64,000 nucleotides of DNA, taken from Gemmata massiliana. GTDB lineage: Bacteria > Planctomycetota > Planctomycetia > Gemmatales > Gemmataceae. The notes beneath the pieces were generated by a model, which saw only the letters and a list, made by a program, of their open reading frames with translations, had not been told where the DNA came from and ran no database searches. The stretch lies in NCBI RefSeq assembly GCF_901538265.1, contig NZ_LR593886.1, positions 1,240,001 through 1,304,000 of the forward strand, written 5' to 3'. Every line of letters begins with the position of its first letter. The stretch's first letter is position 1. Position numbers and translations under genes: made by a program. Shown in pieces: positions 1 through 64,000 of this stretch.

Positions 1-2123
1 ATGTCGAGGCGGGCAATGAGAGCACGTGCCGTGTCGAGCGTTTCAGTGTCTCCGCTGAGGACGATCGAGTTGGTGCGCGCGTCCGCCGTCATGGTGCCGT
101 TCGGGAACAACTTTTGAAGCACCGTGACCAGTTCTTCGGCTTTTGCGTGCTTTAATGTGAACACGTTGACGAACGCATCCGGCTTCCCTGGCGTTCCCGA
201 ACCGCCACTCACGCGGGGAGCCGCGGGGGCATCGAGTTCCGCGATCCGCTTGAGCGCGCTCTTGAGGTCATCAGGTGCGCTCGCGACGATCAGGACCGCG
301 TTCGTGGTGCGTTCGGCCGCGATTCGCAAACCCTTCTTCTCGAATTCCTTTTGAATTACCTTCACCACGCCGTCCGCGCTCGCGTTTTTTAGCGCGACAG
401 CTGCGCTGTCACTGCTGGAGCTGCCATGAAGCCCCCCGGCGCTACTGTTACCGCTACCACCACTGCCCCCGGGCGCTGCGCCACGAGCGGCTTCGCTTCG
501 AGCGTGGTACTTGAGGTACTCGGCTTTGGTCATCGTGCCCTTTTCGGGGAGCGGAACGCCGCCCGTTCGTTCGGTCATGCTTTTCAGGAAATCGCGCGTT
601 TGTGGGGGGATCGCGCCGAGATCCACGGTGTCACCGGTGCTGTTCGTGAGCCGTTGGAGCATCGCCCAACTACGCTCGGGGTCTGCCGACGCGCCGCGAT
701 TGCCACCGCCGCCCGGGCCACCGCTGGTGCCGCCACCGCCACCGAAGTTTCCTCCGAATCCGCCGCTACCTCCCCCGCCTCCTGGGAAGTTGCTTCCACT
801 ACCGCCGAAGCCCCCGCCGCCCGGGAATCCGCCGCCGCCACCGACCCCACCTCCTCCGGGGAACCCGCCTCCGCCCGGTTGACCGACCCCGCCTCCACCG
901 AAACTGCCACCACCTCCACCACCGAACCCACCGAAGGGATTGAAGCCGCTCGCGCCGCCCTTGGATTTCTTGAACACGAGCACGAGTTCCGCCGGTCCGA
1001 AGCGCTCGGACGAACAGAACTCCCACCCGTCCTTGCCGTGCTGCGTGATGGCCGACTCGAACGCTTTACGGTCGCTCCTCACGTCCACGAACTTGTATTC
1101 CCACGCAGGCGAAGGAGCTGTGTTCGTTCTACCGGAGCCGTTGGAGCTCGCGGTCGTGCCCGAATTCGTTCCGGAATCATCCGCACTGGAAGTGGAGGAC
1201 GTCGTTGTGCTCGAACCGCTCGAACCCGTGGATGTGGAACCACCCGTCGTGGTGGCGCTCGTTCCGCTACTCGAACCGGTACCGGTCCCGCCACCGGGCG
1301 GTTGAGCGTCGGCCTTTGACAGCAGCGCTGCGCCGCTCGTCAGCCCGAGTGTGGTGATTACCACGCTCGCCACCATCAGTTTCACGCGCATTGTGATACC
1401 CTCAGTAAATCCGCGAGCGAGCACCGACGCGGCTTTCGAGGCCGCGGTCGGTGTGCTGGGAAAGGCTCTGACCACATTGAACAGTCGGCCCGGCACCGCT
1501 CCTGTGGTGCTGGCCGTTACTCCGATGCCGATCGCGACCGCGGGCGCGACCCCGCGGGCACTGAGTCGCTCCATGAGCCGCTGACGCGCTTTGCAGAGGC
1601 GCCCGGACAGTGAGCCCAAAGGCCAGCCCAACCGCGCCGCGGCGTCCGGCTGCGACACGCCCTCCAGGTCGCACATCACGAAGGCGGTGCGTTCCACTTC
1701 CGGGAGTTGCTGGACTTCTTCGTGAACGGACCGGACGAGCGCGTCCCAACTCGCGGACGCCACGGGGCGCTCGGACTCGGCGTGGGACGCGATTTGCTCG
1801 CGCTGACGCCGGCGGGCGCCCGAGCGCTTCGCGCGGGTGGCGACACGCACCGCGACCCCGTGCAACCACGCGGGCACAGTCCGGCCGTCGCGGATGGTCG
1901 CCGCGGACCGCACGAGTGCGAGGAACACGGCCTGGAACGCGTCTTCGGCGTCGGCGTGGTCGGGGAGCATGTGCCGGCACACGGCCCATACGAGCGGCCC
2001 GTGCCGGCGTACCAGTTCTTCAAAGGCGGCGTGGTCCCGGTCGCGCGTGAACCGCGCGAGCAGGTCGGCGTCCGGGGTGATCGCCTCGGCTCTGCGGGCG
2101 ACCGCGTGCAGCAGTGTCGTCAT
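1..2123 (-). CDS. ECF sigma factor fused to TM segment, DUF4177-like domain and secretin-type N repeats (partial, 3' end outside window)
   Basis: Read on the minus strand from ATG at 2123, one frame stays open to the window edge (707 codons, no stop). Residues ~20-90 are sigma-70 region 2 (DADAEDAFQAVFLAL) and ~130-190 region 4 (MCDLEGVSQPDAAARLG). A hydrophobic segment follows at ~249-265 (LMVASVVITTLGLTSGAALL). After it come a low-complexity Ser/Thr/Gly stretch, a DUF4177-like domain at ~340-388 (WEYKFVDVRS...KDGWEF...VLVFKK), a glycine-rich region (~390-480) and two secretin_N/NolW-like repeats (~574-628 and ~652-707). ECF region 2+4 gives promoter recognition; the tail looks extracytoplasmic. 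An internal ATG at 1391 precedes the TM segment and could start a separate protein, but the other extended sigma factor here (47889-49070) has the same junction in one frame, so I call a fusion. Family assignments are from motif reading; the frame is certain. Confidence 0.8.
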   Translation of the reverse strand, partial: MTTLLHAVARRAEAITPDADLLARFTRDRDHAAFEELVRRHGPLVWAVCRHMLPDHADAEDAFQAVFLALVRSAATIRDGRTVPAWLHGVAVRVATRAKRSGARRRQREQIASHAESERPVASASWDALVRSVHEEVQQLPEVERTAFVMCDLEGVSQPDAAARLGWPLGSLSGRLCKARQRLMERLSARGVAPAVAIGIGVTASTTGAVPGRLFNVVRAFPSTPTAASKAASVLARGFTEGITMRVKLMVASVVITTLGLTSGAALLSKADAQPPGGGTGTGSSSGTSATTTGGSTSTGSSGSSTTTSSTSSADDSGTNSGTTASSNGSGRTNTAPSPAWEYKFVDVRSDRKAFESAITQHGKDGWEFCSSERFGPAELVLVFKKSKGGASGFNPFGGFGGGGGGSFGGGGVGQPGGGGFPGGGGVGGGGGFPGGGGFGGSGSNFPGGGGGSGGFGGNFGGGGGTSGGPGGGGNRGASADPERSWAMLQRLTNSTGDTVDLGAIPPQTRDFLKSMTERTGGVPLPEKGTMTKAEYLKYHARSEAARGAAPGGSGGSGNSSAGGLHGSSSSDSAAVALKNASADGVVKVIQKEFEKKGLRIAAERTTNAVLIVASAPDDLKSALKRIAELDAPAAPRVSGGSGTPGKPDAFVNVFTLKHAKAEELVTVLQKLFPNGTMTADARTNSIVLSGDTETLDTARALIARLD

Positions 2124-2164
2124 CACAACTAGGTTCCCGCGCCGCGGGGGTTCCTACCAGTGAT

Positions 2165-2211
2165 GCGAAAATGAGAAACCCCGGCCGGCGCGCCTCGCGC
2201 GCCGGCCGGGG
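2165..2211 (-). terminator. Rho-independent terminator after the large lipoprotein gene
   Basis: A 14-bp perfect GC stem (2179-2192 with 2198-2211) has a 5-nt loop and is followed, on the minus strand, by the T-rich stretch TTTCTCATTTT. It lies just after the stop at 2236 and before the sigma start at 2123, so it should separate the two transcripts. Confidence 0.75.
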
Positions 2212-2235
2212 GGCGGGTTGCTTACCGCGGGTGTA

Positions 2236-5200
2236 TTAAGACCGGGGCAGTGGTGGTGCGGCTGGCAACGGCAGGGTAGGCGGTGCGACCGGAGCCGATA
2301 AAGGCGCCAGAGCTGGTTTGTCGTCCTTTTCCTTACCCTCCTTGTTGTTCTCCTTCTTCGGCTCGTCTTTCTTGTCGTCTTTTTTCGGCTCAGCGACCGG
2401 AACGTGCGCGCCGTCCTTACAAATTTGGCAGGCGAACTTGAGCGTCAACTCGCCCGCCACGGTTGCCCGTGTGACCGCTCGCTTGGGGTCGACGGGGGTG
2501 AGCTTGACGGACGTGACTTTGACTCCCTTTGTCAGTGGGTTAGTGTCGTCGGTGAACGGCCGGAACTGGTTTAGAGAGCGGAGCAACTCCGTCACCAGCA
2601 CCTTCAGCCCCGCGCTGTCGATAGTGTATGCCCCGTCCTTTTCCTCAATCTCCTTATCGAGGGTGACGGCGAACGGGCAGCCGTTGTACTCGAACCCGAA
2701 AGTCACCTTCGACACCTTTTGCGGGGCCACGCTCAGCGCGTCCGCCCAGTTGATCTTGAGGGCGGCGTCGGCGGGCGGGTCGACCACCCCCAGCAGGTAC
2801 TTCCCCTCCATACCCAGGCCGAATTTGCAGTACGGCAGTTCGAGAGCGTCGACGTCGAGCTTGTACCCCTCGGCTGCTTTGGGCGCCTCGGCTGTGGGTT
2901 TCGCGCTCACGACCGGGATGAGCAGTTCGCGGGTCACGCCGTAGGGTGTGGCGATGTGTGCCGTGACGTGCGGGCGCCCGTCCTTCAGTACGGTCAGTGT
3001 CCCCCTTGGTACCGTCACCTGTACCACCTGCCGGCTGAGCATCTTCTGGTTGTATGTGCCGGTCGCGGCCGCGGCCGTCGGTGCGTTGGTGATCGCGCGA
3101 TTGCCGACGATCACCTTGGTGTTGAGAGGGCTAAAGTGATCGCCGACCAGGAAGAGGGTGGTGGTGTCGTCCTCGGTGGACACGCCCGGCGCGCCGTACC
3201 ACCCGTACAGCTCCGGGGCCAGATCGGTGGTGCCGTTGCTGAACATCTCGAACCCGCCGAGCGTGTTAATCGCCGGCACTGGCACGTTCAGCGTCTGGGA
3301 GGGCAGACGCGATTCCAGCTGCTCGACCCGCCGGAGCAGGCGCCCCAACTCGCCGTCGCGGTAGCAGTTCGCGTCCTTGACCCCGCACCCAGCGTTTTTG
3401 ATAGCGTGAACTGTGTGACTGAGCTTGAGGGCTTGGGTGTGGTCGAGCACCTTGTGTTTGGGGTTGGCAAGGCCGAACCAGTTACTCGTTGTGTCCAGGG
3501 TAGCGTACGGGACGAACGACGGCATCATGACCACGGCCACGCACTCTCGCGGTCCCGGCTCGAGCCGCCGCTGGCGGAGCAGCGCGTTACGGTTCGGCCC
3601 ACCGATCAGCAGGTCGCGGGTAAACACGGTTAGGTTGCTCTCCGTGTCGGGCGTCTGGAACCGCGGGTAGAACCGCCAACCGAACGTGTTCTCGCCGTGC
3701 CCGAACCCGACCTGGGTACGGTTCAGCGCGATCGTCTCGGATTCGGCCTCCAGCCGGCGGGTGTACTTGGTCAGCGTGTCGACCCCGATAAACCCGTTGG
3801 TGAACGCGATGGACAGTGCCAGTTGCATTTCTCGGCGGGAACTGAACTGGTCGGCGATGTTCTGATCCTGGGTGTATGGGTCGAGGGCGAACACCCGGAT
3901 CGGCCACCGCATGGCGACGTAGGTATTGAAGGCGCATCGCGCTTCGGTCGGCGGCTCGGGTAGGTAGTACTGCGGCCAGTGATCGGCTGGGGGGGGCGAC
4001 TGTTTTTTGGCGGTCGCCGCCTCTCGCATGTCCCGCACCAGCCGGTCGTTGAGCAGCGCGGAATCGACGATGATGCACCACGCCAGGGCGGCCGTCACCG
4101 ACAGGTGCTGAGGTTCCTCCAAGCGGTACTTCCCGTCTTTGCCGCTATCTTTATCTTTGGTTGGCGGGTTGTACCCGGTTAGTGCGGCCAGTTCGGTGCG
4201 GTACGCTTGGCGGTATTTCAGTACCTCCTCGACCCGTTTCGAGCGGATCGCCTGCACGAGCGCCGGGGTGCAGTAGTGGGCCACCAAGTTCGGATTCTTG
4301 CGGAGCAACTCGTATGCCGCGCCCGCTTCTTCTTTGATGTACGACTGGATGTCTGGCAGGTGGGCATACTTCTGCCGCGCGATCGACGTGGCGAACGCTT
4401 TCTGAGCGCCGAATACGATCTCGAACACGGCGTGCGCGCCGTACACATCAAGCAACTGCGAGGTCGGGAACGCAGTGCGGTTGTCCAACCCGGCGGCGAA
4501 CCCGATTGTCGGTACGGCGAACCGGGTCTGGAACGACGTCGGGAGGGCGCCACGAACTGCGCCCGGCCTCATGAGCGGGGCGAGCTCCGGCGCGCCCGGT
4601 GTCTTTTCCGCGGCCAACGCATCGAATGCCGGCAAGAGTTCTGGGTCCGTCGTGGCGTACTTTTTGAACGCGCCGTACAGTTTGGGGTCCCCCTTTATCG
4701 CCCTCGCGTGGGCGACGGCGGCGTCCCATCGCCTGCACGACAGGTCGTCGTTCAACTGGGTGACGACGCGGACGAAGACCTGGAACTCGGCATTGAGCAG
4801 CACGGCGACGGTCGGGTCTTGGTCACCGAGCACCTGGGTAGCAGGGAACCCGAGCTGGTGCAGCAGGTCGTTGAGTACCAAGTTACGGAACGTGACCGGC
4901 AGCAGGTCGTCGCCGAGCACCGGGGTGAGCGTCATGGTGATCTCGGCCCCGTGGCCGACGTCCGTCCGCTTACCCGGCAGCACCGATACCGGCACCCGGA
5001 TCAGGTTGAGTGAGTACCCCGGGCCGTCGGCCGTATCGTCGCCCTCGTTTTCCCGGCGGATTTGGTTGAGGAAGTCCAGGTGCCGTTTCTTTTGCGCGAC
5101 GAACAGTGACGGCTCCAGCCCGATGCCCCCGTCTTTGATGGCGCCGAAGCCAATACCATTGGCGACCAACCCGCGCTTGATCACCGGAGTCGTGTCGGCC

Positions 5201-5844
5201 GGGTCGTTAATCAGTTTTGCCGCAGTGCCGGCCGCGCCGCCCGTGGGCGCCGTCGGCGCCGCGGGCGCGGGTGTAGGCGTGGGCGTGGGCGCAGTTGGTG
5301 CCGCGAGGGTCGTGTTGGTCGTCGTCTGTACCCCGGTCGTCGGGTCCGTGCCTACGACCTGGATCGTCTGCCCGGTCGGGACCAGGGCCGGCGCTTCTAC
5401 CTTCGTACTCTCCACCCGGCCGATCACCGGCGGCTTTGGCTGTGCCGCCAACGACAGGGCCGTCGCGTGCGCGAAGAATGCCTGGTCGCTTCGCGCGAGC
5501 GACCCTTGGAGGCCGACTTTAAACTGGTTGTCTGCGTTGTCCAAGCTCATCTGCATCTCGAACTCTTCGCGGTAGCGGGTGAGCCGCGCCTGCCCCCATA
5601 CGTCCGGGGCCTTCGCTACGACGCTCCCGTACCAATCGACGTGCTTTTCCAGGTGATCCAGGTCGGTCGCCAGCGCGTGCATCGTCGGGTTGGTTGTTAT
5701 CTTCGGTTCGTGTATCGGTGGCACTGACGCGCACCCATCGTCCCCGCACGGTTCCGGTGGCTTGATGAGCGTCTGGCACGCCGCCAGTGCGAACGGGAGC
5801 GCCAACGCTGCTCCGTGCCCCAGCTTCCGCAGTCTCGTTCTCAT
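2236..5844 (-). CDS. Large secreted lipoprotein of unknown function
   Basis: 1202 residues. The chosen ATG (5844) has GGGGGA about 8 nt upstream and gives a classical lipoprotein signal: basic MRTRLRKL, hydrophobic core, lipobox LAAC with Cys23. An in-frame start at 5919 would bury this signal, so I reject it. After the lipobox come a short Cys-containing segment, a Thr/Pro/Ala-rich linker (~170-215), a long globular part (~225-830), a stretch that may be an IPT/Ig-like strand region (~945-990, FSPLNTKVIVGNRAI), and a Lys/Asp/Glu-rich then Pro-rich tail. It should be anchored on the outer face of a membrane. I recognise no enzyme motif. It is a single-gene unit with its own terminator. Confidence 0.85.
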   Translation of the reverse strand: MRTRLRKLGHGAALALPFALAACQTLIKPPEPCGDDGCASVPPIHEPKITTNPTMHALATDLDHLEKHVDWYGSVVAKAPDVWGQARLTRYREEFEMQMSLDNADNQFKVGLQGSLARSDQAFFAHATALSLAAQPKPPVIGRVESTKVEAPALVPTGQTIQVVGTDPTTGVQTTTNTTLAAPTAPTPTPTPAPAAPTAPTGGAAGTAAKLINDPADTTPVIKRGLVANGIGFGAIKDGGIGLEPSLFVAQKKRHLDFLNQIRRENEGDDTADGPGYSLNLIRVPVSVLPGKRTDVGHGAEITMTLTPVLGDDLLPVTFRNLVLNDLLHQLGFPATQVLGDQDPTVAVLLNAEFQVFVRVVTQLNDDLSCRRWDAAVAHARAIKGDPKLYGAFKKYATTDPELLPAFDALAAEKTPGAPELAPLMRPGAVRGALPTSFQTRFAVPTIGFAAGLDNRTAFPTSQLLDVYGAHAVFEIVFGAQKAFATSIARQKYAHLPDIQSYIKEEAGAAYELLRKNPNLVAHYCTPALVQAIRSKRVEEVLKYRQAYRTELAALTGYNPPTKDKDSGKDGKYRLEEPQHLSVTAALAWCIIVDSALLNDRLVRDMREAATAKKQSPPPADHWPQYYLPEPPTEARCAFNTYVAMRWPIRVFALDPYTQDQNIADQFSSRREMQLALSIAFTNGFIGVDTLTKYTRRLEAESETIALNRTQVGFGHGENTFGWRFYPRFQTPDTESNLTVFTRDLLIGGPNRNALLRQRRLEPGPRECVAVVMMPSFVPYATLDTTSNWFGLANPKHKVLDHTQALKLSHTVHAIKNAGCGVKDANCYRDGELGRLLRRVEQLESRLPSQTLNVPVPAINTLGGFEMFSNGTTDLAPELYGWYGAPGVSTEDDTTTLFLVGDHFSPLNTKVIVGNRAITNAPTAAAATGTYNQKMLSRQVVQVTVPRGTLTVLKDGRPHVTAHIATPYGVTRELLIPVVSAKPTAEAPKAAEGYKLDVDALELPYCKFGLGMEGKYLLGVVDPPADAALKINWADALSVAPQKVSKVTFGFEYNGCPFAVTLDKEIEEKDGAYTIDSAGLKVLVTELLRSLNQFRPFTDDTNPLTKGVKVTSVKLTPVDPKRAVTRATVAGELTLKFACQICKDGAHVPVAEPKKDDKKDEPKKENNKEGKEKDDKPALAPLSAPVAPPTLPLPAAPPLPRS

Positions 5845-6134
5845 GAGCGATTCCCCCGAGTTACCTATCCCCTCTGGGCGATCCCGGCCCCAGCCGGAAT
5901 ACACCGACCACAACACCAAACTGATTGTCTCAATTGTGGTCGACTTTTACGGTCGATTGGCTTGAAGCAAATATGTGACTTGTGATGGCGCGAAAGTGAT
6001 CGGCGGGATCAGTATTATTTCAAGATCGCTCGGCGCGCGTGCGAGCCCTGCTCGGCCATCAACTCCTTGACGCGCACGTGCCCCGAGGGACAATGGCGAC
6101 CGGTATCGTCCGTTACTCTCCCGGAGTTCCTCTC

Positions 6135-7622
6135 ATGGCCACCGCCAACGCGCCCGCCGCGAAGCCCGCTCGTACCAAGCCCCGCGTCGTCGATCAGAAG
6201 ATGCTGATCGGCGGGAAGTGGGTGAATAGTGCGAGCGGGAAAACGTTCGCCACCACCGACCCGACGGACGGCTCGGTCATCTGCAACGTCGCGGAGGGGG
6301 ACAAGGCCGACATCGATCTCGCGGTGAGGGTCGCGCGCGAAGCGTTTGAAAACGGACCGTGGGCGCGCATGAACGCGAGCGAACGCGGCCGGCTGCTCAA
6401 CAAGCTTGCGGACGCCGTGGAGGAGCACAAAGAGGAGCTCGCGGCGCTCGAATCACTCGACAACGGCAAGCCTCTCAACGACGCGATGGGCGCCGACCTG
6501 CCGCTCAGCATCGCGTGCTACCGCTACTACGCGGGCTGGGCCGACAAGATCTTCGGCCAGACCATTCCCATCAACGGGCCGTTCTTCACGTACACGCGCC
6601 ACGAACCGATCGGTGTCGTGGGGCAGATCATCCCGTGGAACTTCCCGCTCCTCATGCAAGCGTGGAAGTGGGGGCCGGCCCTCGCGTGCGGCAACACTCT
6701 CGTGCTGAAGCCCGCGGAGCAGACCCCGCTGACCGCGCTCCGCGTCGCGCAGCTCGCACAGGAAGTCGGGTTCCCCGACGGGGTGATTAACGTTGTCCCC
6801 GGGTACGGCCCCACCGCGGGCGCGGCCCTTTCGGGGCACATGGACGTGGACAAGATCGCGTTCACGGGCGAAACCGGGACCGGCAAGATCGTGATGACCG
6901 CCGCGGCACAGTCCAACCTCAAGCGCGTGTCACTCGAACTCGGCGGGAAGTCCCCCAACATCGTGTTCGCCGACGCGGACCTCGACGCCGCGGTCGAAGG
7001 GGCGTACTTCGGGCTGTTCTTCAACCAGGGGCAGTGCTGCTGCGCCGGGAGTCGGCTGTTCGTGCAAGACTCGGTGTACGATGCGTTCGTCGCCAAGATC
7101 GTTGAGAAGGCGAAGGGGCGCAAGGTCGGCGACCCGTTCGCGTCGGACACCGAGCAGGGACCGCAAGTGAGTCAGGAGCAATTCGACCGCGTGCTCGGCT
7201 ACATCGCGGCGGGCCAGAAGGATGGCGCGAAGATGCTCACGGGTGGCGGGCGCGTGGGCGAGAAGGGGTACTTCGTGCAGCCGACCGTGTTCGGCGACGT
7301 GAAGGACGACATGAAGATCGCACAAGAGGAGATCTTCGGGCCGGTGATGAGCATCTTGCGCTTCAAGGACGCCGACGAGGTGATCGCGCGCGGGAACCGC
7401 ACCCAATACGGTCTCGCGGCCGCGGTCTGGACGAAGGACGTGAAAAAGGCCCTTCGCTTGGCGAACGGTCTGCGCGCCGGGACGGTGTGGGTGAACTGCT
7501 TCGACGTGTTCGACGCGGGGGCGCCGTTCGGCGGGTTCAAGATGTCCGGTATCGGCCGCGAACTCGGTCAGTACGCGCTCCAACTCTATACCGAAGTGAA
7601 GACGGTCACGATGGCGATGTGA
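6135..7622 (+). CDS. NAD(P)-dependent aldehyde dehydrogenase
   Basis: 495 residues, the usual length of the ALDH superfamily; oxidises an aldehyde to the acid with NAD(P)+ in the cytoplasm. ATG 6135 has GGAG 8 nt upstream. Visible motifs are [10 protein letters not shown] (cofactor-binding/Asn region), [23 protein letters not shown] (general-base Glu) and [13 protein letters not shown] with Cys301-303; by comparison with ALDH1/2 the middle one, Cys302, is the nucleophile. The C-terminal [17 protein letters not shown] is also typical. The triple Cys and FNQGQ resemble ALDH1/2-type retinal/acetaldehyde dehydrogenases, but the substrate cannot be read from sequence. The first ~18 residues are an Ala/Lys/Pro-rich extension. 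It is monocistronic and divergent from the lipoprotein gene. Confidence 0.95.
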
Positions 7623-7641
7623 GCGGCGCGGGTGCCACATA

Positions 7642-7724
7642 AATGAGCAGAATATTCCGTTCGCGAACGCACTCATATGAATGTGCCTCACCGGTGCGAC
7701 GAGTGCGTTCGCGACTTGCTCATT
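7642..7724. repeat. Long interrupted hairpin downstream of the aldehyde dehydrogenase
   Basis: A 14-bp perfect inner stem (7661-7674 with 7701-7714, TCGCGAACGCACTC) is flanked by an 8-bp outer stem (7642-7649 with 7717-7724, AATGAGCA), with an 11/2-nt asymmetric bulge and a 26-nt loop. It begins 20 nt after the stop and has no T tract, so it may stop transcription or protect the 3' end, or be a small mobile palindrome. The rest of 7725-8041 is unusually AT-rich around 7738-7776 and then featureless; it probably holds the promoter of the next gene. Confidence 0.55.
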
Positions 7725-8041
7725 CCGGGAATAGACATTGATTATTAATTTTACTTGATTGATTAAGCTATTTTAAGCTGGCCAGTCCCCTTGCTTTTCC
7801 CAGGTTCCCGTCCGTAAAATACACGCCTCGCTCAATTTGGTTCGTTAGCCCACCATCACCTTGCCACCGGTCGCCTGCTAAATCGCCCCGGTGTTGAGGA
7901 TCTTTTAAAGAGCACTCTCTCGTCCGAGGTGGTACCCGCTACCTCCGGCGCGGGCGCGCAATTTACAGGAATTTCAAGTCTTCGGCGCACGAGCGGTGGG
8001 CCAGTTCGGATCTATTTCTCTCTCTAGGTCTGGAGTCTTGA

Positions 8042-8971
8042 ATGAGACGGAACCGCGCGTTTACCCTGATCGAGTTACTCGTTGTTATCGCCATCATCGC
8101 CATTCTGATCGGGCTCCTGCTCCCCGCGGTGCAAAAGGTTCGTGAAGCGGCGGCCCGCATGAGCTGCCAGAACAACCTCAAGCAGTGGGGGCTGGCCATG
8201 CACAACTATCACGACGCGAACAACACGCTCCCCTACGCCGGTCAGCGGAGCCCGAAGCGCCGGACGTTCTACGTCGACCTCTGGTCGTACCTGGAACAGA
8301 CCGCGCTGGCGGGACAGTACAACCTGAACGGCGGGTTCTACGAGACGCCGAACTGTGTCATGAACCAGTTCACCGGGCTCGTGGCGCTCCCGCAAAAGAT
8401 GTACTACTGCCCGAGTGATCGGCCGGGCGCCCTGTGGTCCTACGACCCGTACTACCGCGTCCGCGGGAACTACGTGGCGAACTACGGGGGCAACTACCTG
8501 TTCGCCGAGGGCTCCGGCGTCGACCCCGCCGACGGCCCGTTCGGGTGGGTCTCCAGCGGCGGGTTCGGGGGCTACGTCCCGTACCGCCGGACACTGGTCG
8601 GGATCACCGACGGCACCTCGAACACGCTCATGCTGTCCGAAACGCGGCTCCCCACCCAGGACAACGCCAGCGACGGGCGCGGGGACGTCATGAACGACGG
8701 CAACTCGCACTGGTTCATGACGCTCAACACCCCGAACGCCGGGATCGACCGGAACTCGAATGTCTGCTGGCCGAGCGTGGCCGCGAACCCGGACCAGACG
8801 ATGCCCTGCGTCCAGGCCGGCGACAACCTGATGAGCGCCCGGAGCAAGCACACGGGCGGGGTGAATGCCGTGCGGTGCGACGGCTCGGTCGCGTTCTACA
8901 CGAACGGGATCAACGCGGTCGCATGGAAGGCCCTGGGAACCGCCACGCACGGAGACATGGCCAATGAGTAA
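8042..8971 (+). CDS. DUF1559 pseudopilin-like protein
   Basis: 309 residues. The N-terminus is a type IV pilin/pseudopilin class III signal: a short basic leader, then [21 protein letters not shown], with prepilin peptidase expected to cut before the Phe and N-methylate it. The next segment ([33 protein letters not shown]) is the DUF1559 hallmark, and the C-terminus has the usual CDGSV...[13 protein letters not shown]. Planctomycetes encode many such proteins; they are thought to sit in the envelope, but their role is unsettled. The stop overlaps the following lipoprotein start by 8 nt, so the two are co-translated. Confidence 0.93.
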
Positions 8972-9398
8972 CCGAAACCGAATGTGGACCCGCGCCCTGT
9001 TCGCCGCCGCGGTCCTGACCAGCGCGTTCCTGGCCGGGTGCGGCGGGACGCCGAAAGCCGAAGTGACCGGTACCGTGACCCTGGACGGCGTGCCCGTCGA
9101 GAACGGGATTATCCAGTTCTACCCGGCGGGCGGCGCCGGGCAGAGTGTCGGTGGGGGCATCGAGAAGGGTAAGTACAAGGTCGAGGCCTCTGTCGGTGAA
9201 ATGACGGTCACCATCAATGCGTCGAAGGTGGTCGGCAAACACAAGATGTTCGACACGAAGGAAAGCCCGGAAGTGGACACGCTCCAGGAACTGGTGCCGG
9301 ACGAGTACAACAAGACGAGCACGCTCAAAGTCACGTTCAAAGAGGGTGTGAACGAGAACGTGAACTTCGAGTTAAAGAGCACCAAAAAGAAAAAGTGA
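8964..9398 (+). CDS. Small lipoprotein paired with the DUF1559 gene
   Basis: 144 residues, starting at ATG 8964 inside the previous gene (ATGAGTAA overlap). It has a lipoprotein signal ([22 protein letters not shown]; Cys after LAG), then one small beta-rich domain: [21 protein letters not shown] resembles the carboxypeptidase-regulatory/transthyretin-like strands common in planctomycete small lipoproteins. It ends with a Lys run. Such a protein directly follows many DUF1559 genes in this phylum, which suggests they act together at the cell envelope; the actual job is unknown. Confidence 0.88.
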
Positions 9399-9459
9399 GC
9401 GCGGACAGTTAATACGGATTCTCTTTATGAGACGTGTTTCAGAATAAATCCTCGACGTT

Positions 9460-9505
9460 CTCTGGCCCGGAACTGCCGATGGTAGTTCCGGGCCAGAGTC
9501 GTTTT
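9460..9505 (+). terminator. Rho-independent terminator
   Basis: A 15-bp perfect stem (9460-9474 with 9484-9498, CTCTGGCCCGGAACT) with a 9-nt loop is followed by TCGTTTT. It ends the DUF1559/lipoprotein operon. Confidence 0.85.
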
Positions 9506-9612
9506 GCAATCGTGGGTGAACGCGATTTTCGGCCCCGCGATCCCGACATTGTTGGAACGCAGGGGCTTCGGGTACGTTGGGATGAAGTTTGAATGTGCTG
9601 AGGGGCGGTTTC

Positions 9613-10374
9613 ATGTCGGCGAACGGTGCGATCGATCTGGTTCAGCAGGTGCGGGCGCACCTCGAATCGCTTCGCGCGGCGGGAGTATTGCTCGTGCCGC
9701 GTGGCGAGCGTCTTGCTCCCCGTCGCCTCGTTGCACCGCCGGTATCTGTTGCGCCCGTTGAGGTCGCGCCGAATGCCCCCAACCCGGTTGAAACGCGGCG
9801 CCAAGAGCTGACCGTTCTTGCGAAGGAAATCGAGAACTGCGACAAGTGCAGCGAACTGTTCGCGGTCCGCACGCAGCCGGTGTTCGGGGCCGGGCCGCTC
9901 GATCCAGAGGTCGCGTTCGTCGGGGACGCTCCCGGGTCCGAAGAGGACGCGCAGGGCGAGCCGTTCGTCGGTAAGGGCGGGCAGTTACTTCGGCGCATCA
10001 TTGCCGCGTGTCAGTTGCCGTCGTCGCAAGAGTACCTGCTCAACATCATCAAGTGCCGGCCGCCGCGGAACCGCGCGCCGACGATGGCGGAGTGCGGTAA
10101 CTGTCGCGACTTCTTCCGTCGGCAGTTCGAGTTGGTTAACCCCAAGTATGTCGTGGCTCTGGGACTCACGGCATCGAAGTTACTCACCGGGAAGAACCTC
10201 ACGGTGAGCGCGCTGCGCGGGCAGGTTCACGAGTACCGCGGGGTGCCTTTGATTTGTACGCACCACCCGAACGACATCGAGAAGGATACGACCGAGCGCG
10301 TGAAGCGCGAGACGTGGGAAGATATGAAATTGCTACTGCGCACGATGGGCCGGTCGGTGCCGGGCGCGAAGTAG
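9613..10374 (+). CDS. Uracil-DNA glycosylase, family 4 (Fe-S type)
   Basis: 253 residues; removes uracil from DNA to start base-excision repair. ATG 9613 has GAGGGG just upstream; an earlier in-frame start (9589) lacks one. The N-terminal ~65 residues are a variable Ala/Pro/Val-rich extension. The core begins with CDKC (Cys76, Cys79), then GDAPGSEEDAQGEPFVGKGG (uracil pocket), NIIKCRPP (Cys148) and CGNCRDFF (Cys164 most likely): four Cys of the [4Fe-4S] cluster typical of family 4. CTHHPNDI takes the place of the usual C-terminal HPS/HPA motif, a small deviation in a catalytic loop. Monocistronic, between two terminators. Confidence 0.9.
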   Translation: MSANGAIDLVQQVRAHLESLRAAGVLLVPRGERLAPRRLVAPPVSVAPVEVAPNAPNPVETRRQELTVLAKEIENCDKCSELFAVRTQPVFGAGPLDPEVAFVGDAPGSEEDAQGEPFVGKGGQLLRRIIAACQLPSSQEYLLNIIKCRPPRNRAPTMAECGNCRDFFRRQFELVNPKYVVALGLTASKLLTGKNLTVSALRGQVHEYRGVPLICTHHPNDIEKDTTERVKRETWEDMKLLLRTMGRSVPGAK

Positions 10375-10381
10375 CGGGCCT

Positions 10382-10416
10382 CGGCTCGTCGTGCGGGTCT
10401 GTGGCACGACGAGCCG
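10382..10416. terminator. Bidirectional hairpin between convergent genes
   Basis: A 13-bp perfect stem (10382-10394 with 10404-10416, CGGCTCGTCGTGC) with a 9-nt loop lies between the stop at 10374 (+) and the stop at 10423 (-). No long T tract is seen. Confidence 0.6.
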
Positions 10417-10422
10417 GGTATC

Positions 10423-11652
10423 TCAGGCGAACTTGATCAGGTCTTCGAGTTCGTCGTCACTCAGATTGTTCTTGAACGCGCACCCGTGAATCCAGTGGCC
10501 GGCCTTTTCCGGCTCAATGCGGACCACGCGCACTTCGAGGCGCGACACGTCGGATTCACCCGTCAGAAACTCGATCGTCAGTTCGGTTCCCGGCTCGAAC
10601 CGGCGCGCGAGGAGCACGCCCAACCCGCTCGTCGATACGTCACGAACCACCAGCGGCCACATCTCCTCGCTCTCGGGGTTCCCGGTTCCCGTGGCCGAGG
10701 TGTCGATCACGCCGCACGTACCCATATCCAGCGCGTGCCGGATGCAGCCGCGGCGGTCGCTCGGGCCGGCCGTTTTCTTGTACTGGAGTGTGCTCAGGTC
10801 CGGCACATCGGTCTCGAACTTCGACCGCGTGGTGAGCAGCTTGAAGAACTCCAGGCACGATTGGGGGCGCTGGTCCGGATCAACGTGCAGCGCGCTCCGA
10901 ATAGCCGCGTCCACGCGCTCGCTCAGTTCGGGCACCACGGACCGCGCGGAGAGCGTTTCTTTCTCTTTGCGCGCGAGGATCGCGAGCGGGAACTTCGCGT
11001 GGAACGGCAGTTTCCCGGTCACCGCGTTGTAAAGCGTCGCTCCGAGTGCGTACACGTCGCACCGGGCGTCGGCGGCTTTCGCGTTTCCGAACTGCTCCGG
11101 GGCCATGAAGTTCGGCGTGCCCAGCGCGCTGGCGTGGCTCGTCAAGTCGAGGTCGTTGTTGTAGTCCTTCGCCAGCCCGAAGTCAGTGAGCTTCGCGCGC
11201 CCGTCCGGCAGCACGAGGATGTTGTCCGGTTTGATGTCGCGGTGGACGACCTGGTGCAGGTGCGCGTAGTGGAGCGCCTGGGCCACCTGCGTGATGACCC
11301 GGACCGCTTCGGCCTCGGAGACCTTGCCCGCGGCCACGATCCGGTCGCCGAGGTTGGCGCCCTCGACCAGTTCGTACACGAGGTAGCTGATGGAGCCGTC
11401 GATCCCGATGTCGAGCGCGCGGACGATGTTCGGGTGTTCGAGTTGGGTCGCGGCGCGGAACTCTTGGAACAGTCGCTGGTGAACGGAGTGGTTTTCGGAG
11501 ATTTTGGTCCGCAGCACCTTGATCGCAACCAACCCTTTGGTGGTACGGTCGAGGGCGCGGTACACGGTCCCCATGCCGCCGGAACCGATCGCGGCGCCGA
11601 ACTCGTAACGGGGCACGGACGGCAGTCGGGCGTTTTTGACTGTCGCGGGCAT
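10423..11652 (-). CDS. Serine/threonine protein kinase with C-terminal PilZ domain
   Basis: 409 residues. ATG 11652 has GGAG 7 nt upstream; longer in-frame starts lack one. Residues ~14-285 form a Hanks-type kinase with all key parts: Gly-rich loop GSGGMGTV, VAIKVL Lys45, HRDIKPDN (Asp139), DFG 157-159 and APEQF. No transmembrane segment or PASTA repeat is present, so it is probably cytosolic. Residues ~303-405 look like a PilZ domain: DRRGCIRH matches the RxxxR half and DVSTSGLGV the (D/N)xSxxG half of the cyclic-di-GMP site. This suggests a kinase whose activity or location responds to c-di-GMP. Kinase call is firm; the PilZ call is from motif reading and ligand binding is untested. Confidence 0.88.
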   Translation of the reverse strand: MPATVKNARLPSVPRYEFGAAIGSGGMGTVYRALDRTTKGLVAIKVLRTKISENHSVHQRLFQEFRAATQLEHPNIVRALDIGIDGSISYLVYELVEGANLGDRIVAAGKVSEAEAVRVITQVAQALHYAHLHQVVHRDIKPDNILVLPDGRAKLTDFGLAKDYNNDLDLTSHASALGTPNFMAPEQFGNAKAADARCDVYALGATLYNAVTGKLPFHAKFPLAILARKEKETLSARSVVPELSERVDAAIRSALHVDPDQRPQSCLEFFKLLTTRSKFETDVPDLSTLQYKKTAGPSDRRGCIRHALDMGTCGVIDTSATGTGNPESEEMWPLVVRDVSTSGLGVLLARRFEPGTELTIEFLTGESDVSRLEVRVVRIEPEKAGHWIHGCAFKNNLSDDELEDLIKFA

Positions 11653-11836
11653 AGGCTGGCTCCGCGCGTGCAATGGCGCGTTTGGGGCGGCCCACAAATC
11701 GGGGCGGAGGGAGAATCGCCGTAGAATCCCGCCTGAACTCTGGGAGCGCTTTGAGGCCTTGTCAAATACTTGGGCCGAGATCGGCCCTAACGAATGACGG
11801 CGGCTGAAATTACGAAGAGCAGTATTCGGGGAGGAA

Positions 11837-11965
11837 TTAAAAATCTACGATGGCCGTTCCACCGAAGAGGCGTCCCGGTTCCGCGGACTGGTCGCGGCCC
11901 GTCAACTGTTGGGTGAACACCTGGCGCACGGCGTTGTTGACGTCGCCGATCCCGCCCGATACGGG
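11837..11965 (-). other. Coding-like tail after an in-frame TGA (possible continuation of the small lipoprotein)
   Basis: Immediately after the TGA at 11966-11968 the same minus-strand frame stays open for 42 more codons to a TAA at 11837. The tail reads PVSGGIGDVNNAV... and ends FGGTAIVDF, with mostly G or C in third positions, as in the genes around it. This looks like the original C-terminus of the protein encoded at 11966-12310. Confidence 0.5.
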
Positions 11966-12310
11966 TCACCGTCGTGCGGCATCGGCCGCGACCGTCCAAC
12001 CCCCGCCCTTCAGGTCCGTGTGCAGCACCTTACCCGTCTCCGGGTCGAACAGGTAGGCACCCCCTTTCGAGTCCACCACCAGTTGAAAACGCCCGGCCGA
12101 CCCCCTCCCCGGGTCGTGGGGCGCTTGGACCTTGGCGAGATCGCTCTTCAGTTGGGCCAGCTCGCTCTTTACCTGAGCCAGCTCCGCTCTGGCCGCTTCG
12201 GTGTCCGCTTTCGCCTTGGCCGCGTCCGCAGATTGCGATGCCGAGCAGCCAACGAGAGCGAAGAGCCCCGCGCACAAACAGGGGAGGTAAAGGCAACGGG
12301 TTTTCCACAT
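11966..12310 (-). CDS. Small coiled-coil lipoprotein, probably truncated by a nonsense codon
   Basis: 114 residues to the first stop. ATG 12310 has AAGGA about 8 nt upstream; a start five codons earlier lacks one. The signal peptide MWKTRCLYLPCLCAGLFALVGC has a lipobox (VGC). Residues ~27-68 form an Ala/Lys/Glu heptad-like helix (AELAQVKSELAQLKSDLAKV), followed by a small beta-rich part (FQLVVDSKGGAYLFDPETGK). The frame meets TGA at 11966-11968 yet remains coding-like downstream, so the ancestral protein was probably 157 residues. Options are a recent nonsense mutation, a sequencing error, or tolerated readthrough. It is a single gene, divergent from 12619. Confidence 0.65.
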   Translation of the reverse strand: MWKTRCLYLPCLCAGLFALVGCSASQSADAAKAKADTEAARAELAQVKSELAQLKSDLAKVQAPHDPGRGSAGRFQLVVDSKGGAYLFDPETGKVLHTDLKGGGWTVAADAARR

Positions 12311-12618
12311 GACTTTGTCCTTCATAACTGAAGTTGCGGATACGGACTTGCTTGGCGTTGTACTGGGCGGAATGAGTATCAGGCAGCGCACTCTTTCCCG
12401 AGCACCAGGTCCGCGGCTCAACAACCGCCGTCCCCGGGTCGTGGCTGCGATCGAGTGTGAGGGTGTTGATCCAGTATCAGAGAACGAGTATCTTTTAGAC
12501 CGGTCCAGTAGGCCACACGTTCGATCGATACCACGAGGCACCAGAATGGCGGAGATCGAGGAGATACCCCCGGAAGCGCGCAGGTTGGGGCCGTTGAAGG
12601 ACTCGCTCCCATTCAAAC
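12311..12618. other. Divergent intergenic region
   Basis: 308 bases between the small lipoprotein (-) and the membrane protein (+). It must hold both promoters; I see no convincing -35/-10 pair, operator palindrome or RNA gene. Confidence 0.4.
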
Positions 12619-13080
12619 ATGGCGTACTTGTACTACGCGGCCATGTTGACCGCAGGCAGCGTGTTCGGGTTCGTTTTGGCCCTGTTGATCGCACTGGACG
12701 TGATCGTCTTCGACGGGATCACCTCAACCGCCCGCGGGATCATTCTCGGGGCCGGGGTGCTGTTTTTGGTTCTTGGCGTTGTTTACTTCGTCTGGGAGTA
12801 CATCGGACGCGACCGCCGGTTGTTGGTTTTCCGGGACGGGCTGGTTTACGTCTACCGAGGCACCCCGCAGGTCTGTCGTTGGGCCGAGATTGATGAAGTT
12901 ATTTGGACGCACCACGACGCGAACGGCGTGGCGAGCTACCATCTGAAACTGTCATCGGCTCCCGACCTGATTTTCAACAGTGTGTATTTCCGCCTCGAGG
13001 ACATCATCCGGCTGGGAGAAATCCTGCGAGAAGAGTTGGAACTGTACGACGACCAAGCCGCTTGGACTGAGTTTAGATGA
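12619..13080 (+). CDS. Small two-TM membrane protein with a cytosolic PH-like domain
   Basis: 153 residues. Two hydrophobic helices (~7-30 and ~40-63) are separated by a short loop and followed by a charged stretch (YIGRDRR). Residues ~66-150 look like a small beta-barrel plus C-terminal helix: LLVFRDGLVYVYRGTPQVCRWAEIDEVIW alternates hydrophobic and polar residues, as in bacterial PH-like or DUF6585-type membrane proteins. No catalytic motif is seen. Function unknown; the architecture suggests a membrane-associated binding module. The next gene is convergent. Confidence 0.7.
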   Translation: MAYLYYAAMLTAGSVFGFVLALLIALDVIVFDGITSTARGIILGAGVLFLVLGVVYFVWEYIGRDRRLLVFRDGLVYVYRGTPQVCRWAEIDEVIWTHHDANGVASYHLKLSSAPDLIFNSVYFRLEDIIRLGEILREELELYDDQAAWTEFR

Positions 13081-13209
13081 GGCGGTTGGGTGCTCTCTAC
13101 ACAAGGACGGTTCGCAACAGGGTTACGGTCGGTAACCGGTGAATGAGGCGCTCCGCGGTTTGCAGACATGAGCCGCGGGGCCGCGCACAACCACCCCATT
13201 CTGTTGACT

Positions 13210-14010
13210 TCACTTCCGGCAATAAACACCCAGCAAGTTGCATTCGGGGTAGCGCAGCGCCACTTTTCGTAGCGCGTTCCGGGTCACCAATTCCACAGTG
13301 TTTAAGAGCGGGAAGCGCGAGAGCGCGGAGCAATCATCCACCCACGCGAACTCCGATTCGCAGAACCCACCCCGAGCGAACAAGCGCTTGAGATCGCGGC
13401 GCGTGTTCATCCGGTACGCGGTTGGGAACGTGTCCTTTTCCTCGCCGCCCCAAAGCAGCTTCTTCACCGGGTAGTGCAGGTCGAACGGGACCACACGCGA
13501 CACCACCGTAACCGGCGACCACAGGTCGACTGTGAAAACGATCGCCAGTCCGCCGGGCTTCACGAGTCGCGCGAGTGCGTTAATAACTGCGGTCGGCGCG
13601 GTGACGTGCTCTGCGACCATTCGGAGCGTTGCGAGATCGAAAGGCGCGGAGGCGGTGTAGTCTTCGATGAACGCCTGATGCTTCTCGTGCGTGTACGGAT
13701 TGTCGAAGACGTTCGCGCTGGGATCGACCCCTACGAAGTGACTTGTGCGGGCCGCGAGCTCGCCCGCGAGCTTGGCGTTATCAGGAAACGGGCTTGCTCC
13801 TCCTCCGACGTCGAGCCAGGCACAGTCGGGAAACACCGCGTTCGCGACGGTCGCTTCATACACGTCCGCGGGCAGGAAGTAATTGTGAGCGTGCCGGCGC
13901 CGCGGGTTCGGACCCGTTGTGGCGGGATCGCCGTACTTGAGCGCGAATAACTTGGCGAGGTCGGTGGCGGAGGGGAGCACGCGGTGAGTCATGAAGTGAG
14001 CGTAGGACAT
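13210..14010 (-). CDS. Class I SAM-dependent methyltransferase
   Basis: 266 residues from ATG 14010 (GTGGGA lies very close upstream; ATG 13992 and TTG 14028 are alternatives). The Rossmann motif I is WLDVGGGASPFPD, followed by VGVDPS (acidic residue binding the ribose), FDLATLRMVAEHV (motif near the substrate site) and LARLVKPGGLAIVFTVD (post-motif strand), all in the order expected for the Methyltransf_11/25 group. Substrate not readable. It starts 28 nt after the stop of the MBL-fold gene, in the same direction, so the two could share a transcript. Confidence 0.82.
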   Translation of the reverse strand: MSYAHFMTHRVLPSATDLAKLFALKYGDPATTGPNPRRRHAHNYFLPADVYEATVANAVFPDCAWLDVGGGASPFPDNAKLAGELAARTSHFVGVDPSANVFDNPYTHEKHQAFIEDYTASAPFDLATLRMVAEHVTAPTAVINALARLVKPGGLAIVFTVDLWSPVTVVSRVVPFDLHYPVKKLLWGGEEKDTFPTAYRMNTRRDLKRLFARGGFCESEFAWVDDCSALSRFPLLNTVELVTRNALRKVALRYPECNLLGVYCRK

Positions 14011-14038
14011 TCCCACGCTCACTCGCAAGGGTAGGGTG

Positions 14039-15085
14039 CTACTTGGCCGCGACGCCCGTGGGGGCCGTGCGCCAGTCGAGCGGGGAGGGGGCCGCGCCGA
14101 GTCGGTCGTGGTCGATCTTGCCCATCAGCTCGTTGTACACGTGCTTGACGCTATCCTTGTTCATGTCCGTTTCCGCCACGCCGACGCCGGTCCACTCCTT
14201 GTACCACGGGAAGTCCAGGCCCTTTGTGATCTCTTCGACCGACTTCTTGTCATCGATCCCCTTCTTCACTGCGGCGCGGAGTTCGGTGAAGTACCGCGTC
14301 TCCTTCGCGAGCAGGTCTTTGCGGGCTACTTTCCCGTGCCCGGGGCAGATGAGATCGATTTCCAGTTTGCCCATTGCTTCGAGGCACTTGATCCAGCTCG
14401 CGGAGTTGGAGTGGCCCATGTAGTTGAACGCGCCGTTCACGCAGGCGTCGCCGGTGCAGAGGATCTTGTGCTTCGGCAGGTACGCGCTCGCGTCGCCCGA
14501 CGTGTGGCTGTGCCCGAAGTGCATGAAGACGACGTGCTGCGTTTCGTCCTTCAGCTCGAACTTGTCGTCGAAGGAAATGTCCACCTGCTTGAGTTCGTTG
14601 TCCTTGATGTCCTTGCGGTCCTTCGCGGCGTCCTCCCACTGCTTCGGGCCGTTCGCCTTCAGCAACCGGGCGGCGTTCTTGTGCGCGACGATCTGCGCGC
14701 CCTCTTTTGCCCAGATGGTGTTGCCGTAGGCGTGGTCGCCGTGGTGGTGGGTGTCCAGGACGTACTTGATGGGCTTCTTCGTGGTCTTCTTGATGTCCGC
14801 GATCACGTCGGCGGCTTCCTTCGGGAAGTTCGCATCAATCACCACGACGTAATCTTTGAAGACGACCCAGGTGTGGTTGCTCCCGCCGAACGGGATCTTC
14901 GGGTCGTTGGCGGCGATGGACGAGTAGCGGAAGAAGACGCCCGGCGCGATTTCCTTGACGTCGTTGAACTTCATCTCGGGTACGGGCAACTGCTTGGACT
15001 CATCGGCCGCTTTGTCCGCGGAGGCGTACACGACAACGGCGAACGCGGCTCCGACGGACGCGAGTAACGCGAGGCGCTTCAACAT
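14039..15085 (-). CDS. Secreted metallo-beta-lactamase-fold hydrolase
   Basis: 348 residues. ATG 15085 gives a signal peptide (MLKRLALLASVGAAFAVVVYASA); longer frames run into repeat sequence. The Zn-binding HxHxDH motif is THHHGDH (His113, His115, Asp117, His118), then GHSHTSGDASAYLP and CTGDACVNGAFNY (third ligand region and bridging Asp) and CPGHGKV (last His). This is the general MBL fold of glyoxalase II / quinoprotein-relay / lactonase-like enzymes; it lacks the signs of a true beta-lactamase subclass. The likely place is the periplasm. The substrate is unknown. A methyltransferase gene follows 28 nt later. Confidence 0.88.
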   Translation of the reverse strand: MLKRLALLASVGAAFAVVVYASADKAADESKQLPVPEMKFNDVKEIAPGVFFRYSSIAANDPKIPFGGSNHTWVVFKDYVVVIDANFPKEAADVIADIKKTTKKPIKYVLDTHHHGDHAYGNTIWAKEGAQIVAHKNAARLLKANGPKQWEDAAKDRKDIKDNELKQVDISFDDKFELKDETQHVVFMHFGHSHTSGDASAYLPKHKILCTGDACVNGAFNYMGHSNSASWIKCLEAMGKLEIDLICPGHGKVARKDLLAKETRYFTELRAAVKKGIDDKKSVEEITKGLDFPWYKEWTGVGVAETDMNKDSVKHVYNELMGKIDHDRLGAAPSPLDWRTAPTGVAAK

Positions 15086-15175
15086 GGGGTGAGGTTCCCG
15101 AAGTGAGTAGGAGACGTGAAGAGCGTAACCGGCGACGCCCGAAAAAGGAAGCCCCCACCCGGCGCGAAGCGTATC

Positions 15176-15242
15176 CACCCGCTCGTTGACACTCGCGGTT
15201 CGCCTTGGCGCTTGGCGAACCGCGAGTGTCAACGAGCGGGTG
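15176..15242. repeat. 29-bp perfect inverted repeat
   Basis: Arms 15176-15204 and 15214-15242 are exact reverse complements (CACCCGCTCGTTGACACTCG... to its complement), with a 9-nt loop TTGGCGCTT. It could form a very stable hairpin upstream of the MBL-fold gene. Confidence 0.9.
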
Positions 15243-15297
15243 CGAGGCACAACCGACTACTGCACGCACGCGGTGCGCTAATGGCGATGAGCGGGTT

Positions 15298-15326
15298 CAC
15301 CGGCCGGCTCACACCGGCCGTTCGCC
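15298..15326. repeat. REP-like palindrome, copy 1
   Basis: CACCGGCCGGCTCACACCGG followed by CCGTTCGCC: the reverse-strand form of the GGCGAACGGCCGGTG...GCCGGCCGGTG element found also at 24701, 40276, 53831 and 58028. It directly adjoins the third copy of the 29-bp unit. Confidence 0.75.
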
Positions 15327-15335
15327 TTGGTGCTT

Positions 15336-15364
15336 GGCGAACCGCGAGTGTCAACGAGCGGGTG
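15336..15364 (+). repeat. Third copy of the 29-bp unit
   Basis: Identical to the right arm at 15214-15242 (GGCGAACCGCGAGTGTCAAC...) and also preceded by the similar TTCGCCTTGG(T/C)GCTT, so the copied block is longer than the arm itself. Confidence 0.85.
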
Positions 15365-15421
15365 GCGCTTCCGATACCCGTTCCCTCTACACATCCGACG
15401 GCTTTGCAGACTCGCTGCACC

Positions 15422-15853
15422 TCACTTCTTGACGCGCTCCAGCACGAACAGCATGGCCCCGGAGCCTTTTTTCGACGCGAACTCGGTCGGGCGCTTGCCG
15501 TCCGTGTGCCCGCAGATCGTGAGCTTGTCGTCTCCGGTGAACTTGTAAATGCTCTCGACCCGGTCGCTGCTCTTGTCGATGATGTCCAGCGCTGCCGGCT
15601 TTTTGCTCGGGTCGATCTTGATCGTGGCCGTGTCGTCTTTGTTGTCGAGCGGGACCAGCTTGTCACCCTTAAACGACCAAACTTGGTCCTTGAGCTTATC
15701 GCCCTTCCGCGTCTCGCCGTCTTTCGTTAGTTCGACCACTTTCCACTCACCCTGGAACCGCTTCAGCTCCTTTTCTGCGGCGTCGTCCGCTCCGTGGGCC
15801 GGGGCGAGGGCGAGGGCGATGGTGGTCAGGGCAGCGAGAAGGGGAACGCGCAC
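15422..15853 (-). CDS. Secreted TIGR03067-type protein
   Basis: 143 residues from GTG 15853 (GGAG 7 nt upstream). A signal peptide (MRVPLLAALTTIALALAPAHG) is followed by a compact domain starting KELKRFQGEWKVVELTKDGE and ending GAMLFVLERVKK. This lipocalin-like pattern (LQGxWxVV...) is the TIGR03067 family that planctomycetes encode in many copies. The role is unknown; a small extracytoplasmic binding protein is plausible. It is monocistronic with the repeat region downstream. Confidence 0.85.
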   Translation of the reverse strand: MRVPLLAALTTIALALAPAHGADDAAEKELKRFQGEWKVVELTKDGETRKGDKLKDQVWSFKGDKLVPLDNKDDTATIKIDPSKKPAALDIIDKSSDRVESIYKFTGDDKLTICGHTDGKRPTEFASKKGSGAMLFVLERVKK

Positions 15854-16014
15854 GTGTCGTCTCCGGGTTCGGGCAGTGTTTGGGATTCTTAACCCGGGCC
15901 GGGGATCAAAACAAGCGATCGTAACGATCGTTTTTCATTTCCGCTTCACATCTCGTGGGCTACAACGCGACTACTCCCCGCGTTTCTCATTTTCACCTTC
16001 TTCGCGCGTGCCAC

Positions 16015-17613
16015 ATGACGCACACTCGCTGCCTCACACTCGGAACGTTCGCATCGCTGTCGGTTTTGTTGCTGGCCGGAGCGGGCCGGGCGGAACCCGA
16101 AGTCGCCCCGTTCCCCACCCCGGGCGGCTACAAGACGGTGAAAACCGCCAAGACGATCAAAGATTCGCCCACAACGTCGAGTTCGTTCAATCTCGCGGCC
16201 GGGTACCTCGGCGTGATGGTGGGCGAAAAGGGCGGGCGCCCGGTGATCGAGGCGCTCGCGCCCGATTCGCCGGCCGAAGAAGCCGGGTTGCGCGAGGGTG
16301 ACGTGGTGCTCAAACTCGGCGGCGAGACCGCGACGACCGCCGCGTGGGTACGAGACGTTCTGCGGAGCAAGTTTGCCGGCGATTCGATCGCGTTCACCGT
16401 GTCCCGGGGCGGTAGCTCCAAGACCATCACGACCAAGTTGAAAGCCGCAACCAGTCCGATGGCGGCCGAGGCGGGCGGTGGAGGTGGGAAGGGCATGGGC
16501 TGGGACGACCGGCTGCCGCGTTCGTGGCGCAAGCCCACTTACAACCTCGCCATCATCGGGGTCGAGTACCCGGACGTGAAGCACAACCCGAAGATCGAGG
16601 ACCAGTCCTGGGAAGACTCGATGTTCAGCCTGGGGACGTACAAGGATAAGAACGCGACCGGGCAACAGGTCTTCGGCAGCATGAACGACTACTACAAGGA
16701 ACTCAGTTACGGCACGTTCAAGATCAACGGGAAGTTCGTGGGGTGGGTGGAAGCGTCCAAGAAGCGCATGGACTACTCCAGCGGCAGTGGCACCAGCGCC
16801 GGAGAGAAGAAGGCACTGCTGACCGAGGCGCTCGACCTGTACACGAAGAAGGCCGGGAAGGACGCGCTCAAGGAGTTCGACGGGGTGTTCTTCCTGTACG
16901 CGGGCGGCCGCGTGCAGACCACGCGGGGCGGGCTGTACTGGCCGCACCGGGCCAACGTGAGCTACGGCGGGCGCAACCTCCCGTACTTCATCGTGCAGGA
17001 GGGCGGGAGCACGATGAACGACATCAGCGTGTTCTGCCACGAGTTCGGTCACATGCTCGGGCTGCCGGACCTGTACGCCCGGCCCGAACTGCCGGGGAGC
17101 GAGGGCGTGGGGCAGTGGTGCGCGATGTCCAACCAGATCGGCAACGGGCGCCCGCAGCACTTCAGCGCGTGGAGCAAGGAAGTGCTCGGGTGGGTGAAGC
17201 CGACCGTGATCGACCCGAGCGTGAAGCAGAAGCTGATCCTGTCGCCGATCGAGAACGACCCGTCGCAGTGCTTCAAGATCAAGGTGCGGCCCGACGGGAG
17301 CGAGTATTTCCTGCTGGAAGTGCGCAAGAAGACGGGGTGGGACGAGAAGCTACCGGGCGAGGGGCTGCTGGTCTGGCGCGTGGTGAACAACAAGCCGGTT
17401 TTGGAAGAGTCCCACGGCGTTGAAGGCGCACGCGGACCGAACGTTCACCTGAGTTCGGTACCGTACCCCAGCGCGGCGAACGACAGCTTCACGCCGTACA
17501 CGATCCCGTCGAGTAAGAGCCAGTTGGGGGGCGGTTCGACCGTGTACATCACCAACATTCGCCGGCTACCCGACGGTCGCGTGACGTTCCACATCGGTTA
17601 CGACTACCAGTAA
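16015..17613 (+). CDS. Secreted M6-type zinc metalloprotease with N-terminal PDZ domain
   Basis: 532 residues from ATG 16015, which gives a signal peptide (MTHTRCLTLGTFASLSVLLLAGAGRA). Residues ~60-140 are a PDZ domain (YLGVMVGEKG...SPAEEAGLREGDVVLKLGG...). After a Gly-rich linker the catalytic part resembles M6/immune-inhibitor-A-like peptidases: YYKELSYGTFKI, then the zinc site CHEFGHMLGLPDLY with His342, Glu343, His346 and Asp351 as probable third ligand. VGQWCAMSNQI follows where M6 enzymes have their Met-turn region. The PDZ is N-terminal to the protease. The role is probably degradation of extracytoplasmic protein; PDZ may select C-termini. Ends at a long hairpin shared with the convergent operon. 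Confidence 0.9.
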   Translation: MTHTRCLTLGTFASLSVLLLAGAGRAEPEVAPFPTPGGYKTVKTAKTIKDSPTTSSSFNLAAGYLGVMVGEKGGRPVIEALAPDSPAEEAGLREGDVVLKLGGETATTAAWVRDVLRSKFAGDSIAFTVSRGGSSKTITTKLKAATSPMAAEAGGGGGKGMGWDDRLPRSWRKPTYNLAIIGVEYPDVKHNPKIEDQSWEDSMFSLGTYKDKNATGQQVFGSMNDYYKELSYGTFKINGKFVGWVEASKKRMDYSSGSGTSAGEKKALLTEALDLYTKKAGKDALKEFDGVFFLYAGGRVQTTRGGLYWPHRANVSYGGRNLPYFIVQEGGSTMNDISVFCHEFGHMLGLPDLYARPELPGSEGVGQWCAMSNQIGNGRPQHFSAWSKEVLGWVKPTVIDPSVKQKLILSPIENDPSQCFKIKVRPDGSEYFLLEVRKKTGWDEKLPGEGLLVWRVVNNKPVLEESHGVEGARGPNVHLSSVPYPSAANDSFTPYTIPSSKSQLGGGSTVYITNIRRLPDGRVTFHIGYDYQ

Positions 17614-17668
17614 CCCGAACCTCCGCGTGCGCACGCGGAGGAATCATACGATCTCATTTTAGTTGCAT

Positions 17669-17741
17669 TCTGTAGCCGGCCTCTGCGAGGCCGGGGGCCA
17701 CATACAGTGGAGCTCCCGGCCTCGCAGAGGCCGGCTACAGA
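17669..17741. terminator. 27-bp perfect hairpin between convergent genes
   Basis: Arms 17669-17695 and 17715-17741 (TCTGTAGCCGGCCTCTGCGA...) are exact reverse complements with a 19-nt loop. It lies between stops at 17613 (+) and 17768 (-), so it can end both transcripts, though it is longer than an ordinary terminator stem and has no strong T tract. Confidence 0.65.
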
Positions 17742-17767
17742 AGACAAATCACCCGCACGATTCGATA

Positions 17768-18784
17768 TCACTTCTGCTCGGTTTTGGGTTTCGGTTCGGG
17801 CTTCGGCTCGGACTCGGGTTCGGGTTTTGCGGCGGGCTTTTGCTTCCAGAACTCGGTGAGCGTCGGCGCATCCGGGGGAGCCGTCGTCGCGAACAGCAAC
17901 CCGTACTCACGAACGTAAAACGCCCCGCGGTTCTCATCCTGAAGCAACTGGAACCAGGCTCCGACCGGAAGCGTTTCACCCTGGGACGTGATCCCGATGG
18001 TGCGCGGTTGCCCCGTGGGTTCGAGCAATTGCCTGCCCGTGACGGGGTCAAATATCGCTGTGGGGAACCCGCGAACCGGGACATCCAATCCGGCCTCCTT
18101 CTTGAACACTTCTAACGCTTTCTCGAACGGCACTCTTTCACCCTTCGCGCCGAGCTTCACGGGCTTATCAAGTGCTGCGCGAATTTGGTCCGGTACCGCG
18201 CCGACTAACTTTTTCTGAAGCTCCAGGATCGCTCTGTTGGCAATTCGGGCTTCGAGTTCGGCATTGCGCTTGCGCGTATTAAGGAGTTCATCGAGTGCCA
18301 CTAAATCGACCACCCGAGCTGTGAGCTTGTCACTGTCGCTGCCGGTGAGCAACTTCCACTCGGCTTCGGCCAGCGCGAGGGCGGTCTTCGCCGTGGCGAG
18401 TTTCTCGCGCTCGATGAGCAGCGGTGCTTGAGGGAGCGTCCCTTTATCGACCATGCCTTTGGTCGCCTTGACGCGCTCCTCGGCCGCGACCAGCTCGCTC
18501 CTGAGTTGGTCGATTTTGGCCTTCAATGTCAGCACTTTGAGAGTGACGACCTGGCGCGCTTTCGCGAGTTCGGCTTCGGCGAGCTGGATCTTCGCCTTTG
18601 CCATTTTCACGTCGGCGTCGTTGGCGAGCGCGGCGCTAATTCCCGCGTCCGCTGGGTCGGTCGGTTTCTTATCCGCCTTGTCGCCCAGCGCCTTGGGCTG
18701 AGGTTCGGGATTCGGGGGCTGTGCGCTGATTGTTGTGGCGCAGAGCGTGAGCGCGAACAGCGCGCTAGCCGTCAGTCGTCGCAT
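17768..18784 (-). CDS. Secreted coiled-coil protein, third gene of the ECF operon
   Basis: 338 residues from ATG 18784, overlapping the previous gene by 20 nt. A signal peptide (MRRLTASALFALTLCATTISA) is followed by a Lys/Pro-rich stretch, then a long helical region (~55-185: KAKIQLAEAELAKARQVV, LKAKIDQLRSELVAAEERV, ANRAILELQKKLVGA) typical of coiled coils, and a globular C-terminal half that includes PFEKALEVFKKEAGLDVPVR, similar to short segments in other planctomycete secreted proteins. The tail is a Pro/Glu/Lys repeat (PEPESEPKPEPKPKTEQK). No enzyme motif. Operon position suggests it works in, or is controlled by, the sigma/regulator pair. Confidence 0.85.
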   Translation of the reverse strand: MRRLTASALFALTLCATTISAQPPNPEPQPKALGDKADKKPTDPADAGISAALANDADVKMAKAKIQLAEAELAKARQVVTLKVLTLKAKIDQLRSELVAAEERVKATKGMVDKGTLPQAPLLIEREKLATAKTALALAEAEWKLLTGSDSDKLTARVVDLVALDELLNTRKRNAELEARIANRAILELQKKLVGAVPDQIRAALDKPVKLGAKGERVPFEKALEVFKKEAGLDVPVRGFPTAIFDPVTGRQLLEPTGQPRTIGITSQGETLPVGAWFQLLQDENRGAFYVREYGLLFATTAPPDAPTLTEFWKQKPAAKPEPESEPKPEPKPKTEQK

Positions 18785-19337
18785 GGATCTTCTCCTTGAA
18801 TGCCGCGTTCTTGAGGGACGCGAGCAACCACGAATCCTCCGGTTCCGGCGACAACGCGGTGTCGCCGCTCCGGGTGAGGAACAGTCGGTAGCACCGGGCC
18901 GCGTTCGCGTAATCCTGTTCGGCGGCCAAATACTTGTCGCCCGCGCGCCGGTAGAGCGTGGCTGCGGCCGCACCATCTGCTTGTTCCGCGTCCAGTTCAA
19001 GCCGGGCGGCAGTGAGTGTTGGCGGCGGAACCGATGGCGCTTCGGTCGCGGAGATCACGACCGGAACGACCACCGGGACCGTCGCCACGATCGTTTCCAC
19101 TTCGCGGGTAACGACCACTGTTTCGCGCTCGGGCGGTGTGCGCAGAGCCCCCACACCAACGCCCACCACGAACACCGCGGCCACGGCCGCGACCTTGCCC
19201 GCGCGCCGGACCCACTTGGTCCGACAGACGCGGCGCTGTGTGGTACGCAGAAGCGCGCTTCGCAGAGTTGCGTCAGTCGATGGCGGTGGAGGGGCCAGTA
19301 GGTCGTCGAGGTCGTCCGTAGGTAGTTCGTCACTCAT
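18765..19337 (-). CDS. Single-pass membrane protein, candidate anti-sigma factor
   Basis: 190 residues; its ATG overlaps the end of the sigma gene by 8 nt. The N-terminal ~40 residues are cytoplasmic-like (acidic MSDELPTDDLDDLL, then basic TTQRRVCRTKWVRR), a TM helix follows (~47-65, GKVAAVAAVFVVGVGVGAL), then a Val/Pro-rich periplasmic stem and a helical C-terminal part (YRRAGDKYLAAEQDYANAAR) that resembles one TPR-like hairpin. No zinc-binding HxxxCxxC anti-sigma motif is present. Coupling to an ECF sigma gene plus one TM helix makes an anti-sigma role likely but unproven. Confidence 0.8.
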   Translation of the reverse strand: MSDELPTDDLDDLLAPPPPSTDATLRSALLRTTQRRVCRTKWVRRAGKVAAVAAVFVVGVGVGALRTPPERETVVVTREVETIVATVPVVVPVVISATEAPSVPPPTLTAARLELDAEQADGAAAATLYRRAGDKYLAAEQDYANAARCYRLFLTRSGDTALSPEPEDSWLLASLKNAAFKEKIHATTDG

Positions 19338-19884
19338 GGCCGTTCTCGTAAATCGCGCGGAACGCTTGTCGGGCGCGTGCGAGCAGAGATTCCACTGCTT
19401 TGGGCGAATCGTTGCGTGCGGCGGCTATCTCGTCGGCCGTTTGCCGGTCGAGGTACTTGGCCCGCAACACGGCTTCGTAGTGGTCGGGTAGCGCCGCGAG
19501 CGCTGCGGCTACGCGCTCGGCCTTTTCGATTTCGGCTCGTGCATCAGGACAGGGGCGGTCGTCGCCCGGTGCGAGCGGTCGGAATCGCGCGTTCCGTCGG
19601 TACCGGGAACGGATCGCGTTGCGGGCGGCGTTGGACGCGATCCCGCAGAGCCATTGGAAGAACGCGCCGCGCGCCGGGTCGAATGCACGCACCCGCCGAA
19701 CGGCCGTCAACCACGTCTCCTGGAGCACGTCGTCCGTCAGGTCACGCAACCCGCCGCAGCGCCAGCGGACGTAATCGGCGAGGCGCTCGTAGTGCGCATC
19801 GAACCACTGGCGCCACGCGGTCGCGTCGCCGGCCAGGACCGCGTCGCGGATCGCCCGCTCGTGCCAAGGGTCGCCGTCGCTCAT
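19330..19884 (-). CDS. ECF-type RNA polymerase sigma factor
   Basis: 184 residues from ATG 19884 (an earlier in-frame ATG at 19980 would add a leader that is hairpin sequence). Region 2: WFDAHYERLADYVRWRC and LTDDVLQETWLTAVRRVRAF (the D-D-x-x-Q-E-x-[FW] core). Region 4: AALAALPDHYEAVLRAKYLD, then a helix-turn-helix DEIAAARNDSPKAVESLLARARQAF. It lacks the C-terminal extension of the two other sigma factors here. First gene of a three-gene overlapping operon with a membrane partner, so release from the membrane protein is the expected control. Confidence 0.92.
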   Translation of the reverse strand: MSDGDPWHERAIRDAVLAGDATAWRQWFDAHYERLADYVRWRCGGLRDLTDDVLQETWLTAVRRVRAFDPARGAFFQWLCGIASNAARNAIRSRYRRNARFRPLAPGDDRPCPDARAEIEKAERVAAALAALPDHYEAVLRAKYLDRQTADEIAAARNDSPKAVESLLARARQAFRAIYENGHE

Positions 19885-19950
19885 CGTCCGGATATTGTCC
19901 GCGTGGGGGCGAAATCCCTCGCGGAATTTTTTTGCGAGAACAATAGGGAT

Positions 19951-19970
19951 CACAGGGCGGAAGCCCTGTG
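19951..19970. other. Small hairpin upstream of the ECF operon
   Basis: CACAGGGC GGAA GCCCTGTG forms an 8-bp stem with a tetraloop, with outer AGAACA/TGTTCT (19937-19942, 19971-19976). It lies 66 nt upstream of the sigma start, so it may be in the leader or act as an operator. Confidence 0.4.
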
Positions 19971-20080
19971 TGTTCTTCAAAATGAGCGGAGAATGTCGAA
20001 AATGGCCAAAAATGGGCGCGTTGATTGCTCACTTTTGGGCAGGGACGGCCATTTTGGGCGTCTCGCACCCGTGAGGTATC

Positions 20081-20368
20081 ATGATGCGTACCCTCGCTCG
20101 CTTCGCTCTGAGCGTTGCTTCGTTCGCTGCGTTCGCGGACGACGCTTCGGCATGCGGTAAGAAACGCGGTCGGAAGTCGGCTACGGTTGCGTGTGCTCCC
20201 CCGCCGCCATGTGGCGGTTGCGGTTCCAGCTATAGTGTTCCTCCGGGTGCGTACTATCCTGGCCAACCGGGTTACCCCGGCGGTCCGGCGCTGATGCCGG
20301 GTGCGGCCCAACCGAGCACGGTGGTTCCTGGTGGAACGGTCGTTCCGGGAAAGATGCCGCCTAAGTAG
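20081..20368 (+). CDS. Small secreted Pro/Gly-rich protein
   Basis: 95 residues, start ATG 20081 or the adjacent ATG 20084 (GTGAGG upstream). A signal peptide (MMRTLARFALSVASFAAFA) is followed by a basic patch (CGKKRGRKS), a Cys/Pro/Gly segment (CAPPPPCGGCGSS) and a low-complexity Pro/Gly/Tyr tail (PGAYYPGQPGYPGGPALMPG). Two CxxC-like pairs might form disulfides or bind a metal. No homologous enzyme family is recognised; similar short proteins occur near envelope genes in planctomycetes. A terminator follows. Confidence 0.65.
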   Translation: MMRTLARFALSVASFAAFADDASACGKKRGRKSATVACAPPPPCGGCGSSYSVPPGAYYPGQPGYPGGPALMPGAAQPSTVVPGGTVVPGKMPPK

Positions 20369-20381
20369 TGACAATCATCTG

Positions 20382-20422
20382 CGCTCCCACCCGGTGAACC
20401 AGTCGCCGGGCGGGAGCGTTTT
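20382..20422. terminator. Rho-independent terminator between convergent genes
   Basis: A 13-bp stem with one mismatch (20382-20394 with 20406-20418, CGCTCCCACCCGG) is followed by TTTTATT on the plus strand. It also overlaps the last codons of the convergent nth gene. Confidence 0.8.
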
Positions 20423-21104
20423 ATTCGTGTCGTGTGACGCCCACCTGCTGGCACATTTCCAACAACGGGCACGACGAGCACTTGGGCCGGGCGCCGGTGC
20501 AGATGTGCTTGCCGAACGGTACGAGCAGCGCGTTGATCTCGACTCGCAAGTGTTGAGGGAGCTTCTCGTGTAGCTCGTCCATCGTCTTTTCTGGCGTCTT
20601 CGCACTCACGTAGCCCCACCGGTTCGTGACGCGGTGAACGTGAATGTCCACACCCGTGAGCATCTGGCCGCACGTGATGCCGACCGCGAGGTTCGCACAC
20701 TTTGGCCCGACGCCCTTAAACTTCATCAGTTCGTCGGCATCGCACGGCAACACGCCGTCATACTTCTCGACTGTTTCGCGCGCGACGGTGCGAATGGTCC
20801 CGGCCTTCACGTCGTGGAACGTGGAGGGATAGATGAGGCGCTCGATTTCCTTTACTGATAGCGCGGCAACGTCGGCGGGCCTCGGTGCGGCCGCGAACAA
20901 CCGACGCGACACGGGAAGTGTCGTTTCGTCCCGCGTGCGAATGGAGATGATGCACGCGACGAGGATCTCGAAGACGGAAGTATGGCCCTCGCCCGCGAGT
21001 TCAAAGAGGGCGGCTTTCGGGTACGGGGCAACCGCTTCTCGCAGGAGCGGGATCGCTTCTTCGATATCAAACGGCTTCTTCTTGAAGTGTTTCGCAGCGG
21101 GCAT
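20421..21104 (-). CDS. nth: Endonuclease III-type DNA glycosylase/AP lyase
   Basis: 227 residues, ATG 21104 with AGGAG 8 nt upstream. Removes oxidised pyrimidines and nicks the abasic site. The helix-hairpin-helix is MKFKGVGPKCANLAVGI with catalytic Lys135, and VDIHVHRVTNRWGY holds catalytic Asp153. The C-terminal [4Fe-4S] loop is Cys202-x6-Cys209-x2-Cys212-x5-Cys218, the classic spacing. The segment ILVACIISIRTRDETT replaces the usual LLSAQTTD, with Ile/Arg in place of Ala/Gln, so substrate preference may differ. It begins 5 nt after the stop of the upstream 221-residue gene and is probably co-transcribed with it. Confidence 0.92.
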   Translation of the reverse strand: MPAAKHFKKKPFDIEEAIPLLREAVAPYPKAALFELAGEGHTSVFEILVACIISIRTRDETTLPVSRRLFAAAPRPADVAALSVKEIERLIYPSTFHDVKAGTIRTVARETVEKYDGVLPCDADELMKFKGVGPKCANLAVGITCGQMLTGVDIHVHRVTNRWGYVSAKTPEKTMDELHEKLPQHLRVEINALLVPFGKHICTGARPKCSSCPLLEMCQQVGVTRHE

Positions 21105-21109
21105 TGGAG

Positions 21110-21775
21110 CTACTCCTTTCCCAGCAGCAAGTCGATCACCCAACAGCCTCGAACGTGCGGGCCGTCGCCGCGACAGTGCCCCAGGATGTCGGCGCTGTCG
21201 CACCCAGCATCCTGCAAGGCGTCGGCCAAGATCGGTATCCGGTCGAAAGCGCGGTCGGCGTAGATACCTTCGGCGAGGGCCGTGACAGTAGAAGTGAGCC
21301 AAGATCGGTCAACGATTACGGAGCGAAACGGGTTGCCAAAGATGTCGCGGAGAAGGTGGCACTGTGCCTGTTCTTCAATCGGGTTAGACGCCTGGAGTTG
21401 TCCTCCAACGGCTTCGATGGCGTAACGGTAAGCCCCGTACACTGCGCTCCAAGCGTCATTCTCGTGCTCGGTCAATTGATCTACGGCAGAACGTGCGAGT
21501 TCACCTGTGACGACGTTGTGTGGATAGTCTCTCTGGGGCGATGAATAGTGCGCTTCGCCTCCAGCATTCCGCAACTGCTCGACTGTGGCAAGTCCGTCTG
21601 CATACTGTTCTGCGATACTGACTGCCGAACGACATAAATCAGAGGGAAGGAGGTGTAAAATACGTTTAACGCATTCACAGGCGAACAACCGTAACTTCCG
21701 GTCGCTTACGCTCCCATGTAGGGATTTCAACATCGGGGCTAGGTCACTACATTTCAGCCACTCTTGTTCGGTCAT
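21110..21775 (-). CDS. Gemmata-type hypothetical protein (MTEQEWL family)
   Basis: 221 residues. The start MTEQEWLKCSDLAPMLKSLHG and the end AFDRIPILADALQDAGCDSADILGHCRG...VRGCWVIDLLLGKE are a pattern I recall as highly repeated in Gemmata genomes (recall, not a search). The middle (SDRKLRLFACECVKRILHLL, SAVSIAEQYADGLATVEQL) is helical and Cys-rich; conserved Cys/His in GCD...LGHCRG...GCW could bind metal. No signal peptide or TM helix. The C-terminal unit often appears with other domains in that genus, so it may be a protein-protein module. GC content is a little lower here than in neighbouring genes. Just upstream of nth. Confidence 0.75.
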   Translation of the reverse strand: MTEQEWLKCSDLAPMLKSLHGSVSDRKLRLFACECVKRILHLLPSDLCRSAVSIAEQYADGLATVEQLRNAGGEAHYSSPQRDYPHNVVTGELARSAVDQLTEHENDAWSAVYGAYRYAIEAVGGQLQASNPIEEQAQCHLLRDIFGNPFRSVIVDRSWLTSTVTALAEGIYADRAFDRIPILADALQDAGCDSADILGHCRGDGPHVRGCWVIDLLLGKE

Positions 21776-21999
21776 GCTGCTGGCTCCGGTCGGTTCACGT
21801 CAACATGGCCGGAGGCCGCGTGCAAGACAAGCGAGTAGGGCGGTGTGTAATGGGTGCAAATCGAAGTGAGATGCGCGACGTGCGTTCGTAACTTTTTCTT
21901 CGTGCTGCTCATTCTTACACCGCTCGTTGGTCGGCAAATATTGCCGGAAGAGTGGGGCAACTTCTGTGCCCCACCCCAACGAGCGCGACCGCGGCGCCA

Positions 22000-23460
22000 T
22001 TAATCGAGCGGGTACATCGGTCGGCGGATGCGCTTGTACTCGAACCGGGCCGCGTTGATCGCGGTGAGGCCGGGCGTGTCCACTTCGATGATCTCGCCGC
22101 CGATCGGCTCATACGCCGCCTTGTACGCGACCGCGGCTTTCACGACGATCATGCGCGCCTGCTTCGGGTCGATGCCGATGCTCGTGAGTTGCCCGAGGCT
22201 GAAGGGCGGCATGCGGAGCGAGTTCAGCACGAGTTGGTTGCCGTCGGCGAGGTCGATGACGGCGGTGTGCCCCTGATCGTTCTGCCGGCGCCCGCCGTGC
22301 CGCGGTTCGACCTCCGTCCACTTCCCCTCGTGGAGCGATCGCACCATTCCGCGCACGCGGACCGGCTCGCCGTGCAGTACCCCCGTCGAACCGCCGACGG
22401 TCACATCGACCGTCCCGCCGACTCCAGCGCTTTTAGCCTGTTCAACGGCCGCGGGCGCGTGAATCACGACCACGAACCCCTTCGCGTGCTGCTTCAGAAG
22501 CTCCGCGAGCAGCACGGTGCCGTCACCGGCGGAGCCGCCACCGATGTTGTCGCCGAGGTCGACGAGCAGGGCCGGTAACTTCGTGCTCGTGAGCGCCATG
22601 TGAACGGCCGCTTCCGGGCGCGGGCACGGGACGTTCAGTTGTTCGCGCACGGACCACATCGCGTTCGCGAGTTCGTCGGCCGCGGCCTTCGCGTGGGTGC
22701 GGTTCCCGTCGGCGACCACGATCACGCTCGCGCCCATGTCGGGCACGTCCGCGTAGGGGAAGCCGGCCATCAAACTCACCGAGAGGATGCCGGGCTGTTG
22801 CTCCATCTCGCGCGCCGTGCGCATGAGTCCGGCCATCGGCTCGCGGCTCGTGTCCTGCCCCAGCAGGTTCAAGAGCATCGGCGGCTTGGCGACGTGGCAC
22901 ACCGGGCGCACCTCGCCTTTCACCGCCCGCGCGAGCAACTGCGCCGCGATCAGCCCGCGCTGCCGCTGGTCGACGTGCGGGTACGTCTGGTAGCCGATCA
23001 GGATGTTCGCGGTTTCGGCCATTTGCGGCGAAACGTTTCCGTGGAAATCGAGCGTCACCGCGATCGGCACGTTCGGCCCGAGTGCGGCCCGAATTCGGCG
23101 CAGTACTTCTGCGTCCGCATCCGGGTGCTTGGGCGTGACCATTGCGCCGTGAAGTGCGAGCAGCACGCCGTCGGCGCGGGCGAGCTTGCACCCCGTCGCC
23201 AGTGCGTCCGTGAAGTGATCGAAGAACTCGTCCGTCACCGGACCCGCAGGGGTCGCCCAGGCCATTGCGACCGGAGCGAGGTCGTACCCGAATTTACCCG
23301 CGCCCTCGATGAACCCGCCCACCTCGTGGTGCGCGTCCTGCCAGACGGGGACCGTCGGATCGCCGTAGGTGAGGCTGCCGTCGCGGAACCGCCGGAGGTC
23401 CGTCGGGAGCGGAGCGAAGGTGTTCGACTCGTGCATGAACCCGCCGATGGCGATTCGCAT
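22000..23460 (-). CDS. M81-family metallopeptidase (MlrC-like)
   Basis: 486 residues from ATG 23460; the frame is open further upstream but without recognisable family sequence. The N-terminus MRIAIGGFMHESNTFAPLPTD is the M81/DUF1485 start, with ADGVLLALHGAMVTPKHPDADAE (His and acidic ligands), VTLDFHGNVSPQMAE, and IGYQTYPHVDQRQRG. The C-terminal half (LLVDLGDNIGGGSAGDGT, VNSLRMPPFSLGQLTSIGIDPKQARMIVVKAAVAYKAAYEP split across strands) corresponds to the MlrC C-terminal domain. MlrC of Sphingomonas degrades linear microcystin, but most homologues are of unknown substrate. Cytosolic, monocistronic, divergent from asd. Confidence 0.88.
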   Translation of the reverse strand: MRIAIGGFMHESNTFAPLPTDLRRFRDGSLTYGDPTVPVWQDAHHEVGGFIEGAGKFGYDLAPVAMAWATPAGPVTDEFFDHFTDALATGCKLARADGVLLALHGAMVTPKHPDADAEVLRRIRAALGPNVPIAVTLDFHGNVSPQMAETANILIGYQTYPHVDQRQRGLIAAQLLARAVKGEVRPVCHVAKPPMLLNLLGQDTSREPMAGLMRTAREMEQQPGILSVSLMAGFPYADVPDMGASVIVVADGNRTHAKAAADELANAMWSVREQLNVPCPRPEAAVHMALTSTKLPALLVDLGDNIGGGSAGDGTVLLAELLKQHAKGFVVVIHAPAAVEQAKSAGVGGTVDVTVGGSTGVLHGEPVRVRGMVRSLHEGKWTEVEPRHGGRRQNDQGHTAVIDLADGNQLVLNSLRMPPFSLGQLTSIGIDPKQARMIVVKAAVAYKAAYEPIGGEIIEVDTPGLTAINAARFEYKRIRRPMYPLD

Positions 23461-23677
23461 GAAGGCGCTGGGGTGGGAGGACTCACGGGCGCTCGGCCCG
23501 GTGCAATTTGAACGACGGCCCGCAGTGAGGCGCGAAGAACAATGTATTCTCTTCGCCGCGGCACGGTCGGCGTTTGTGGCCGCGGACCGGCGTGTTGCGA
23601 TTTCCTTAACAACGAGAATTTGTATTGTTATCTGTGGGCGGAATGTTCCGTCCGAATCTCCAATAAGAGGTGCTACT

Positions 23678-24694
23678 GTGGCCGTGAACGTGGCGGTTGT
23701 CGGTGCGACGGGTGCCGTGGGCGATCTGATTCGGAAGGTGCTCGTGGAGCGCAGCTTCCCGATCAAATCGATCAAATTCCTGGCTTCCGAGAAGAGCGCT
23801 GGTAAACCCGTCGAGTTCGCGGGGAAACAGTACACCGTCGAGCCGATCCGCGTCGAGGCGTTCGCGGGCGTGCAGATCGTGCTCAGTAGCACCCCCGGTT
23901 CGGTGAGCAAGGAGTTCTCGCCGATCGCGGCCAAGGCCGGTGCGATCGTGGTGGACAACTCCTCCGCGTGGCGCATGGACCCGGACTGCCCGCTCGTGGT
24001 GCCGGAGGTGAACGCGGACCAGCTCCACCACATCAAGAAGGGGATCGTCGCGAACCCGAACTGCGTCGCGATCCCGCTCTGCGTGGCGCTCAAGCCGCTG
24101 CACGATATTTCGCCGGTGAAGCGCATCGTGGTAGCCACCTACCAGTCGTCCTCGGGCAAGGGCGCGAAGGGGCTGGTAGACTTCAACGCGCAAGTGAGCG
24201 CGTGGGCCGCGGGCAAGCCCGTGCCGGCGCCGACGGCACACCGCGCCCAGCTCGCGGGGAACGTCATCACGCTGGACTGGACGCTGGACCCGAACGGCTT
24301 CACGGAAGAAGAGAACAAGGTCATCAACGAAACGAAGAAGATCCTGGGCGACGCGACCATCGGCGTGAGCCCGACGTGCGTCCGCGTGCCGGTGAAGGTC
24401 GCACACAGTGAGGCGGTCACGGTCGAGTTCGCGCGCCCGATCTCGGTCGCCGACGCGCGGGCCGCGCTCGCGAAGGCCCCCGGCGTGGTGTTCATGGACG
24501 ACGTGAAGGGCGAGTTCCCGCAACCGATCCACGCGGAGGGGAGCGACCACACGTTCGTCGGCCGCGTGCGCCAAGATCCGAGTAACCCGAACGCCCTGTG
24601 CCTGTGGGTCGTGGCCGACAACCTCCGCAAGGGCGCGGCGAGCAATGCCGTGCAGTGCGCGGAGGAACTCGTCAAGCGCGGCATCGTGAAGTGA
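23678..24694 (+). CDS. asd: Aspartate-semialdehyde dehydrogenase
   Basis: 338 residues from GTG 23678, which has AGAGG 7 nt upstream; no ATG fits. Reduces aspartyl phosphate to aspartate semialdehyde for Lys/diaminopimelate, Thr and Met. NADP-binding VAVVGATGAVGDLIRKVL, LSSTPGSVSKEF, VDNSSAWRMDPDCPLVVPEVN, then nucleophile Cys129 in ANPNCVAIPL and His243 in RVPVKVAHSEAV. Usual sequences have NPNCST and GHSE; here VAI and AHSE are mild variants. It is followed at 100 nt by truA across a palindrome, then aroA. Confidence 0.95.
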   Translation: MAVNVAVVGATGAVGDLIRKVLVERSFPIKSIKFLASEKSAGKPVEFAGKQYTVEPIRVEAFAGVQIVLSSTPGSVSKEFSPIAAKAGAIVVDNSSAWRMDPDCPLVVPEVNADQLHHIKKGIVANPNCVAIPLCVALKPLHDISPVKRIVVATYQSSSGKGAKGLVDFNAQVSAWAAGKPVPAPTAHRAQLAGNVITLDWTLDPNGFTEEENKVINETKKILGDATIGVSPTCVRVPVKVAHSEAVTVEFARPISVADARAALAKAPGVVFMDDVKGEFPQPIHAEGSDHTFVGRVRQDPSNPNALCLWVVADNLRKGAASNAVQCAEELVKRGIVK

Positions 24695-24700
24695 TTCGGT

Positions 24701-24783
24701 GAACGGCCGGTGTGGGCCGCCTGGTGGGAGCGAGGTGCAAGCCGCGACCTTCGCTCCCATCAGGCGGCCCACGCCGGCCGTTC
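24701..24783. repeat. 33-bp inverted repeat between asd and truA (REP-like, variant)
   Basis: Arms 24701-24733 and 24751-24783 pair with two mismatches around a 17-nt loop. The outer ends GAACGGCCGG and CCGGCCGTTCGCC are the REP-like core seen elsewhere, while the inner part (GGGCCGCCTGGTGGGAGCGA) is different. It may attenuate readthrough from asd into truA. Confidence 0.8.
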
Positions 24784-24793
24784 GCCCAAAACC

Positions 24794-25546
24794 ATGCGCA
24801 ACCTCAAACTCACCATCCGCTACGACGGGACGGATTTCTTCGGCTGGCAGACGCAGCCCGGTCAGCGCACGGTGCAGGAAACGATCGAGAAGGCCATCGG
24901 CGAGATCACCCGCGAGAGTCGCGTGCGCGTGAATTGTAGCGGGCGCACGGATTCCGGCGTCCACGCCGTCGGGCAAGTCGCCAACGTTTACACCGCGTCG
25001 CGGTTAAGCTGTGAGACGCTTCTCAAGGCGATCAACTCGAAGCTCCCGGACGATGTGAACGTTCGGGAGGTGGTCGAGGCGCCTCAAAGCTTCTGCGCGA
25101 ACAAGGACGCCGTGCGGAAGTCCTACCGCTACGTCGTTCAAGACGGGCGGCAGCAAGACCCGTTTTTGCGCAAATACGCCTGGTTCGTTCGACAGAACCT
25201 CGATGCGGAAGTCATGGCACGCGCCGGGCGGTGCCTGGTCGGGCGCCACGACTTCCGCTGTTTCGAGACGGAGTGGCCGAACCGCCTCACGAGCGTGCGC
25301 ACCATCACGCACCTGAGCGTGAACCGGTTCGGCGAGTGCATCTGGATCGACGTGGAGGCGAACGGCTTCCTCTATAACATGGTCCGGGCGATCGCGGGCA
25401 GCCTGGTGCAGGTCGGGCGCGGGTTCTGGCCCGAAACGCAGATCGCCGACGTGCTCCGGGCGATGGACCGCCGGCTCGCCGGCCCCACCGCGCCGCCCGA
25501 AGGCCTCTTCCTCATGCGTGTAACGTACCACCCATGTCCGACGTGA
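24794..25546 (+). CDS. truA: tRNA pseudouridine(38-40) synthase
   Basis: 250 residues from ATG 24794, which opens with MRNLKLTIRYDGTDFFGWQ, the standard TruA N-terminus. Isomerises uridine to pseudouridine at positions 38-40 of tRNA anticodon arms. Catalytic Asp53 lies in CSGRTDSGVHAVGQV. Other signatures are KSYRYVV, GRHDFRCFE, and FLYNMVRAIAGSLVQVGRGF near the end. No Shine-Dalgarno is clear; the palindrome lies immediately upstream. The last 13 nt overlap the start of aroA, so the two are translationally coupled. Confidence 0.96.
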   Translation: MRNLKLTIRYDGTDFFGWQTQPGQRTVQETIEKAIGEITRESRVRVNCSGRTDSGVHAVGQVANVYTASRLSCETLLKAINSKLPDDVNVREVVEAPQSFCANKDAVRKSYRYVVQDGRQQDPFLRKYAWFVRQNLDAEVMARAGRCLVGRHDFRCFETEWPNRLTSVRTITHLSVNRFGECIWIDVEANGFLYNMVRAIAGSLVQVGRGFWPETQIADVLRAMDRRLAGPTAPPEGLFLMRVTYHPCPT

Positions 25547-26856
25547 CTTACCCCGCCGAACTCGAAATCGCCCCGCTCACGAAGCCCGTCGACGCGGCCG
25601 TGACCGTTCCGGGCAGCAAGAGCATCACCAACCGCGCCCTGGTGCTCGCGACGCTGTCGGTTGCCGAGAAGGGCACGACGCTCCGCGGCGTGCTCCGGAG
25701 CGAAGACACCGAGGTGATGATCGAGTGCCTCCGGTGGTTGGGGTTCGTGATCGATACCGACTGGGACCAGAACACCGTCTGGATCTCGCCCGAGCAAGAC
25801 CCGAGGTTGCACCGGAAGAACGACCTCATCCCGGCCGAGTCCGCGAACCTGTTCGTCGGGAACTCGGGAACCACCGTGCGGTTCCTGACGGCCGCGGTCG
25901 CGCTGGGGCAAGGCACGTACCGGCTCGACGGCATCCCGCGGATGCGGGAGCGACCGATCAAAGACCTGCTCGACGCGCTTCAACAGCTCGGCGTGAACGC
26001 ATACAGCGAGCACGGCAACGGGTGCCCGCCCGTCGTGGTTCAGACGACCGGTCTGCGCGGCGGGCGCGTGCGCGTGAAGGGCGACGTGAGCAGCCAGTTC
26101 CTGAGCGCCCTTATCATGGCCGCGCCGTTCGCGGACGGGGACACCGACATCGAAGTGGACGGGCCGCTGGTATCGGAGCCGTACATCGAGATGACGTTCA
26201 GGATGTTGCAAGACTTCGGCCTGAAGTTCCAGGTTCTCGGTTCCGGGAACTATCACATCATCGGCGACCAGTATTTGGGCGTGACCGAGTACGCCATCGA
26301 ACCCGACGCCTCAGCCGCTTCATACTTCTGGGCCGCGGCAGCCATTACCGGTGGCCGGATCACGGTTACGGGGTTGAACCGCGAGTCGCTCCAGGGGGAC
26401 GTGCGGTTCGTCGATGTGCTCGCACAGATGGGCTGCCGGATCGAAGAGAGCGACAGCGGTATCACGGTTCACGGCGGGCGTTTACGGGGTGTTGATGTCG
26501 ACATGAACGACATCAGCGACACTGTAATGACGCTCGGGGCGGTCGCGTGCTTCGCCGAGGGGCCGACCACGATCCGCAACGTCGGGCACATTCGCCACAA
26601 GGAGACGGACCGCATCGCCGCGCTCGCGACTGAGCTGCGCAAACTCGGGGCAGAAGTCGAAGCACGCGACGACGGGCTCACAATCGTGCCGCGAGCGCTA
26701 AAGGGTTGTGCGGTAGACACCTACAACGATCACCGGATGGCGATGAGTCTGGCACTGGTCGGGTTGAGGGTACCGGGAGTGGTGATTCGCAATCCGGGCT
26801 GCGTCGCGAAGACCTACCCGGGGTTCTGGCAGGATTTGGAACGGCTCCGGGCCTGA
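25534..26856 (+). CDS. aroA: 3-phosphoshikimate 1-carboxyvinyltransferase (EPSP synthase)
   Basis: 440 residues; makes EPSP from shikimate-3-phosphate and PEP in aromatic amino-acid synthesis. Start ATG 25534 overlaps truA by 13 nt. Motifs in order: PGSKSITNRALVLA (substrate Lys/Ser), LFVGNSGTTVRFLTAAVALG (PEP loop), RMRERPIKDLLDAL, KGDVSSQFLSALIMAAP, EPDASAASYFWAAAAI, GHIRHKETDRIAALATEL and TYNDHRMAMSLALVGL. In the PEP loop the canonical LGNAGTAMRP is replaced by VGNSGTTVRF (no Pro after Arg), as in some non-plant-type enzymes. Ends at a perfect hairpin. Confidence 0.96.
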   Translation: MSDVTYPAELEIAPLTKPVDAAVTVPGSKSITNRALVLATLSVAEKGTTLRGVLRSEDTEVMIECLRWLGFVIDTDWDQNTVWISPEQDPRLHRKNDLIPAESANLFVGNSGTTVRFLTAAVALGQGTYRLDGIPRMRERPIKDLLDALQQLGVNAYSEHGNGCPPVVVQTTGLRGGRVRVKGDVSSQFLSALIMAAPFADGDTDIEVDGPLVSEPYIEMTFRMLQDFGLKFQVLGSGNYHIIGDQYLGVTEYAIEPDASAASYFWAAAAITGGRITVTGLNRESLQGDVRFVDVLAQMGCRIEESDSGITVHGGRLRGVDVDMNDISDTVMTLGAVACFAEGPTTIRNVGHIRHKETDRIAALATELRKLGAEVEARDDGLTIVPRALKGCAVDTYNDHRMAMSLALVGLRVPGVVIRNPGCVAKTYPGFWQDLERLRA

Positions 26857-26862
26857 AATGCG

Positions 26863-26898
26863 AACGAGCGGTGAGACTTGTGAGTCTCACCGCTCGTT
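26863..26898. terminator. Bidirectional hairpin between aroA and the small basic gene
   Basis: A 16-bp perfect stem AACGAGCGGTGAGACT (26863-26878 with 26883-26898) with a TGTG loop lies 6 nt after the aroA stop and 21 nt past the convergent stop at 26920. Confidence 0.75.
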
Positions 26899-26919
26899 GC
26901 AAAGTGCTTCGCTATTTTG

Positions 26920-27090
26920 TTACTTGCCTTCGGGCTTCGGCGGTTCGGTCCAGAACGGGCTGAGGCGCTTGATCTTGTAGAGAACCTTGTCGCGCGCTTC
27001 GCCGGTCGCGGTTTCCAGCTTCGCCTTGAGCTTCTTCATCTTCTTCTTGCGCCCGTAGCGCCGGTCCAATTCGATTCGCCGCTCGACCAT
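26920..27090 (-). CDS. Small basic protein (56 residues), DUF6800-like
   Basis: ATG 27090 has GGAG about 8 nt upstream; the frame ends at TAA 26920. It reads MVERRIELDRRYGRKKKMKK, followed by a Lys/Ala helix, TGEARDKVLYKIKRLSPFWT and EPPKPEGK. I recall this arrangement (ERRIELxRRYxRKKK...YKIxRLSPxW) as a short, highly conserved planctomycete family, possibly DUF6800. It has no signal or TM helix; the very basic helix would suit nucleic-acid or ribosome binding, which is inference. It is convergent with aroA and divergent from the polytopic membrane gene at 27130, with only 39 nt between starts. Confidence 0.85.
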   Translation of the reverse strand: MVERRIELDRRYGRKKKMKKLKAKLETATGEARDKVLYKIKRLSPFWTEPPKPEGK

Positions 27091-27129
27091 ATACTGCTCC
27101 TAAAAGATGCACTTCCGAATACGGATGCG

Positions 27130-28470
27130 ATGACACAAACTTACACGCCGCCCCCCCCAGCGACAAGCGCAACGTTCGGTTCGATCCGGCGCGCGCTCGT
27201 CGCGGTGTGGGCCGTCATGACCCTCGGCGCGTTCTCGTTCGTGGCCTTTATCGGCACGAACGCACCTTATGCAGACGAATGGGATTTTGTTCCGGCACTT
27301 TTGGGCGACGAACCGGCCGGCCCGTGGTTGTGGCAGCAGCACAACGAACACCGGATGGTGCTCCCGCGGGTGGTGGTGCTCACGTACTTCTGGCTCACGC
27401 ACGATTTTCGCACCGGTATGGTGTTGCAGGTCGCGACTCTGTCGATACTTGCGCTCGTTCTCATGAACTTGGCCGCCGACCTGCGGGGCAAACCCCACTG
27501 GGCGGACGCCTTCTTTCCCGTCTCGCTGCTGCACATCGGGCACTGGGAAAACTTCGTGATGGGCTACCAGGTGTGCTTCGTGATGTTCGCGGTGTTCGCA
27601 ACGGTCCTCGTTGTCACCGCACTACGAATCACGCCCGTGAATGCGTTTCGGTCGGGCACGATCGCAGGCGTGATTCTCGCGCTGGTCGCTCTGACGGGCG
27701 GTTCGGGTCTGGTGGTGGTTCCGCCCGTAAGTGGGTGGGTCGCGTTCATTGCGGTGAACGTGTGGCGCGCGGGATCAAAGAGCCGCGCCGTATTCTTGCT
27801 GCTCCTCGCAGTGCTGCCGCTCGTGTACCTCGGTCTGTATTTCCAGGGGTATCACAAGCCGTCCCATCACCCGCCACTGAGTACGGATCCGATTGAGGTG
27901 GGGTGCGTATCGGGGGAAGTCCTCGCGATGTCGTTCGGCATCGGGTTGAGTGGCGTTTGGTGGGCCGTGGCCGGTGGGTTGGTCGTGGTCGGTGGACTCA
28001 CGGTCGCGCTACTCGTGGAACGGTGGAAGGAGTCGGGCGAGCGGCTCTCGATCGTGGGGCTGATCGCCGTTGCCGCGGGCGTAACCGGTGTGGCACTCGC
28101 GATCGGTGTGGGGCGCGGGGGATGGGGAACGGAGATGGGGCTGTGGTCGCGGTACTCGATGCTGGTGTGGCCGCTGCTCGCCGCGACGTACCTCGTCTGG
28201 ACCAAATTCGGCCGCAAGTGGGTGCCGATCGGGTTGTGCGTCGTATCCGCGTTCGCGTTCCCCGGTAACGTCGGTACCGGGATCTTGAGCGGGGCCACAA
28301 TCGTGAGGGACTACGCCGGCATCGCCGCACAAGCCCAGAGCGGGTTTACGGCGGAAGAGATCGTAGCGGCGGAGCCGTTTTCGGTGAGCCACCAGTGTGG
28401 GCAACCGGGAGGGGCGCTACGCGCCATTCCGCTTTTGCGTCGCGACCGCATCGGGATCTTCGCGAGGTAG
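27130..28470 (+). CDS. Polytopic membrane protein of unknown function
   Basis: 446 residues from ATG 27130. About ten hydrophobic helices are visible, beginning with ALVAVWAVMTLGAFSFVAFIG. The first loop after TM1 (APYADEWDFVPALLGDEPAG...QHNEHRMVLPRVV) has the shape seen in GT-C-type glycosyltransferases: an acidic D-E-W-D near the first extracytoplasmic loop followed by a conserved His/Arg stretch. Later helices carry no further motif. It might transfer a lipid-linked sugar, but this is inference from the topology. The last residues form a short soluble tail. Next gene starts 5 nt later, so an operon of two. Confidence 0.75.
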   Translation: MTQTYTPPPPATSATFGSIRRALVAVWAVMTLGAFSFVAFIGTNAPYADEWDFVPALLGDEPAGPWLWQQHNEHRMVLPRVVVLTYFWLTHDFRTGMVLQVATLSILALVLMNLAADLRGKPHWADAFFPVSLLHIGHWENFVMGYQVCFVMFAVFATVLVVTALRITPVNAFRSGTIAGVILALVALTGGSGLVVVPPVSGWVAFIAVNVWRAGSKSRAVFLLLLAVLPLVYLGLYFQGYHKPSHHPPLSTDPIEVGCVSGEVLAMSFGIGLSGVWWAVAGGLVVVGGLTVALLVERWKESGERLSIVGLIAVAAGVTGVALAIGVGRGGWGTEMGLWSRYSMLVWPLLAATYLVWTKFGRKWVPIGLCVVSAFAFPGNVGTGILSGATIVRDYAGIAAQAQSGFTAEEIVAAEPFSVSHQCGQPGGALRAIPLLRRDRIGIFAR

Positions 28471-28475
28471 CGCCG

Positions 28476-28949
28476 ATGGGGAATTTTTGGTGGTGGTTCA
28501 CCGGCGGCGTGGCGGTCGTCGTTTTGCTCGCGCTCGTCGCGCGGTGGTTGTGGCACCTCGGCCGGGTGGTGCACGTCGAGCGCTGTCGTGAACTGTTCCG
28601 GCTCCAGCACGAGCGGTTCGAGGAGCAGTTGGTGAAGGCGGCCAGTGTGTCGGGGCTGCCGCGCGGGTTGCGGTGGGTGCGGTGCGACATCACCGGCGAC
28701 GCGGTCCTGGTCCGCGACACCGCGACCGGCGGAATCGTGGCGCTCGTGCCGGTACTAGTGCAGTTCGAGCCACTGGAAGACGGTGAGATGACGGAGGTGC
28801 CTGCGGCCCGTGATCCGCGCCCCGCGACCGCGGTGTTCAGCTTCCACCAGGGGAACTGGCACACGGCCGGGCGCGTCGTGTTTAACCACACGCCCGAGCA
28901 GACCGTGGCCGCGTTCGTGGAGTTACAGCGCCTCCCGGAACACGTGTGA
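28476..28949 (+). CDS. Small single-TM membrane protein, unknown
   Basis: 157 residues from ATG 28476, five nt after the preceding stop, with AGGT nearby. The N-terminus has a Trp-rich TM helix (MGNFWWWFTGGVAVVVLLAL), then a helical segment (RCRELFRLQHERFEEQLVKAAS) and a beta-rich domain (GLRWVRCDITGDAVLVRDTATGGIVALVPVLVQFE). The last part reads AVFSFHQGNWHTAGRVVFNHTPEQTVAAFVELQ. I do not recognise a family with confidence; it is most likely an inner-membrane protein whose soluble domain is cytosolic. Probably co-transcribed with the polytopic gene before it; convergent with the DUF4870 gene, only 6 nt apart. Confidence 0.75.
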   Translation: MGNFWWWFTGGVAVVVLLALVARWLWHLGRVVHVERCRELFRLQHERFEEQLVKAASVSGLPRGLRWVRCDITGDAVLVRDTATGGIVALVPVLVQFEPLEDGEMTEVPAARDPRPATAVFSFHQGNWHTAGRVVFNHTPEQTVAAFVELQRLPEHV

Positions 28950-28955
28950 GGCCGG

Positions 28956-29525
28956 TCACGACAGGAACGAAATCGAGAGCGGGTACCTCCACACGCGCCC
29001 CTCGTTCGCCCGCACCGCGGCGATGATCGGGAACACGATGTTCAGCACGCCGAGCGCGATGAGGAGCGGGATGCCGACGATCACGAACGCGAGCGGGATG
29101 CAAATCAGCAAGTAAAGGACGGACGAAATGATCCAGTTCACCGCGTTCTTGCCGTGCTGATCGAGTTTCGGCAATTCGTCCTTTTTCGTCTGCCAAATGA
29201 TGATAGGCATGATGATTCCGCCGAACGGAATGACGTGCCCTGCGAACAGCGACAGGTGCAGGAACAGCCCCCATTCGCGCGACTTCTTTTCTAGCTCGCG
29301 CGGCGACAATTCCTCTTCATACTCTTCATCGTAGTCGCGCCGGCGCGGGTGCCGAGGTTCGCGGTCCTCGTCATCGTAATCATCCCGGTCGCGGCGCCGA
29401 CCGCGGATCTGGGCTTCGTCGCGCTCCGCGTCGAGTTCGGCCACCGCGCGCTCGTACTGCTCCTCGGTAATGGTTCTGTCGTCGCGCATCTTTTTGAGTT
29501 TGTCCAGTTCTTCGGCGACGCTCAT
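28956..29525 (-). CDS. DUF4870-type membrane protein with acidic/basic linker
   Basis: 189 residues. The N-terminus MSVAEELDKLKKMRDDRTIT...EEQYERAVAELD is SHOCT-like (short C-terminal-type helix pair, here N-terminal). A highly charged Arg/Asp/Glu/Tyr linker (~40-75) follows. The rest matches the DUF4870/Tic20-like pattern: EWGLFLHLSLFAGHVIPFGG, IIIWQTKKDELPKLDQHGKNAVNW, then two TM helices and a short tail. These proteins are predicted integral membrane proteins of unknown role. Divergent from the DUF11-type gene at 29761. Confidence 0.88.
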   Translation of the reverse strand: MSVAEELDKLKKMRDDRTITEEQYERAVAELDAERDEAQIRGRRRDRDDYDDEDREPRHPRRRDYDEEYEEELSPRELEKKSREWGLFLHLSLFAGHVIPFGGIIMPIIIWQTKKDELPKLDQHGKNAVNWIISSVLYLLICIPLAFVIVGIPLLIALGVLNIVFPIIAAVRANEGRVWRYPLSISFLS

Positions 29526-29760
29526 GGGGAACTCGCGGTTCGGGGAATCGCCCTTCTACCTACACGCGCAATTCGCTCGCGACGGGAAGATATTGCGCGT
29601 GGTGCCAAAATATTCTGTCCGCCCGTATCGTGCGCATTTTGCCAGAACTCGTGCTGTTTTGCTACCTCCCCGCCCGCGCCGACTGATCTTTCGCAGATTC
29701 CCACGAAACGCTATACCCCCACCGCGAACCGGTCGGACCGGTACGTTGCGGAGGGGCATC

Positions 29761-31497
29761 ATGAGTCGGTGGAAGCACATCCGGGCGGCAGCGGGCGGTG
29801 GGACAGCGGTCGTCGCGGTGTGGGCTTTCGTCTCACTCGCCGCATCCGCACAGAAACCGCAGCTCACGTTCCACGCTTTACCCGAACCATCCACTTCCGG
29901 CTCGGACGTTTATCCACCGCTGGAACTGCCCGTCGATCCCAACGTGGAGCAGGCGCAGTTCCAACAGCGCGTGCCCGGCGGTTCACCGGGGCAATTAACC
30001 GGGGCTGCCGCCTCCGTGAACGATCCGGTGTATCCCGTTGTCACGATCCGCGTGCGCGTACCCGCCGACGCGGTGCCCGGCGACGATCTTAAGTACGTCA
30101 TTGTGGTGCAAAATGTGTCAGCCGCGGACGCGCATTCCGTGACCGTGCGCAACCCGCTCTCGCCGGACGCTGACGTGGTCAGGGCCGAACCGCCGGTCGA
30201 CGGACCAACTGGGGGGAAGGCGACTAGTGACGTGCAGCCGGGTGGCCTGTCACCACAGGGTAACCCACAAAAGCGGCAGCTTGTTTGGTCCCTCGGTACC
30301 CTCAAGGCGGGTGCGTCTAAAACCATCGAACTCGTTCTGCGCCCGAAAGCGGGCGTGACCGAACTGAACAACCTCGCTTACGTGAAGTACGAGCACGGCC
30401 AATCGGTTACGACGAAAATCGGTAAGCCCACGGTGAAAGTGACGAAGGCCGCGCCGAAGCAGACTGTGCGCGACGAGACGTACAACGTCCGCGTGCTGGT
30501 GGAGAACCTGGCGAAAGTGCCGGCCGATCACATCCGCGTGCTGGAAAACGTGCCCGCGTCGGCCGAGGTCGAACCGATCACCGCTGGGGGAAAGCGCGGA
30601 CAGCAAACCGAGAAGGATACGGGTACGCAGCAGTGGGTGTGGGAAATCGCTCGACTTCAACCCGGCGAGCGGAAGGTGATTGAGTATCGCGTCACCCCGC
30701 GTGAAGCGAAAGAAATCTACACGCTCACGAGCGTGACCGGGCCGAAGCTCCACAAGGACCAAACCGCCGAGGCCCAAACGAAGGTGCTCGTACCGGGGCT
30801 GAGCCTGAAGTTCACGGGGCCGGACGGCGTGGTAAACGCGGGTGAGTCTGCGAAGTACGAGATCCTGGTGCGGAACACCGGCACGCTCCCGAGCACCGCT
30901 TTGAGAGTCACCGGTACGCTCCCCGCGGGCTGCCGACCGACCAAGAAGACCGACGGCGGCCAAATCCTCCGCGACTCGATCATGTGGCAGATTCCGCGGT
31001 TGGAGCCCGGTGAAGCCCAGACGTTCCGGTACGAACTGAAGGCGAGCACGACCGGTCGGCGCACGGTGACGAGTCAGGTATCGGACGCCCGCGGTACGCG
31101 CGCCTCGCAGGAAGTCGCGACGACATTCGCGGGGGCGGCGGCGCTCGCGTGGGAAACGAAGTTCGACTCGCTAACGGTGCAGGTCGGCAAGCAGGGTGTG
31201 CTCACGGTGGAGGTGAAGAACACCGGGAGCGAAGCGGGACGCAACGTGCGGGTTCAGGTCGAGGTTCCGGACAATGTGAGTGTGGTACAAACCACACCGA
31301 GCGTCCGCGTCGAGGGTAACCTCGTTCAGTTCAACGCGGAGTCCGTTCCTAGTAACGGAAAGGCGACGTACACGCTTACATTCAAGGGGATGAAGGCGGA
31401 TCAGGCTGAGTTCCGTATTCGCATGAACGCGGACAGCCTCGGAGATCGGCCGTTGACAACGCTGAAGACGGTTTCAATTACCGGCGACGCGAAGTAA
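29761..31497 (+). CDS. Secreted DUF11/Ig-like repeat protein
   Basis: 578 residues from ATG 29761 with GGAGGGG upstream. A signal peptide (MSRWKHIRAAAGGGTAVVAVWAFVSLAASA) is followed by repeated DUF11/CARDB-type beta-sandwich units: VPGDDLKYVIVVQNVSAADA, RDETYNVRVLVENLAKVPAD, NAGESAKYEILVRNTGTLPS and VGKQGVLTVEVKNTGSEAGR each open a unit with the same V-x-N-x-(G/S) pattern, four in total. Units end with WSLGTLKAGASKTIELVLRP- and WEIARLQPGERKVIEYRVTP-like strands. Likely a surface or periplasmic scaffold protein; no catalytic motif. Monocistronic. Confidence 0.9.
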   Translation: MSRWKHIRAAAGGGTAVVAVWAFVSLAASAQKPQLTFHALPEPSTSGSDVYPPLELPVDPNVEQAQFQQRVPGGSPGQLTGAAASVNDPVYPVVTIRVRVPADAVPGDDLKYVIVVQNVSAADAHSVTVRNPLSPDADVVRAEPPVDGPTGGKATSDVQPGGLSPQGNPQKRQLVWSLGTLKAGASKTIELVLRPKAGVTELNNLAYVKYEHGQSVTTKIGKPTVKVTKAAPKQTVRDETYNVRVLVENLAKVPADHIRVLENVPASAEVEPITAGGKRGQQTEKDTGTQQWVWEIARLQPGERKVIEYRVTPREAKEIYTLTSVTGPKLHKDQTAEAQTKVLVPGLSLKFTGPDGVVNAGESAKYEILVRNTGTLPSTALRVTGTLPAGCRPTKKTDGGQILRDSIMWQIPRLEPGEAQTFRYELKASTTGRRTVTSQVSDARGTRASQEVATTFAGAAALAWETKFDSLTVQVGKQGVLTVEVKNTGSEAGRNVRVQVEVPDNVSVVQTTPSVRVEGNLVQFNAESVPSNGKATYTLTFKGMKADQAEFRIRMNADSLGDRPLTTLKTVSITGDAK

Positions 31498-31612
31498 GAC
31501 GGTAATCGTGGTGTTCGTACACCACGCAAGAACAAAAACATTCGGAATACAACGAATGCGGCGCGAATTGGGGCCGCTGGAGCCACCACATTTTCGCCCA
31601 CGCACCTTCCGC

Positions 31613-31641
31613 TTGACAAGTCCCGGTGCTACGTTTCAAGT
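31613..31641 (+). promoter_or_regulatory. Candidate sigma-70-type promoter
   Basis: TTGACA at 31613-31618, a 17-nt spacer, then TCAAGT at 31636-31641 (3 of 6 to TATAAT). It sits ~118 nt upstream of the lipoprotein start at 31759. The -35 is perfect, the -10 poor, so this is only a suggestion. Confidence 0.3.
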
Positions 31642-31758
31642 ATGCGGAGATTTCCGCGGTCGCTGTTTGGATGCCGTACCTCGCCGGTATCCTCCCAAGG
31701 ATGGCGCGTAAGTTTAAGCACCCAACACGAAAGCCGCCCTGTAAGGAGGAGGGGTATC

Positions 31759-32232
31759 ATGACCGCGTTCAAGTCGCTCTCATCGAGCAACACCATTTGC
31801 CGCGCGGCATGGGGGCGGCGCGCACGGGCTTTTGTGCTCGTGTCGTTCCCGTTTGCGCTGTTCGGGTGCGGTTCCGCCACTCCGCCCGGCGCGGACGCCG
31901 TGCCGACCTCGGCCAGCGGGCCGAACGATCCGGCGTGGGTGACGAACCGACCGAAACTCCCGCCGCCCGATGCGGACCGCATTAACTACGACGAACAAAC
32001 CCGCACCCTCACGCTGTACGACCTGCCCGGGAACGACCGCTGGATGGTGCGGATGCCCGGCGAAATGTCCGGCCGTGCCATCACCCCGCAGCACCGCCTC
32101 CCGGCGGACACGGAACTGTCGCAGGTGATGGTGTACTACGCGCGCCCCGGCGTGAAGCCGTCGGCCCCGGTGAGCGTGAAGCAGATCCGCGATAGTGGGA
32201 ACGCTCACAGCAGCCTCGCGGGTTTCCGCTAA
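31759..32232 (+). CDS. Small lipoprotein, unknown
   Basis: 157 residues from ATG 31759, with a strong AAGGAGGAGGGG upstream. The signal peptide MTAFKSLSSSNTICRAAWGR...ALFGCGS has a basic n-region, a hydrophobic core and a lipobox (LFGC). The mature part is short: a disordered Pro/Ala/Ser stretch (TPPGADAVPTSASGPNDPAW), then one small domain with DRINYDEQTRTLTLYDLPGN and RWMVRMPGEMSGRAITPQHR. No enzyme motif and no family recognised. It is monocistronic and followed by two tandem hairpins shared with the convergent peptidase gene. Confidence 0.82.
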   Translation: MTAFKSLSSSNTICRAAWGRRARAFVLVSFPFALFGCGSATPPGADAVPTSASGPNDPAWVTNRPKLPPPDADRINYDEQTRTLTLYDLPGNDRWMVRMPGEMSGRAITPQHRLPADTELSQVMVYYARPGVKPSAPVSVKQIRDSGNAHSSLAGFR

Positions 32233-32251
32233 ATTGTTAGCGCGTACTGAG

Positions 32252-32300
32252 AAGCGTTCGGGGCCGGGAGACAAAGTGTGTCTCCCGGCCCCGAACGCTT
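32252..32300. terminator. 22-bp perfect hairpin
   Basis: Arms 32252-32273 and 32279-32300 (AAGCGTTCGGGGCCGGGAGACA) pair exactly around a 5-nt loop, 20 nt after the lipoprotein stop, ending CTTTGGG. It is an intrinsic-terminator-like structure in either direction. Confidence 0.75.
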
Positions 32301-32322
32301 TGGGCGATCTCATTTCCAGAGC

Positions 32323-32382
32323 TTCGGTGCCCTCGTAACGAGCCGTGCTCTCGTAGTCGCGGCTCGTTACGAGGGCACCGAA
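32323..32382. terminator. Second 22-bp perfect hairpin, before the S9 peptidase end
   Basis: Arms 32323-32344 and 32361-32382 (TTCGGTGCCCTCGTAACGAGCC) pair exactly with a 16-nt loop. It ends 8 nt from the convergent stop at 32390. Its sequence is unrelated to the adjacent hairpin. Confidence 0.7.
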
Positions 32383-32389
32383 ATCGAAC

Positions 32390-35300
32390 TCAGCGCTCGT
32401 ACCGGTCGTCCCGCAGACCGTACTGCTTGCGCCACTGTTCTTTTTCCTTTTCGCGGTCGATGTACGGCACGCCCTTTTCCATCCATTCGGGCGCGGGCTT
32501 GTTCTTCAAGTGGTGCTCGAAGAACTGGAACATCCGCATGGCGAAGTCGCGCGCGGCCGGCTTCTTCGCGAGGTTGTGCGGTTCGCCGTTGTAGTTCAGC
32601 AGGTAAGCTTCTTTGCCGAGGCGCCGCAGGGCCAGGAAGTACTCGATCCCCTGGTACCACGGCACCGCGTCGTCCTGGTCGTTGTGGATCATCAGGAGCG
32701 GGGTCTGCACCCGATCTGCCATGAAGACCGGCGAGTTCTCGATGTAGCGCATCGGCGTTTCCCAGAGCGTCGCCCCGATGCGGCTCTGTGTCTTCTCGTA
32801 CTGGAACTGGCGCGGCAAACCAGTGCCCCAGCGGATGCCGTCGTAGGCGCTCACCATGTTGGACACCGGCGCCCCGGCCACCGCCGCCTTGAAGCGGTTC
32901 GTTTGGGTGACCATGTACGCGATCTGGTACCCGCCCCACGACTGGCCGTTGATGCCGATCGCCTTTTCGTCCACGAACCCCTTATCCACTACGGCCTGGA
33001 TCGCGGGCAGCACGCATTTGATCGCGCTGGGGCCGGGGTACCCGATCTTGTACGCGATGTCCGGCATCAGCACGAGGTAGCCGTTGCTCGCGTAGAACGT
33101 CGGGTTGACGACCTGGCCCCGCGTCACGTTGGGCACGCGGAACTGGTGCAGGTTCTCCGACAGCCGCTCGTAGATGTACACCACCATCGGGTACTTCTTC
33201 GACGGGTCGAAGTTCTCGGGCTTGACGAGGATGCCGGTGAGCGGGGCGCCGTCCGTGCTGGTGTACCGGACCTGTTCCGCCCGGCCCCAGTTGTAGTTCT
33301 TCACGTGCGGGTTGATGTCCGTCACGCGGGTCAGTTCGTTGAAATCCGGCGAAGTGACGTAGTAGTCCGGGTACTGCGAGAACGTCTGCACCGTGAGCAG
33401 GTACACGTCCGCGTCCTTCGCCTTGATCGGGTTGCCGTAGCTGCGGCCGCCCATCAACAGGAGCCGCGGTTCCGTGCCCGATTCGAGCCGGTAGAACCCG
33501 GTGTCGTAGGTGCGGAGGTTCTCCGTGCCGAGGAGGAGCGGTTTGCTCAGGTCCACCGTGCGCTCGAGCGGGCTGCGGTCGTCCGGGCTGCGCGGGCGCA
33601 AGAGCGTGAACCGCAGACCCTGTGTGCGGCCCACTTTCGTGAGGTTCTCCGCGCCGGACCCGTCGGCAGCGATCTTCCAGATGTCGTACCGGTCGCTCAG
33701 CAGGACGAACTTGCCGTCCGAGGTCCACTGCGCCGCGCCGTAGGGCGGCGGGTCGCTCGGCGAGTCGTGTTCCTCGTCGAAGAACTTCACCGCGAGCTTT
33801 TCGGTCAGGTTCACCTTCTTGCCGTCCGGAACGGAGACGGTGGACCAGTCTTTGCCATTGAACGACAGCAGGTACTTCCCGTTCGGTGCGATGGCGAAGT
33901 TCGCCGTGCTCGCGGTCGCGATCGGCAATTTGGCGCCCGACCGCACGTTCACGAGCGCGTAGTCGTTGGCCACCGGGAAGGCGTACCCGGTGGTGTGCTT
34001 GTACTTCCGGTCGTCGGTGCTCATGGCCCAGTCGCCGACCGCGGCCTGTTGCACGGTCACCTCGTCGTCCGAGAGTTGGCGGAACTGCTTGGTGTCGAGG
34101 AGCAGGACCGCGCCGAACGTGCGGTTCCGGTCCTGCGTCGCGCGCAGTTTCTGCATTGGCTGGATGTTCGCGTCCTTCCAGTGCCAGATGTCGAGTTGAA
34201 TGTCATCGGCCAGCGGGGTGGTCGGTTGTGGGGCGCGTTCGGGCGCGGTGGCGACGTAGAGCTTCGTGCCGTCTTGCGAGAAGCTCAGCGTGTTGCCCGA
34301 GATCGTCCAGCCCTTCTTGATGCCGGGCGTATCGGGTCCGAGAACCTCATTGAGCGCGGCCGGGGCCGGGGCGTGAGTCGCGACCGCGGTCGCCGTGATT
34401 GCGCCGAACCCGCCGATCGCACCGAGCGGTAGGCGCGTGATCGGCTTCGGTTCGGTCTTCGCCGCGCGGTCCCACACGAACACGCGGTAGCGCGGGGGCG
34501 TGGGTGTGCTCGGGGTCGTTGTGATCGGGGTTCCCACCGACGAACCGGCCGGGTGCGGTGGGGGCGCGAGCGTCGCGGCCGGAATCTGGCTGTCGTCGAA
34601 GAAGAACGCGAGCTTGGTCTGCTTCTCGTCCCAGATGAGGTTCGTGTACCGACCCGGCCCGACCTTCAGCGGCGATCCGCCGGTGCCGAACTTCGGGTTC
34701 AGCGCGTACACGCCGTTCTTCTCGTCCTTGCGCGACGACACGGTGTACACCAGCGTCTGTTCGTCGGCCGAGAGGCTGTACTCGCTTACTTCGGTGATCG
34801 TGCGATCGGTGGAGCCGGAGAGGTCGCGGATGAACAGATCGGACCCGTAGGTGCGAGTCGGCCCCGCGGTCGCGCCGCCGGGAGCGGGGAGCGGTCCCTT
34901 GCCCTTGCCTTTGGCTGGGGGCGCGGTGGGCTCTTTCGTCTCGGTCTTGCCCGGTTCGGGTGTGGTCGGCTTGCGATAGATCAGGAACCCGTCGCCCTCG
35001 CCGCCGATCTGGAACGAACCGCTTCCCGTGATACGGTCCAATTCCTTCCCGCTCGCCAGATCGATGATCGCGATCGTGGCTTTCGGGTACTCGTCCGTTT
35101 TCAACTTGTCGGATTTCGCCTTATCAAGAGCCGCCTTCGTGGGCGTGAGCGGCAGCAGCACCTTTTTGCCGTTGGGGGTGAAGCGCGGGGACGTGCCGAG
35201 CACCGGGGTTCCGCTCGCGACGCCGCGCGGGAACCGGTACTCCTTCCCAGTGCTCACGTGCCGCACCACTGCTTCGCCGTCCGCGTTCTCCGCGCCAACG

Positions 35301-35491
35301 AGGTACGCGACGAACTGCCCGTCGCGCGAGAGGGTTACGCTGCTCGCCGCGCGCCAGATGTCATACTCCGCGAACGTGAGCACCTTTTTGTTTGCGGGTT
35401 GGGCCGAAAGTGGGCCGGCGGACGCAACGATCAACCCGAATAGGGCAATCGCCGCGAACCCGCGCGGCAACGCGAGCGGAGCGCGCAGCAT
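32390..35491 (-). CDS. Secreted S9 (prolyl-oligopeptidase-family) serine peptidase
   Basis: 1033 residues from ATG 35491, which gives a signal peptide (MLRAPLALPRGFAAIALFGL...SAQP). The N-terminal two thirds are a WD40-like/PD40 beta-propeller with recurrent LSRDGQFVAYL- and FTPNGKKVLLP-type strands; a Pro-rich insertion (~165-190, TPEPGKTETKEPTAPPAKGK) interrupts it. The C-terminal ~260 residues are the alpha/beta-hydrolase: GINGQSWGGYQIAYMV (catalytic Ser), IHNDQDDAVPWYQG (Asp) and YNGEPHNL (His). This order matches S9C/acylaminoacyl-peptidase-like enzymes; it is longer than the usual ~650-700 residues because of the large propeller. Likely periplasmic peptide degradation. Monocistronic. 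Confidence 0.92.
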   Translation of the reverse strand: MLRAPLALPRGFAAIALFGLIVASAGPLSAQPANKKVLTFAEYDIWRAASSVTLSRDGQFVAYLVGAENADGEAVVRHVSTGKEYRFPRGVASGTPVLGTSPRFTPNGKKVLLPLTPTKAALDKAKSDKLKTDEYPKATIAIIDLASGKELDRITGSGSFQIGGEGDGFLIYRKPTTPEPGKTETKEPTAPPAKGKGKGPLPAPGGATAGPTRTYGSDLFIRDLSGSTDRTITEVSEYSLSADEQTLVYTVSSRKDEKNGVYALNPKFGTGGSPLKVGPGRYTNLIWDEKQTKLAFFFDDSQIPAATLAPPPHPAGSSVGTPITTTPSTPTPPRYRVFVWDRAAKTEPKPITRLPLGAIGGFGAITATAVATHAPAPAALNEVLGPDTPGIKKGWTISGNTLSFSQDGTKLYVATAPERAPQPTTPLADDIQLDIWHWKDANIQPMQKLRATQDRNRTFGAVLLLDTKQFRQLSDDEVTVQQAAVGDWAMSTDDRKYKHTTGYAFPVANDYALVNVRSGAKLPIATASTANFAIAPNGKYLLSFNGKDWSTVSVPDGKKVNLTEKLAVKFFDEEHDSPSDPPPYGAAQWTSDGKFVLLSDRYDIWKIAADGSGAENLTKVGRTQGLRFTLLRPRSPDDRSPLERTVDLSKPLLLGTENLRTYDTGFYRLESGTEPRLLLMGGRSYGNPIKAKDADVYLLTVQTFSQYPDYYVTSPDFNELTRVTDINPHVKNYNWGRAEQVRYTSTDGAPLTGILVKPENFDPSKKYPMVVYIYERLSENLHQFRVPNVTRGQVVNPTFYASNGYLVLMPDIAYKIGYPGPSAIKCVLPAIQAVVDKGFVDEKAIGINGQSWGGYQIAYMVTQTNRFKAAVAGAPVSNMVSAYDGIRWGTGLPRQFQYEKTQSRIGATLWETPMRYIENSPVFMADRVQTPLLMIHNDQDDAVPWYQGIEYFLALRRLGKEAYLLNYNGEPHNLAKKPAARDFAMRMFQFFEHHLKNKPAPEWMEKGVPYIDREKEKEQWRKQYGLRDDRYER

Positions 35492-35753
35492 GGGATGAGA
35501 CCTCTGCGGTGGGAACTGGGGCGGTAGCTCTAGTTTTATTCCCGAGTTTGCGCACGCGCGCCAGTCGTTTTCCCCAGCCTCGCCCAATTGCCCCAGTTGC
35601 CGGGTCGATTCAACCGGCAGGGTAGCTTCCCACAGCGCACTCGTCTGTATCATGAGGTAGACCCCGCGACCCGTCAGCGACGCCCACTTACTCAAGGCGG
35701 TTGGTATGATGCATACAACCGCTACACTTGCGGACGGGGCGCCTGGAGCGAAT

Positions 35754-36728
35754 ATGACCGATCCGGCGACAATCGAGAAACTGCGGCCGAAGCTGGACCC
35801 GTTCTACCGGGCGGTCGAGAGCGTGCTCATCGGTCAGCGTAAGTTGATCGACGGACTACTCATCGGGCTACTGACGGACGGGCACGTGCTGCTAGAAGGC
35901 GTGCCCGGGCTGGCGAAGACGCTCGCGGTGCGCACGGTCGCGAGCGCGCTGCACCTCAAGTTCGCCCGCGTCCAGTTCACGCCCGACCTGCTACCCGCGG
36001 ACGTGATCGGCACGCAGATTTACAACCCGCGGACCGGCGATTTCACCGTGAAGCAGGGACCGGTGTTCGCGAACGTCGTGCTGGCTGATGAGATCAACCG
36101 CGCGCCCGCGAAGGTGCAGAGCGCGTTACTGGAAGCGATGGCCGAACGTCAGGTCACCATCGGTGAGAGCACGCTCCGGCTCCCACGGCCGTTTTTCGTG
36201 CTCGCCACGCAGAACCCCATCGAGCAGGAGGGCACGTACCCGCTCCCCGAAGCGCAGGTGGACCGGTTCATGCTCAAGGTGGTGATCGACTACCCGAGCC
36301 GCGCGGACGAACTGGCGGTTCTGGACCGAATGGGCGGTTTGGCCACGAGCGTGGAAATCCCCCCTGCCCTTGAAGCGAACGAATTAGAAGAGTTGCGACG
36401 TGCAGCGGATTCGGTATACGTCGACGCGAAGGTGAAGGAGTACATGATCGACGTGATCCGCGCCACGCGCAAGCCGGCGGATTACGGACTCGATATGACC
36501 GGGCTGATTCAGTTGGGTGCGAGCACCCGGGCCGCAATCGCGCTGCTGCGTGCGGCCAAGGCGCATGCTTTCCTCGTGGGCCGCGGGTACGTGACGCCCG
36601 AAGACGTAAAAGCCGCCGCGCCCGACGTGCTGCGCCACCGCCTCGTGATCTCCTTCGAGGCCGAGGCCGAAGACCTGCGCCCCGAATCGCTCGTCAAACA
36701 GGTACTGGACCGATTACCGGTACCGTGA
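35754..36728 (+). CDS. MoxR-type AAA+ ATPase
   Basis: 324 residues. I choose ATG 35754 (GGAG 6 nt upstream) over ATG 35706, which adds an atypical leader. Walker A GVPGLAKT, Walker B VVLADEINRAPAKVQSALLEAM, sensor-1 VLATQNPIEQEGTYPLPEAQVDRF and the MoxR C-terminal lid (DYGLDMTGLIQLGASTRAAI...YVTPEDVKAAAPDVLRHRL) are all present. MoxR ATPases are chaperone-like and usually sit beside DUF58 and von Willebrand A-domain genes; here no such partner follows, as lgt comes next. It may be an orphan copy. Short intergenic DNA (36729-36857) follows. Confidence 0.93.
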   Translation: MTDPATIEKLRPKLDPFYRAVESVLIGQRKLIDGLLIGLLTDGHVLLEGVPGLAKTLAVRTVASALHLKFARVQFTPDLLPADVIGTQIYNPRTGDFTVKQGPVFANVVLADEINRAPAKVQSALLEAMAERQVTIGESTLRLPRPFFVLATQNPIEQEGTYPLPEAQVDRFMLKVVIDYPSRADELAVLDRMGGLATSVEIPPALEANELEELRRAADSVYVDAKVKEYMIDVIRATRKPADYGLDMTGLIQLGASTRAAIALLRAAKAHAFLVGRGYVTPEDVKAAAPDVLRHRLVISFEAEAEDLRPESLVKQVLDRLPVP

Positions 36729-36857
36729 TTCTGGCGACCATTAGTTGTTTGTTTTAGCCCCGGAGGGGCGTGAGATGGTAGCCAGAGGTGGAGCGCAGCG
36801 CAACCCCTGGTAGGCTGAAGACAGCAAGCGGCACCGGCTGCCCGCAAGGAATACCTC
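36729..36857. other. Short repeat-like intergenic segment
   Basis: Between MoxR and lgt: TTTTAGCCCCGGAGGGGCGT then GGTAGCCAGAGGTGGAGCGC and GCAACCCCTGGTAG. This resembles an interspersed sequence I recall in several planctomycete genomes; a partly similar CCCGGATGGGGCGTGA occurs at 43556-43571. Not tested by search. Confidence 0.35.
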
Positions 36858-38228
36858 ATGCAACAAGTTCTGTTCACGATCCCGTTCTTCAAAGGCTCGT
36901 TCCCGCCCGACGGCATCCCGATGTACGGGTTCGGGGCGATGCTGTTCGTGTGCTTCGTCGCGGTGACGGTGTGGGGATCGCGGCGCGCCAAGCGGACCGC
37001 GAACATGCCGCCCGAGCGGTTCCAGGACATGGTCATCTGGCTGTTCGTGTCCGGGCTGGTCGGCGCCCGCACGTTGTACATGATCCAATACTCTCACCAC
37101 TTCCCGGACCAGAGCATCGCCGGGCTGATCGGCGCGTTCTTCAAGATCTGGGAAGGCGGGATCATCTTCTACGGGTCCGCGCTCGGCGGGGTGATCGGCT
37201 ACGGCCTCTTCTACTACTTCGTCCTGCGCCGGCTCGACGTGTCGGGCTGGCGCCTCGCGGACGCGGTGGCCCCGCTGCTCGCACTCGGTCTGGCGATCGG
37301 CCGGATCGGGTGCTACCTCAACGGCTGCTGTTGGGGACAGGTCGCATGTGAAGAGTGCCGCCCGGTGCCGCTCGGAGCCGCGCACTTTCCGATGCTTCCG
37401 GCGCACGCGCGCCAGTTGCTCGTGCGCGAACAGCATCTCCAGACGGCCACCGGGTTCACGATCGAACCCCGGCAGGTCGGGAACCCCTTTGAAGACCCGC
37501 GTGCGGTCGTGGCTAGTGTGGAAACCGATTCGGCGGCCGACCGCGCCGGCGTGAAGTCCGGCGACCGTATCACTAAAGTGAACGACCGGCCGAACTACAT
37601 CGTCATCGAACTCAGCGGGTCAGACGAAAAAGCGCAAGCGACCGCGGATGCGTTCAAAGCGAAGGGCGCGGAGGTCGAAACCGGTCCCGGTGGGCGGCTC
37701 CGCGTGCTGTTCGATTCGTTCGAGAAGTACCGCGACGCGCGGCTCGCGGTCTTCGGCGGCGCGGAGGGCGCCATCACGCGCGATTACTTCGACGTGCTGG
37801 TGAGCGAATGGCCGCGTGGGAGATCGGAACTGAAGCTCACGGTCGAACGTGGCGCGGAGCAGCCGGAACTGCGGTTCGCGCCCGCGACCATCGGGCTGTA
37901 CCCGACGCAGCTCTACGAAACCGTGAGCATGGTACTCCTCATCCTGTTGTTGGTCGCGTACTATCCGTACCGCCGGCACGACGGACAGGTGATGGTGCTC
38001 CTCATGGTCGGCTACGCGATTCACCGGTTCATCAACGAATCGCTCCGGATCGAGCCGACCATCGGCGGCGGGCTGACGCTCTCGCAGTGGGGGAGCGTCG
38101 TGATTTTCGCGGCCGCGGTTGGCATCGAAGCGTACTTGTGGCTCACGATGCCGTCGCGCTGGTCGGGGCAATTGCCTCCAGACGAACCGGCCACTCACCC
38201 GAATCCCGGGGTAGCTCCCGCGCAGTGA
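36858..38228 (+). CDS. lgt: Prolipoprotein diacylglyceryl transferase with inserted PDZ-like domain
   Basis: 456 residues against ~290 in E. coli Lgt; ATG 36858 has AAGGA 7 nt upstream. Lgt attaches diacylglycerol to the lipobox Cys of prolipoproteins at the inner membrane. The core is present: IPMYGFGAMLF (TM1), GLVGARTLYMI, IWEGGIIFYGSALGGVIGYG and GRIGCYLNGCCWG (148-160, the Lgt signature with two extra Cys), then YPTQLYE (348-354) and HRFINESLRIEP. Between 161 and 345 lies a ~185-residue insertion at the place of a short loop; it includes a PDZ-like unit (VVASVETDSAADRAGVKSGD...ITKVNDRPNYIVI). The many lipoproteins here are its expected clients. Confidence 0.92.
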   Translation: MQQVLFTIPFFKGSFPPDGIPMYGFGAMLFVCFVAVTVWGSRRAKRTANMPPERFQDMVIWLFVSGLVGARTLYMIQYSHHFPDQSIAGLIGAFFKIWEGGIIFYGSALGGVIGYGLFYYFVLRRLDVSGWRLADAVAPLLALGLAIGRIGCYLNGCCWGQVACEECRPVPLGAAHFPMLPAHARQLLVREQHLQTATGFTIEPRQVGNPFEDPRAVVASVETDSAADRAGVKSGDRITKVNDRPNYIVIELSGSDEKAQATADAFKAKGAEVETGPGGRLRVLFDSFEKYRDARLAVFGGAEGAITRDYFDVLVSEWPRGRSELKLTVERGAEQPELRFAPATIGLYPTQLYETVSMVLLILLLVAYYPYRRHDGQVMVLLMVGYAIHRFINESLRIEPTIGGGLTLSQWGSVVIFAAAVGIEAYLWLTMPSRWSGQLPPDEPATHPNPGVAPAQ

Positions 38229-38275
38229 GCGGGATGCGGTTTGATACTCACGCGACTCTCCCGAGGTAACCACGC

Positions 38276-39700
38276 ATGGACCGCCGCGAGTTTCTGGCCG
38301 CTTCTGCTGCGAGTGCCGTCGGCGTATCGGGGAGCCTGCGCTCCGCGTGCGCCGCGGAGACTCCCGGGTTCGCTTCACCAAAGGAGGCGATGAAGGGACC
38401 GCGCGAGGAGCTGCTTTTCGTCACCTGCACTTACGCGAACACCGGGATCGACAAGCCCGATTACCTCGCGGTGGTGGACGTGAAGCCCGGTTCCAAGACG
38501 CACGGACAGGTCGTTCACCGGCTGAAAATGCCGAAGGTCGGTGACGAACTGCACCACTTCGGCTGGAACATTTGCTCCTCGTGTCACGGCAAACCGGGCG
38601 ATCGCCGGTACCTCATCGTGCCCGGTCTGAAGTCGGGCCGGATTCACATCATTGATGCGAAAGACCCGCTCGCGCTGAAGGTCCACAAGGTGATCGAGCC
38701 GGAGGAGATCGCGAAGAAGGCCGATCTGTCCGCGCCGCACACGGCCCACTGCTTGCCGACCGGCGAAATCATGCTCTCGATGCTCGGTAACGCGAAAGGC
38801 GAGGCTCCTGGCGGGTTCCTGCTGCTCGACGACAAATACGAGATCAAAGGACGGTGGGAAAAAGACTTGGCGGGGATGAACTTCAACTACGACTTCTGGT
38901 ACCAACCGCGACACAACGCGATGGTGTCGAGCGAGTGGGCCGCGCCGAAGACGTTCGCTCCCGGGCCGAACTTCGACGACGTGAAGGCCGGCAAGTACGG
39001 CCAGAAGATCCACGTGTGGGACTGGAAAGAGCGGAAGATCAAGCAGTCCTTCGATTTGGGGGCGGCGGCGATCCCACTGGAAGTGCGGTTCCTCCACGAC
39101 CCGTCCCGACCGATCGGATTCGTTGGTGCGGCGCTGAGCAGCACGATGTGGCGGTTCGCGACTGATGGCCAGGATGGTCAGAAGTGGGCTGCCGACAAGG
39201 TCATCGAACTTGCGCCGGTTAAGAACGACACGTTCCCCGGCGGAGCGGTGCCGGGGCTCATCAGCGACTTCGTGATCTCGATGGACGATCGCTTCTTGTA
39301 TCTGGCTACGTGGTTGCACGGCGAGGTGAAACAGTACGACATCACCGACCCCAGCAAACCGAAGCTCACGGGCACCGTGAAACTCGGCGGCGCGCTCGGC
39401 AAGCCGGAAAAGCTGAAGGGGAAAGAGCTGAGCGGCGGCCCGCAAATGCTGCAACTCTCGCTCGACGGCAAGCGACTGTACGCGACGAACTCGCTCTACA
39501 GCACGTGGGACAACGTCTTCTACCCGGATCTGGGGAAGCGAGGCTCGTGGATGGTGCAGATCGACTGCGACACCGAGAAGGGTGGGCTGGCGCTGAACGA
39601 CAAGTTCTGTGTGGACTTCGGCCAAGAGCCGGACGGCCCGAGCCGCGCGCACGAGGTCCGCTACCCGGGCGGTGACTGCACGAGTGACATTTTCAGTTGA
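38276..39700 (+). CDS. Selenium-binding protein 56 / methanethiol oxidase homologue (Tat-exported)
   Basis: 474 residues, start ATG 38276 with GAGG upstream. MDRREFLAASAASAVGVSGS is a twin-arginine-like leader (D-R-R-E-F-L), so the protein is probably exported folded. The mature part is SBP56: TYANTGIDKPDYLAVVDVKP, WNICSSCHGKPGDRRYLIVPGL, SAPHTAHCLPTGEIMLSMLG, YDFWYQPRHNAMVSSEWAAPK and LYATNSLYSTWDNVFYP. Bacterial homologues (MtoX) oxidise methanethiol to formaldehyde, sulfide and peroxide using copper. The Cys pair CSSCHG is the conserved selenium/metal-linked motif. The SUI1 fusion gene starts 6 nt downstream, so they are probably co-transcribed. Confidence 0.92.
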   Translation: MDRREFLAASAASAVGVSGSLRSACAAETPGFASPKEAMKGPREELLFVTCTYANTGIDKPDYLAVVDVKPGSKTHGQVVHRLKMPKVGDELHHFGWNICSSCHGKPGDRRYLIVPGLKSGRIHIIDAKDPLALKVHKVIEPEEIAKKADLSAPHTAHCLPTGEIMLSMLGNAKGEAPGGFLLLDDKYEIKGRWEKDLAGMNFNYDFWYQPRHNAMVSSEWAAPKTFAPGPNFDDVKAGKYGQKIHVWDWKERKIKQSFDLGAAAIPLEVRFLHDPSRPIGFVGAALSSTMWRFATDGQDGQKWAADKVIELAPVKNDTFPGGAVPGLISDFVISMDDRFLYLATWLHGEVKQYDITDPSKPKLTGTVKLGGALGKPEKLKGKELSGGPQMLQLSLDGKRLYATNSLYSTWDNVFYPDLGKRGSWMVQIDCDTEKGGLALNDKFCVDFGQEPDGPSRAHEVRYPGGDCTSDIFS

Positions 39701-39706
39701 GATCGC

Positions 39707-40273
39707 ATGGCGAAAGTATTTCGTACCACTCTGTTCGTTTCCGCCGACCTCGCGAAAGCCGAGGGCGCGCGGGCGGCATTTGACTCCGCCGCCGGGCGCC
39801 TGGGGATGCCCTGGCGCGGGGTGACGGTCGCGCCGGCCGCGTTCGCGGGTGTGGAAGTGATCGTTCCGCTCGACGGCTCCGCGCCGGACGGCTGGACCGG
39901 TCGCGTCGAGAAGTGGGCGGCCGGTGACACGGGCGCTGCGGCCGCGGGTCTGATCGCACGGCTGCTTGGCGGCAGCGACGAGGAACTGCCACCCAAGCCC
40001 GCTTCCCCGCCACCGCCGGCGCCGCCGAAGAAGGTTCACACGGTAAAACTGAGTCGCGAAACCGCCGGGCGGAAGGGAAAGGGCGTCACGGTGGTGTCCG
40101 AGTTACCGCTCGGTGAGGACGCACTGAAGGAACTCGCGACGCAGCTCAAGAACAAGTGCGGCACCGGCGGCACCGCGAAGGACGGCCGAATCGAGATCCA
40201 GGGCGACCACCGCGACAAACTTGCACAGGAACTGGAGAAACTCGGCTACAAGGTGAAACGCTCTGGTGGGTAA
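39707..40273 (+). CDS. SUI1/eIF1-like protein with an N-terminal degenerate domain
   Basis: 188 residues, six nt after the SBP56 stop. Residues ~109-186 are SUI1/YciH-like: KGVTVVSELPLGEDALKELATQLKNKCGTGGTAKDGRIEIQGDHRDK, written here in two parts (KGVTVVSELPLGEDALKELA and KNKCGTGGTAKDGRIEIQGD), a translation-initiation fidelity fold. A Pro-rich linker (95-108) joins it to residues 1-92 (TLFVSADLAKAEGARAAFDS, AAGRLGMPWRGVTV). That part lines up by eye with low-molecular-weight phosphotyrosine phosphatases (F-L-C-T-G-N-Y-Y-R-S...GLPWRAESRG), but the catalytic C-x5-R loop is missing. If real, it is a dead phosphatase-like domain fused to SUI1. Confidence 0.75.
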   Translation: MAKVFRTTLFVSADLAKAEGARAAFDSAAGRLGMPWRGVTVAPAAFAGVEVIVPLDGSAPDGWTGRVEKWAAGDTGAAAAGLIARLLGGSDEELPPKPASPPPPAPPKKVHTVKLSRETAGRKGKGVTVVSELPLGEDALKELATQLKNKCGTGGTAKDGRIEIQGDHRDKLAQELEKLGYKVKRSGG

Positions 40274-40275
40274 TA

Positions 40276-40342
40276 GGGCGAACGGCCGGTGTAAGCCGGC
40301 CGGTGAGAACCGGATGGCCGGTGTGTCTCCACCGGCCGTTCG
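40276..40342. repeat. REP-like palindrome, copy 3
   Basis: GGGCGAACGGCCGGTGTAAG then CCGGCCGGTGAG and a second half GGCCGGTGTGTCTCCACCGG with CCGTTCGC: two palindromic halves facing each other. It sits between convergent stops at 40273 (+) and 40355 (-). Confidence 0.8.
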
Positions 40343-40354
40343 CATCACTTCGCA

Positions 40355-40819
40355 TCACTCTTTCGTCACTAACTCGAACAGATGCCGTGCGGCACGCCCG
40401 CTGATGGCGCCGTGCTTCAGCAGTTCCGCGGCGATCAGTTGCACCGCTTTCCAGTTCCCCTCGTCCGCGAGCATGTACTCGACCTTGTCCAGCATCCGCT
40501 GCTCGTAGCGCTCGACTTGGCGATCGGACTTGCGCTCCAGTGCGAGGCGGCGCACGAATCGTAGATCCTGCCCGGCTTCCTCCGTCGCGTAAGTTCCGGT
40601 GTGCCGGGCCTCGGCCGCCATGCCGCCGAGCGCGATCAGGATCTCGCGCTCCACCCAGTCGTCGGTCGGCTTCGCGCTACCCCGACCAAAGCGGCACTCG
40701 CCCATGCGCTCGCGGTTCGGCAGCACGCTCACTTTGTGGATGGTGCGCCCGAGGGCCAGCGCGATCACCGCGTGCCCGGCCTCGTGGTACGCGGTCACTT
40801 CGTCGTGGGGCTGTTCCAT
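40355..40819 (-). CDS. Stand-alone M41-like HEAGH metallopeptidase
   Basis: 154 residues from ATG 40819 (a GTG at 40825 is possible). The zinc motif is HEAGH (12-16) in TAYHEAGHAVIALALGRTIHKVS, the same segment found in FtsH (M41), with REILIALGGMAAEARHTGTYATEEAGQDLRF resembling the FtsH region that supplies the third zinc ligand (Asp), written in full across the strand as GGMAAEARHTGTYATEEAGQ. There is no AAA domain, TM helix or signal peptide, so if it cleaves anything it does so without its own unfolding motor, or with a partner. Length (154 versus ~650 for FtsH) is in keeping with a domain-only protein. Confidence 0.8.
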   Translation of the reverse strand: MEQPHDEVTAYHEAGHAVIALALGRTIHKVSVLPNRERMGECRFGRGSAKPTDDWVEREILIALGGMAAEARHTGTYATEEAGQDLRFVRRLALERKSDRQVERYEQRMLDKVEYMLADEGNWKAVQLIAAELLKHGAISGRAARHLFELVTKE

Positions 40820-40952
40820 GCCCACATTTTACGCGCGTGAGAATGATCCAGAAAGTCGCTCCGGCACCCATTGACGCGGGCGCCCCCACCGCGACAATTG
40901 GCGTGCCGCGTTCGCGCGGTTCCCGCCCCACAACCTCCCTCCCAGGTGCGTT

Positions 40953-41987
40953 ATGTTTCGTCCGTTACTCGCCGGCGTGTTCGTTGCCGGTTTGCTCGCT
41001 GCTACGGGTTCCCCGGATTCGATCGCGCAAGACAAAAAGGACGCCCCCAAGAAACCAGCGCGCATTGCGATCGCGGAGCCGACTGAGGCTGTCAAAGATC
41101 CCGATTTCGCGATCCAGGGCGAGTACGAAGGGGAGGTCAAAACCGGCGACCAGACCGTTAAGGTCGGTATTCAACTGGTCGCGAAAGGCGACGGGAAGTT
41201 CTTCGGCAAAGCGTATTACGGCGGGCTCCCGGGTGCTGGGTGGGACGGGAAGATGTCGAAGGTCGGCACCGCGGAACGCACCGGTGACAAAAAAGCGACA
41301 CTGAAGGACGACAAGGGGAACGTCGTCGGGGAACTGGTCGACGGCACCATTACGATCAAGGGCGAGGCCATCGGCACCGTCAAGAAGGTCGATCGCACGT
41401 CCAAGACGATCGGCGCGAAGCCGCTCGCGGACGCCGTCGTGCTGTTCGGCGGTGAGGGCGACGAGAAGAACTGGAACGGCGGGAAGTTGGTCACGCTCTC
41501 GGACGGGAAGTACCTCGACGTGGGCGTGACGAGCAAGCAGAAGTTCGGCGCGTTCAAAGCGCACGTCGAGTTCCGCCTCCCGTGGATGCCGAACAGCACC
41601 GGCCAGGGGCGCGGGAACAGCGGGGTGTACTTCCAGAACCGCTACGAGTGCCAGGTGCTCGACAGCTTCGGGCTGTCCGGCGAGAACAACGAGTGCGGCG
41701 GCATCTACACGCAGCACAAGCCGAGCGTGAACATGTGCCTGCCGCCGCTGGCGTGGCAGACGTATGACATCGAGTTCACCCCCGCGCAGTTCGACGCGAA
41801 CGGCAAGAAGACCAAGAACGCTCGCGCGACGGTCTACCACAACGGCGTGAAGATCCACGACAACATCGAGTTCCCGAAGGAGTGTCCCGGCGGTCAGAAG
41901 GAAGACGCGAACCCCGGATCGTTCCAGTTCCAGAACCACGGCGACCCGGTCGTGTACCGCAACGTGTGGGTCGTCGAAGTGAAGTAG
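40953..41987 (+). CDS. Secreted DUF1080 (3-keto-disaccharide hydrolase-type) protein
   Basis: 344 residues from ATG 40953. A signal peptide (MFRPLLAGVFVAGLLAATGS...SIAQ) is followed by a beta-rich N-terminal part (IQGEYEGEVKTGDQTVKVGI...) that may be a separate domain, then DUF1080 from ~160: VVLFGGEGDEKNWNGGKLVT, FGAFKAHVEFRLPWMPNSTG, GRGNSGVYFQNRYECQVLDS, and DPVVYRNVWVVEVK. The concanavalin-like fold is common in planctomycetes as a polysaccharide-related or 3-ketoglucoside hydrolase. In many family members Glu/Asp in the EFR and YECQVLDS strands are important; those are present. Divergent from the HEAGH gene. Confidence 0.88.
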   Translation: MFRPLLAGVFVAGLLAATGSPDSIAQDKKDAPKKPARIAIAEPTEAVKDPDFAIQGEYEGEVKTGDQTVKVGIQLVAKGDGKFFGKAYYGGLPGAGWDGKMSKVGTAERTGDKKATLKDDKGNVVGELVDGTITIKGEAIGTVKKVDRTSKTIGAKPLADAVVLFGGEGDEKNWNGGKLVTLSDGKYLDVGVTSKQKFGAFKAHVEFRLPWMPNSTGQGRGNSGVYFQNRYECQVLDSFGLSGENNECGGIYTQHKPSVNMCLPPLAWQTYDIEFTPAQFDANGKKTKNARATVYHNGVKIHDNIEFPKECPGGQKEDANPGSFQFQNHGDPVVYRNVWVVEVK

Positions 41988-41994
41988 CGATCAC

Positions 41995-42079
41995 AGAAGC
42001 GATTTTTGACAGGATGAACGGGATCGGAATCGGTGTTTTGATCCTGTTCATCCTGTTGATCCTGTCAAAAATCGCTTCT
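41995..42079. repeat. 21-bp inverted repeat with 9-nt-periodic CCTGTT repeats
   Basis: Arms 41995-42015 and 42059-42079 (AGAAGCGATTTTTGACAGGA...) are exact reverse complements. The loop's right side reads ATCCTGTTC ATCCTGTTG ATCCTGTCA, a 9-nt period. A related form occurs at 53876-53902. It lies between the DUF1080 gene and the sulfatase (same strand). Confidence 0.8.
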
Positions 42080-42108
42080 TCCGAAGCATTCCATTCAGAA
42101 GCACAACT

Positions 42109-43410
42109 ATGCCGCGCCTCTCCGTATCGTGCGTTCTCGCGCTCGCATTCACACTCCCCGCTCAAGCGGCGCCACCGAACGTCGTGCTCATTGTGGGCGA
42201 CGATCAGGGGTGGACCGATTACGGGTTCATGGGCCACGAACACATCAAGACGCCGCACCTCGATAAGCTCGCGCGCGAGTCGCTCGTCTTCAAACGCGGC
42301 TACGTGCCCACCAGCCTGTGTCGCGCGAGTCTGGCGACGATGGTCACCGGGCTTTACCCGCACCAGCACCTGATGACCTCCAACGATCCGCCCATCCCGA
42401 AGGGGCTGACCAACGCTCAGGCGCAGAAGGACGCGGGGTTCCTGAAACAGCGACAGGAGATGATCGCACTGTTTGAGAACGCGCCCACGCTCCCGAAGCT
42501 GCTGGAGAAGGAAGGGTACGTGAGCTTCCAGGCCGGGAAGTGGTGGGAGGGGAATGCGTGCCGGTGCGGTGGGTTTACCGAGGGTATGACGCACGGCGAC
42601 CCCGCAAAGGGCGCTCGCCACGGCGACGAGGGGCTGAAGATTGGGCGTGAGGGGCTGCAACCCGTCTTCGATTTCCTCGACAAAGCCCAGAAGGACAAGA
42701 AACCGTTCTTCGTGTGGTACGCGCCGATGATGCCGCACCTGCCCCACAACCCGCCCGAGCGCCTCTTCAACAAGTACAAGGACAAAACGAAATCCGAGTT
42801 CGTCGCGAAGTATTGGGCGATGTGCGAGTGGTTCGACGAAACGATCGGCGACTTGCTCGCGAAACTCGAAAAGAGCGGGCAGTCCGAGAACACGATCGTG
42901 ATTTACTTGCACGACAACGGCTGGATTCAGGACGAGACTTCGGCGAACTTCGCCCCGAAATCGAAGCGCTCGCCCTACGACGGCGGGCTGCGTACTCCGA
43001 TCCTCGTGAAGTGGCCGGGGCACGTGAAGTCGGGCGAGTCGGACCGGCTCGCGAGTTCTGTCGACCTAGCCCCGACCATCCTGCGTGCGGTTGGTGCCGA
43101 GCCGAGTAAAGGCATGACCGGGATCGACCTACTCGACGCTCACTGGGTCGCGAGCCGTAGCGAACTGTTCGGCGAAACCTTCGAGCACAACGCGGTCGAC
43201 ATCACGAAGCCGGCCGCGAACCTGCAGTACCGCTGGGTGCTCGACGGAAACTGGAAACTGATCCTGCCGCACGAGTCAAACGTGAAGGATGGTCAGCCCG
43301 AACTGTACGACGTGACCAAAGACCCGACCGAGAAAGACAACGTGGCCGCGAAGCACCTCGACAAGGTGAAGGAACTAACGAAACGGCTCGATGCGTGGTG
43401 GAAGCCGTAA
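42109..43410 (+). CDS. Secreted sulfatase with non-canonical active-site motif
   Basis: 433 residues from ATG 42109; signal peptide MPRLSVSCVLALAFTLPAQA. Sulfatase/alkaline-phosphatase-superfamily core: NVVLIVGDDQGWTDYGFMGH (metal-binding Asp31, Asp32), then the position of the formylglycine: SLCRASLATMVTGLYPHQH with Cys71. The canonical C-x-P-S-R is replaced by C-R-A-S-L: Cys and Ser are kept, Pro and Arg are lost. Later metal residues (IVIYLHDNGW, YDGGLRTPILVKWPG) are present. Planctomycetes carry hundreds of sulfatases; this subgroup may still be modified, or may not be a sulfatase. Downstream 43411-43689 has no gene. Confidence 0.88.
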   Translation: MPRLSVSCVLALAFTLPAQAAPPNVVLIVGDDQGWTDYGFMGHEHIKTPHLDKLARESLVFKRGYVPTSLCRASLATMVTGLYPHQHLMTSNDPPIPKGLTNAQAQKDAGFLKQRQEMIALFENAPTLPKLLEKEGYVSFQAGKWWEGNACRCGGFTEGMTHGDPAKGARHGDEGLKIGREGLQPVFDFLDKAQKDKKPFFVWYAPMMPHLPHNPPERLFNKYKDKTKSEFVAKYWAMCEWFDETIGDLLAKLEKSGQSENTIVIYLHDNGWIQDETSANFAPKSKRSPYDGGLRTPILVKWPGHVKSGESDRLASSVDLAPTILRAVGAEPSKGMTGIDLLDAHWVASRSELFGETFEHNAVDITKPAANLQYRWVLDGNWKLILPHESNVKDGQPELYDVTKDPTEKDNVAAKHLDKVKELTKRLDAWWKP

Positions 43411-43689
43411 TTGCGAGGGCAGAGAAAGCCGCCACGGATGAACACAGAGAACACGGATCAAGACATAAGGCAGATTGGCCACAGAAAGGCACAAAGGGCA
43501 CAAAAGAAGCAGGGAACAGAGATCAGAGACAGAGGCAGAGGAAGCATTGGTTCAGCCCGGATGGGGCGTGAACGAGTATCGCAGGGCTTGCGCTTCGCCT
43601 CAGCCTCACTCCAGAGGCATCAAGTTAAGCGGAAGTCAATCGGCTGGGCTGTAGGGTAATTCAAGCGCCGCGACAGCTTTTCCCCGTTC

Positions 43690-46600
43690 TTACCCCGCCT
43701 TCTTCAGCCCTGCGGGAGCGTCCGGGGCATTATCCGCGACATGTTTGAGCAGCTTCTCCCAGGCGTCGTCGCTGAAGGGCGTGTCGCGTGCGATGCGCTG
43801 GAGATCGGCGAGCAGTTCGGCCGCGGACTGGTACGGCTGTGCCGCCGCGACTGTGTCCGCCATCGGTGGTTCCGCGTCCGCTTCCAGGCGCCGGATCACG
43901 GCCCATAGCGATTCCGGGAAGCCCTTCGTTTTCGCCACGCGCTTCCGACCGGCGAGTTGCGACCACCCGAACGCGACCTGTCCGAACGCTCGCAAGTCGG
44001 CCGCGAACGTGGCGTCACTCGTTTCCGGACCGGCGGGACCGATCAACCACGACGGTTCACCGAAGCCGGTCACCTTCAGCACACCGTCGGACGTGAGAAC
44101 GAACGAATCGGACGTGAGCCGGCCGTGTGCCAGCCCCACGCGGTGGGCCGCGTCGAGGGCGCCGGCGGCCATCGTCGCGAGCCGGACCCAGCACCCGGGG
44201 TGCGCGGCGAACGCGGGCCAGTCGGCGCTGAACAGCCCCGTCAGCCACTCCTGAAGAACGGCGGGCCGGCCGTTGATATCGAGTACCTCGACGATGCCCG
44301 CGAGGTGCGGACTGGCAGCGTCGCGCGCGGCCGAGAACCGCTGCCGGAACTCGTCCGGGTGAACCGCGTCCTGCATCTCGGATTCGCTGAGGTGGCGCAG
44401 GAGGTACAGCCCGCCGGACTTCTCGCCGGTGCGCTTCGGGTCGTGAACGCGGTAAATCGCCTCCTTGGGCGATACGCGGAGCCGGTCGATCACGCGGAAC
44501 CGGCCGAGTACGAGCGAATCGAGGTTCCCGGCCTCAATGAGCGCGAGCTGGTACAGCGTGATGGCGCCGCTCGCGAGCAACACCTGGCGCAGCGTTCGGC
44601 GCTGACGGGTGGCCTCTTCCCAGAGCGCCGTGAGCGTGTCCGGATCGACCAGCCCCGACGACCGCAGCAGTTCGCCGAGCTGCCGGTCGCCCGGTTCCAG
44701 TTCTTCGAGAACGGTCTCGGTTCCCCGAGGCGCTACTCCAACAGGAAGTGGCGCGCTGTCGCCCGTGTCCGCCAGACGCGGGAGCGCCGGTTCGGGTTCC
44801 GACTCGGTGCTTCGTGCGCCGCGTTCGGCGTTCCCGCGAGCGAGTTCGCGCAGCTTCTTGCGGTACCACTCGCGCATGTCGGAGAGGTGACGCTCCATCT
44901 CCGTCCGCCGGGCGGTGAACTCCTCGCGCTCGCGCCGGAGCCGGTCGGTTTCTTCGGCCAGCTTCTGCGTCGCGTCGGCGGCGGCGGTAGCAGCTTCGGC
45001 GGCGGCGGCTTGCTTCGCGTCGAGCCGCGTTTCACTCGAACTCAGCAGGCGCCGCATCTCGGTCACAGTGCCCTGCCACTCGATCAACTGCTGCCGGAAC
45101 GCCGTGACCGCGAGCCGGTGCTCGTCCTTCGCGCGGTCGAGTTCCTCGTTCTTCTCGCGCAGGCGCTCGCTCTCTTCGCGGATCTGCGCGCGAGCCGCTT
45201 CGAGATCGGTGCGGCTCGTGCGGGCGAACTCGTTCAACTCGTTGAGGTGCCCGCGGAGCATGTCGCGGGCACCCGCGAGTCGGTCGAGGGCGAGTTTCGC
45301 CTGTTCGTCGAGTTCCGGAGCCTGGGCGCGAAGGGCTTCGAGGTCCGCTTCGACCTCGGTGCGGAAGCGCGCCAGTTGGTCGCGTGCGGCTTGGTCGGCC
45401 TCCAGAGCCGCGGCGCGATCGGCTTCCCACGTCGCCCGTGCGGTGGCCAGCGATTTGCGTTCCGCTGCGACCGCCGCGCCCACGTCCTTGAGCCGGCCCA
45501 CTTGTCGCGCGAGTGCCTGTTCCTTGTCGGCGAAGTCAACGGCTTGGCGTTCCACACCCGCGGCCTGCGCAGCCAGCTCCAGCCGGCGCGACGCGAGTTC
45601 GTCTTCGGCCGCCTGACGGGACGCTTCCAGAGCGGCGCGGGCTTCGTTCACGGCCGCGCGCTCGGTCGCCAGTTGGCGGGCCAGGTCGTCGAACGCCTTC
45701 CCGCGCGTGTTCAAGTCTTCCGCGCGCCGGCGGAGCTGTTCCTGGAGCGCTTGCCGGGCTTCTTCGGACTGCGACATCGCCGCTTCGCGCTCGCGCACCG
45801 CCACGCGATCGGCTTCGAGCCGGCTTTGCAGATCGACCGCTTGCGTCATGCGGCCCTTGAGCATCCCGGCCTGTTCCGCGAACTCGGCCGAGCGGACGTC
45901 CAGTTCCGTTTCGCGCTCCTGAATCCGCGTCGCTTCGGCCGCGAGTGCCTCTTTCTGCACGCGGATCTCTTCCAGCCCGGCCGTCAGGAGCGAATCGCGC
46001 TCGTCGAGTCGCTGGCGCTCCTGGTCCGCGTTCTCCTGCACCGCGTTGAGTGCGGCGCGAACTTCTTCCGCTTCCTGAATGCGCCGGCGCAGTTCGGCCA
46101 TCGACTCGTCTTCGCGCGCACGAGCGGCGGCGAGTTGCCACGCCTCGCGCTCCATGTCCTGCCTGCTGCGGTCGAGCTTCGCGCGAAAAACTGCCACCAC
46201 CGCCTGTTGCGCTTCGAGTTGTCCGGCGCGCTCGGCCAGAGTCGCGGTTTGGGTGTCGAGTTCCGCCTTCTGGCGGTCGAGCCGCTCGGCCTCGGCACGC
46301 AGGCGCTCCTGTTCGCTCGCCGCGAGCCGAACGGTTTCTTCCCACTCGGCCGCGTCGTAACGCAGTTGGTCGAGCCGCGCGTCTACTTCCTGTGTGCGAA
46401 GGGTCAGGTTGCGTTCCAGTTCTTCGGCCGCGGCCATCCGGCGCTCGAGCCGAACGAGATCCTCCTGGAACCGGGCGCGTTCCGACTCGTACTCGTCGCG
46501 TGCGGTACGAACCAGCCCCTCGCGGTGCGTGACCACTTGCTCGCGCACATTGAGGTCGGTTTCCCACGACGTCAGGCGGTCCGTCTCGGCCGCGCGCCAG

Positions 46601-47568
46601 GCCTCGAACGTGTCACTCGCGCGCTCGAAGATGTCGCGATCGGCCGCGAACAACTCGCGCTGGCGCGACAGTTCCTGCATCTGCACCGCGGTGCGGGCTT
46701 GTTCGGCGCGAAGCGATTGCAGTTGCGGTTCAAAAGCCGTGCGTTCCCCCTCGAACGCCTCGCGATCGGTCCGGAGCTGTTCGCCCTGACGGGCCAACTC
46801 TTCGCGCTGCTTGCCGCACTCGTCCGTCCACTGCTGCTTCAACGCGACCAGTTCGTCGCGTGTGCGGGCGAGTTCGGCCTCGCGTGCCGCGGCTTCTTCG
46901 GCCCGGCGGTCGGCCAGTTCCTGCTCAATCGCGCGCCGGCGATCGTGCCACAACGCGCGATCCGCTTCGAGTTCCTCGGCGAACTGGTCGAGGTCGCGCC
47001 GACGGCGAATCAGTTCCGCGTCGCGGGCCTCCCACGACGCCCGGCGATCGACTTCCTCTGCATCCAGAGCGCGTTTGCGGGCTTCGAGGCGCTCGTATTC
47101 TGCCGTGAAGTCGGGCGCCGACGGTTCCGGCTCGTCATCGACCGGGGACGCAAGCGGCACCTCGTCGAGCGAAGCGAACTTCGGCGCGATGTACGTAACT
47201 GGTGGTTCGGGCGCCGCTTGCGCCGGGATCTGAACCACGACCACGACGCCCGCGACGTGGACCGTGTCGGTGTGCTGAAGGGGGTAAAGCGCACCGGCCT
47301 GAATCGGCGCGCCGTTGAGCAGAACCGGCATCGCGGCCGTTACGCGACGAATGCCGACGAAGTCGGGCTTGCGCGTGAGTTGCACGACGACGAGAGGGGC
47401 GCCGGGAACGGTCAACCGCAGATCGCACCCCGCGGCGGCGCCGATGAGGAACTCTTCGCCCGTGAAATCGTAGCTGACCGCGCGCCCGATGCCCGTGCGC
47501 GCGTCGAGCCGGACCTTGGGAAGGTCGGGCCGGTCGCCGGGTGCGGGGTTCGGCAGCGGGGCCATCAT
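43690..47568 (-). CDS. FHA - long coiled-coil - pseudokinase protein
   Basis: 1292 residues from ATG 47568 (ATG 47565 equally possible). Residues ~27-115 resemble an FHA domain (GRAVSYDFTGEEFLIGAAAG, then strands to TVHVAGVVVVVQI). From ~150 to ~890 is nearly continuous Arg/Glu/Ala-rich coiled coil (EADRALWHDRRRAIEQELAD, RQVGRLKDVGAAVAAERKSL). Then comes GELLRSSGLVDPDTLTALWE and VLLASGAITLYQLALIEAGN, the segment preceding kinase domains in planctomycetes, and a kinase-like domain (~1040-1280) in which catalytic motifs are lost: HRD is HGRL, DFG is GFGE, and the VAIK Lys is absent (LYLLRHLSE). A cytosolic scaffold or filament-like signalling protein is the best guess. No TM or signal. Confidence 0.85.
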   Translation of the reverse strand: MMAPLPNPAPGDRPDLPKVRLDARTGIGRAVSYDFTGEEFLIGAAAGCDLRLTVPGAPLVVVQLTRKPDFVGIRRVTAAMPVLLNGAPIQAGALYPLQHTDTVHVAGVVVVVQIPAQAAPEPPVTYIAPKFASLDEVPLASPVDDEPEPSAPDFTAEYERLEARKRALDAEEVDRRASWEARDAELIRRRRDLDQFAEELEADRALWHDRRRAIEQELADRRAEEAAAREAELARTRDELVALKQQWTDECGKQREELARQGEQLRTDREAFEGERTAFEPQLQSLRAEQARTAVQMQELSRQRELFAADRDIFERASDTFEAWRAAETDRLTSWETDLNVREQVVTHREGLVRTARDEYESERARFQEDLVRLERRMAAAEELERNLTLRTQEVDARLDQLRYDAAEWEETVRLAASEQERLRAEAERLDRQKAELDTQTATLAERAGQLEAQQAVVAVFRAKLDRSRQDMEREAWQLAAARAREDESMAELRRRIQEAEEVRAALNAVQENADQERQRLDERDSLLTAGLEEIRVQKEALAAEATRIQERETELDVRSAEFAEQAGMLKGRMTQAVDLQSRLEADRVAVREREAAMSQSEEARQALQEQLRRRAEDLNTRGKAFDDLARQLATERAAVNEARAALEASRQAAEDELASRRLELAAQAAGVERQAVDFADKEQALARQVGRLKDVGAAVAAERKSLATARATWEADRAAALEADQAARDQLARFRTEVEADLEALRAQAPELDEQAKLALDRLAGARDMLRGHLNELNEFARTSRTDLEAARAQIREESERLREKNEELDRAKDEHRLAVTAFRQQLIEWQGTVTEMRRLLSSSETRLDAKQAAAAEAATAAADATQKLAEETDRLRREREEFTARRTEMERHLSDMREWYRKKLRELARGNAERGARSTESEPEPALPRLADTGDSAPLPVGVAPRGTETVLEELEPGDRQLGELLRSSGLVDPDTLTALWEEATRQRRTLRQVLLASGAITLYQLALIEAGNLDSLVLGRFRVIDRLRVSPKEAIYRVHDPKRTGEKSGGLYLLRHLSESEMQDAVHPDEFRQRFSAARDAASPHLAGIVEVLDINGRPAVLQEWLTGLFSADWPAFAAHPGCWVRLATMAAGALDAAHRVGLAHGRLTSDSFVLTSDGVLKVTGFGEPSWLIGPAGPETSDATFAADLRAFGQVAFGWSQLAGRKRVAKTKGFPESLWAVIRRLEADAEPPMADTVAAAQPYQSAAELLADLQRIARDTPFSDDAWEKLLKHVADNAPDAPAGLKKAG

Positions 47569-47888
47569 GGTGAAGGTTCCATCCCTCCCGGAGAGCGGTC
47601 CGGGCGCGCCATCCTAGCGTGCGGATTCAGAGATTATGGAGATTGGAACGCATTCCGGGACCGTTGACAAGCCGAACTGCGCGGGAGCCGCGAGCTACCG
47701 CACCCACCCAGCGACCGTTACACAGACCCGTAAAGGGCTTACGGCGGTCTACGAGCAGTCCATTCGCACGGCGGGCCAAATCGCACCATCAAAAATGCCC
47801 ACCGCTTTCCGAATTTAGACGTATGGATCAGGGCCGTTCCGGGATCAGTATGGGAAAGGAGCCACCGCCCTGAGAGCTTGATGTCTTT
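47569..47888. other. Divergent intergenic region
   Basis: 320 bases between the FHA-pseudokinase gene (-) and the extended sigma gene (+). No gene, hairpin or confident promoter seen. Confidence 0.4.
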
Positions 47889-49070
47889 ATGCTTCGCCGA
47901 TTCGTTCACTTACTGACCGCGACTATTTCGGAGGTCGGGGAGGTACCCGACGCGGACCTCGTCCGTCAATTCACACAGGACCGAAACGCGGCCGCGTTCG
48001 AGTTGCTCGTTCGTCGTCACGCCGACACCGTTTGGGCACCGTGCCGTCGGCTCCTCCGCTCGGACGCCGATGCCGAGGACGCGTTTCAGGCCACGTTCCT
48101 CGTCCTCGCTCGTAAAGCCGGTGCAATTCGCGGCGCGTGTGTCGGTGCGTGGCTTCACCAAGTGGCCGTCCGTGTTGCGCTGAAACTGCGTGCGAAAACC
48201 GCCCGTATTCTCACTGCAACGTCGGAGCACTTGAGCACACTTCTGGCCTCGGGAATGCCCGACCCGGACGTTCCCGGAATCGTTCACGAAGAACTGGCGC
48301 GGCTCCCGGATCGATACCGGCTGCCCGTTGTGCTGTGCGATCTGGAGGGGCGCACCCACGTCGAAGCCGCGGCCGCACTGCGGTGCCCGGTCGGGACGGT
48401 CGCCGGGCGCCTCAGTCGCGCCCGGGCCATCCTGCGCGATCGGCTCGTTCGGCGCGGCGTGGCCCCGGTTCTGGTCCTATCCGCGTCGGTCGCACCAGTG
48501 AGTGTGGTCCGCGCGGCCGCAGCCCTTGCGGGCGGCAGTTCAGGCGTTTCCCCCGTCGTGTCGTCTCTTACCGAAGGAGTTCTGTGCGCAATGCGTACCC
48601 CCACCCTTAAATGGAAGTTGGTCGCGGGTCTGCTCGGGCTGGCTGGAGCCGCGATCACCGCCTACGGCTCGCTACCCTCGGCCCAAACTCCGATGCCACC
48701 AACCGCGCTCCCCTCGCCAGAAGAGCCGCCCAAGAAAGCCGAGCCGGGTCAAAAGGCTAAATCGACCGAGGAGTTAGTCAAAGACGCAAAGGCCCGCTTC
48801 GCCGAATTCGAGCGGCTCAGGTTACTGTTGATCGAGGCCGAGCTCCTGAACGAGCGAAGGGATATTTACGTGGCTGGAATGCCGGGCAAAGAAGACGAGG
48901 CCGCGCTGACGAAGAAGGTGGCCGAGTTGGAACAGAAGATCGAAGCTCTGAAGCCCCGACAGAAGTATTACGCCGATTTATTTGGGATTTCGCCCTCCTC
49001 AAAGCTTCCGGAAGGAATCAAGAAGGCCAAGGAGGAGATGACGAAGTTGGAAACCCCGAAGTCGCCCTGA
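47889..49070 (+). CDS. ECF sigma factor with C-terminal TM and coiled-coil extension
   Basis: 393 residues from ATG 47889. Region 2 (~25-95): LVRQFTQDRNAAAFELLVRR, then DADAEDAFQATFLVLARKAG. Region 4 (~135-195): LPDRYRLPVVLCDLEGRTHV, AAALRCPVGTVAGRLSRARA. After ~205 a linker reaches a junction SLTEGVLCAMRTPTLKWKLV, then a TM helix (~242-262, LVAGLLGLAGAAITAYGSLP), a Pro/Lys-rich spacer (TPMPPTALPSPEEPPKKAEP) and a helical/coiled tail to residue 393. Domain order and the junction match the fused sigma factor at 1-2123. This resembles the planctomycete extended ECF groups. The TM would tether the sigma factor, so its release or clustering may be the control step. Divergent from the FHA-pseudokinase gene. 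Confidence 0.92.
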   Translation: MLRRFVHLLTATISEVGEVPDADLVRQFTQDRNAAAFELLVRRHADTVWAPCRRLLRSDADAEDAFQATFLVLARKAGAIRGACVGAWLHQVAVRVALKLRAKTARILTATSEHLSTLLASGMPDPDVPGIVHEELARLPDRYRLPVVLCDLEGRTHVEAAAALRCPVGTVAGRLSRARAILRDRLVRRGVAPVLVLSASVAPVSVVRAAAALAGGSSGVSPVVSSLTEGVLCAMRTPTLKWKLVAGLLGLAGAAITAYGSLPSAQTPMPPTALPSPEEPPKKAEPGQKAKSTEELVKDAKARFAEFERLRLLLIEAELLNERRDIYVAGMPGKEDEAALTKKVAELEQKIEALKPRQKYYADLFGISPSSKLPEGIKKAKEEMTKLETPKSP

Positions 49071-49292
49071 ATTAATTGCTCCTCGCAATGCCGCCCACAC
49101 ACGTGGGCGCCCCACGGTTTCGTCGAACTTCTCGGGCGCGCCAATCACCTCTTCCTCAGCGTGGCTCAACTCGAAGCGATGATAGAAGGCCCATCGCGCC
49201 CGCTCCGAACTGCCGCCCCTGCTTGACCGTACATATGGGAGAACCTAGCGTGATACCACGTCCGTCCTTGCGCCATCATCGATGAGGTCGTC

Positions 49293-52200
49293 GTGAAGCT
49301 GTCCGTTCCGCCGCCACCGCCACCACCGCCGCCCAGTGACGGAACCCCGGGGGCGGGTTCCCCCGAGGAACCGAACGAACAGCCCGACGCTACCGCGATC
49401 GCGCCAGTCGAACAACCCGCTGCCCCCGTCGCGCCTGTATCGAAGCCCGCGGTTTGGCCGAGCTGGTTCAGCGGCATTGATGCCGCCCTCGTCGGCCTGG
49501 TGATACTGTTCGCGTTCGTCGCGGCGTCGTTCGCGGCCCGCAACTCGGACCTGTGGCTCCATCTCGCGACCGGCAAGCGGCTGTTCGCGGGCGAATACTT
49601 CCCCGGCGGCAGTGATCCGTTCAGTTACAGCGCCGAGGGGCGCGCCTGGGTGAACCACAGTTGGCTCGCGGACCCCGTAATGTACCTACTGTACGGCGGG
49701 GACGGGGTGGTGCTCGTGGCCGCGAAAGCGCTGCTCGTCGCACTCACGTTCGGCCTACTGATCGCGATCCGCCGCCCCCAATTCGCGCTCTGGCCGTGGG
49801 CCACGGTCGCGTGCGCGGGGGTGCTCGCGACGGCCCCCCAATTCACATTGCGCCCGTTCGTGGCATCAATGCTGTTCTTCGCAGTCACGCTGTTCCTGTT
49901 GTTCCGTGTGCCGCACAAAAAGGGCTCGAAACAGTTCCCGATCGCCATCGGGATCACGTTCTGGTTGTGGGCCAGTTGCGACCAGTGGTTCTTCGTCGGG
50001 CCGCTCGCTTTGGCACTTCTGCTGATCGGCGACCTGGTTCAGAAGTACGGCTTCAACTCACCGGACGAACCCGAGGGCACCACCGACGCGGACACGCTGG
50101 GCCGGTTGCCCGACACCGCGACGCTCGCAAAAGCGCTCGGGATCGGGCTCCTGGCTTGCACCCTGACCCCGAACCACGTCCGCGTATGGGAGCTGCCGTT
50201 TGAACTGGTCGGCGCGCCCGGGGCCGCGTCGGACCCGAGCCTGAAACTGCTCCTGTCGGCCCCCTACGACGTTAGCCTTTACGCCGAGAACGCGCAGCTC
50301 GGGTACAACGCGAACGGGCTGTGCTACGTCCTGCTCCTGGTGCTCGGCGCCACGGTCGTCGCACTGGCCGGTAGCCTGGGCGTCGGTCGGGTCCGCGTTT
50401 CGCACGTCATGCTGTGGTTCGGCTTCGCGGTCCTGAGCCTCCTGAGTGTGTACGCCGTCCCGTTCTTCGTGCTCGTCGCGGTTCCGCTCGTGGCGGCGCA
50501 GTTGAACGCCTTTAGCACACGCGCCGAACTCAAAACGTGGGGCGACCCGCGCACCCGGTTATTGCTGATCGGGTCGTCCTGCGGGCGCGTCCTCTCGGTT
50601 CTCGGTGTGTGCCTCTTGTGCGTGCTGGCGTACCCGGGCTGGGTGCATCCGGACGCGAACAACCCGGCGCTCGCGCGGCGCGTGGCCTGGACCGTTGAAC
50701 CCGACCGCGGGCTGGCTCAGGCGGCCGAGCAACTCAACACGTGGCGCCAGAGCGGCGCGCTCTCGGACGGGGCCCGCGGGGTCATCACGAGTATCGATCT
50801 GGCGAACCACGCGGCCTGGTTCGCGCCCAAAGAGAAGGTGCTCGTCAACGGGCGGCTCAATCACCACCGCCGCGAGCTGGCGGACTACATCGCGCTCCGT
50901 CGGGGGTTCGGGCTGGTCGGGACCGGGAACGAACCGCCCCAACAACAAGACGCGACCGACGTGCTGGCCCGCCACAACGCGGAGTACGTGGTTATGTCCG
51001 CCTCCGCCGGGTCCGGCAGTAACGCCCTGGACCCGCGCTTCGCGGCCCAGGTTCCCGTACTCGTGCTGTACCAGCAGTGGGGGACGTGGGCCGCGTGGTA
51101 CACGGACGGCCGCACCGCGGTGTTCGGCTGGCGCCCGGAGCCGACCGGGGGCCGGCCCTCGTTCGCGGCCCTGGCCCTAGACCCGGCACTCAAGGCGTTC
51201 GGGCCGGAGGTGAAGAAGGCGCCGGACCCGGTGGTTCAACAGCCGCTCGTCCAGGCCGGTTGGGAGGAAGCCTTCGTCCGCGCCCCGCGCCCCGCACCGG
51301 CGGGGGCGGCCGAGGCGCTCGGGTGGCTCGATTACAAAAACGCGATACTCCAGCGCCAAGTCATCCGCCAGAACTGGGTGCAACCCGCTACGATCGGCTG
51401 GTTAGCGGGGCAACACACGTGGCACCATTTTGCCCTGCGCACGGCCGCGGTCACGGAGCTGGTCCAGATCGTGCCCCAGTACGCCGGTGCCGAAACCGAG
51501 GCCGCCGCGATGCGCGCCCTGCCCATCCTGGCGCTCCGGGCTGCGCGCCGGGCCATTGCCGAAGACCCGGACCCCCCGGACGGTTACTACGCCCTCGCCC
51601 ACGCCATGCGCGACACCGACCTCCCGTTCAGTGAGAGCGAGCGGTCACTGGGGATGGTGGTCGCGTACCGCCAGTGCCTGAGCCGGTACCCGAAGGCCGA
51701 CCGGTACAAGCGCGGGCAGTTCTCCGCCCGCGCGTCCCAGGTCGCTTTTGAACTGGCCCAGGTGTACCTCGGGCGGCGGCTCCCGTGGTCGGAACGGGGC
51801 CGGGACGCGATCGAGTTCACCGGGTACCCGATCGACGTGGCACCGTTCCGGGACCGGATCGGGATCGGGCAACCCGTTTTCCAGAACGTTAACACCAAGG
51901 CGTACCTGCGTGCGGGTTTCAGCGCGCCCAACGCGCCCCTGGCTCCCCTTTATAACGGGCTGCCGTTCCTGCTCCCACTCGACACGGCGCGCGAAGCGCT
52001 CCAGGCGGCCCTCGAATACATCCCGATCGATTTCCCCACCGAGAGCGACGATCAGAAGCGGTTCACCAAGCAAGTAGAAACCTACAAAGCCGCCGTCGAT
52101 AACCTCCTGGTCCGGTACAAGGAGCGGTACGAGACGAGCAAGGGGCTCGCGCCGAAGTTGCCCGTGCTCGTGCTCGGCGCGGTCCGGAGCTGCATGCCGA

Positions 52201-52910
52201 GCGAGGCGCTCAACCTCTTGAACAGCAAGGAACTGGAACCGGAATTCAACAAAGACGGGTACAGCCTCACGGCCCTACAAATCGCACTCGAGCTCGCCAC
52301 CGGCCAAATCGAGAACGCCTCGGAGCGGCTCAAGAGGCTCTCCGAGCCGGAGCACGCCAAGAACCTCGAGCAGTCGCCCGTACTCGACTCCATACAGGCG
52401 CTCAAATATCAGGCTCTCATAATTGCCGGCGAGTACAAGGCGGCCGGCGATACACTGGAGGCGCTCAGCCCCAACATCGGTCAATTGGACAAGCTCAAGG
52501 CGCCGCCCGGCCCCGAACTGCCGCTGGAGTACGTGCAGCGCGTCGTTGTCGCCGCGGGCCTCACCAAGAACCCGGAGAAGTTCCCCCCGGGGCTGATCGC
52601 CCCGCCGCTCTCGCTGATCCCGGGGCACGACCAGGTGATCCACACGCACATTTGGCTCAACACCTGGGACTCGTTGCGCGTGATGATCCAGCGGGGAATT
52701 CTCGAACACCTGAGTTCCGAGAGCCAATTTTTCAGCCGCCGGGGTGTGCTGTTCCTTTTGGAGGGCGATATCCCGTCCGCGAAAGAGCGGTTCAAGGAGT
52801 CGCTCCGCAAGCCCCCCGAAGGGTGGGGGCTGCCTCCAGCGCACTCACCGCTCGCCGATCAGTACCTCCGGTTGATCGAGCGGGCCGAGAAAAAGGCCGC
52901 CAAACCATAA
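49293..52910 (+). CDS. Large GT-C-like membrane protein with C-terminal helical (TPR-like) region
   Basis: 1205 residues from GTG 49293 with GAGG nearby. The first ~60 residues are Pro-rich and disordered. Then ~10 TM helices (to ~400). The first extracytoplasmic loop has NSDLWLHLATGKRLFAGEYF and GGSDPFSYSAEGRAWVNHSW LADP, a pattern known from families of GT-C-like hypothetical membrane proteins (N-x-D-x-W-x-H ... D-P-F-S). The Asp/His are the best candidates for a metal/sugar-phosphate site. The soluble C-terminal ~750 residues contain helical repeat-like segments (EPEFNKDGYSLTALQIALEL, GEYKAAGDTLEALSPNIGQL). Role inferred: envelope glycan or lipid-linked sugar transfer. The nitrilase-family gene follows 41 nt later. 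Confidence 0.82.
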   Translation: MKLSVPPPPPPPPPSDGTPGAGSPEEPNEQPDATAIAPVEQPAAPVAPVSKPAVWPSWFSGIDAALVGLVILFAFVAASFAARNSDLWLHLATGKRLFAGEYFPGGSDPFSYSAEGRAWVNHSWLADPVMYLLYGGDGVVLVAAKALLVALTFGLLIAIRRPQFALWPWATVACAGVLATAPQFTLRPFVASMLFFAVTLFLLFRVPHKKGSKQFPIAIGITFWLWASCDQWFFVGPLALALLLIGDLVQKYGFNSPDEPEGTTDADTLGRLPDTATLAKALGIGLLACTLTPNHVRVWELPFELVGAPGAASDPSLKLLLSAPYDVSLYAENAQLGYNANGLCYVLLLVLGATVVALAGSLGVGRVRVSHVMLWFGFAVLSLLSVYAVPFFVLVAVPLVAAQLNAFSTRAELKTWGDPRTRLLLIGSSCGRVLSVLGVCLLCVLAYPGWVHPDANNPALARRVAWTVEPDRGLAQAAEQLNTWRQSGALSDGARGVITSIDLANHAAWFAPKEKVLVNGRLNHHRRELADYIALRRGFGLVGTGNEPPQQQDATDVLARHNAEYVVMSASAGSGSNALDPRFAAQVPVLVLYQQWGTWAAWYTDGRTAVFGWRPEPTGGRPSFAALALDPALKAFGPEVKKAPDPVVQQPLVQAGWEEAFVRAPRPAPAGAAEALGWLDYKNAILQRQVIRQNWVQPATIGWLAGQHTWHHFALRTAAVTELVQIVPQYAGAETEAAAMRALPILALRAARRAIAEDPDPPDGYYALAHAMRDTDLPFSESERSLGMVVAYRQCLSRYPKADRYKRGQFSARASQVAFELAQVYLGRRLPWSERGRDAIEFTGYPIDVAPFRDRIGIGQPVFQNVNTKAYLRAGFSAPNAPLAPLYNGLPFLLPLDTAREALQAALEYIPIDFPTESDDQKRFTKQVETYKAAVDNLLVRYKERYETSKGLAPKLPVLVLGAVRSCMPSEALNLLNSKELEPEFNKDGYSLTALQIALELATGQIENASERLKRLSEPEHAKNLEQSPVLDSIQALKYQALIIAGEYKAAGDTLEALSPNIGQLDKLKAPPGPELPLEYVQRVVVAAGLTKNPEKFPPGLIAPPLSLIPGHDQVIHTHIWLNTWDSLRVMIQRGILEHLSSESQFFSRRGVLFLLEGDIPSAKERFKESLRKPPEGWGLPPAHSPLADQYLRLIERAEKKAAKP

Positions 52911-52951
52911 ATCGGCGCACGCGGAATCCCCGCGGGTCGAACGAGGTAGCC

Positions 52952-53815
52952 ATGTCGAACTGGACCGTGGCCGGTGTGCAGATGAACTGCGCGCTCGGTG
53001 ACCTTGCCGCGAACCGTGCCGCGCTCGTCGCGAACCTGCGTCGGGCCGCCGAGCGCGGGGCGAAGCTCGTGGTGTTCCCGGAGTGCGTGCTCTCCGGGTA
53101 CGGGTTCACGTCGCGTGCACACGCCCTCGGCGCCGCGGAACCGCTCCCCGGCCCGAGTACCGAGTTCGTCGCGAAAGCGTGCGCCGAACTCGGCGTGTGG
53201 GCGGTCTTCGGGTTGCTCGAATCCGCGCCCGGTGACAAACTCTACAACGCCGCGGCGCTGGTCGGTCCGCAGGGCTTCGTGGTGGGCTACCGCAAGTTAC
53301 ACCTGCCCTGCCTCGGAGCGGACCGGTTCACCGATCCGGGCGACCGACCGCTCGCGGTTCACGACTTGGGCGGACTGAAGCTCGGGATGAACATCTGCTT
53401 CGACGGCAGTTTCCCCGAATCGGCCCGTATCCTCACGCTCCTCGGGGCGGACCTCGTCGTACTCCCGACGAACTGGGCCACGAACGCCCGCAAGATGGCC
53501 GAACTGGTGTCCGCGGCGCGCGCGTGGGAGAACCACATCTACTACCTCGCGGTGAACCGGGTCGGCGACGAGAGCGGGTTCCGCTACATCGGCCTGAGCT
53601 CGGCCGCGGACTACATGGGCAACGTGCTCCACTTCGCCCCCGAGAGCGAAGAAGCGATCTTCACGATCGACGTGAACCCGGCGGCCGCGGCCCAGAAGCG
53701 CGTGGTAACGTGCGTCGGTGAATACGAGATCGACCGCGTGAACTGGCGCCGCCCGGAAATGTACGGCCCGCTGGTCGCGAACCCCGGCGCGTTCACCGGA
53801 CACTTCAACAAGTGA
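52952..53815 (+). CDS. Nitrilase-superfamily carbon-nitrogen hydrolase
   Basis: 287 residues from ATG 52952, with GAGGTAG upstream. The Glu-Lys-Cys triad is clear: Glu44 in LVVFPECVLSGYGFTS, Lys115 in VGYRKLHLPCLGAD, and Cys149 in LGMNICFDGSFPESARIL. Also AWENHIYYLAVNRVGDESGF (substrate-side loop). The WTVAGVQMNCALGD start is typical. Hydrolyses an amide or nitrile; short length and motif style resemble N-carbamoyl or omega-amidase-type members, but substrate is not readable. It may be co-transcribed with the gene before it. The 3' end borders a REP-like composite. Confidence 0.92.
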   Translation: MSNWTVAGVQMNCALGDLAANRAALVANLRRAAERGAKLVVFPECVLSGYGFTSRAHALGAAEPLPGPSTEFVAKACAELGVWAVFGLLESAPGDKLYNAAALVGPQGFVVGYRKLHLPCLGADRFTDPGDRPLAVHDLGGLKLGMNICFDGSFPESARILTLLGADLVVLPTNWATNARKMAELVSAARAWENHIYYLAVNRVGDESGFRYIGLSSAADYMGNVLHFAPESEEAIFTIDVNPAAAAQKRVVTCVGEYEIDRVNWRRPEMYGPLVANPGAFTGHFNK

Positions 53816-53830
53816 TTCGCGTCTGGTGCC

Positions 53831-53975
53831 GGGCGAACGGCGGTGTAAGCCGGCCGGTGATGGGAGAAGAGGTTTTGACAGGATCAACAGGATTTACATG
53901 ATTAAGAACGGACTGATATTGAGTTGCTGGTTGAGGTAGATACCACACTGGCCGGCTTACACCGGCCGTTCGCCC
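53831..53975. repeat. Composite REP-like palindrome enclosing a CCTGTT-type repeat
   Basis: Outer arms 53831-53857 (GGGCGAACGGCGGTGTAAGC...) and 53949-53975 (its complement, with one C lost in the left arm) enclose 91 nt. Inside at 53876-53902 lies TTTGACAGGATCAACAGGAT TTACATG, a relative of the 41995-42079 repeat. It sits between convergent stops (53815 and 53994). Confidence 0.8.
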
Positions 53976-53993
53976 AGCAGCCCCCTCTCCACG

Positions 53994-55577
53994 TTACTTC
54001 TTCCCGAACACGTCCCGGAGCACGTTTAGCACCTGCTTCCCGCCGGCAATGACCTGCTCACCGATCTTCTCGTACTTCCGGGCGCCGGCTTCGCCCTCGA
54101 ACGCTTTCAGAACCGCGGACCCGCGCGCGTGGTCGAGGTGGGCGACGACTGCGGGGATCAGATCTTCCGCGATCCCGAACCGCTCCCCCTCGCGCCCGCA
54201 CACGGGTACCACGTCCGTGGCGCGCGTCCCCACTTGCTCCTTTGCCACACTCACACAGTCCCGAATGTTCACTTCCTTCGGGCGCGTGCCGGTCTTCCAG
54301 TCGTAGGGAGGTGCCCACTCCGCTTTCGGGCTGAGCAAATCGATGTGCGAAACCACCACGACCACCGGGGGCATGCGCAGGTGCGGTTTCTCCGCGAACC
54401 ACACCCGCAACCGGTCCAGGAGATCGACGTCCGGCTGGCGCCCGGGAATCGTTGCCTGCGTTACGAGCAGGATCAGGTCCGCGTCGCGCGACGCCTCCAC
54501 CGCGGCGGCGAAGTCCTCGTCGGTCGGGCCGTCTTGCCCGTACCCGCTGGTGTCGAGGATACTCACCGGCTGACCACCTGGAAGCGTGTAGTCGTACCGC
54601 ACGCCGGCCGTGACGGGTAGCCGGTCCACAGTTGCCGCGTTCTTGCCGAGCAGCGCGTTCACCAGACTCGATTTTCCTGCCTTCACCGAGCCGAGGATGC
54701 TCACGGTAATCGCCTTCGGGCCGGTCGCGGTGTTGGCCGCGGCGGTGATTGTGGCGTCTGCGCTCTGCTCGGGTGAAACGGGCGGGCGCGTGCTCGGGTC
54801 GTCGACCGGCGGCGCCTGGTGCTGTGCGAGCAACTCGCGGTACCGTTTCACGCCGACTCGAAGTCGCCCGCTGTTCAGTTCGATGAGGTACCGCCCGAGG
54901 TGGTGAATGAACGCGGTGTGGAACCACAGAATCACGTTGCTCTGGAGCCTGTCGAGCAGCGTGCCGAGTGCGGCTTTTGACGCGAAGTAGCGCAGCGCCG
55001 TCTGGAGCGGGTCCACGATCGCGGCGCCGGCCCAATAGATGTTTTGCCCGATCTTGTAGTAGTCCACCGCCTTGCGCGCCCGCTTGATGTCGCGGATGCG
55101 GAGCAGGTGCGAACCCGGCACGTACTTCTGGACCAGCTCGTTGAGATCGGCGGACGCGAGTTCGATGCACGCGAGCACTTCCGGCAGGGTGAGATGGTCG
55201 AACGGGTCCGGAACACCGGGGTTGTACAGCTCCGCGACCTGCTTCGCGAGGTCGAGCGCGAGGTCGCTGTAGTGCTTGGGGTCTTCGAGCTGTTTAGTGG
55301 TGATTGCCTCGAACGACTTCGCCTTCTCGGTCACCTTCGCCCACGCCGCGTTGTCGCGATCGGTCCAGTACCCGGGTCGGTCGTCGGTCGGTGGGAGTGT
55401 AGGGCGCTTGGTCCACCGCCACGCGAGCAAGTACGCGAGGGCGATGCACAGCACCATCGGCCACCACACCCAGATCATCCATCCCGTCGTCCACAAGTGG
55501 TACCCGCCCGCGCCCATGAGGAACGCGAACGGGGCGGCGAAGAGCACGATCAGGAGAGCGATGCGGAGCCGGGTCAT
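53994..55577 (-). CDS. Membrane-anchored Era/MnmE-like GTPase 1
   Basis: 527 residues from ATG 55577. Two TM helices at ~7-27 and ~36-54 anchor the N-terminus; the rest is cytosolic. G-domain: G1 GSVKAGKSS (296-304), G3 DTSGYG (342-347), G4 region VVVVVSHIDLLSPKAEW, where the usual NKxD is SHID (Ser-His-Ile-Asp), so the guanine-specificity Lys is missing. A helical C-terminal part follows. This class (GTPase with N-terminal TMs, partner of DUF697 proteins) is common in bacteria that reshape membranes or regulate transporters; the exact role is unknown. The second GTPase gene is upstream on the same strand. Confidence 0.87.
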   Translation of the reverse strand: MTRLRIALLIVLFAAPFAFLMGAGGYHLWTTGWMIWVWWPMVLCIALAYLLAWRWTKRPTLPPTDDRPGYWTDRDNAAWAKVTEKAKSFEAITTKQLEDPKHYSDLALDLAKQVAELYNPGVPDPFDHLTLPEVLACIELASADLNELVQKYVPGSHLLRIRDIKRARKAVDYYKIGQNIYWAGAAIVDPLQTALRYFASKAALGTLLDRLQSNVILWFHTAFIHHLGRYLIELNSGRLRVGVKRYRELLAQHQAPPVDDPSTRPPVSPEQSADATITAAANTATGPKAITVSILGSVKAGKSSLVNALLGKNAATVDRLPVTAGVRYDYTLPGGQPVSILDTSGYGQDGPTDEDFAAAVEASRDADLILLVTQATIPGRQPDVDLLDRLRVWFAEKPHLRMPPVVVVVSHIDLLSPKAEWAPPYDWKTGTRPKEVNIRDCVSVAKEQVGTRATDVVPVCGREGERFGIAEDLIPAVVAHLDHARGSAVLKAFEGEAGARKYEKIGEQVIAGGKQVLNVLRDVFGKK

Positions 55578-55630
55578 GCGGGAATCCTGCGTGCGGCGGA
55601 AGAATGGCCCGAAAACAGAGAGGCCGGCGG

Positions 55631-55734
55631 AAGAACCTAACCCCCAACCCCCTTCCCTAAGAAGGAAGGGGAGCAGAATTAAAGGCTGTTTTAAGCCCCT
55701 CCCTTCCTAGGGGAGAGGTTGGGGAGAGGTTCTT
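55631..55734. repeat. Imperfect ~40-bp inverted repeat between the GTPase genes
   Basis: Left AAGAACCTAACCCCCAACCC...GAAGGGG (55631-55673) pairs imperfectly with right CCCCTCCCTTCCTAGGGGAG...GGTTCTT (55696-55734) around a ~22-nt loop. Pyrimidine/purine-rich blocks make it a strong secondary structure, and I recall similar sequences as interspersed repeats in large planctomycete genomes. Confidence 0.65.
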
Positions 55735-55771
55735 CGCTGGCCCTGCTCCCCTTTCCCCTCGGAGACTGGGG

Positions 55772-56986
55772 TCAGGTCGCTTTCGCCTCGCCCTTCGGGT
55801 GGTCGATCTTCCACTGTTTCTCGGCGGCGTCGTAGTGCTCGTGATAGAACTTTCGCAGCACATCGGGCGTGGGGACGTGCCCCTCGCACACCGCCTCGAA
55901 GTAGAAGCACAGCGCGCGACCGAGTGCGTATGTCGAGGCGGCCGCCACCGTCGCGCCCACCGCGGAGCCGACGACGGGGATGAACTTCACCACCTGTCGC
56001 ACCAGTTGGCGCGAGATCATCCCCACGCCGATCGCGGTGACCAGCTCCCGTAGGCGCTCCGGGGTCATCGGCTGACCGTAAATTTGGCCGATGTGGTGCG
56101 CCATTCGCGCCTGAATGCCCGGCAGGAGCACCATGTCCACGAACGGCACCGGCACCGCCCCCGCAGTCCCGGCCAGTGACGTGTACCCCAGAATGATCGG
56201 CTCTGCGTGGCGCTGGTGCGCGTCCTTGAGGGCGTCGGTCGCGTCCTTGAGTCGCAGGAGCGTCTGTCTGTACGCGGACGGGAGCACCTTCAGGAGCGCC
56301 TGCTTCACCTGTTCGCCGCCATAGTTCGGTTCGGCGAACCCGTCTTCGGATTTGGTGAGATCAACGGGAACGCACAAATCGAACAGCCCCACGAACGCGC
56401 GCTTGTGTTCCTCGATGCACTCGCGCAGGTGTTCCGGAACGCCTTCCGGCACAGGTGCGTTGGGGTCCGCGGTCATCGCGCCGAACGGGTACGGCTCGGG
56501 ATGGGCCTGCCTCGGGATCGCTTCGTGGAGGCACGTCACCACGAGTACCACCGGGCGCGAACGGTTCACCTCGCGCACGCGCTCGAGTGCGTGACGCACG
56601 TTGCCCTGTGCGAAATCGGTCGCCTTCGCTGTCACGATAACGACGTGTGCCTTCGGGTCGAACGCGGCGATGTCTTCCGTGGGGTCGTATCCCGGCTCGT
56701 CGACGCCGCGTGTGTCGAGGAAGTTGAGCAGCGGCGCGTCGGACGTGGGGAACTGGTAAAGGCGGGAGGTTTTGGTACACGGGCGGAACCCGGACCCGAT
56801 CGCGGCGTCTTCGGCCCCGGTCAGGTAGCGGATGAGCGACGTCTTGCCGGACTGTGTTTTGCCGAGTAACCAAAACGTCGGAGCCGGGGTTTTGGCGCGC
56901 GCGGCCGAAAGCGCCGCCTCGACGTCCGGCGGCGGGCTGGCGTCACCGGTCACCGTCCGTTTCACCGCATCCCAGAACCGGCTCAT
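55772..56986 (-). CDS. Era-like GTPase 2 with C-terminal DUF697 membrane domain
   Basis: 404 residues from ATG 56986 with GGAGGA 4-5 nt upstream. G1 LGKTQSGKTS (41-50), G3 FLDTRGVDEPGYD (DTRG 91-94), G4-like VVLVVTCLHEA, with Thr-Cys-Leu-His in place of NKxD. The C-terminal half (~255-370) is DUF697: AEPIILGYTSLAGTAGAVPV, PFVDMVLLPGIQARMAHHIG, VKFIPVVGSAVGATVAAAST, with hydrophobic hairpins for membrane insertion. Pairing with GTPase 1 (186 nt apart, same strand) suggests both work as a unit, possibly as heterodimer on a membrane. Confidence 0.88.
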   Translation of the reverse strand: MSRFWDAVKRTVTGDASPPPDVEAALSAARAKTPAPTFWLLGKTQSGKTSLIRYLTGAEDAAIGSGFRPCTKTSRLYQFPTSDAPLLNFLDTRGVDEPGYDPTEDIAAFDPKAHVVIVTAKATDFAQGNVRHALERVREVNRSRPVVLVVTCLHEAIPRQAHPEPYPFGAMTADPNAPVPEGVPEHLRECIEEHKRAFVGLFDLCVPVDLTKSEDGFAEPNYGGEQVKQALLKVLPSAYRQTLLRLKDATDALKDAHQRHAEPIILGYTSLAGTAGAVPVPFVDMVLLPGIQARMAHHIGQIYGQPMTPERLRELVTAIGVGMISRQLVRQVVKFIPVVGSAVGATVAAASTYALGRALCFYFEAVCEGHVPTPDVLRKFYHEHYDAAEKQWKIDHPKGEAKAT

Positions 56987-57106
56987 AGTTCCTCCGCTCC
57001 GACCGGACGCGATTCCGGGCCGGTCTCGCTCGCACTTGACCCGCTCTCGTTCCCACGCTATCAGCCCGCGGTCATCTTACCCGGAGCCACGTGTGGTGTA
57101 CGCGCT

Positions 57107-58009
57107 ATGGATAGCGGGTTCGCGAACCTAAAGTTGTTCGCGGTCGAATCTTCGGACTCGGCCGAACATGCCACCCCGCTCCCGATCCCGGTAGCGCCCG
57201 CTCCGCTGGTTGCGCCGGACCCGCATGTGGCCGCGACCCGCGAACTGATCCGCCCGCACACGGTCCGTTCGACCCGACACGTGTGCGAGCCGTATTCGGC
57301 GGCGTGGTTCGATGAGTTAGAGCAAAAACGATACCAGCGCCACGGGCACTGGCTGCCTCGCGCACTGGAGTTCGGCCGGCACCCCGGCGAATCGCTCCTC
57401 GTTCTCGGGTGCGGACTCGGCACCGACGCGGCACACTACGCCCGGACCGGCACGAACGTGACCGTTGCGACCGCACCGGATGAACACGCGCAGTTGATCC
57501 GGGACAACTTCGCCCGGCACGGTTTGACGGCCGACTTCGTTGCGCTGACGGGCGCGCGGTTGCCGTTCGCCGACGGTGCGTTCGACGTGGTGACGTGGAA
57601 CGCGCTCTATGACCCGACCGAACCGGCCCCGTTTCGCGTTGACGAACTGTTTCGCGTGCTGAAACCCGGCGGAAAGGTGATCGGGCTGTTCCCGGCGCGG
57701 TACGACACCACGTTCTGGCAGAACATCCTGCTCCCGCTCCAGCGCGTCTACTGGCGATGCCCGCCGGCCCCCTCGACCGCCCCCAAAACCACCGCCAGTG
57801 AGCTGCGGCGCGCGTTCTCCAGGTTCGCGGAACACCGCGTGATGAAGCGCCACTTGCGCCGCGGGGAACTTCCGCACATTTGGCGCATCATGCCGCTCAT
57901 TTTCCTCGAACGGCTCATCGGCCGAGTATTGGTGCTGAAAGCCAAGAAGCCCATTCTCGCCGCGCGCTTACAGTTGAATCAGGTCGATTTGGGTCGAATC
58001 GCAGCTTGA
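57107..58009 (+). CDS. Class I SAM-dependent methyltransferase
   Basis: 300 residues from ATG 57107. The N-terminal ~65 residues are variable and Pro/Ala-rich. Residues ~95-195 contain the fold: LLVLGCGLGTDAAHYARTGT (motif I, GCGLGTD), TVATAPDEHAQLIRDN, LPFADGAFDVVTWNALYDPT (motif near the substrate) and FRVLKPGGKVIGLFPARYDT. The C-terminal part (FWQNILLPLQRVYWRCPPAP, WRIMPLIFLERLIGRVLVLK) is hydrophobic and may touch the membrane. This C-terminal style recalls methyltransferases acting on quinones or lipids, but the substrate is not readable. Monocistronic. Confidence 0.85.
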   Translation: MDSGFANLKLFAVESSDSAEHATPLPIPVAPAPLVAPDPHVAATRELIRPHTVRSTRHVCEPYSAAWFDELEQKRYQRHGHWLPRALEFGRHPGESLLVLGCGLGTDAAHYARTGTNVTVATAPDEHAQLIRDNFARHGLTADFVALTGARLPFADGAFDVVTWNALYDPTEPAPFRVDELFRVLKPGGKVIGLFPARYDTTFWQNILLPLQRVYWRCPPAPSTAPKTTASELRRAFSRFAEHRVMKRHLRRGELPHIWRIMPLIFLERLIGRVLVLKAKKPILAARLQLNQVDLGRIAA

Positions 58010-58027
58010 AATATCACTCGCTCGTCT

Positions 58028-58058
58028 GGGCGACCGGCCGACGTAAACCGGCCGGTAC
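58028..58058. repeat. REP-like palindrome, short variant
   Basis: GGGCGACCGGCCGACGTAAA CCGGCCGGTACC: the left half of the element with changes, between convergent stops 58009 (+) and 58082 (-). Confidence 0.65.
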
Positions 58059-58081
58059 CTGAACCTTCGGCTCGCCCGCGC

Positions 58082-59194
58082 TCACTTCACGACGGGCACG
58101 AACTTCACGCAGACGCACTTACTCACTCCCACGGTGGTACCGGTTTCTTTGGCCCCGCCGGTCTTCGCGTCGAGTTCCCACACGCCCACCTTTCCGCCGT
58201 CCTGACTGGCGATCAGCATCCACTTGCCCGACGGGTCGATGTTGAAGTTGCGCGGGATCTTGATGTCCCCCGTAATGTGCCCGGCCGCCGTCAGCTTGTG
58301 GTTCTCGTTCACCTTGAACACCGCGATGCTGTTGTGCCCGCGGTTCGAGACGTACACGAACTTGCCGTCCGGGGACAGGATGCACTCCGCGGTGGAGTTG
58401 CCCGGCGTCGGCTTCGGCAGCGTCGAGAGCGACTGGATCACCTTGCCCTCTTTAATCACGTTCACGGTCGAATCGAGTTCCCCGCACACGTAGGCGAAGA
58501 GCGGATCGGACGAGAGCGCGATGTGGCGCGGGCCGCTCCCCGCGGGGGTCACGACGTCGTCCTTCTCGACCTCGATCACCCCCTTCGCCGGGTCGATCTG
58601 GAACACCTTGACGCGGTCGATGCCGAGGTCCACCGTCGCCAGCCGGTTGCCGTCCAGGAACGCGCAGCAGTGAGCGTGCGGTCCTTCCTGGCGACCCTTA
58701 TCGGCACTGCTCCCCTTGTGCTGCACGAACCCGAGCCGCTTGCCGAGTTTGCCGTCCTCGCCCACCGCGAACACGCAGGTGCTCCCGCCGCCGTAGTTCG
58801 CGACCGCGGCGAAGGCCCCGTTCGGGCTGACGACAACGTGGCACGGACCGCTCCCACCGCTCTTGTCCTCGTTCAGCTTCTTCAGCGCGCCGGTCCCGGA
58901 GTCGATCGCGAACGCGACCACCGGTCCGCCGTTCTTCCCGCCGCCCTCCCCGACCGCGTAGAGAAACTTCTTGTTGGGGTGGATCGCGATGAACGACGGG
59001 CTGTCCATTTCGGCCGCGAGTTCCGGCTCGGTCAGCTTGCCGGTCGCGTCGTTGAACCGCGCCCGGTAAACGCCCTTGCTGTCCTTTTCACCTTTGCCCG
59101 TGTAGACGCCGAGGTACACCCAGTGGTCGGCGGCCGGCGCCACGGACCCGATCGCGGCGAACGCGGCCACGAGTGCGATGCGCGAGAACGACAT
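58082..59194 (-). CDS. Secreted lactonase-family beta-propeller protein
   Basis: 370 residues from ATG 59194 (AGGAGA 8 nt upstream). Signal peptide MSFSRIALVAAFAAIGSVAPA, then a seven-bladed propeller of the 6-phosphogluconolactonase (YbhE/Pgl-like) type: VYLGVYTGKGEKDSKGVYRA, SFIAIHPNKKFLYAVGEGGG, GGSGPCHVVVSPNGAFAAVA, GPHAHCCAFLDGNRLATVDL, GPRHIALSSDPLFAYVCGEL, TAECILSPDGKFVYVSNRGH. The metal/catalytic His/Glu/Arg of the family (e.g. in GPHAH and SGPRH) are kept. An exported copy is unlikely to serve the cytosolic pentose-phosphate pathway; a role on extracellular sugar lactones is possible. Monocistronic. Confidence 0.9.
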   Translation of the reverse strand: MSFSRIALVAAFAAIGSVAPAADHWVYLGVYTGKGEKDSKGVYRARFNDATGKLTEPELAAEMDSPSFIAIHPNKKFLYAVGEGGGKNGGPVVAFAIDSGTGALKKLNEDKSGGSGPCHVVVSPNGAFAAVANYGGGSTCVFAVGEDGKLGKRLGFVQHKGSSADKGRQEGPHAHCCAFLDGNRLATVDLGIDRVKVFQIDPAKGVIEVEKDDVVTPAGSGPRHIALSSDPLFAYVCGELDSTVNVIKEGKVIQSLSTLPKPTPGNSTAECILSPDGKFVYVSNRGHNSIAVFKVNENHKLTAAGHITGDIKIPRNFNIDPSGKWMLIASQDGGKVGVWELDAKTGGAKETGTTVGVSKCVCVKFVPVVK

Positions 59195-59367
59195 GGAGAG
59201 TCTCCTATGAGCCAGCGAGGAACCCGTCCCCCATTGGGGAAGCGGGTTGATGATAATGGTCACGGTCCCGATCGGGTAACGAAAATCGCGTCTTATCGGA
59301 GTGGAGCCGTGCGCGTCCCGTGCGCCTCGCGGAGCGCCCGGGATCGGCAAGAAATGCTGGAGAGGAA

Positions 59368-60180
59368 TTACTGCGATTTGGCTCGCTCTTGGGCCTGTTC
59401 CCACTCTTCTTGTTCCAGGCGCAGGCGCTCGTCCATCTCGTCGAGTTCGGCCGTGCGCCGGTGCATCGCGAGTTCCGCCCGGTAGAGTTCGTCGGCCCGG
59501 CGGTCCAGTTCGGTCCGCTCTTCGGCCAGCGCCGCGCGCCGCGATTCGATCTGGTCGAGGGTCGCACGCAGTTCCGCGGTGCGCCGGTCGATGTCCACAG
59601 CGCGGGCCTCGGACCGACTCATGCGCGACTCGCGCGCCGTTTGGTCCGCCTCGCGCGCGACGAGATCGGCTTCCTTCGTGGTCACCGCCGTTTCGCGGCG
59701 CGCGAGGTCATCGGCGGCTTGGGCGAGTGCCCCCTGTTGCCGGTACAGCTCCTGTTTGCGCTGCATCGTCACCGCCTCGAATCGGCTCTCCGCGTCGGCC
59801 AGTTCCGCGCGGCGCGCGTGCAGTTCGGAGAGCCGGGCCGCGACGTACTGCGAAAAGCGCTCGGCCTCTTCCGCCATGTAGTTGCCGGTGTAAATCGGTT
59901 CCTCGGGCGGGCGCTGGGGAGGGGGCAGTACCGGCGCCCCCATGTTTCCCGGTACCACCGCGGCGGGGGTGACCGAGGTGACGTGTTCCGGCGGCGGGTG
60001 CGATCCGCTGTCCACCCAAATGGGGAAAGAGTCGTCCGGGGTCGGGGCCGCTCGGTTCCGGATCTCGTCGAGCGACACAACGGTCTGGCAGTTCGGGCAG
60101 ACTACGGTCTGCAAGTCGCCGAGGCCCTCGGGCAGGCGACCGCGGAACCCGCAACCAGGGCAGTTCACGATCAAATTCAT
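59368..60180 (-). CDS. Zinc-ribbon plus coiled-coil protein
   Basis: 270 residues from ATG 60180. The N-terminus has two Cys pairs, MNLIVNCPGCGFRGRLPEGL and VVCPNCQTVVSLDEIRN (C-x2-C ... C-x2-C), a zinc ribbon. A Pro-rich linker (VLPPPQRPPEEPIYTG) follows, then from ~125 to the end an almost unbroken Arg/Glu/Ala-rich coiled coil (QQGALAQAADDLARRETAVT, DRRTAELRATLDQIESRRAA). No signal or TM. The architecture (zinc ribbon, then coil) resembles the FHA coiled-coil protein in its second half, but has no FHA or kinase-like end. Function unknown; likely a cytoplasmic structural or adaptor protein. Confidence 0.85.
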   Translation of the reverse strand: MNLIVNCPGCGFRGRLPEGLGDLQTVVCPNCQTVVSLDEIRNRAAPTPDDSFPIWVDSGSHPPPEHVTSVTPAAVVPGNMGAPVLPPPQRPPEEPIYTGNYMAEEAERFSQYVAARLSELHARRAELADAESRFEAVTMQRKQELYRQQGALAQAADDLARRETAVTTKEADLVAREADQTARESRMSRSEARAVDIDRRTAELRATLDQIESRRAALAEERTELDRRADELYRAELAMHRRTAELDEMDERLRLEQEEWEQAQERAKSQ

Positions 60181-60390
60181 GGCGCGAATCAAGCCGGGCG
60201 ACTGGGAGGCGGCACTACGATGAGATGAATTGAAGATTCCCAGACCGTTGTGCCATATTCTTTGCGCGGGTGGAACCCGCCAGTTTTGAGATTCTAGCTT
60301 ACCCCGAACCGGGAAGCCAGTTCCAATGTCGGGGCAGTCGCCCGCGTGCGCGTAGAATACCGGCACCCTCGAACGAGTTCGGAGAACTCT

Positions 60391-61338
60391 ATGTTGCGAT
60401 CCGTTTCCGCACTCGCGGTCGGACTACTCGTGCTAACGGCCGCCCGCGGCGCCGATCAGCCCCCAGCGCCCCCCGTACCGCCAAAATCGGTGCCCGCTCC
60501 GCTCGAAGTGACCACGGAACGAAACGTGGTCTACGACACCATCGAGAAAGAGAAACTGTACCTCGACGTCGCGATGCCCAAAGAGGGCGGAGCGTACCCG
60601 TGCGTCGTGCTGTTACACGGCGGCGCGTGGACCGGCGGGAGCCGAAAAGATCTCTCGGTCGGCGATAAGGGCAAGGACGGTAAGGTCGGTCCGAGCCTGA
60701 TCGAAGCGGTCGCGGCGCGCGGGTACGTGGTCGCGTCGGTCGGCTACCGGCTCGCGCCCAAGCACCCGTTCCCGGCACAAATTCAGGACGCGCGCGCCGC
60801 GGTGCGGTTTCTGCGTGCCAACGCGAAGACTTATCACATCGCTCCCGACAAGTTCGCCGCGGGCGGGTTCTCGGCCGGCGGGCACCTCGCACTGTTGCTC
60901 GGACTCGCCGACAAAGTGGACGGCTGGGACGCGGGCGGGAACGCCGACCAGAGTTCCCGCGTCCAGTGCGTGGTGGACTTCTTCGGCCCCACGGACCTGG
61001 CGCTGTACAACACCGAGGCGATTCAGGACTCGTACCTCGTCCCGGTGTTCGGGAAGAGCGCAAAGACCGACAAAGAGGTGTTCAAGAAGGCTTCACCGAT
61101 CACTTACGCCTCGAAGACCGCGCCGCCGGTCCTGATGTTCCACGGCACGTTCGATCTCGTCGTTCCGGTGGGCCACTCGGAGGTGCTGCACAAGAAGCTC
61201 CAGGACGCCGGCGCGACGTCCGAACTCGTGACCGTGTTCGGCGAGGGGCACGGGTGGAACGGGCGCACGTTCACGAAGACCTTCAACACCGCGCTCACGT
61301 TCCTCGACACGCACCTGAAGGGGAAGGACCAAAAGTGA
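60391..61338 (+). CDS. Secreted alpha/beta-hydrolase (esterase/BD-FAE-like)
   Basis: 315 residues from ATG 60391, GGAG upstream. Signal peptide MLRSVSALAVGLLVLTAARG. The fold contains oxyanion HGGAWTGGSR (76-85), nucleophile Ser161 in AAGGFSAGGHLALLLGLAD, Asp255 in MFHGTFDLVVPVGHSE and His287 in VFGEGHGWNGR. SVGYRLAPKHPFPAQIQDAR is the segment after the HGG loop in the hormone-sensitive-lipase/BD-FAE group. Likely acts on acyl or feruloyl-type esters outside the cytoplasm. The GTG of the next small gene overlaps this stop. Confidence 0.9.
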   Translation: MLRSVSALAVGLLVLTAARGADQPPAPPVPPKSVPAPLEVTTERNVVYDTIEKEKLYLDVAMPKEGGAYPCVVLLHGGAWTGGSRKDLSVGDKGKDGKVGPSLIEAVAARGYVVASVGYRLAPKHPFPAQIQDARAAVRFLRANAKTYHIAPDKFAAGGFSAGGHLALLLGLADKVDGWDAGGNADQSSRVQCVVDFFGPTDLALYNTEAIQDSYLVPVFGKSAKTDKEVFKKASPITYASKTAPPVLMFHGTFDLVVPVGHSEVLHKKLQDAGATSELVTVFGEGHGWNGRTFTKTFNTALTFLDTHLKGKDQK

Positions 61339-61547
61339 AGACCCGCTCCGCGCTCCGCCTTTCGCACTTGGTGTTTCGTACTTCGCGCGCGAGGAGTTGG
61401 CGCCCGCCGGCGCGCCTCGTGCGGTACGCGCTCTTTGTGCTCGTCACGGCCGCACTGGTGCTCCCGCTATTCGCGCACGGGTGCCACGGCGACGACGTCG
61501 ATCACGAACCCGTGTTCTTTCCGTTCCGAATCAACGGGGACGATTGA
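61335..61547 (+). CDS. Possible small single-TM membrane protein
   Basis: 70 residues if GTG 61335 is used (GTGA overlap with the esterase stop). N-terminal part is basic (KTRSALRLSHLVFRTSRARS), then a TM helix (VRYALFVLVTAALVLPLFAH) and a short tail (GCHGDDVDHEPVFFPFRING). The tight overlap and codon use support it, but no family is recognised and start choice is uncertain. It would be translated together with the esterase. Confidence 0.5.
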   Translation: MKTRSALRLSHLVFRTSRARSWRPPARLVRYALFVLVTAALVLPLFAHGCHGDDVDHEPVFFPFRINGDD

Positions 61548-61588
61548 CAAAGCTCCCCGCTCGTCGGCACCGCGGTTCGCCCGTCTAA

Positions 61589-61632
61589 ACGCGATCGCCC
61601 CGCGGGAACGGTGGCTCCCGCGGGGCGATCGC
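61589..61632. terminator. 18-bp perfect hairpin between convergent genes
   Basis: Arms 61589-61606 and 61615-61632 (CGCGATCGCCCCGCGGGA) pair exactly with an 8-nt loop, between the stops at 61547 (+) and 61652 (-). Confidence 0.8.
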
Positions 61633-61651
61633 GATTCTCAATCCCAGTCAC

Positions 61652-63034
61652 TCAGTCCCTCTTCGGGATCGGCATCGGGATGATGGTGTCGAAGACCGAA
61701 GGGGTGTTTACCGCGGCGCGGGTACCTTGCTGGTCCTCACTCACGTGAGCTTTCAAAGACGTGAGCAACCGCTTCGTGGCGTTCAGCGCGGGGTCGTCCG
61801 GCCCGTCGAACTGGCCGACCGTGACGAGGCTCGCGCTGTGCGTGTGGAGCACGAACGCTTCGAGGTTGAGCGACTGCCCGTCCGGCCCCTTCATGGCGCG
61901 CAGTGCCTTCGCCAGCGACTCGGCCTGTTCCGCACCGGCCGCGAGCGCGTCCGCGCCCTTGCTGAACCCCATCTTCCGCATCATGCTCGTGTCGGAATCT
62001 TTGTTCACGATCTCCACCGGAGCGGTGAACGACTTCACTGCCAGTGTCCACCCCTTCGTCGCCTTCAGCAGGTTGTACGGCAGCCCCTGGTTGAGCTTCA
62101 CGATGAACGGGTCGAGCTTCCGCGGCCCCTGCAGCTGCGTGGCCCGCGGGACCGACGGGTTCGGCACCACGAACGCCGTCGCGTAAGGATTGAGGATCGC
62201 GGCCCCGGCCGTTCGATCGTCGCGCCCGTTACTCATGATCTTGTCGACCAGCACGTCGTTCTTCGGCGCCGGCCACGTCTTCAGCTTCGCGAGCGCTTTC
62301 TGTGCGTCGGCCTCGGTCTGGAACCCGCCGACCAGCACGCCGATCTGGTCGCGGTGGTTGTGCGTCATAATGTGCAGCGTGTTGTCCGGCGCCAGGAACT
62401 CCATGTTCTGGAGCTTGCTCTTTTGCTGCTGTATCCGGATCTGTTCGGCGTAGGCCGCGGCCTTCTGTCGGGCCGCCGCGATCTGCCGCGCTTCGGCCTT
62501 GCGCTCCTCTGAGATGTACTCGTACAGCCATGCTCCGACCTGGTACGTCTGACGAATGTCCGCGGCCAGCGCCTCGGCGAGTTCGCGCGCGCTCACCCCC
62601 TTGTCCTCGGCCGCGTCGCGCGATCCCTTCGCGGGGCGCACGTAGCTCTTCACCATGATGAAGTACGCGCCGTGCTCCGGCTTGATGAGCCACTCGTGAT
62701 TGGCCGGGATCGCGGTTTTGATCTCCACATTTGCCGGGAGCGGTTCGGGGCGCGGAATGGCCGCGTAATCGACCGGTTGAACCCCGCTCGACGGGGGGAT
62801 GTAAGCCCCCCCTGAGACCGCGGGCGCGGTCTTGGTGCCGCCGACCTGCGGGGCCGCGGTGCCCGGCCCGACCGGTGTCAAACCGCCCGGAAGGGGCGCG
62901 GGTTGCGTTCGCGGCGCCGCAACCGGCAACCCGACCGGGGCTGCGCCGGGAGCGCGCTCCGATGCGAACTGCGCCGTACCTGCGCTTCCCGTGAACAACG
63001 CCAGACCGACCCCCAACAGCGCCTTCTTGCGCAT
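61652..63034 (-). CDS. Secreted protein with SPOR-like and helical regions, unknown
   Basis: 460 residues from ATG 63034 (GGGGGAAG upstream). Signal peptide MRKKALLGVGLALFTGSAGT. A Pro/Gly/Ala-rich stretch (~25-95) is followed by HEWLIKPEHGAYFIMVKSYV, then a helical part (ERKAEARQIAAARQKAAAYA) and IGVLVGGFQTEADAQKALAKL, which reads like a SPOR-type (GxFxxxxxAxxxxxxL) unit. The C-terminal half repeats a similar plan (WTLAVKSFTAPVEIVNKDSD, SLVTVGQFDGPDDPALNATK). SPOR units bind peptidoglycan stripped of stem peptides in other bacteria. The call is tentative. Monocistronic, divergent from the protease. Confidence 0.75.
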   Translation of the reverse strand: MRKKALLGVGLALFTGSAGTAQFASERAPGAAPVGLPVAAPRTQPAPLPGGLTPVGPGTAAPQVGGTKTAPAVSGGAYIPPSSGVQPVDYAAIPRPEPLPANVEIKTAIPANHEWLIKPEHGAYFIMVKSYVRPAKGSRDAAEDKGVSARELAEALAADIRQTYQVGAWLYEYISEERKAEARQIAAARQKAAAYAEQIRIQQQKSKLQNMEFLAPDNTLHIMTHNHRDQIGVLVGGFQTEADAQKALAKLKTWPAPKNDVLVDKIMSNGRDDRTAGAAILNPYATAFVVPNPSVPRATQLQGPRKLDPFIVKLNQGLPYNLLKATKGWTLAVKSFTAPVEIVNKDSDTSMMRKMGFSKGADALAAGAEQAESLAKALRAMKGPDGQSLNLEAFVLHTHSASLVTVGQFDGPDDPALNATKRLLTSLKAHVSEDQQGTRAAVNTPSVFDTIIPMPIPKRD

Positions 63035-63283
63035 GGACTTCCCCCGTGCATGCGGACCGGTGCGAACTGTTTTGTGTTTGAGTGCGAGGGAAATACCGTC
63101 GCCCCGCGGGTGACGCCAGAGGAAAACCGCCAAAATCTCTCAAGTGCGGCCCCGGACCGGCGAAATGCAGAACACGGTCCCGTTGCCGGTAAACCCGGCG
63201 GGGGCGGTAACAGGGAACTTTCCACGGTTCAGTTCGGGGGCGTAGAATTGGCAACGCTCCTTTGTCTGCTCGTGAGGTCGCAC

Positions 63284-64000
63284 ATGCGCCGCCCCCTTTG
63301 TGCCCTGCTCCTGCTCGCACTGCTCGCGCCGGCCGCGCCCGCCCAGCCGAAACCCGAGTCCGCACCGCAACAGGCGGACGCGGGTACGTCGGTGTATCAA
63401 AAGGTGGTGCGCTCGACGGTGTGGGTCCACTCCGATCGGGGCGGCGGGAAGTTCGCGACCGGCACCGGGTCACTCGTGGATAAGGGGCGGCGGCTCGTCC
63501 TCACCAACTACCACGTCGTGGGCGACGTGAAGGCCGCGACCGTGTACTTCCCGGAATTTGAGGGGCGCGAGGGGAAGAAGACGATCTCGGAGCGGAAGTA
63601 TTACACCGACCGTTCTGGTAAGCTCGGTATTTCGGGCGAGGTGCTCGAACTCGATAAGCAGGCCGACCTTGCGCTGATCCGCATCGACCGCGTTCCTGAA
63701 GGCGCGACGGAGTTACCGCTCGCGCCCGAAAGCCCGGACCCGGGCCAGTCGGTTCACTCCATCGGCAACCCGGGCAAGAGCGGCGCGCTGTGGGTGTACA
63801 CACCGGGCAAGGTGCGGCAGGTGTACACCAAGAAGTGGAAGGCCAAGCTCGACGAGCGGAACACCGTCTCCTTCGAGGCGAAGGTGATCGAGACCGATTC
63901 GCCCACCAACCCGGGTGATAGCGGCGGCCCGCTCGTCAACGATAAGGGAGAACTGATCGGCGTCACGCAGGGCGGCGCGCTCGACGCGCAGTCGATCAGC
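63284..64000 (+). CDS. Secreted trypsin-like serine protease (partial, cut by window end)
   Basis: 239 residues visible, no stop. ATG 63284, with GAGG about 8 nt upstream. Signal peptide MRRPLCALLLLALLAPAAPA. Chymotrypsin-fold S1 protease of the HtrA/trypsin_2 type: His77 in RLVLTNYHVVGDVKAATVYF, Asp128 in ELDKQADLALIRIDRV, Ser213 in SPTNPGDSGGPLVNDKGEL. A charged insertion (EFEGREGKKTISERKYYTDR) lies between His and Asp. A PDZ domain may follow beyond the window, as in HtrA/DegP, but none is visible here. Confidence 0.9.
   Translation, partial: MRRPLCALLLLALLAPAAPAQPKPESAPQQADAGTSVYQKVVRSTVWVHSDRGGGKFATGTGSLVDKGRRLVLTNYHVVGDVKAATVYFPEFEGREGKKTISERKYYTDRSGKLGISGEVLELDKQADLALIRIDRVPEGATELPLAPESPDPGQSVHSIGNPGKSGALWVYTPGKVRQVYTKKWKAKLDERNTVSFEAKVIETDSPTNPGDSGGPLVNDKGELIGVTQGGALDAQSIS

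Follow-up and report, generated by a model that had tools for sequence, protein, structure and literature searches.

A Gemmata ECF sigma factor gene with a Secretin_N tail and a putative internal start codon before its membrane segment

A single reading frame at the edge of the 64,000-nt stretch of planctomycete DNA analyzed here (the window) joins an ECF sigma factor to a hydrophobic segment and a long tail that ends in two Secretin_N domains. The frame, its domains and their order are conserved in relatives, a promoter-like element lies just upstream of the gene, and a Shine-Dalgarno (SD) sequence with a start codon is found inside the frame, immediately before the hydrophobic segment. From these features we infer a membrane topology, autoregulation, a second product and a signaling step: the gene would encode a tethered, self-controlled ECF sigma factor and, from ATG 1391, a sigma-free exported Secretin_N tail, with signaling through a partner of the tail. 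This reading is held with moderate confidence.

RESULTS

The sigma factor and the Secretin_N tail form one gene

The window corresponds to G000:C1:1240001-1304000 of a 10.1-Mb genome that is a single contig. As read within the window, the minus-strand frame 2126-3 is open throughout. The complete gene, L031:7979-10126(-) in the genome, has 715 codons from GTG 2126 or 714 codons from ATG 2123, and the ATG is the start used in more distant relatives. A first-pass annotation of this DNA had described one frame of at least 707 codons, which the complete gene confirms; the stop or frameshift between 1391 and 2123 that it named as evidence against a fusion does not occur in the assembled sequence. 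It also allowed for a secretin gate past the window. The stop codon lies 20–22 bases beyond the window edge, the protein ends with MEVVKPK straight after the second Secretin_N domain, and no Pfam match to the secretin gate (PF00263) was obtained in the protein. The stop at this position and the missing gate rule out a true secretin; gate matches in this genome sit at other loci. The features are collected in Table 1. The terminator-like hairpin between the upstream gene and the sigma gene is statistically weak, because one was found where 0.7 were expected in shuffles.

Table 1. Positions of the features of the sigma-Secretin_N gene and its upstream region within the window.
Feature	Position	Strand	Remarks
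Sigma-TM-DUF4177-Secretin_N gene	3..2123	-	714 codons when begun at ATG 2123; stop and final codons just past the window
Terminator-like hairpin between upstream gene and sigma gene	2179..2211	-	15 G-C pairs, T-rich tail
Promoter-like element TAGGAAC-N11-GGGAACCTA	2130..2156	-	exact in 13 places of 19 genus genomes
Sigma-70 region 2 with Cys49	1812..2015	-	Pfam; Cys in 90/98 paralogs
Sigma-70 region 4 with Cys151	1575..1730	-	Pfam; Cys in 97/98 paralogs
Internal Shine-Dalgarno sequence GAGGG (putative)	1399..1403	-	about 7-8 nt before ATG 1391; family tests
Internal start codon ATG (Met245; putative)	1389..1391	-	opens signal-peptide-like stretch
Hydrophobic (transmembrane or signal) segment, residues ~249-268	1320..1379	-	hydropathy 1.85 over 19 residues
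Signal-peptidase-I-like Ala-Asp-Ala followed by Gln, residues 271-274	1302..1313	-	alignment A4
DUF4177-like domain, residues 341-386	966..1103	-	Pfam; strand-helix-strand-strand in AlphaFold model
Helical module, residues ~481-548	480..683	-	shared with EF-hand protein L033:4355-5866; pLDDT 81-94
Secretin_N domain 1	222..401	-	24.3 bits alone, below cut-off 28.2; pLDDT 79-89
Secretin_N domain 2	3..167	-	62.7 bits; pLDDT 69-84

The domain order is sigma regions 2 and 4, hydrophobic segment, DUF4177, Gly-rich linker and two Secretin_N domains. A Pfam search with the whole protein gave Sigma70_r2 (55.0 bits), Sigma70_r4_2 (41.2 bits) and Secretin_N (74.9 bits over two stretches), all above their cut-offs, and the TIGR02937 match (63.3 bits) was also above cut-off. 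Pfam listed no sigma region other than regions 2 and 4 on the whole protein; the protein thus has the two regions of an ECF sigma factor and lacks the others. The hydrophobic segment follows region 4 by about 60 residues and is preceded by Arg/Lys. The HMM searches proposed in the first-pass annotation, together with hydropathy, therefore recovered its sigma regions, TM-like segment, Gly-rich part and both Secretin_N repeats. Its DUF4177-like domain was recovered as well, above the cut-off of 25 in the genome search (27.6 bits) and below it on the whole protein (22.9 bits); the domain scored 26.8 bits in the relative L053. Within the Gly-rich part, query residues 420-566, themselves partly Gly-rich, are 61% identical to L033:4355-5866, a stand-alone protein that has EF-hand matches and begins with a signal-peptide-like sequence.

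The AlphaFold model of the protein was weak overall (mean pLDDT 55.2, pTM 0.23, 343/714 residues below 50), with pLDDT of 41-79 by blocks in the sigma part and 25-40 in the membrane segment. Foldseek with this model returned GspD/XcpQ-type secretins as the best PDB matches and ECF sigma factors next, and phmmer with the last 198 residues found GspD. The tail thus resembles the GspD/XcpQ secretins of type II secretion in N-domain fold and sequence, but differs from them in having no gate domain and in being joined to a sigma factor. No FecR-like or zinc anti-sigma domain was matched by Pfam at E≤1, a search that a very short or diverged segment could escape, and no anti-sigma domain was matched at E 0.5 in seven related sigma proteins.

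The fusion is conserved in relatives

A search of 41 genomes, in which the best candidates only were scored, found 14 subfamily places at E≤1e-60; they are spread over 11 genomes, every one of which belongs to the genus. The two nearest relatives are 88% and 83% identical over the full length with an unbroken frame, and the sequences of more distant members (alignment A4) keep the order sigma-TM-DUF4177-like-Secretin_N. Sigma regions 2 and 4 plus Secretin_N were assigned by Pfam in all of L047, L048, L050, L053 and L188, the last of these, from a MAG of the family, having the same plan at 44% identity. Homologues with the same domain order, which the first-pass annotation had suggested looking for, are thus present in several species and down to that identity. 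Pfam listed DUF4177 for L047, L048, L053 and L032, above cut-off only in L053; it was not listed for L050 or L188, yet its motif is visible in the alignment. Because the single frame is kept in the 88% and 83% relatives and in more distant ones, chance or assembly error is very unlikely as its source, indicating that the fusion is real. A broken or misassembled frame was ruled out, as the frame stays open in relatives.

Some places deviate from this pattern. The second copy in the same genome (L032:6675-8486) carries one Secretin_N domain, contig ends truncate the copies in G006 and G018, and in G016 the sigma part and the tail are in different frames. A scan of genome contigs gave eight loci. 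Three are Gemmata/Gemmataceae copies, full or partial, one is part of a planctomycete tail, and four are myxobacterial/deltaproteobacterial matches to the sigma part only. Moreover, five relatives encode small stand-alone Secretin_N proteins of ~91-95 residues with signal-peptide-like starts, and four of these five genomes had no fused-subfamily place in the 41-genome search (E≤1e-60). Given these small proteins and the missing gate, the earlier view of Secretin_N as a sign of secretion is not supported.

The gene belongs to a large family of tailed sigma factors

By its sequence, the gene is a member of a large planctomycete ECF family with C-terminal extensions. A search of its own genome with the query returned 129 matches, of which 21 low-scoring ones (E 2e-15 or weaker, frames of 179-365 codons) were left out and three were tail pieces. 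The 104 loci analyzed represent 104 distinct sigma genes; 102 tails entered alignment A1, and the internal-start test took 103 genes, including the broken paralog L123. By a crude measure, a 19-residue stretch of hydropathy >1.6 after region 4, a hydrophobic segment is present in 101 of the 104 genes, so the sigma-TM-tail plan is typical of the family and the Secretin_N cargo is the unusual part. The first-pass annotation had regarded the fusion itself as unusual. Its sigma factor and envelope-type domains do share one frame, but the novelty narrows to the cargo.

At least 31 of the 102 paralog tails match a propeller family in Pfam. Alignment A2 holds 69 of the 81 tails called non-propeller by motif count, and the families listed among these 69 include three Secretin_N, four CarboxypepD_reg, four PD40 and single cases of HlyD, Poly_export, F5/8C, LRR and others. 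Many of the listed tail families are domains of exported or envelope proteins. Secretin_N tails, carried by three of the 104 genes, stand on two distant branches of the sigma tree, L031/L032 (support 0.992) and L056, whose tail has four Secretin_N stretches; secretin-gate-like pieces occur at two further loci, L136 (with the sigma part in a different frame) and L096 (a short stretch). The sigma domains of the paralogs are a median of 2.04 substitutions per site apart.

A promoter-like element is confined to this subfamily

The upstream element is readable as a candidate ECF promoter with a -35 TAGGAAC, a 16-nt spacer and a -10 CCTA. Transcription would then start at about ATG 2123, and a transcript starting there would have no SD ahead of that ATG. 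In the form TAGGAAY-N11-GGGAACYTA, the element has 13 exact matches in 19 genus genomes, each lying shortly upstream of a member of this sigma subfamily. The element is present at 13 of the 14 subfamily places and lacking only at the most diverged one (G013, 51%); a leader of ~55 nt separates it from the gene in G007, G016 and G018. The two exact matches in the genome itself are those upstream of the two subfamily genes. The exact element was not seen upstream of other paralogs, and a family-wide promoter was ruled out, as the exact element occurs only at this subfamily.

With up to two mismatches, the pattern search of the genome gave four matches versus three in the backward control. Across the genus there were four matches with one mismatch; these were taken as chance because the backward control gave five at ≤1 mismatch. 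One of the four has no frame of at least 90 codons beside it, one only frames of up to 109 codons, one is near an unrelated 492-codon frame, and one lies 107 nt before a kinase-like 422-codon frame that could be a real promoter target. The restriction of the exact element to its own subfamily suggests autoregulation, which predicts that the best promoter of a sigma factor is its own; weaker targets may exist. With such an ECF-type promoter, the sigma factor probably controls itself and, for the exact promoter type, little else.

An SD sequence and a start codon recur before the membrane segment

The GAGGG sequence before ATG 1391 is kept in 10 of the 12 clade members examined. It is GGGGG in L048, and L188 has GAGAGG over different amino acids, so that an SD is still present. 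In our reading, the stretch that follows this ATG, MRVKLMVASVVITTLGLTSGAALLSKADA followed by Q, has the layout of a signal peptide. It ends in Ala-Asp-Ala followed by Gln, which we take to resemble a signal peptidase I motif. All 10 sequences of alignment A4 have A273 and nearly all have Q274, and most clade members retain, past the hydrophobic segment, an Ala-x-Ala with Gln or Glu as the next residue. Family-wide, the signal for Ala-x-Ala is modest (84/102 vs. 67.1 ± 4.4). The motif with its Gln suggests that the signal peptide can be cut.

Across the family, 68 of 103 genes have a Met in the 17 residues that precede and open the hydrophobic segment, compared with 14% of 4018 random 17-residue windows. 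An SD precedes 63% of these pre-membrane ATGs; the figure is 58% for annotated starts and 8.8% for 547 other internal ATGs. Constraint on the protein could account for conserved Met, Glu and Gly, and SD plus ATG/GTG was therefore tested by synonymous recoding with the family's own codon usage. The combination was found at the junction in 61 of 103 paralogs, whereas 1000 recodings gave 18.6 ± 3.4 with a maximum of 31. Eleven of 12 control windows were near or below expectation, and the -140 window was high (20 vs. 9.9). Once the data had been seen, the window was enlarged slightly and the spacing limit relaxed from 4-10 to 4-12; with the initial spacing of 4-10, the counts were 18 vs. 6.6 expected for ATG and 25 vs. 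9.7 for any start.

Codon choice points the same way. For the Gly of pre-membrane G[VIL], GGA was used in 39 of 61 cases, versus 161 of 1124 elsewhere in the same genes, and six conserved sigma glycines showed no GGA excess (55/476). In a set of 56 anchored genes, the strongest deviation relative to degrees of freedom was at the GGA position (G 75.1, df 3); some neighbors deviate mildly. The junction EGV..M is recognizable across many paralogs.

The test was repeated in five genome groups from other genera and families after the spacing limit and window were fixed. It used 16 of 30 loci, the remaining 14 being weaker and mostly short ECFs, plus 40 further places picked by score. The window was usable in 55 of these 56, a hydrophobic segment was present in 51, and a few are recent duplicates (e.g., L201 and L219 with the same junction). 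SD plus start was found in 32 of the 51, against 9.7 ± 2.4 after recoding (maximum 17 in 300). As a control, 30 of the 128 kinases of the genome were taken, 24 of which have a qualifying membrane segment after the kinase domain. SD plus start was found in none of the 24 (1.2 expected), and an SD 4-mer at the pre-membrane site in two, versus 65 of 103 sigma paralogs. The kinase result indicates that SD plus start is no general mark of membrane segments. By these sequence statistics, the SD and start codon go beyond what the protein sequence forces, as a family property.

On the other hand, several results speak against an internal start. SD plus start is missing in 42 of 103 paralogs, and its distribution over the sigma tree is patchy (28 changes vs. 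29.9 for shuffled labels). Of the 61 genes that have it, 12 would use GTG as the start codon; in genes without the Met, pre-membrane valines were not clearly richer in GTG (25/53 vs. 2493/6333). The commonest SD spacing in the family is 11 nt, versus 5-8 nt at annotated starts; in the gene described here it is 7-8 nt. Some conserved sigma columns are also codon-skewed, towards common codons (e.g., Ala GCG 71/91), and in a ten-member clade the junction did not stand out in a synonymous-site scan. Our confidence in what we still regard as the best explanation is slightly lowered by the GTG and tree results.

DISCUSSION

In the proposed mechanism, the gene's own ECF-type promoter would drive its transcription. 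Regions 2 and 4 of the sigma factor would lie in the cytoplasm, one hydrophobic segment would pass through the membrane, and the tail, with its DUF4177, EF-hand-protein-like and Secretin_N parts, would lie outside. The outside position is suggested by the HlyD, Poly_export, F5/8C and CarboxypepD_reg domains of other tails, and by the signal-peptide-like starts of both the protein sharing the helical module and the stand-alone Secretin_N proteins. Initiation at ATG 1391 on the same messenger would yield a sigma-free protein made of signal peptide and tail. In secretins, Secretin_N domains assemble into rings through lateral contacts, and the free or tethered tail may meet an envelope partner through these domains. 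Candidate partners are the stand-alone Secretin_N proteins, the tail itself and a large secretin of 2230 codons at L197:3882-10574. Partner binding or cleavage of the tether would then alter the amount of sigma factor that reaches RNA polymerase. ECF sigma factors of another planctomycete have been recovered in detergent-soluble fractions (PMC8567305), which, as far as that account goes, fits membrane association.

The reading as a single chain, adopted in the first-pass annotation, holds for the frame. The SD with ATG 1391, the same ATG that this annotation had pointed to, and the Ala-Asp-Ala-Gln motif suggest that the tail is also, or mainly, made as a separate exported protein. A simpler possibility is that one product is made, a single tethered sigma-sensor chain, with the GGAG/GAGG pausing translation so that the sigma part can fold ahead of membrane insertion of the hydrophobic segment, and with an incidental Met. 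The commonest spacing, long for initiation, agrees with this, as do the paralogs lacking the start and the absence of a clear preference for GTG where Met is missing. An incidental Met would, however, hardly be conserved in so many genes, and the SD 4-mer, common in the sigma paralogs, is rare before the membrane segments of the kinases; we regard a single product as rather unlikely. Signal peptidase I might instead cut after Ala273 in both products, so that no lasting fusion exists: the membrane segment would stay with the sigma factor, and the separated tail would be no sensor of that sigma molecule. The Ala-x-Ala with Gln/Glu kept in most of the clade and the existence of stand-alone Secretin_N proteins of exported type argue for such a cut. 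But the cleavage is putative, its motif is only moderately enriched family-wide, and intact relatives keep open a frame that separate proteins would not need, which makes this outcome improbable in our view.

The signals could also be useless relics, left when genes of exported proteins were repeatedly captured by sigma genes at their start codons. The great diversity of the tails, the Secretin_N tails on the L031/L032 and L056 branches and the scattered distribution of the start are what repeated capture would leave behind. Unused synonymous choices should be lost, however, while the EGV..M junction is still recognizable among sigma domains as divergent as these. The deviation at the GGA position, with the conserved sigma glycines free of a GGA excess, likewise argues against relics, and we consider them very improbable.

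The proposed tethered sigma factor with a second, exported tail can be compared with several known systems. IutY of Pseudomonas putida (ECF243) is a sigma factor fused to a membrane anti-sigma factor and is activated by proteolysis, according to a review (PMC8999054). Both have an ECF sigma factor, a membrane segment and a periplasmic part in one frame, and for the protein described here control through the tether is proposed. The anti-sigma part is particular to IutY; Pfam finds only DUF4177 and Secretin_N in the corresponding part here. By analogy, release by proteolysis as in IutY would be the nearest precedent for how a signal might reach the sigma factor. For the ECF57 group, the same review describes WD40-like C-terminal extensions, which it calls prevalent and does not say to be obligatory, together with a pair of conserved cysteines that possibly connect regions 2 and 4 (PMC8999054). 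Measured against that description, the two cysteines (Cys49 and Cys151) and the propeller-type tails of the paralogs are shared, but this protein has Secretin_N and DUF4177, and no propeller or WD40 repeats by Pfam. The actinobacterial ECF48, ECF52 and ECF53 groups (e.g., SCO4117), as summarized there, combine a sigma factor, a TM segment and an extracytoplasmic tail with a zinc-finger anti-sigma-type domain (PMC8999054). The single-gene plan of sigma factor, TM segment and outside domain is similar to theirs; unlike them, this protein has no Pfam match to a zinc-finger anti-sigma-type domain.

CheA and InfB are bacterial genes with in-frame internal starts. As in these genes, two products would come from one frame, the second being predicted here; the differences are that the shorter product would open with a signal peptide and that the site recurs across a paralog family. 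To our knowledge, no sigma factor is among such genes. ECFs with C-terminal extensions, planctomycete WD40 ECFs and tethered sigma/anti-sigma fusions are already in print, in the accounts covered (PMC8999054; PMC8567305; PMC8103513). Among open-licence PubMed Central papers, none was found on Secretin_N tails of sigma factors or on internal starts in such sigma genes.

The observations can be joined into a broader proposal, possible but doubtful, in which about half of the hundred-odd Gemmata-type membrane sigma genes would be nested genes and this clade would add a closed autogenous circuit with a decoy tail. One frame would give a tethered sigma-sensor and the same sensor free of sigma, as an exported or membrane protein. 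In this clade, the sigma factor would drive essentially only its own promoter, and the free tail would compete with the tethered tail for the same envelope partner, so that sensor and decoy would come from one gene.

The Secretin_N-tailed sigma gene itself varies the known theme of ECF extensions; the nested start, if confirmed, would be the larger result. About a hundred long-tailed ECF sigma genes are present in this one genome. A conserved internal start, if true, would give a testable idea of how tailed sigma genes are controlled; dozens of exported proteins would then lie concealed within sigma genes under standard annotation. Autoregulation can be tested directly through the clade-specific promoter element.

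Secretin-type domains outside the main gene

Five relatives were found to encode small proteins in which a single Secretin_N domain follows a signal-peptide-like start, with little else present. Sequence related to the secretin gate was detected in the tails of two own-genome ECF paralogs: the L136 tail gave a gate match of 46.1 bits, and in the L096 tail about 34 residues were similar to the end of the gate (26.7 bits). The product of the gene upstream of the main gene was also searched against Pfam, and no match was obtained with E values up to 1.

Features of the window, the own genome (G000) and relatives
Feature	Location	Strand	Description
Gene upstream of main gene	window 2236-5919	-	1227 codons, lipoprotein-like start
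Small Secretin_N proteins	L157 (G006), L159 (G004), L161 (G017), L166 (G011), L167 (G010)		
L096	G000:C1:4652302-4654548		ECF paralog, tail peptidase-looking
L136	G000:C1:6239592-6241858		ECF paralog, sigma part split between frames
L123	G000:C1:3093712-3094851		ECF paralog, sigma part split between frames
CGCGACGCGC upstream pattern	own-genome ECF loci L008, L015, L017, L065 and others		upstream regions

Gene arrangement and upstream regions

At L032:4740-8486 in the own genome, the second Secretin_N sigma gene is opposed head to head by another tailed ECF gene, with a spacing of 153 bp. Pairs of this type were also present in two relatives (L051, L052).

The promoter-like element is separated from the ATG by a leader of about 55 nt in the relatives' loci L038 (G007), L043 (G018) and L054 (G016). 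These leaders resemble each other and, judged from their sequence, look able to form a stem; the window's copy of the element does not have such a leader. A different upstream pattern, consisting of CGCGACGCGC and an A/T-rich -10-like stretch, was common to several other tailed own-genome ECF genes, suggesting that promoter types among the tailed ECF genes may differ by subfamily.
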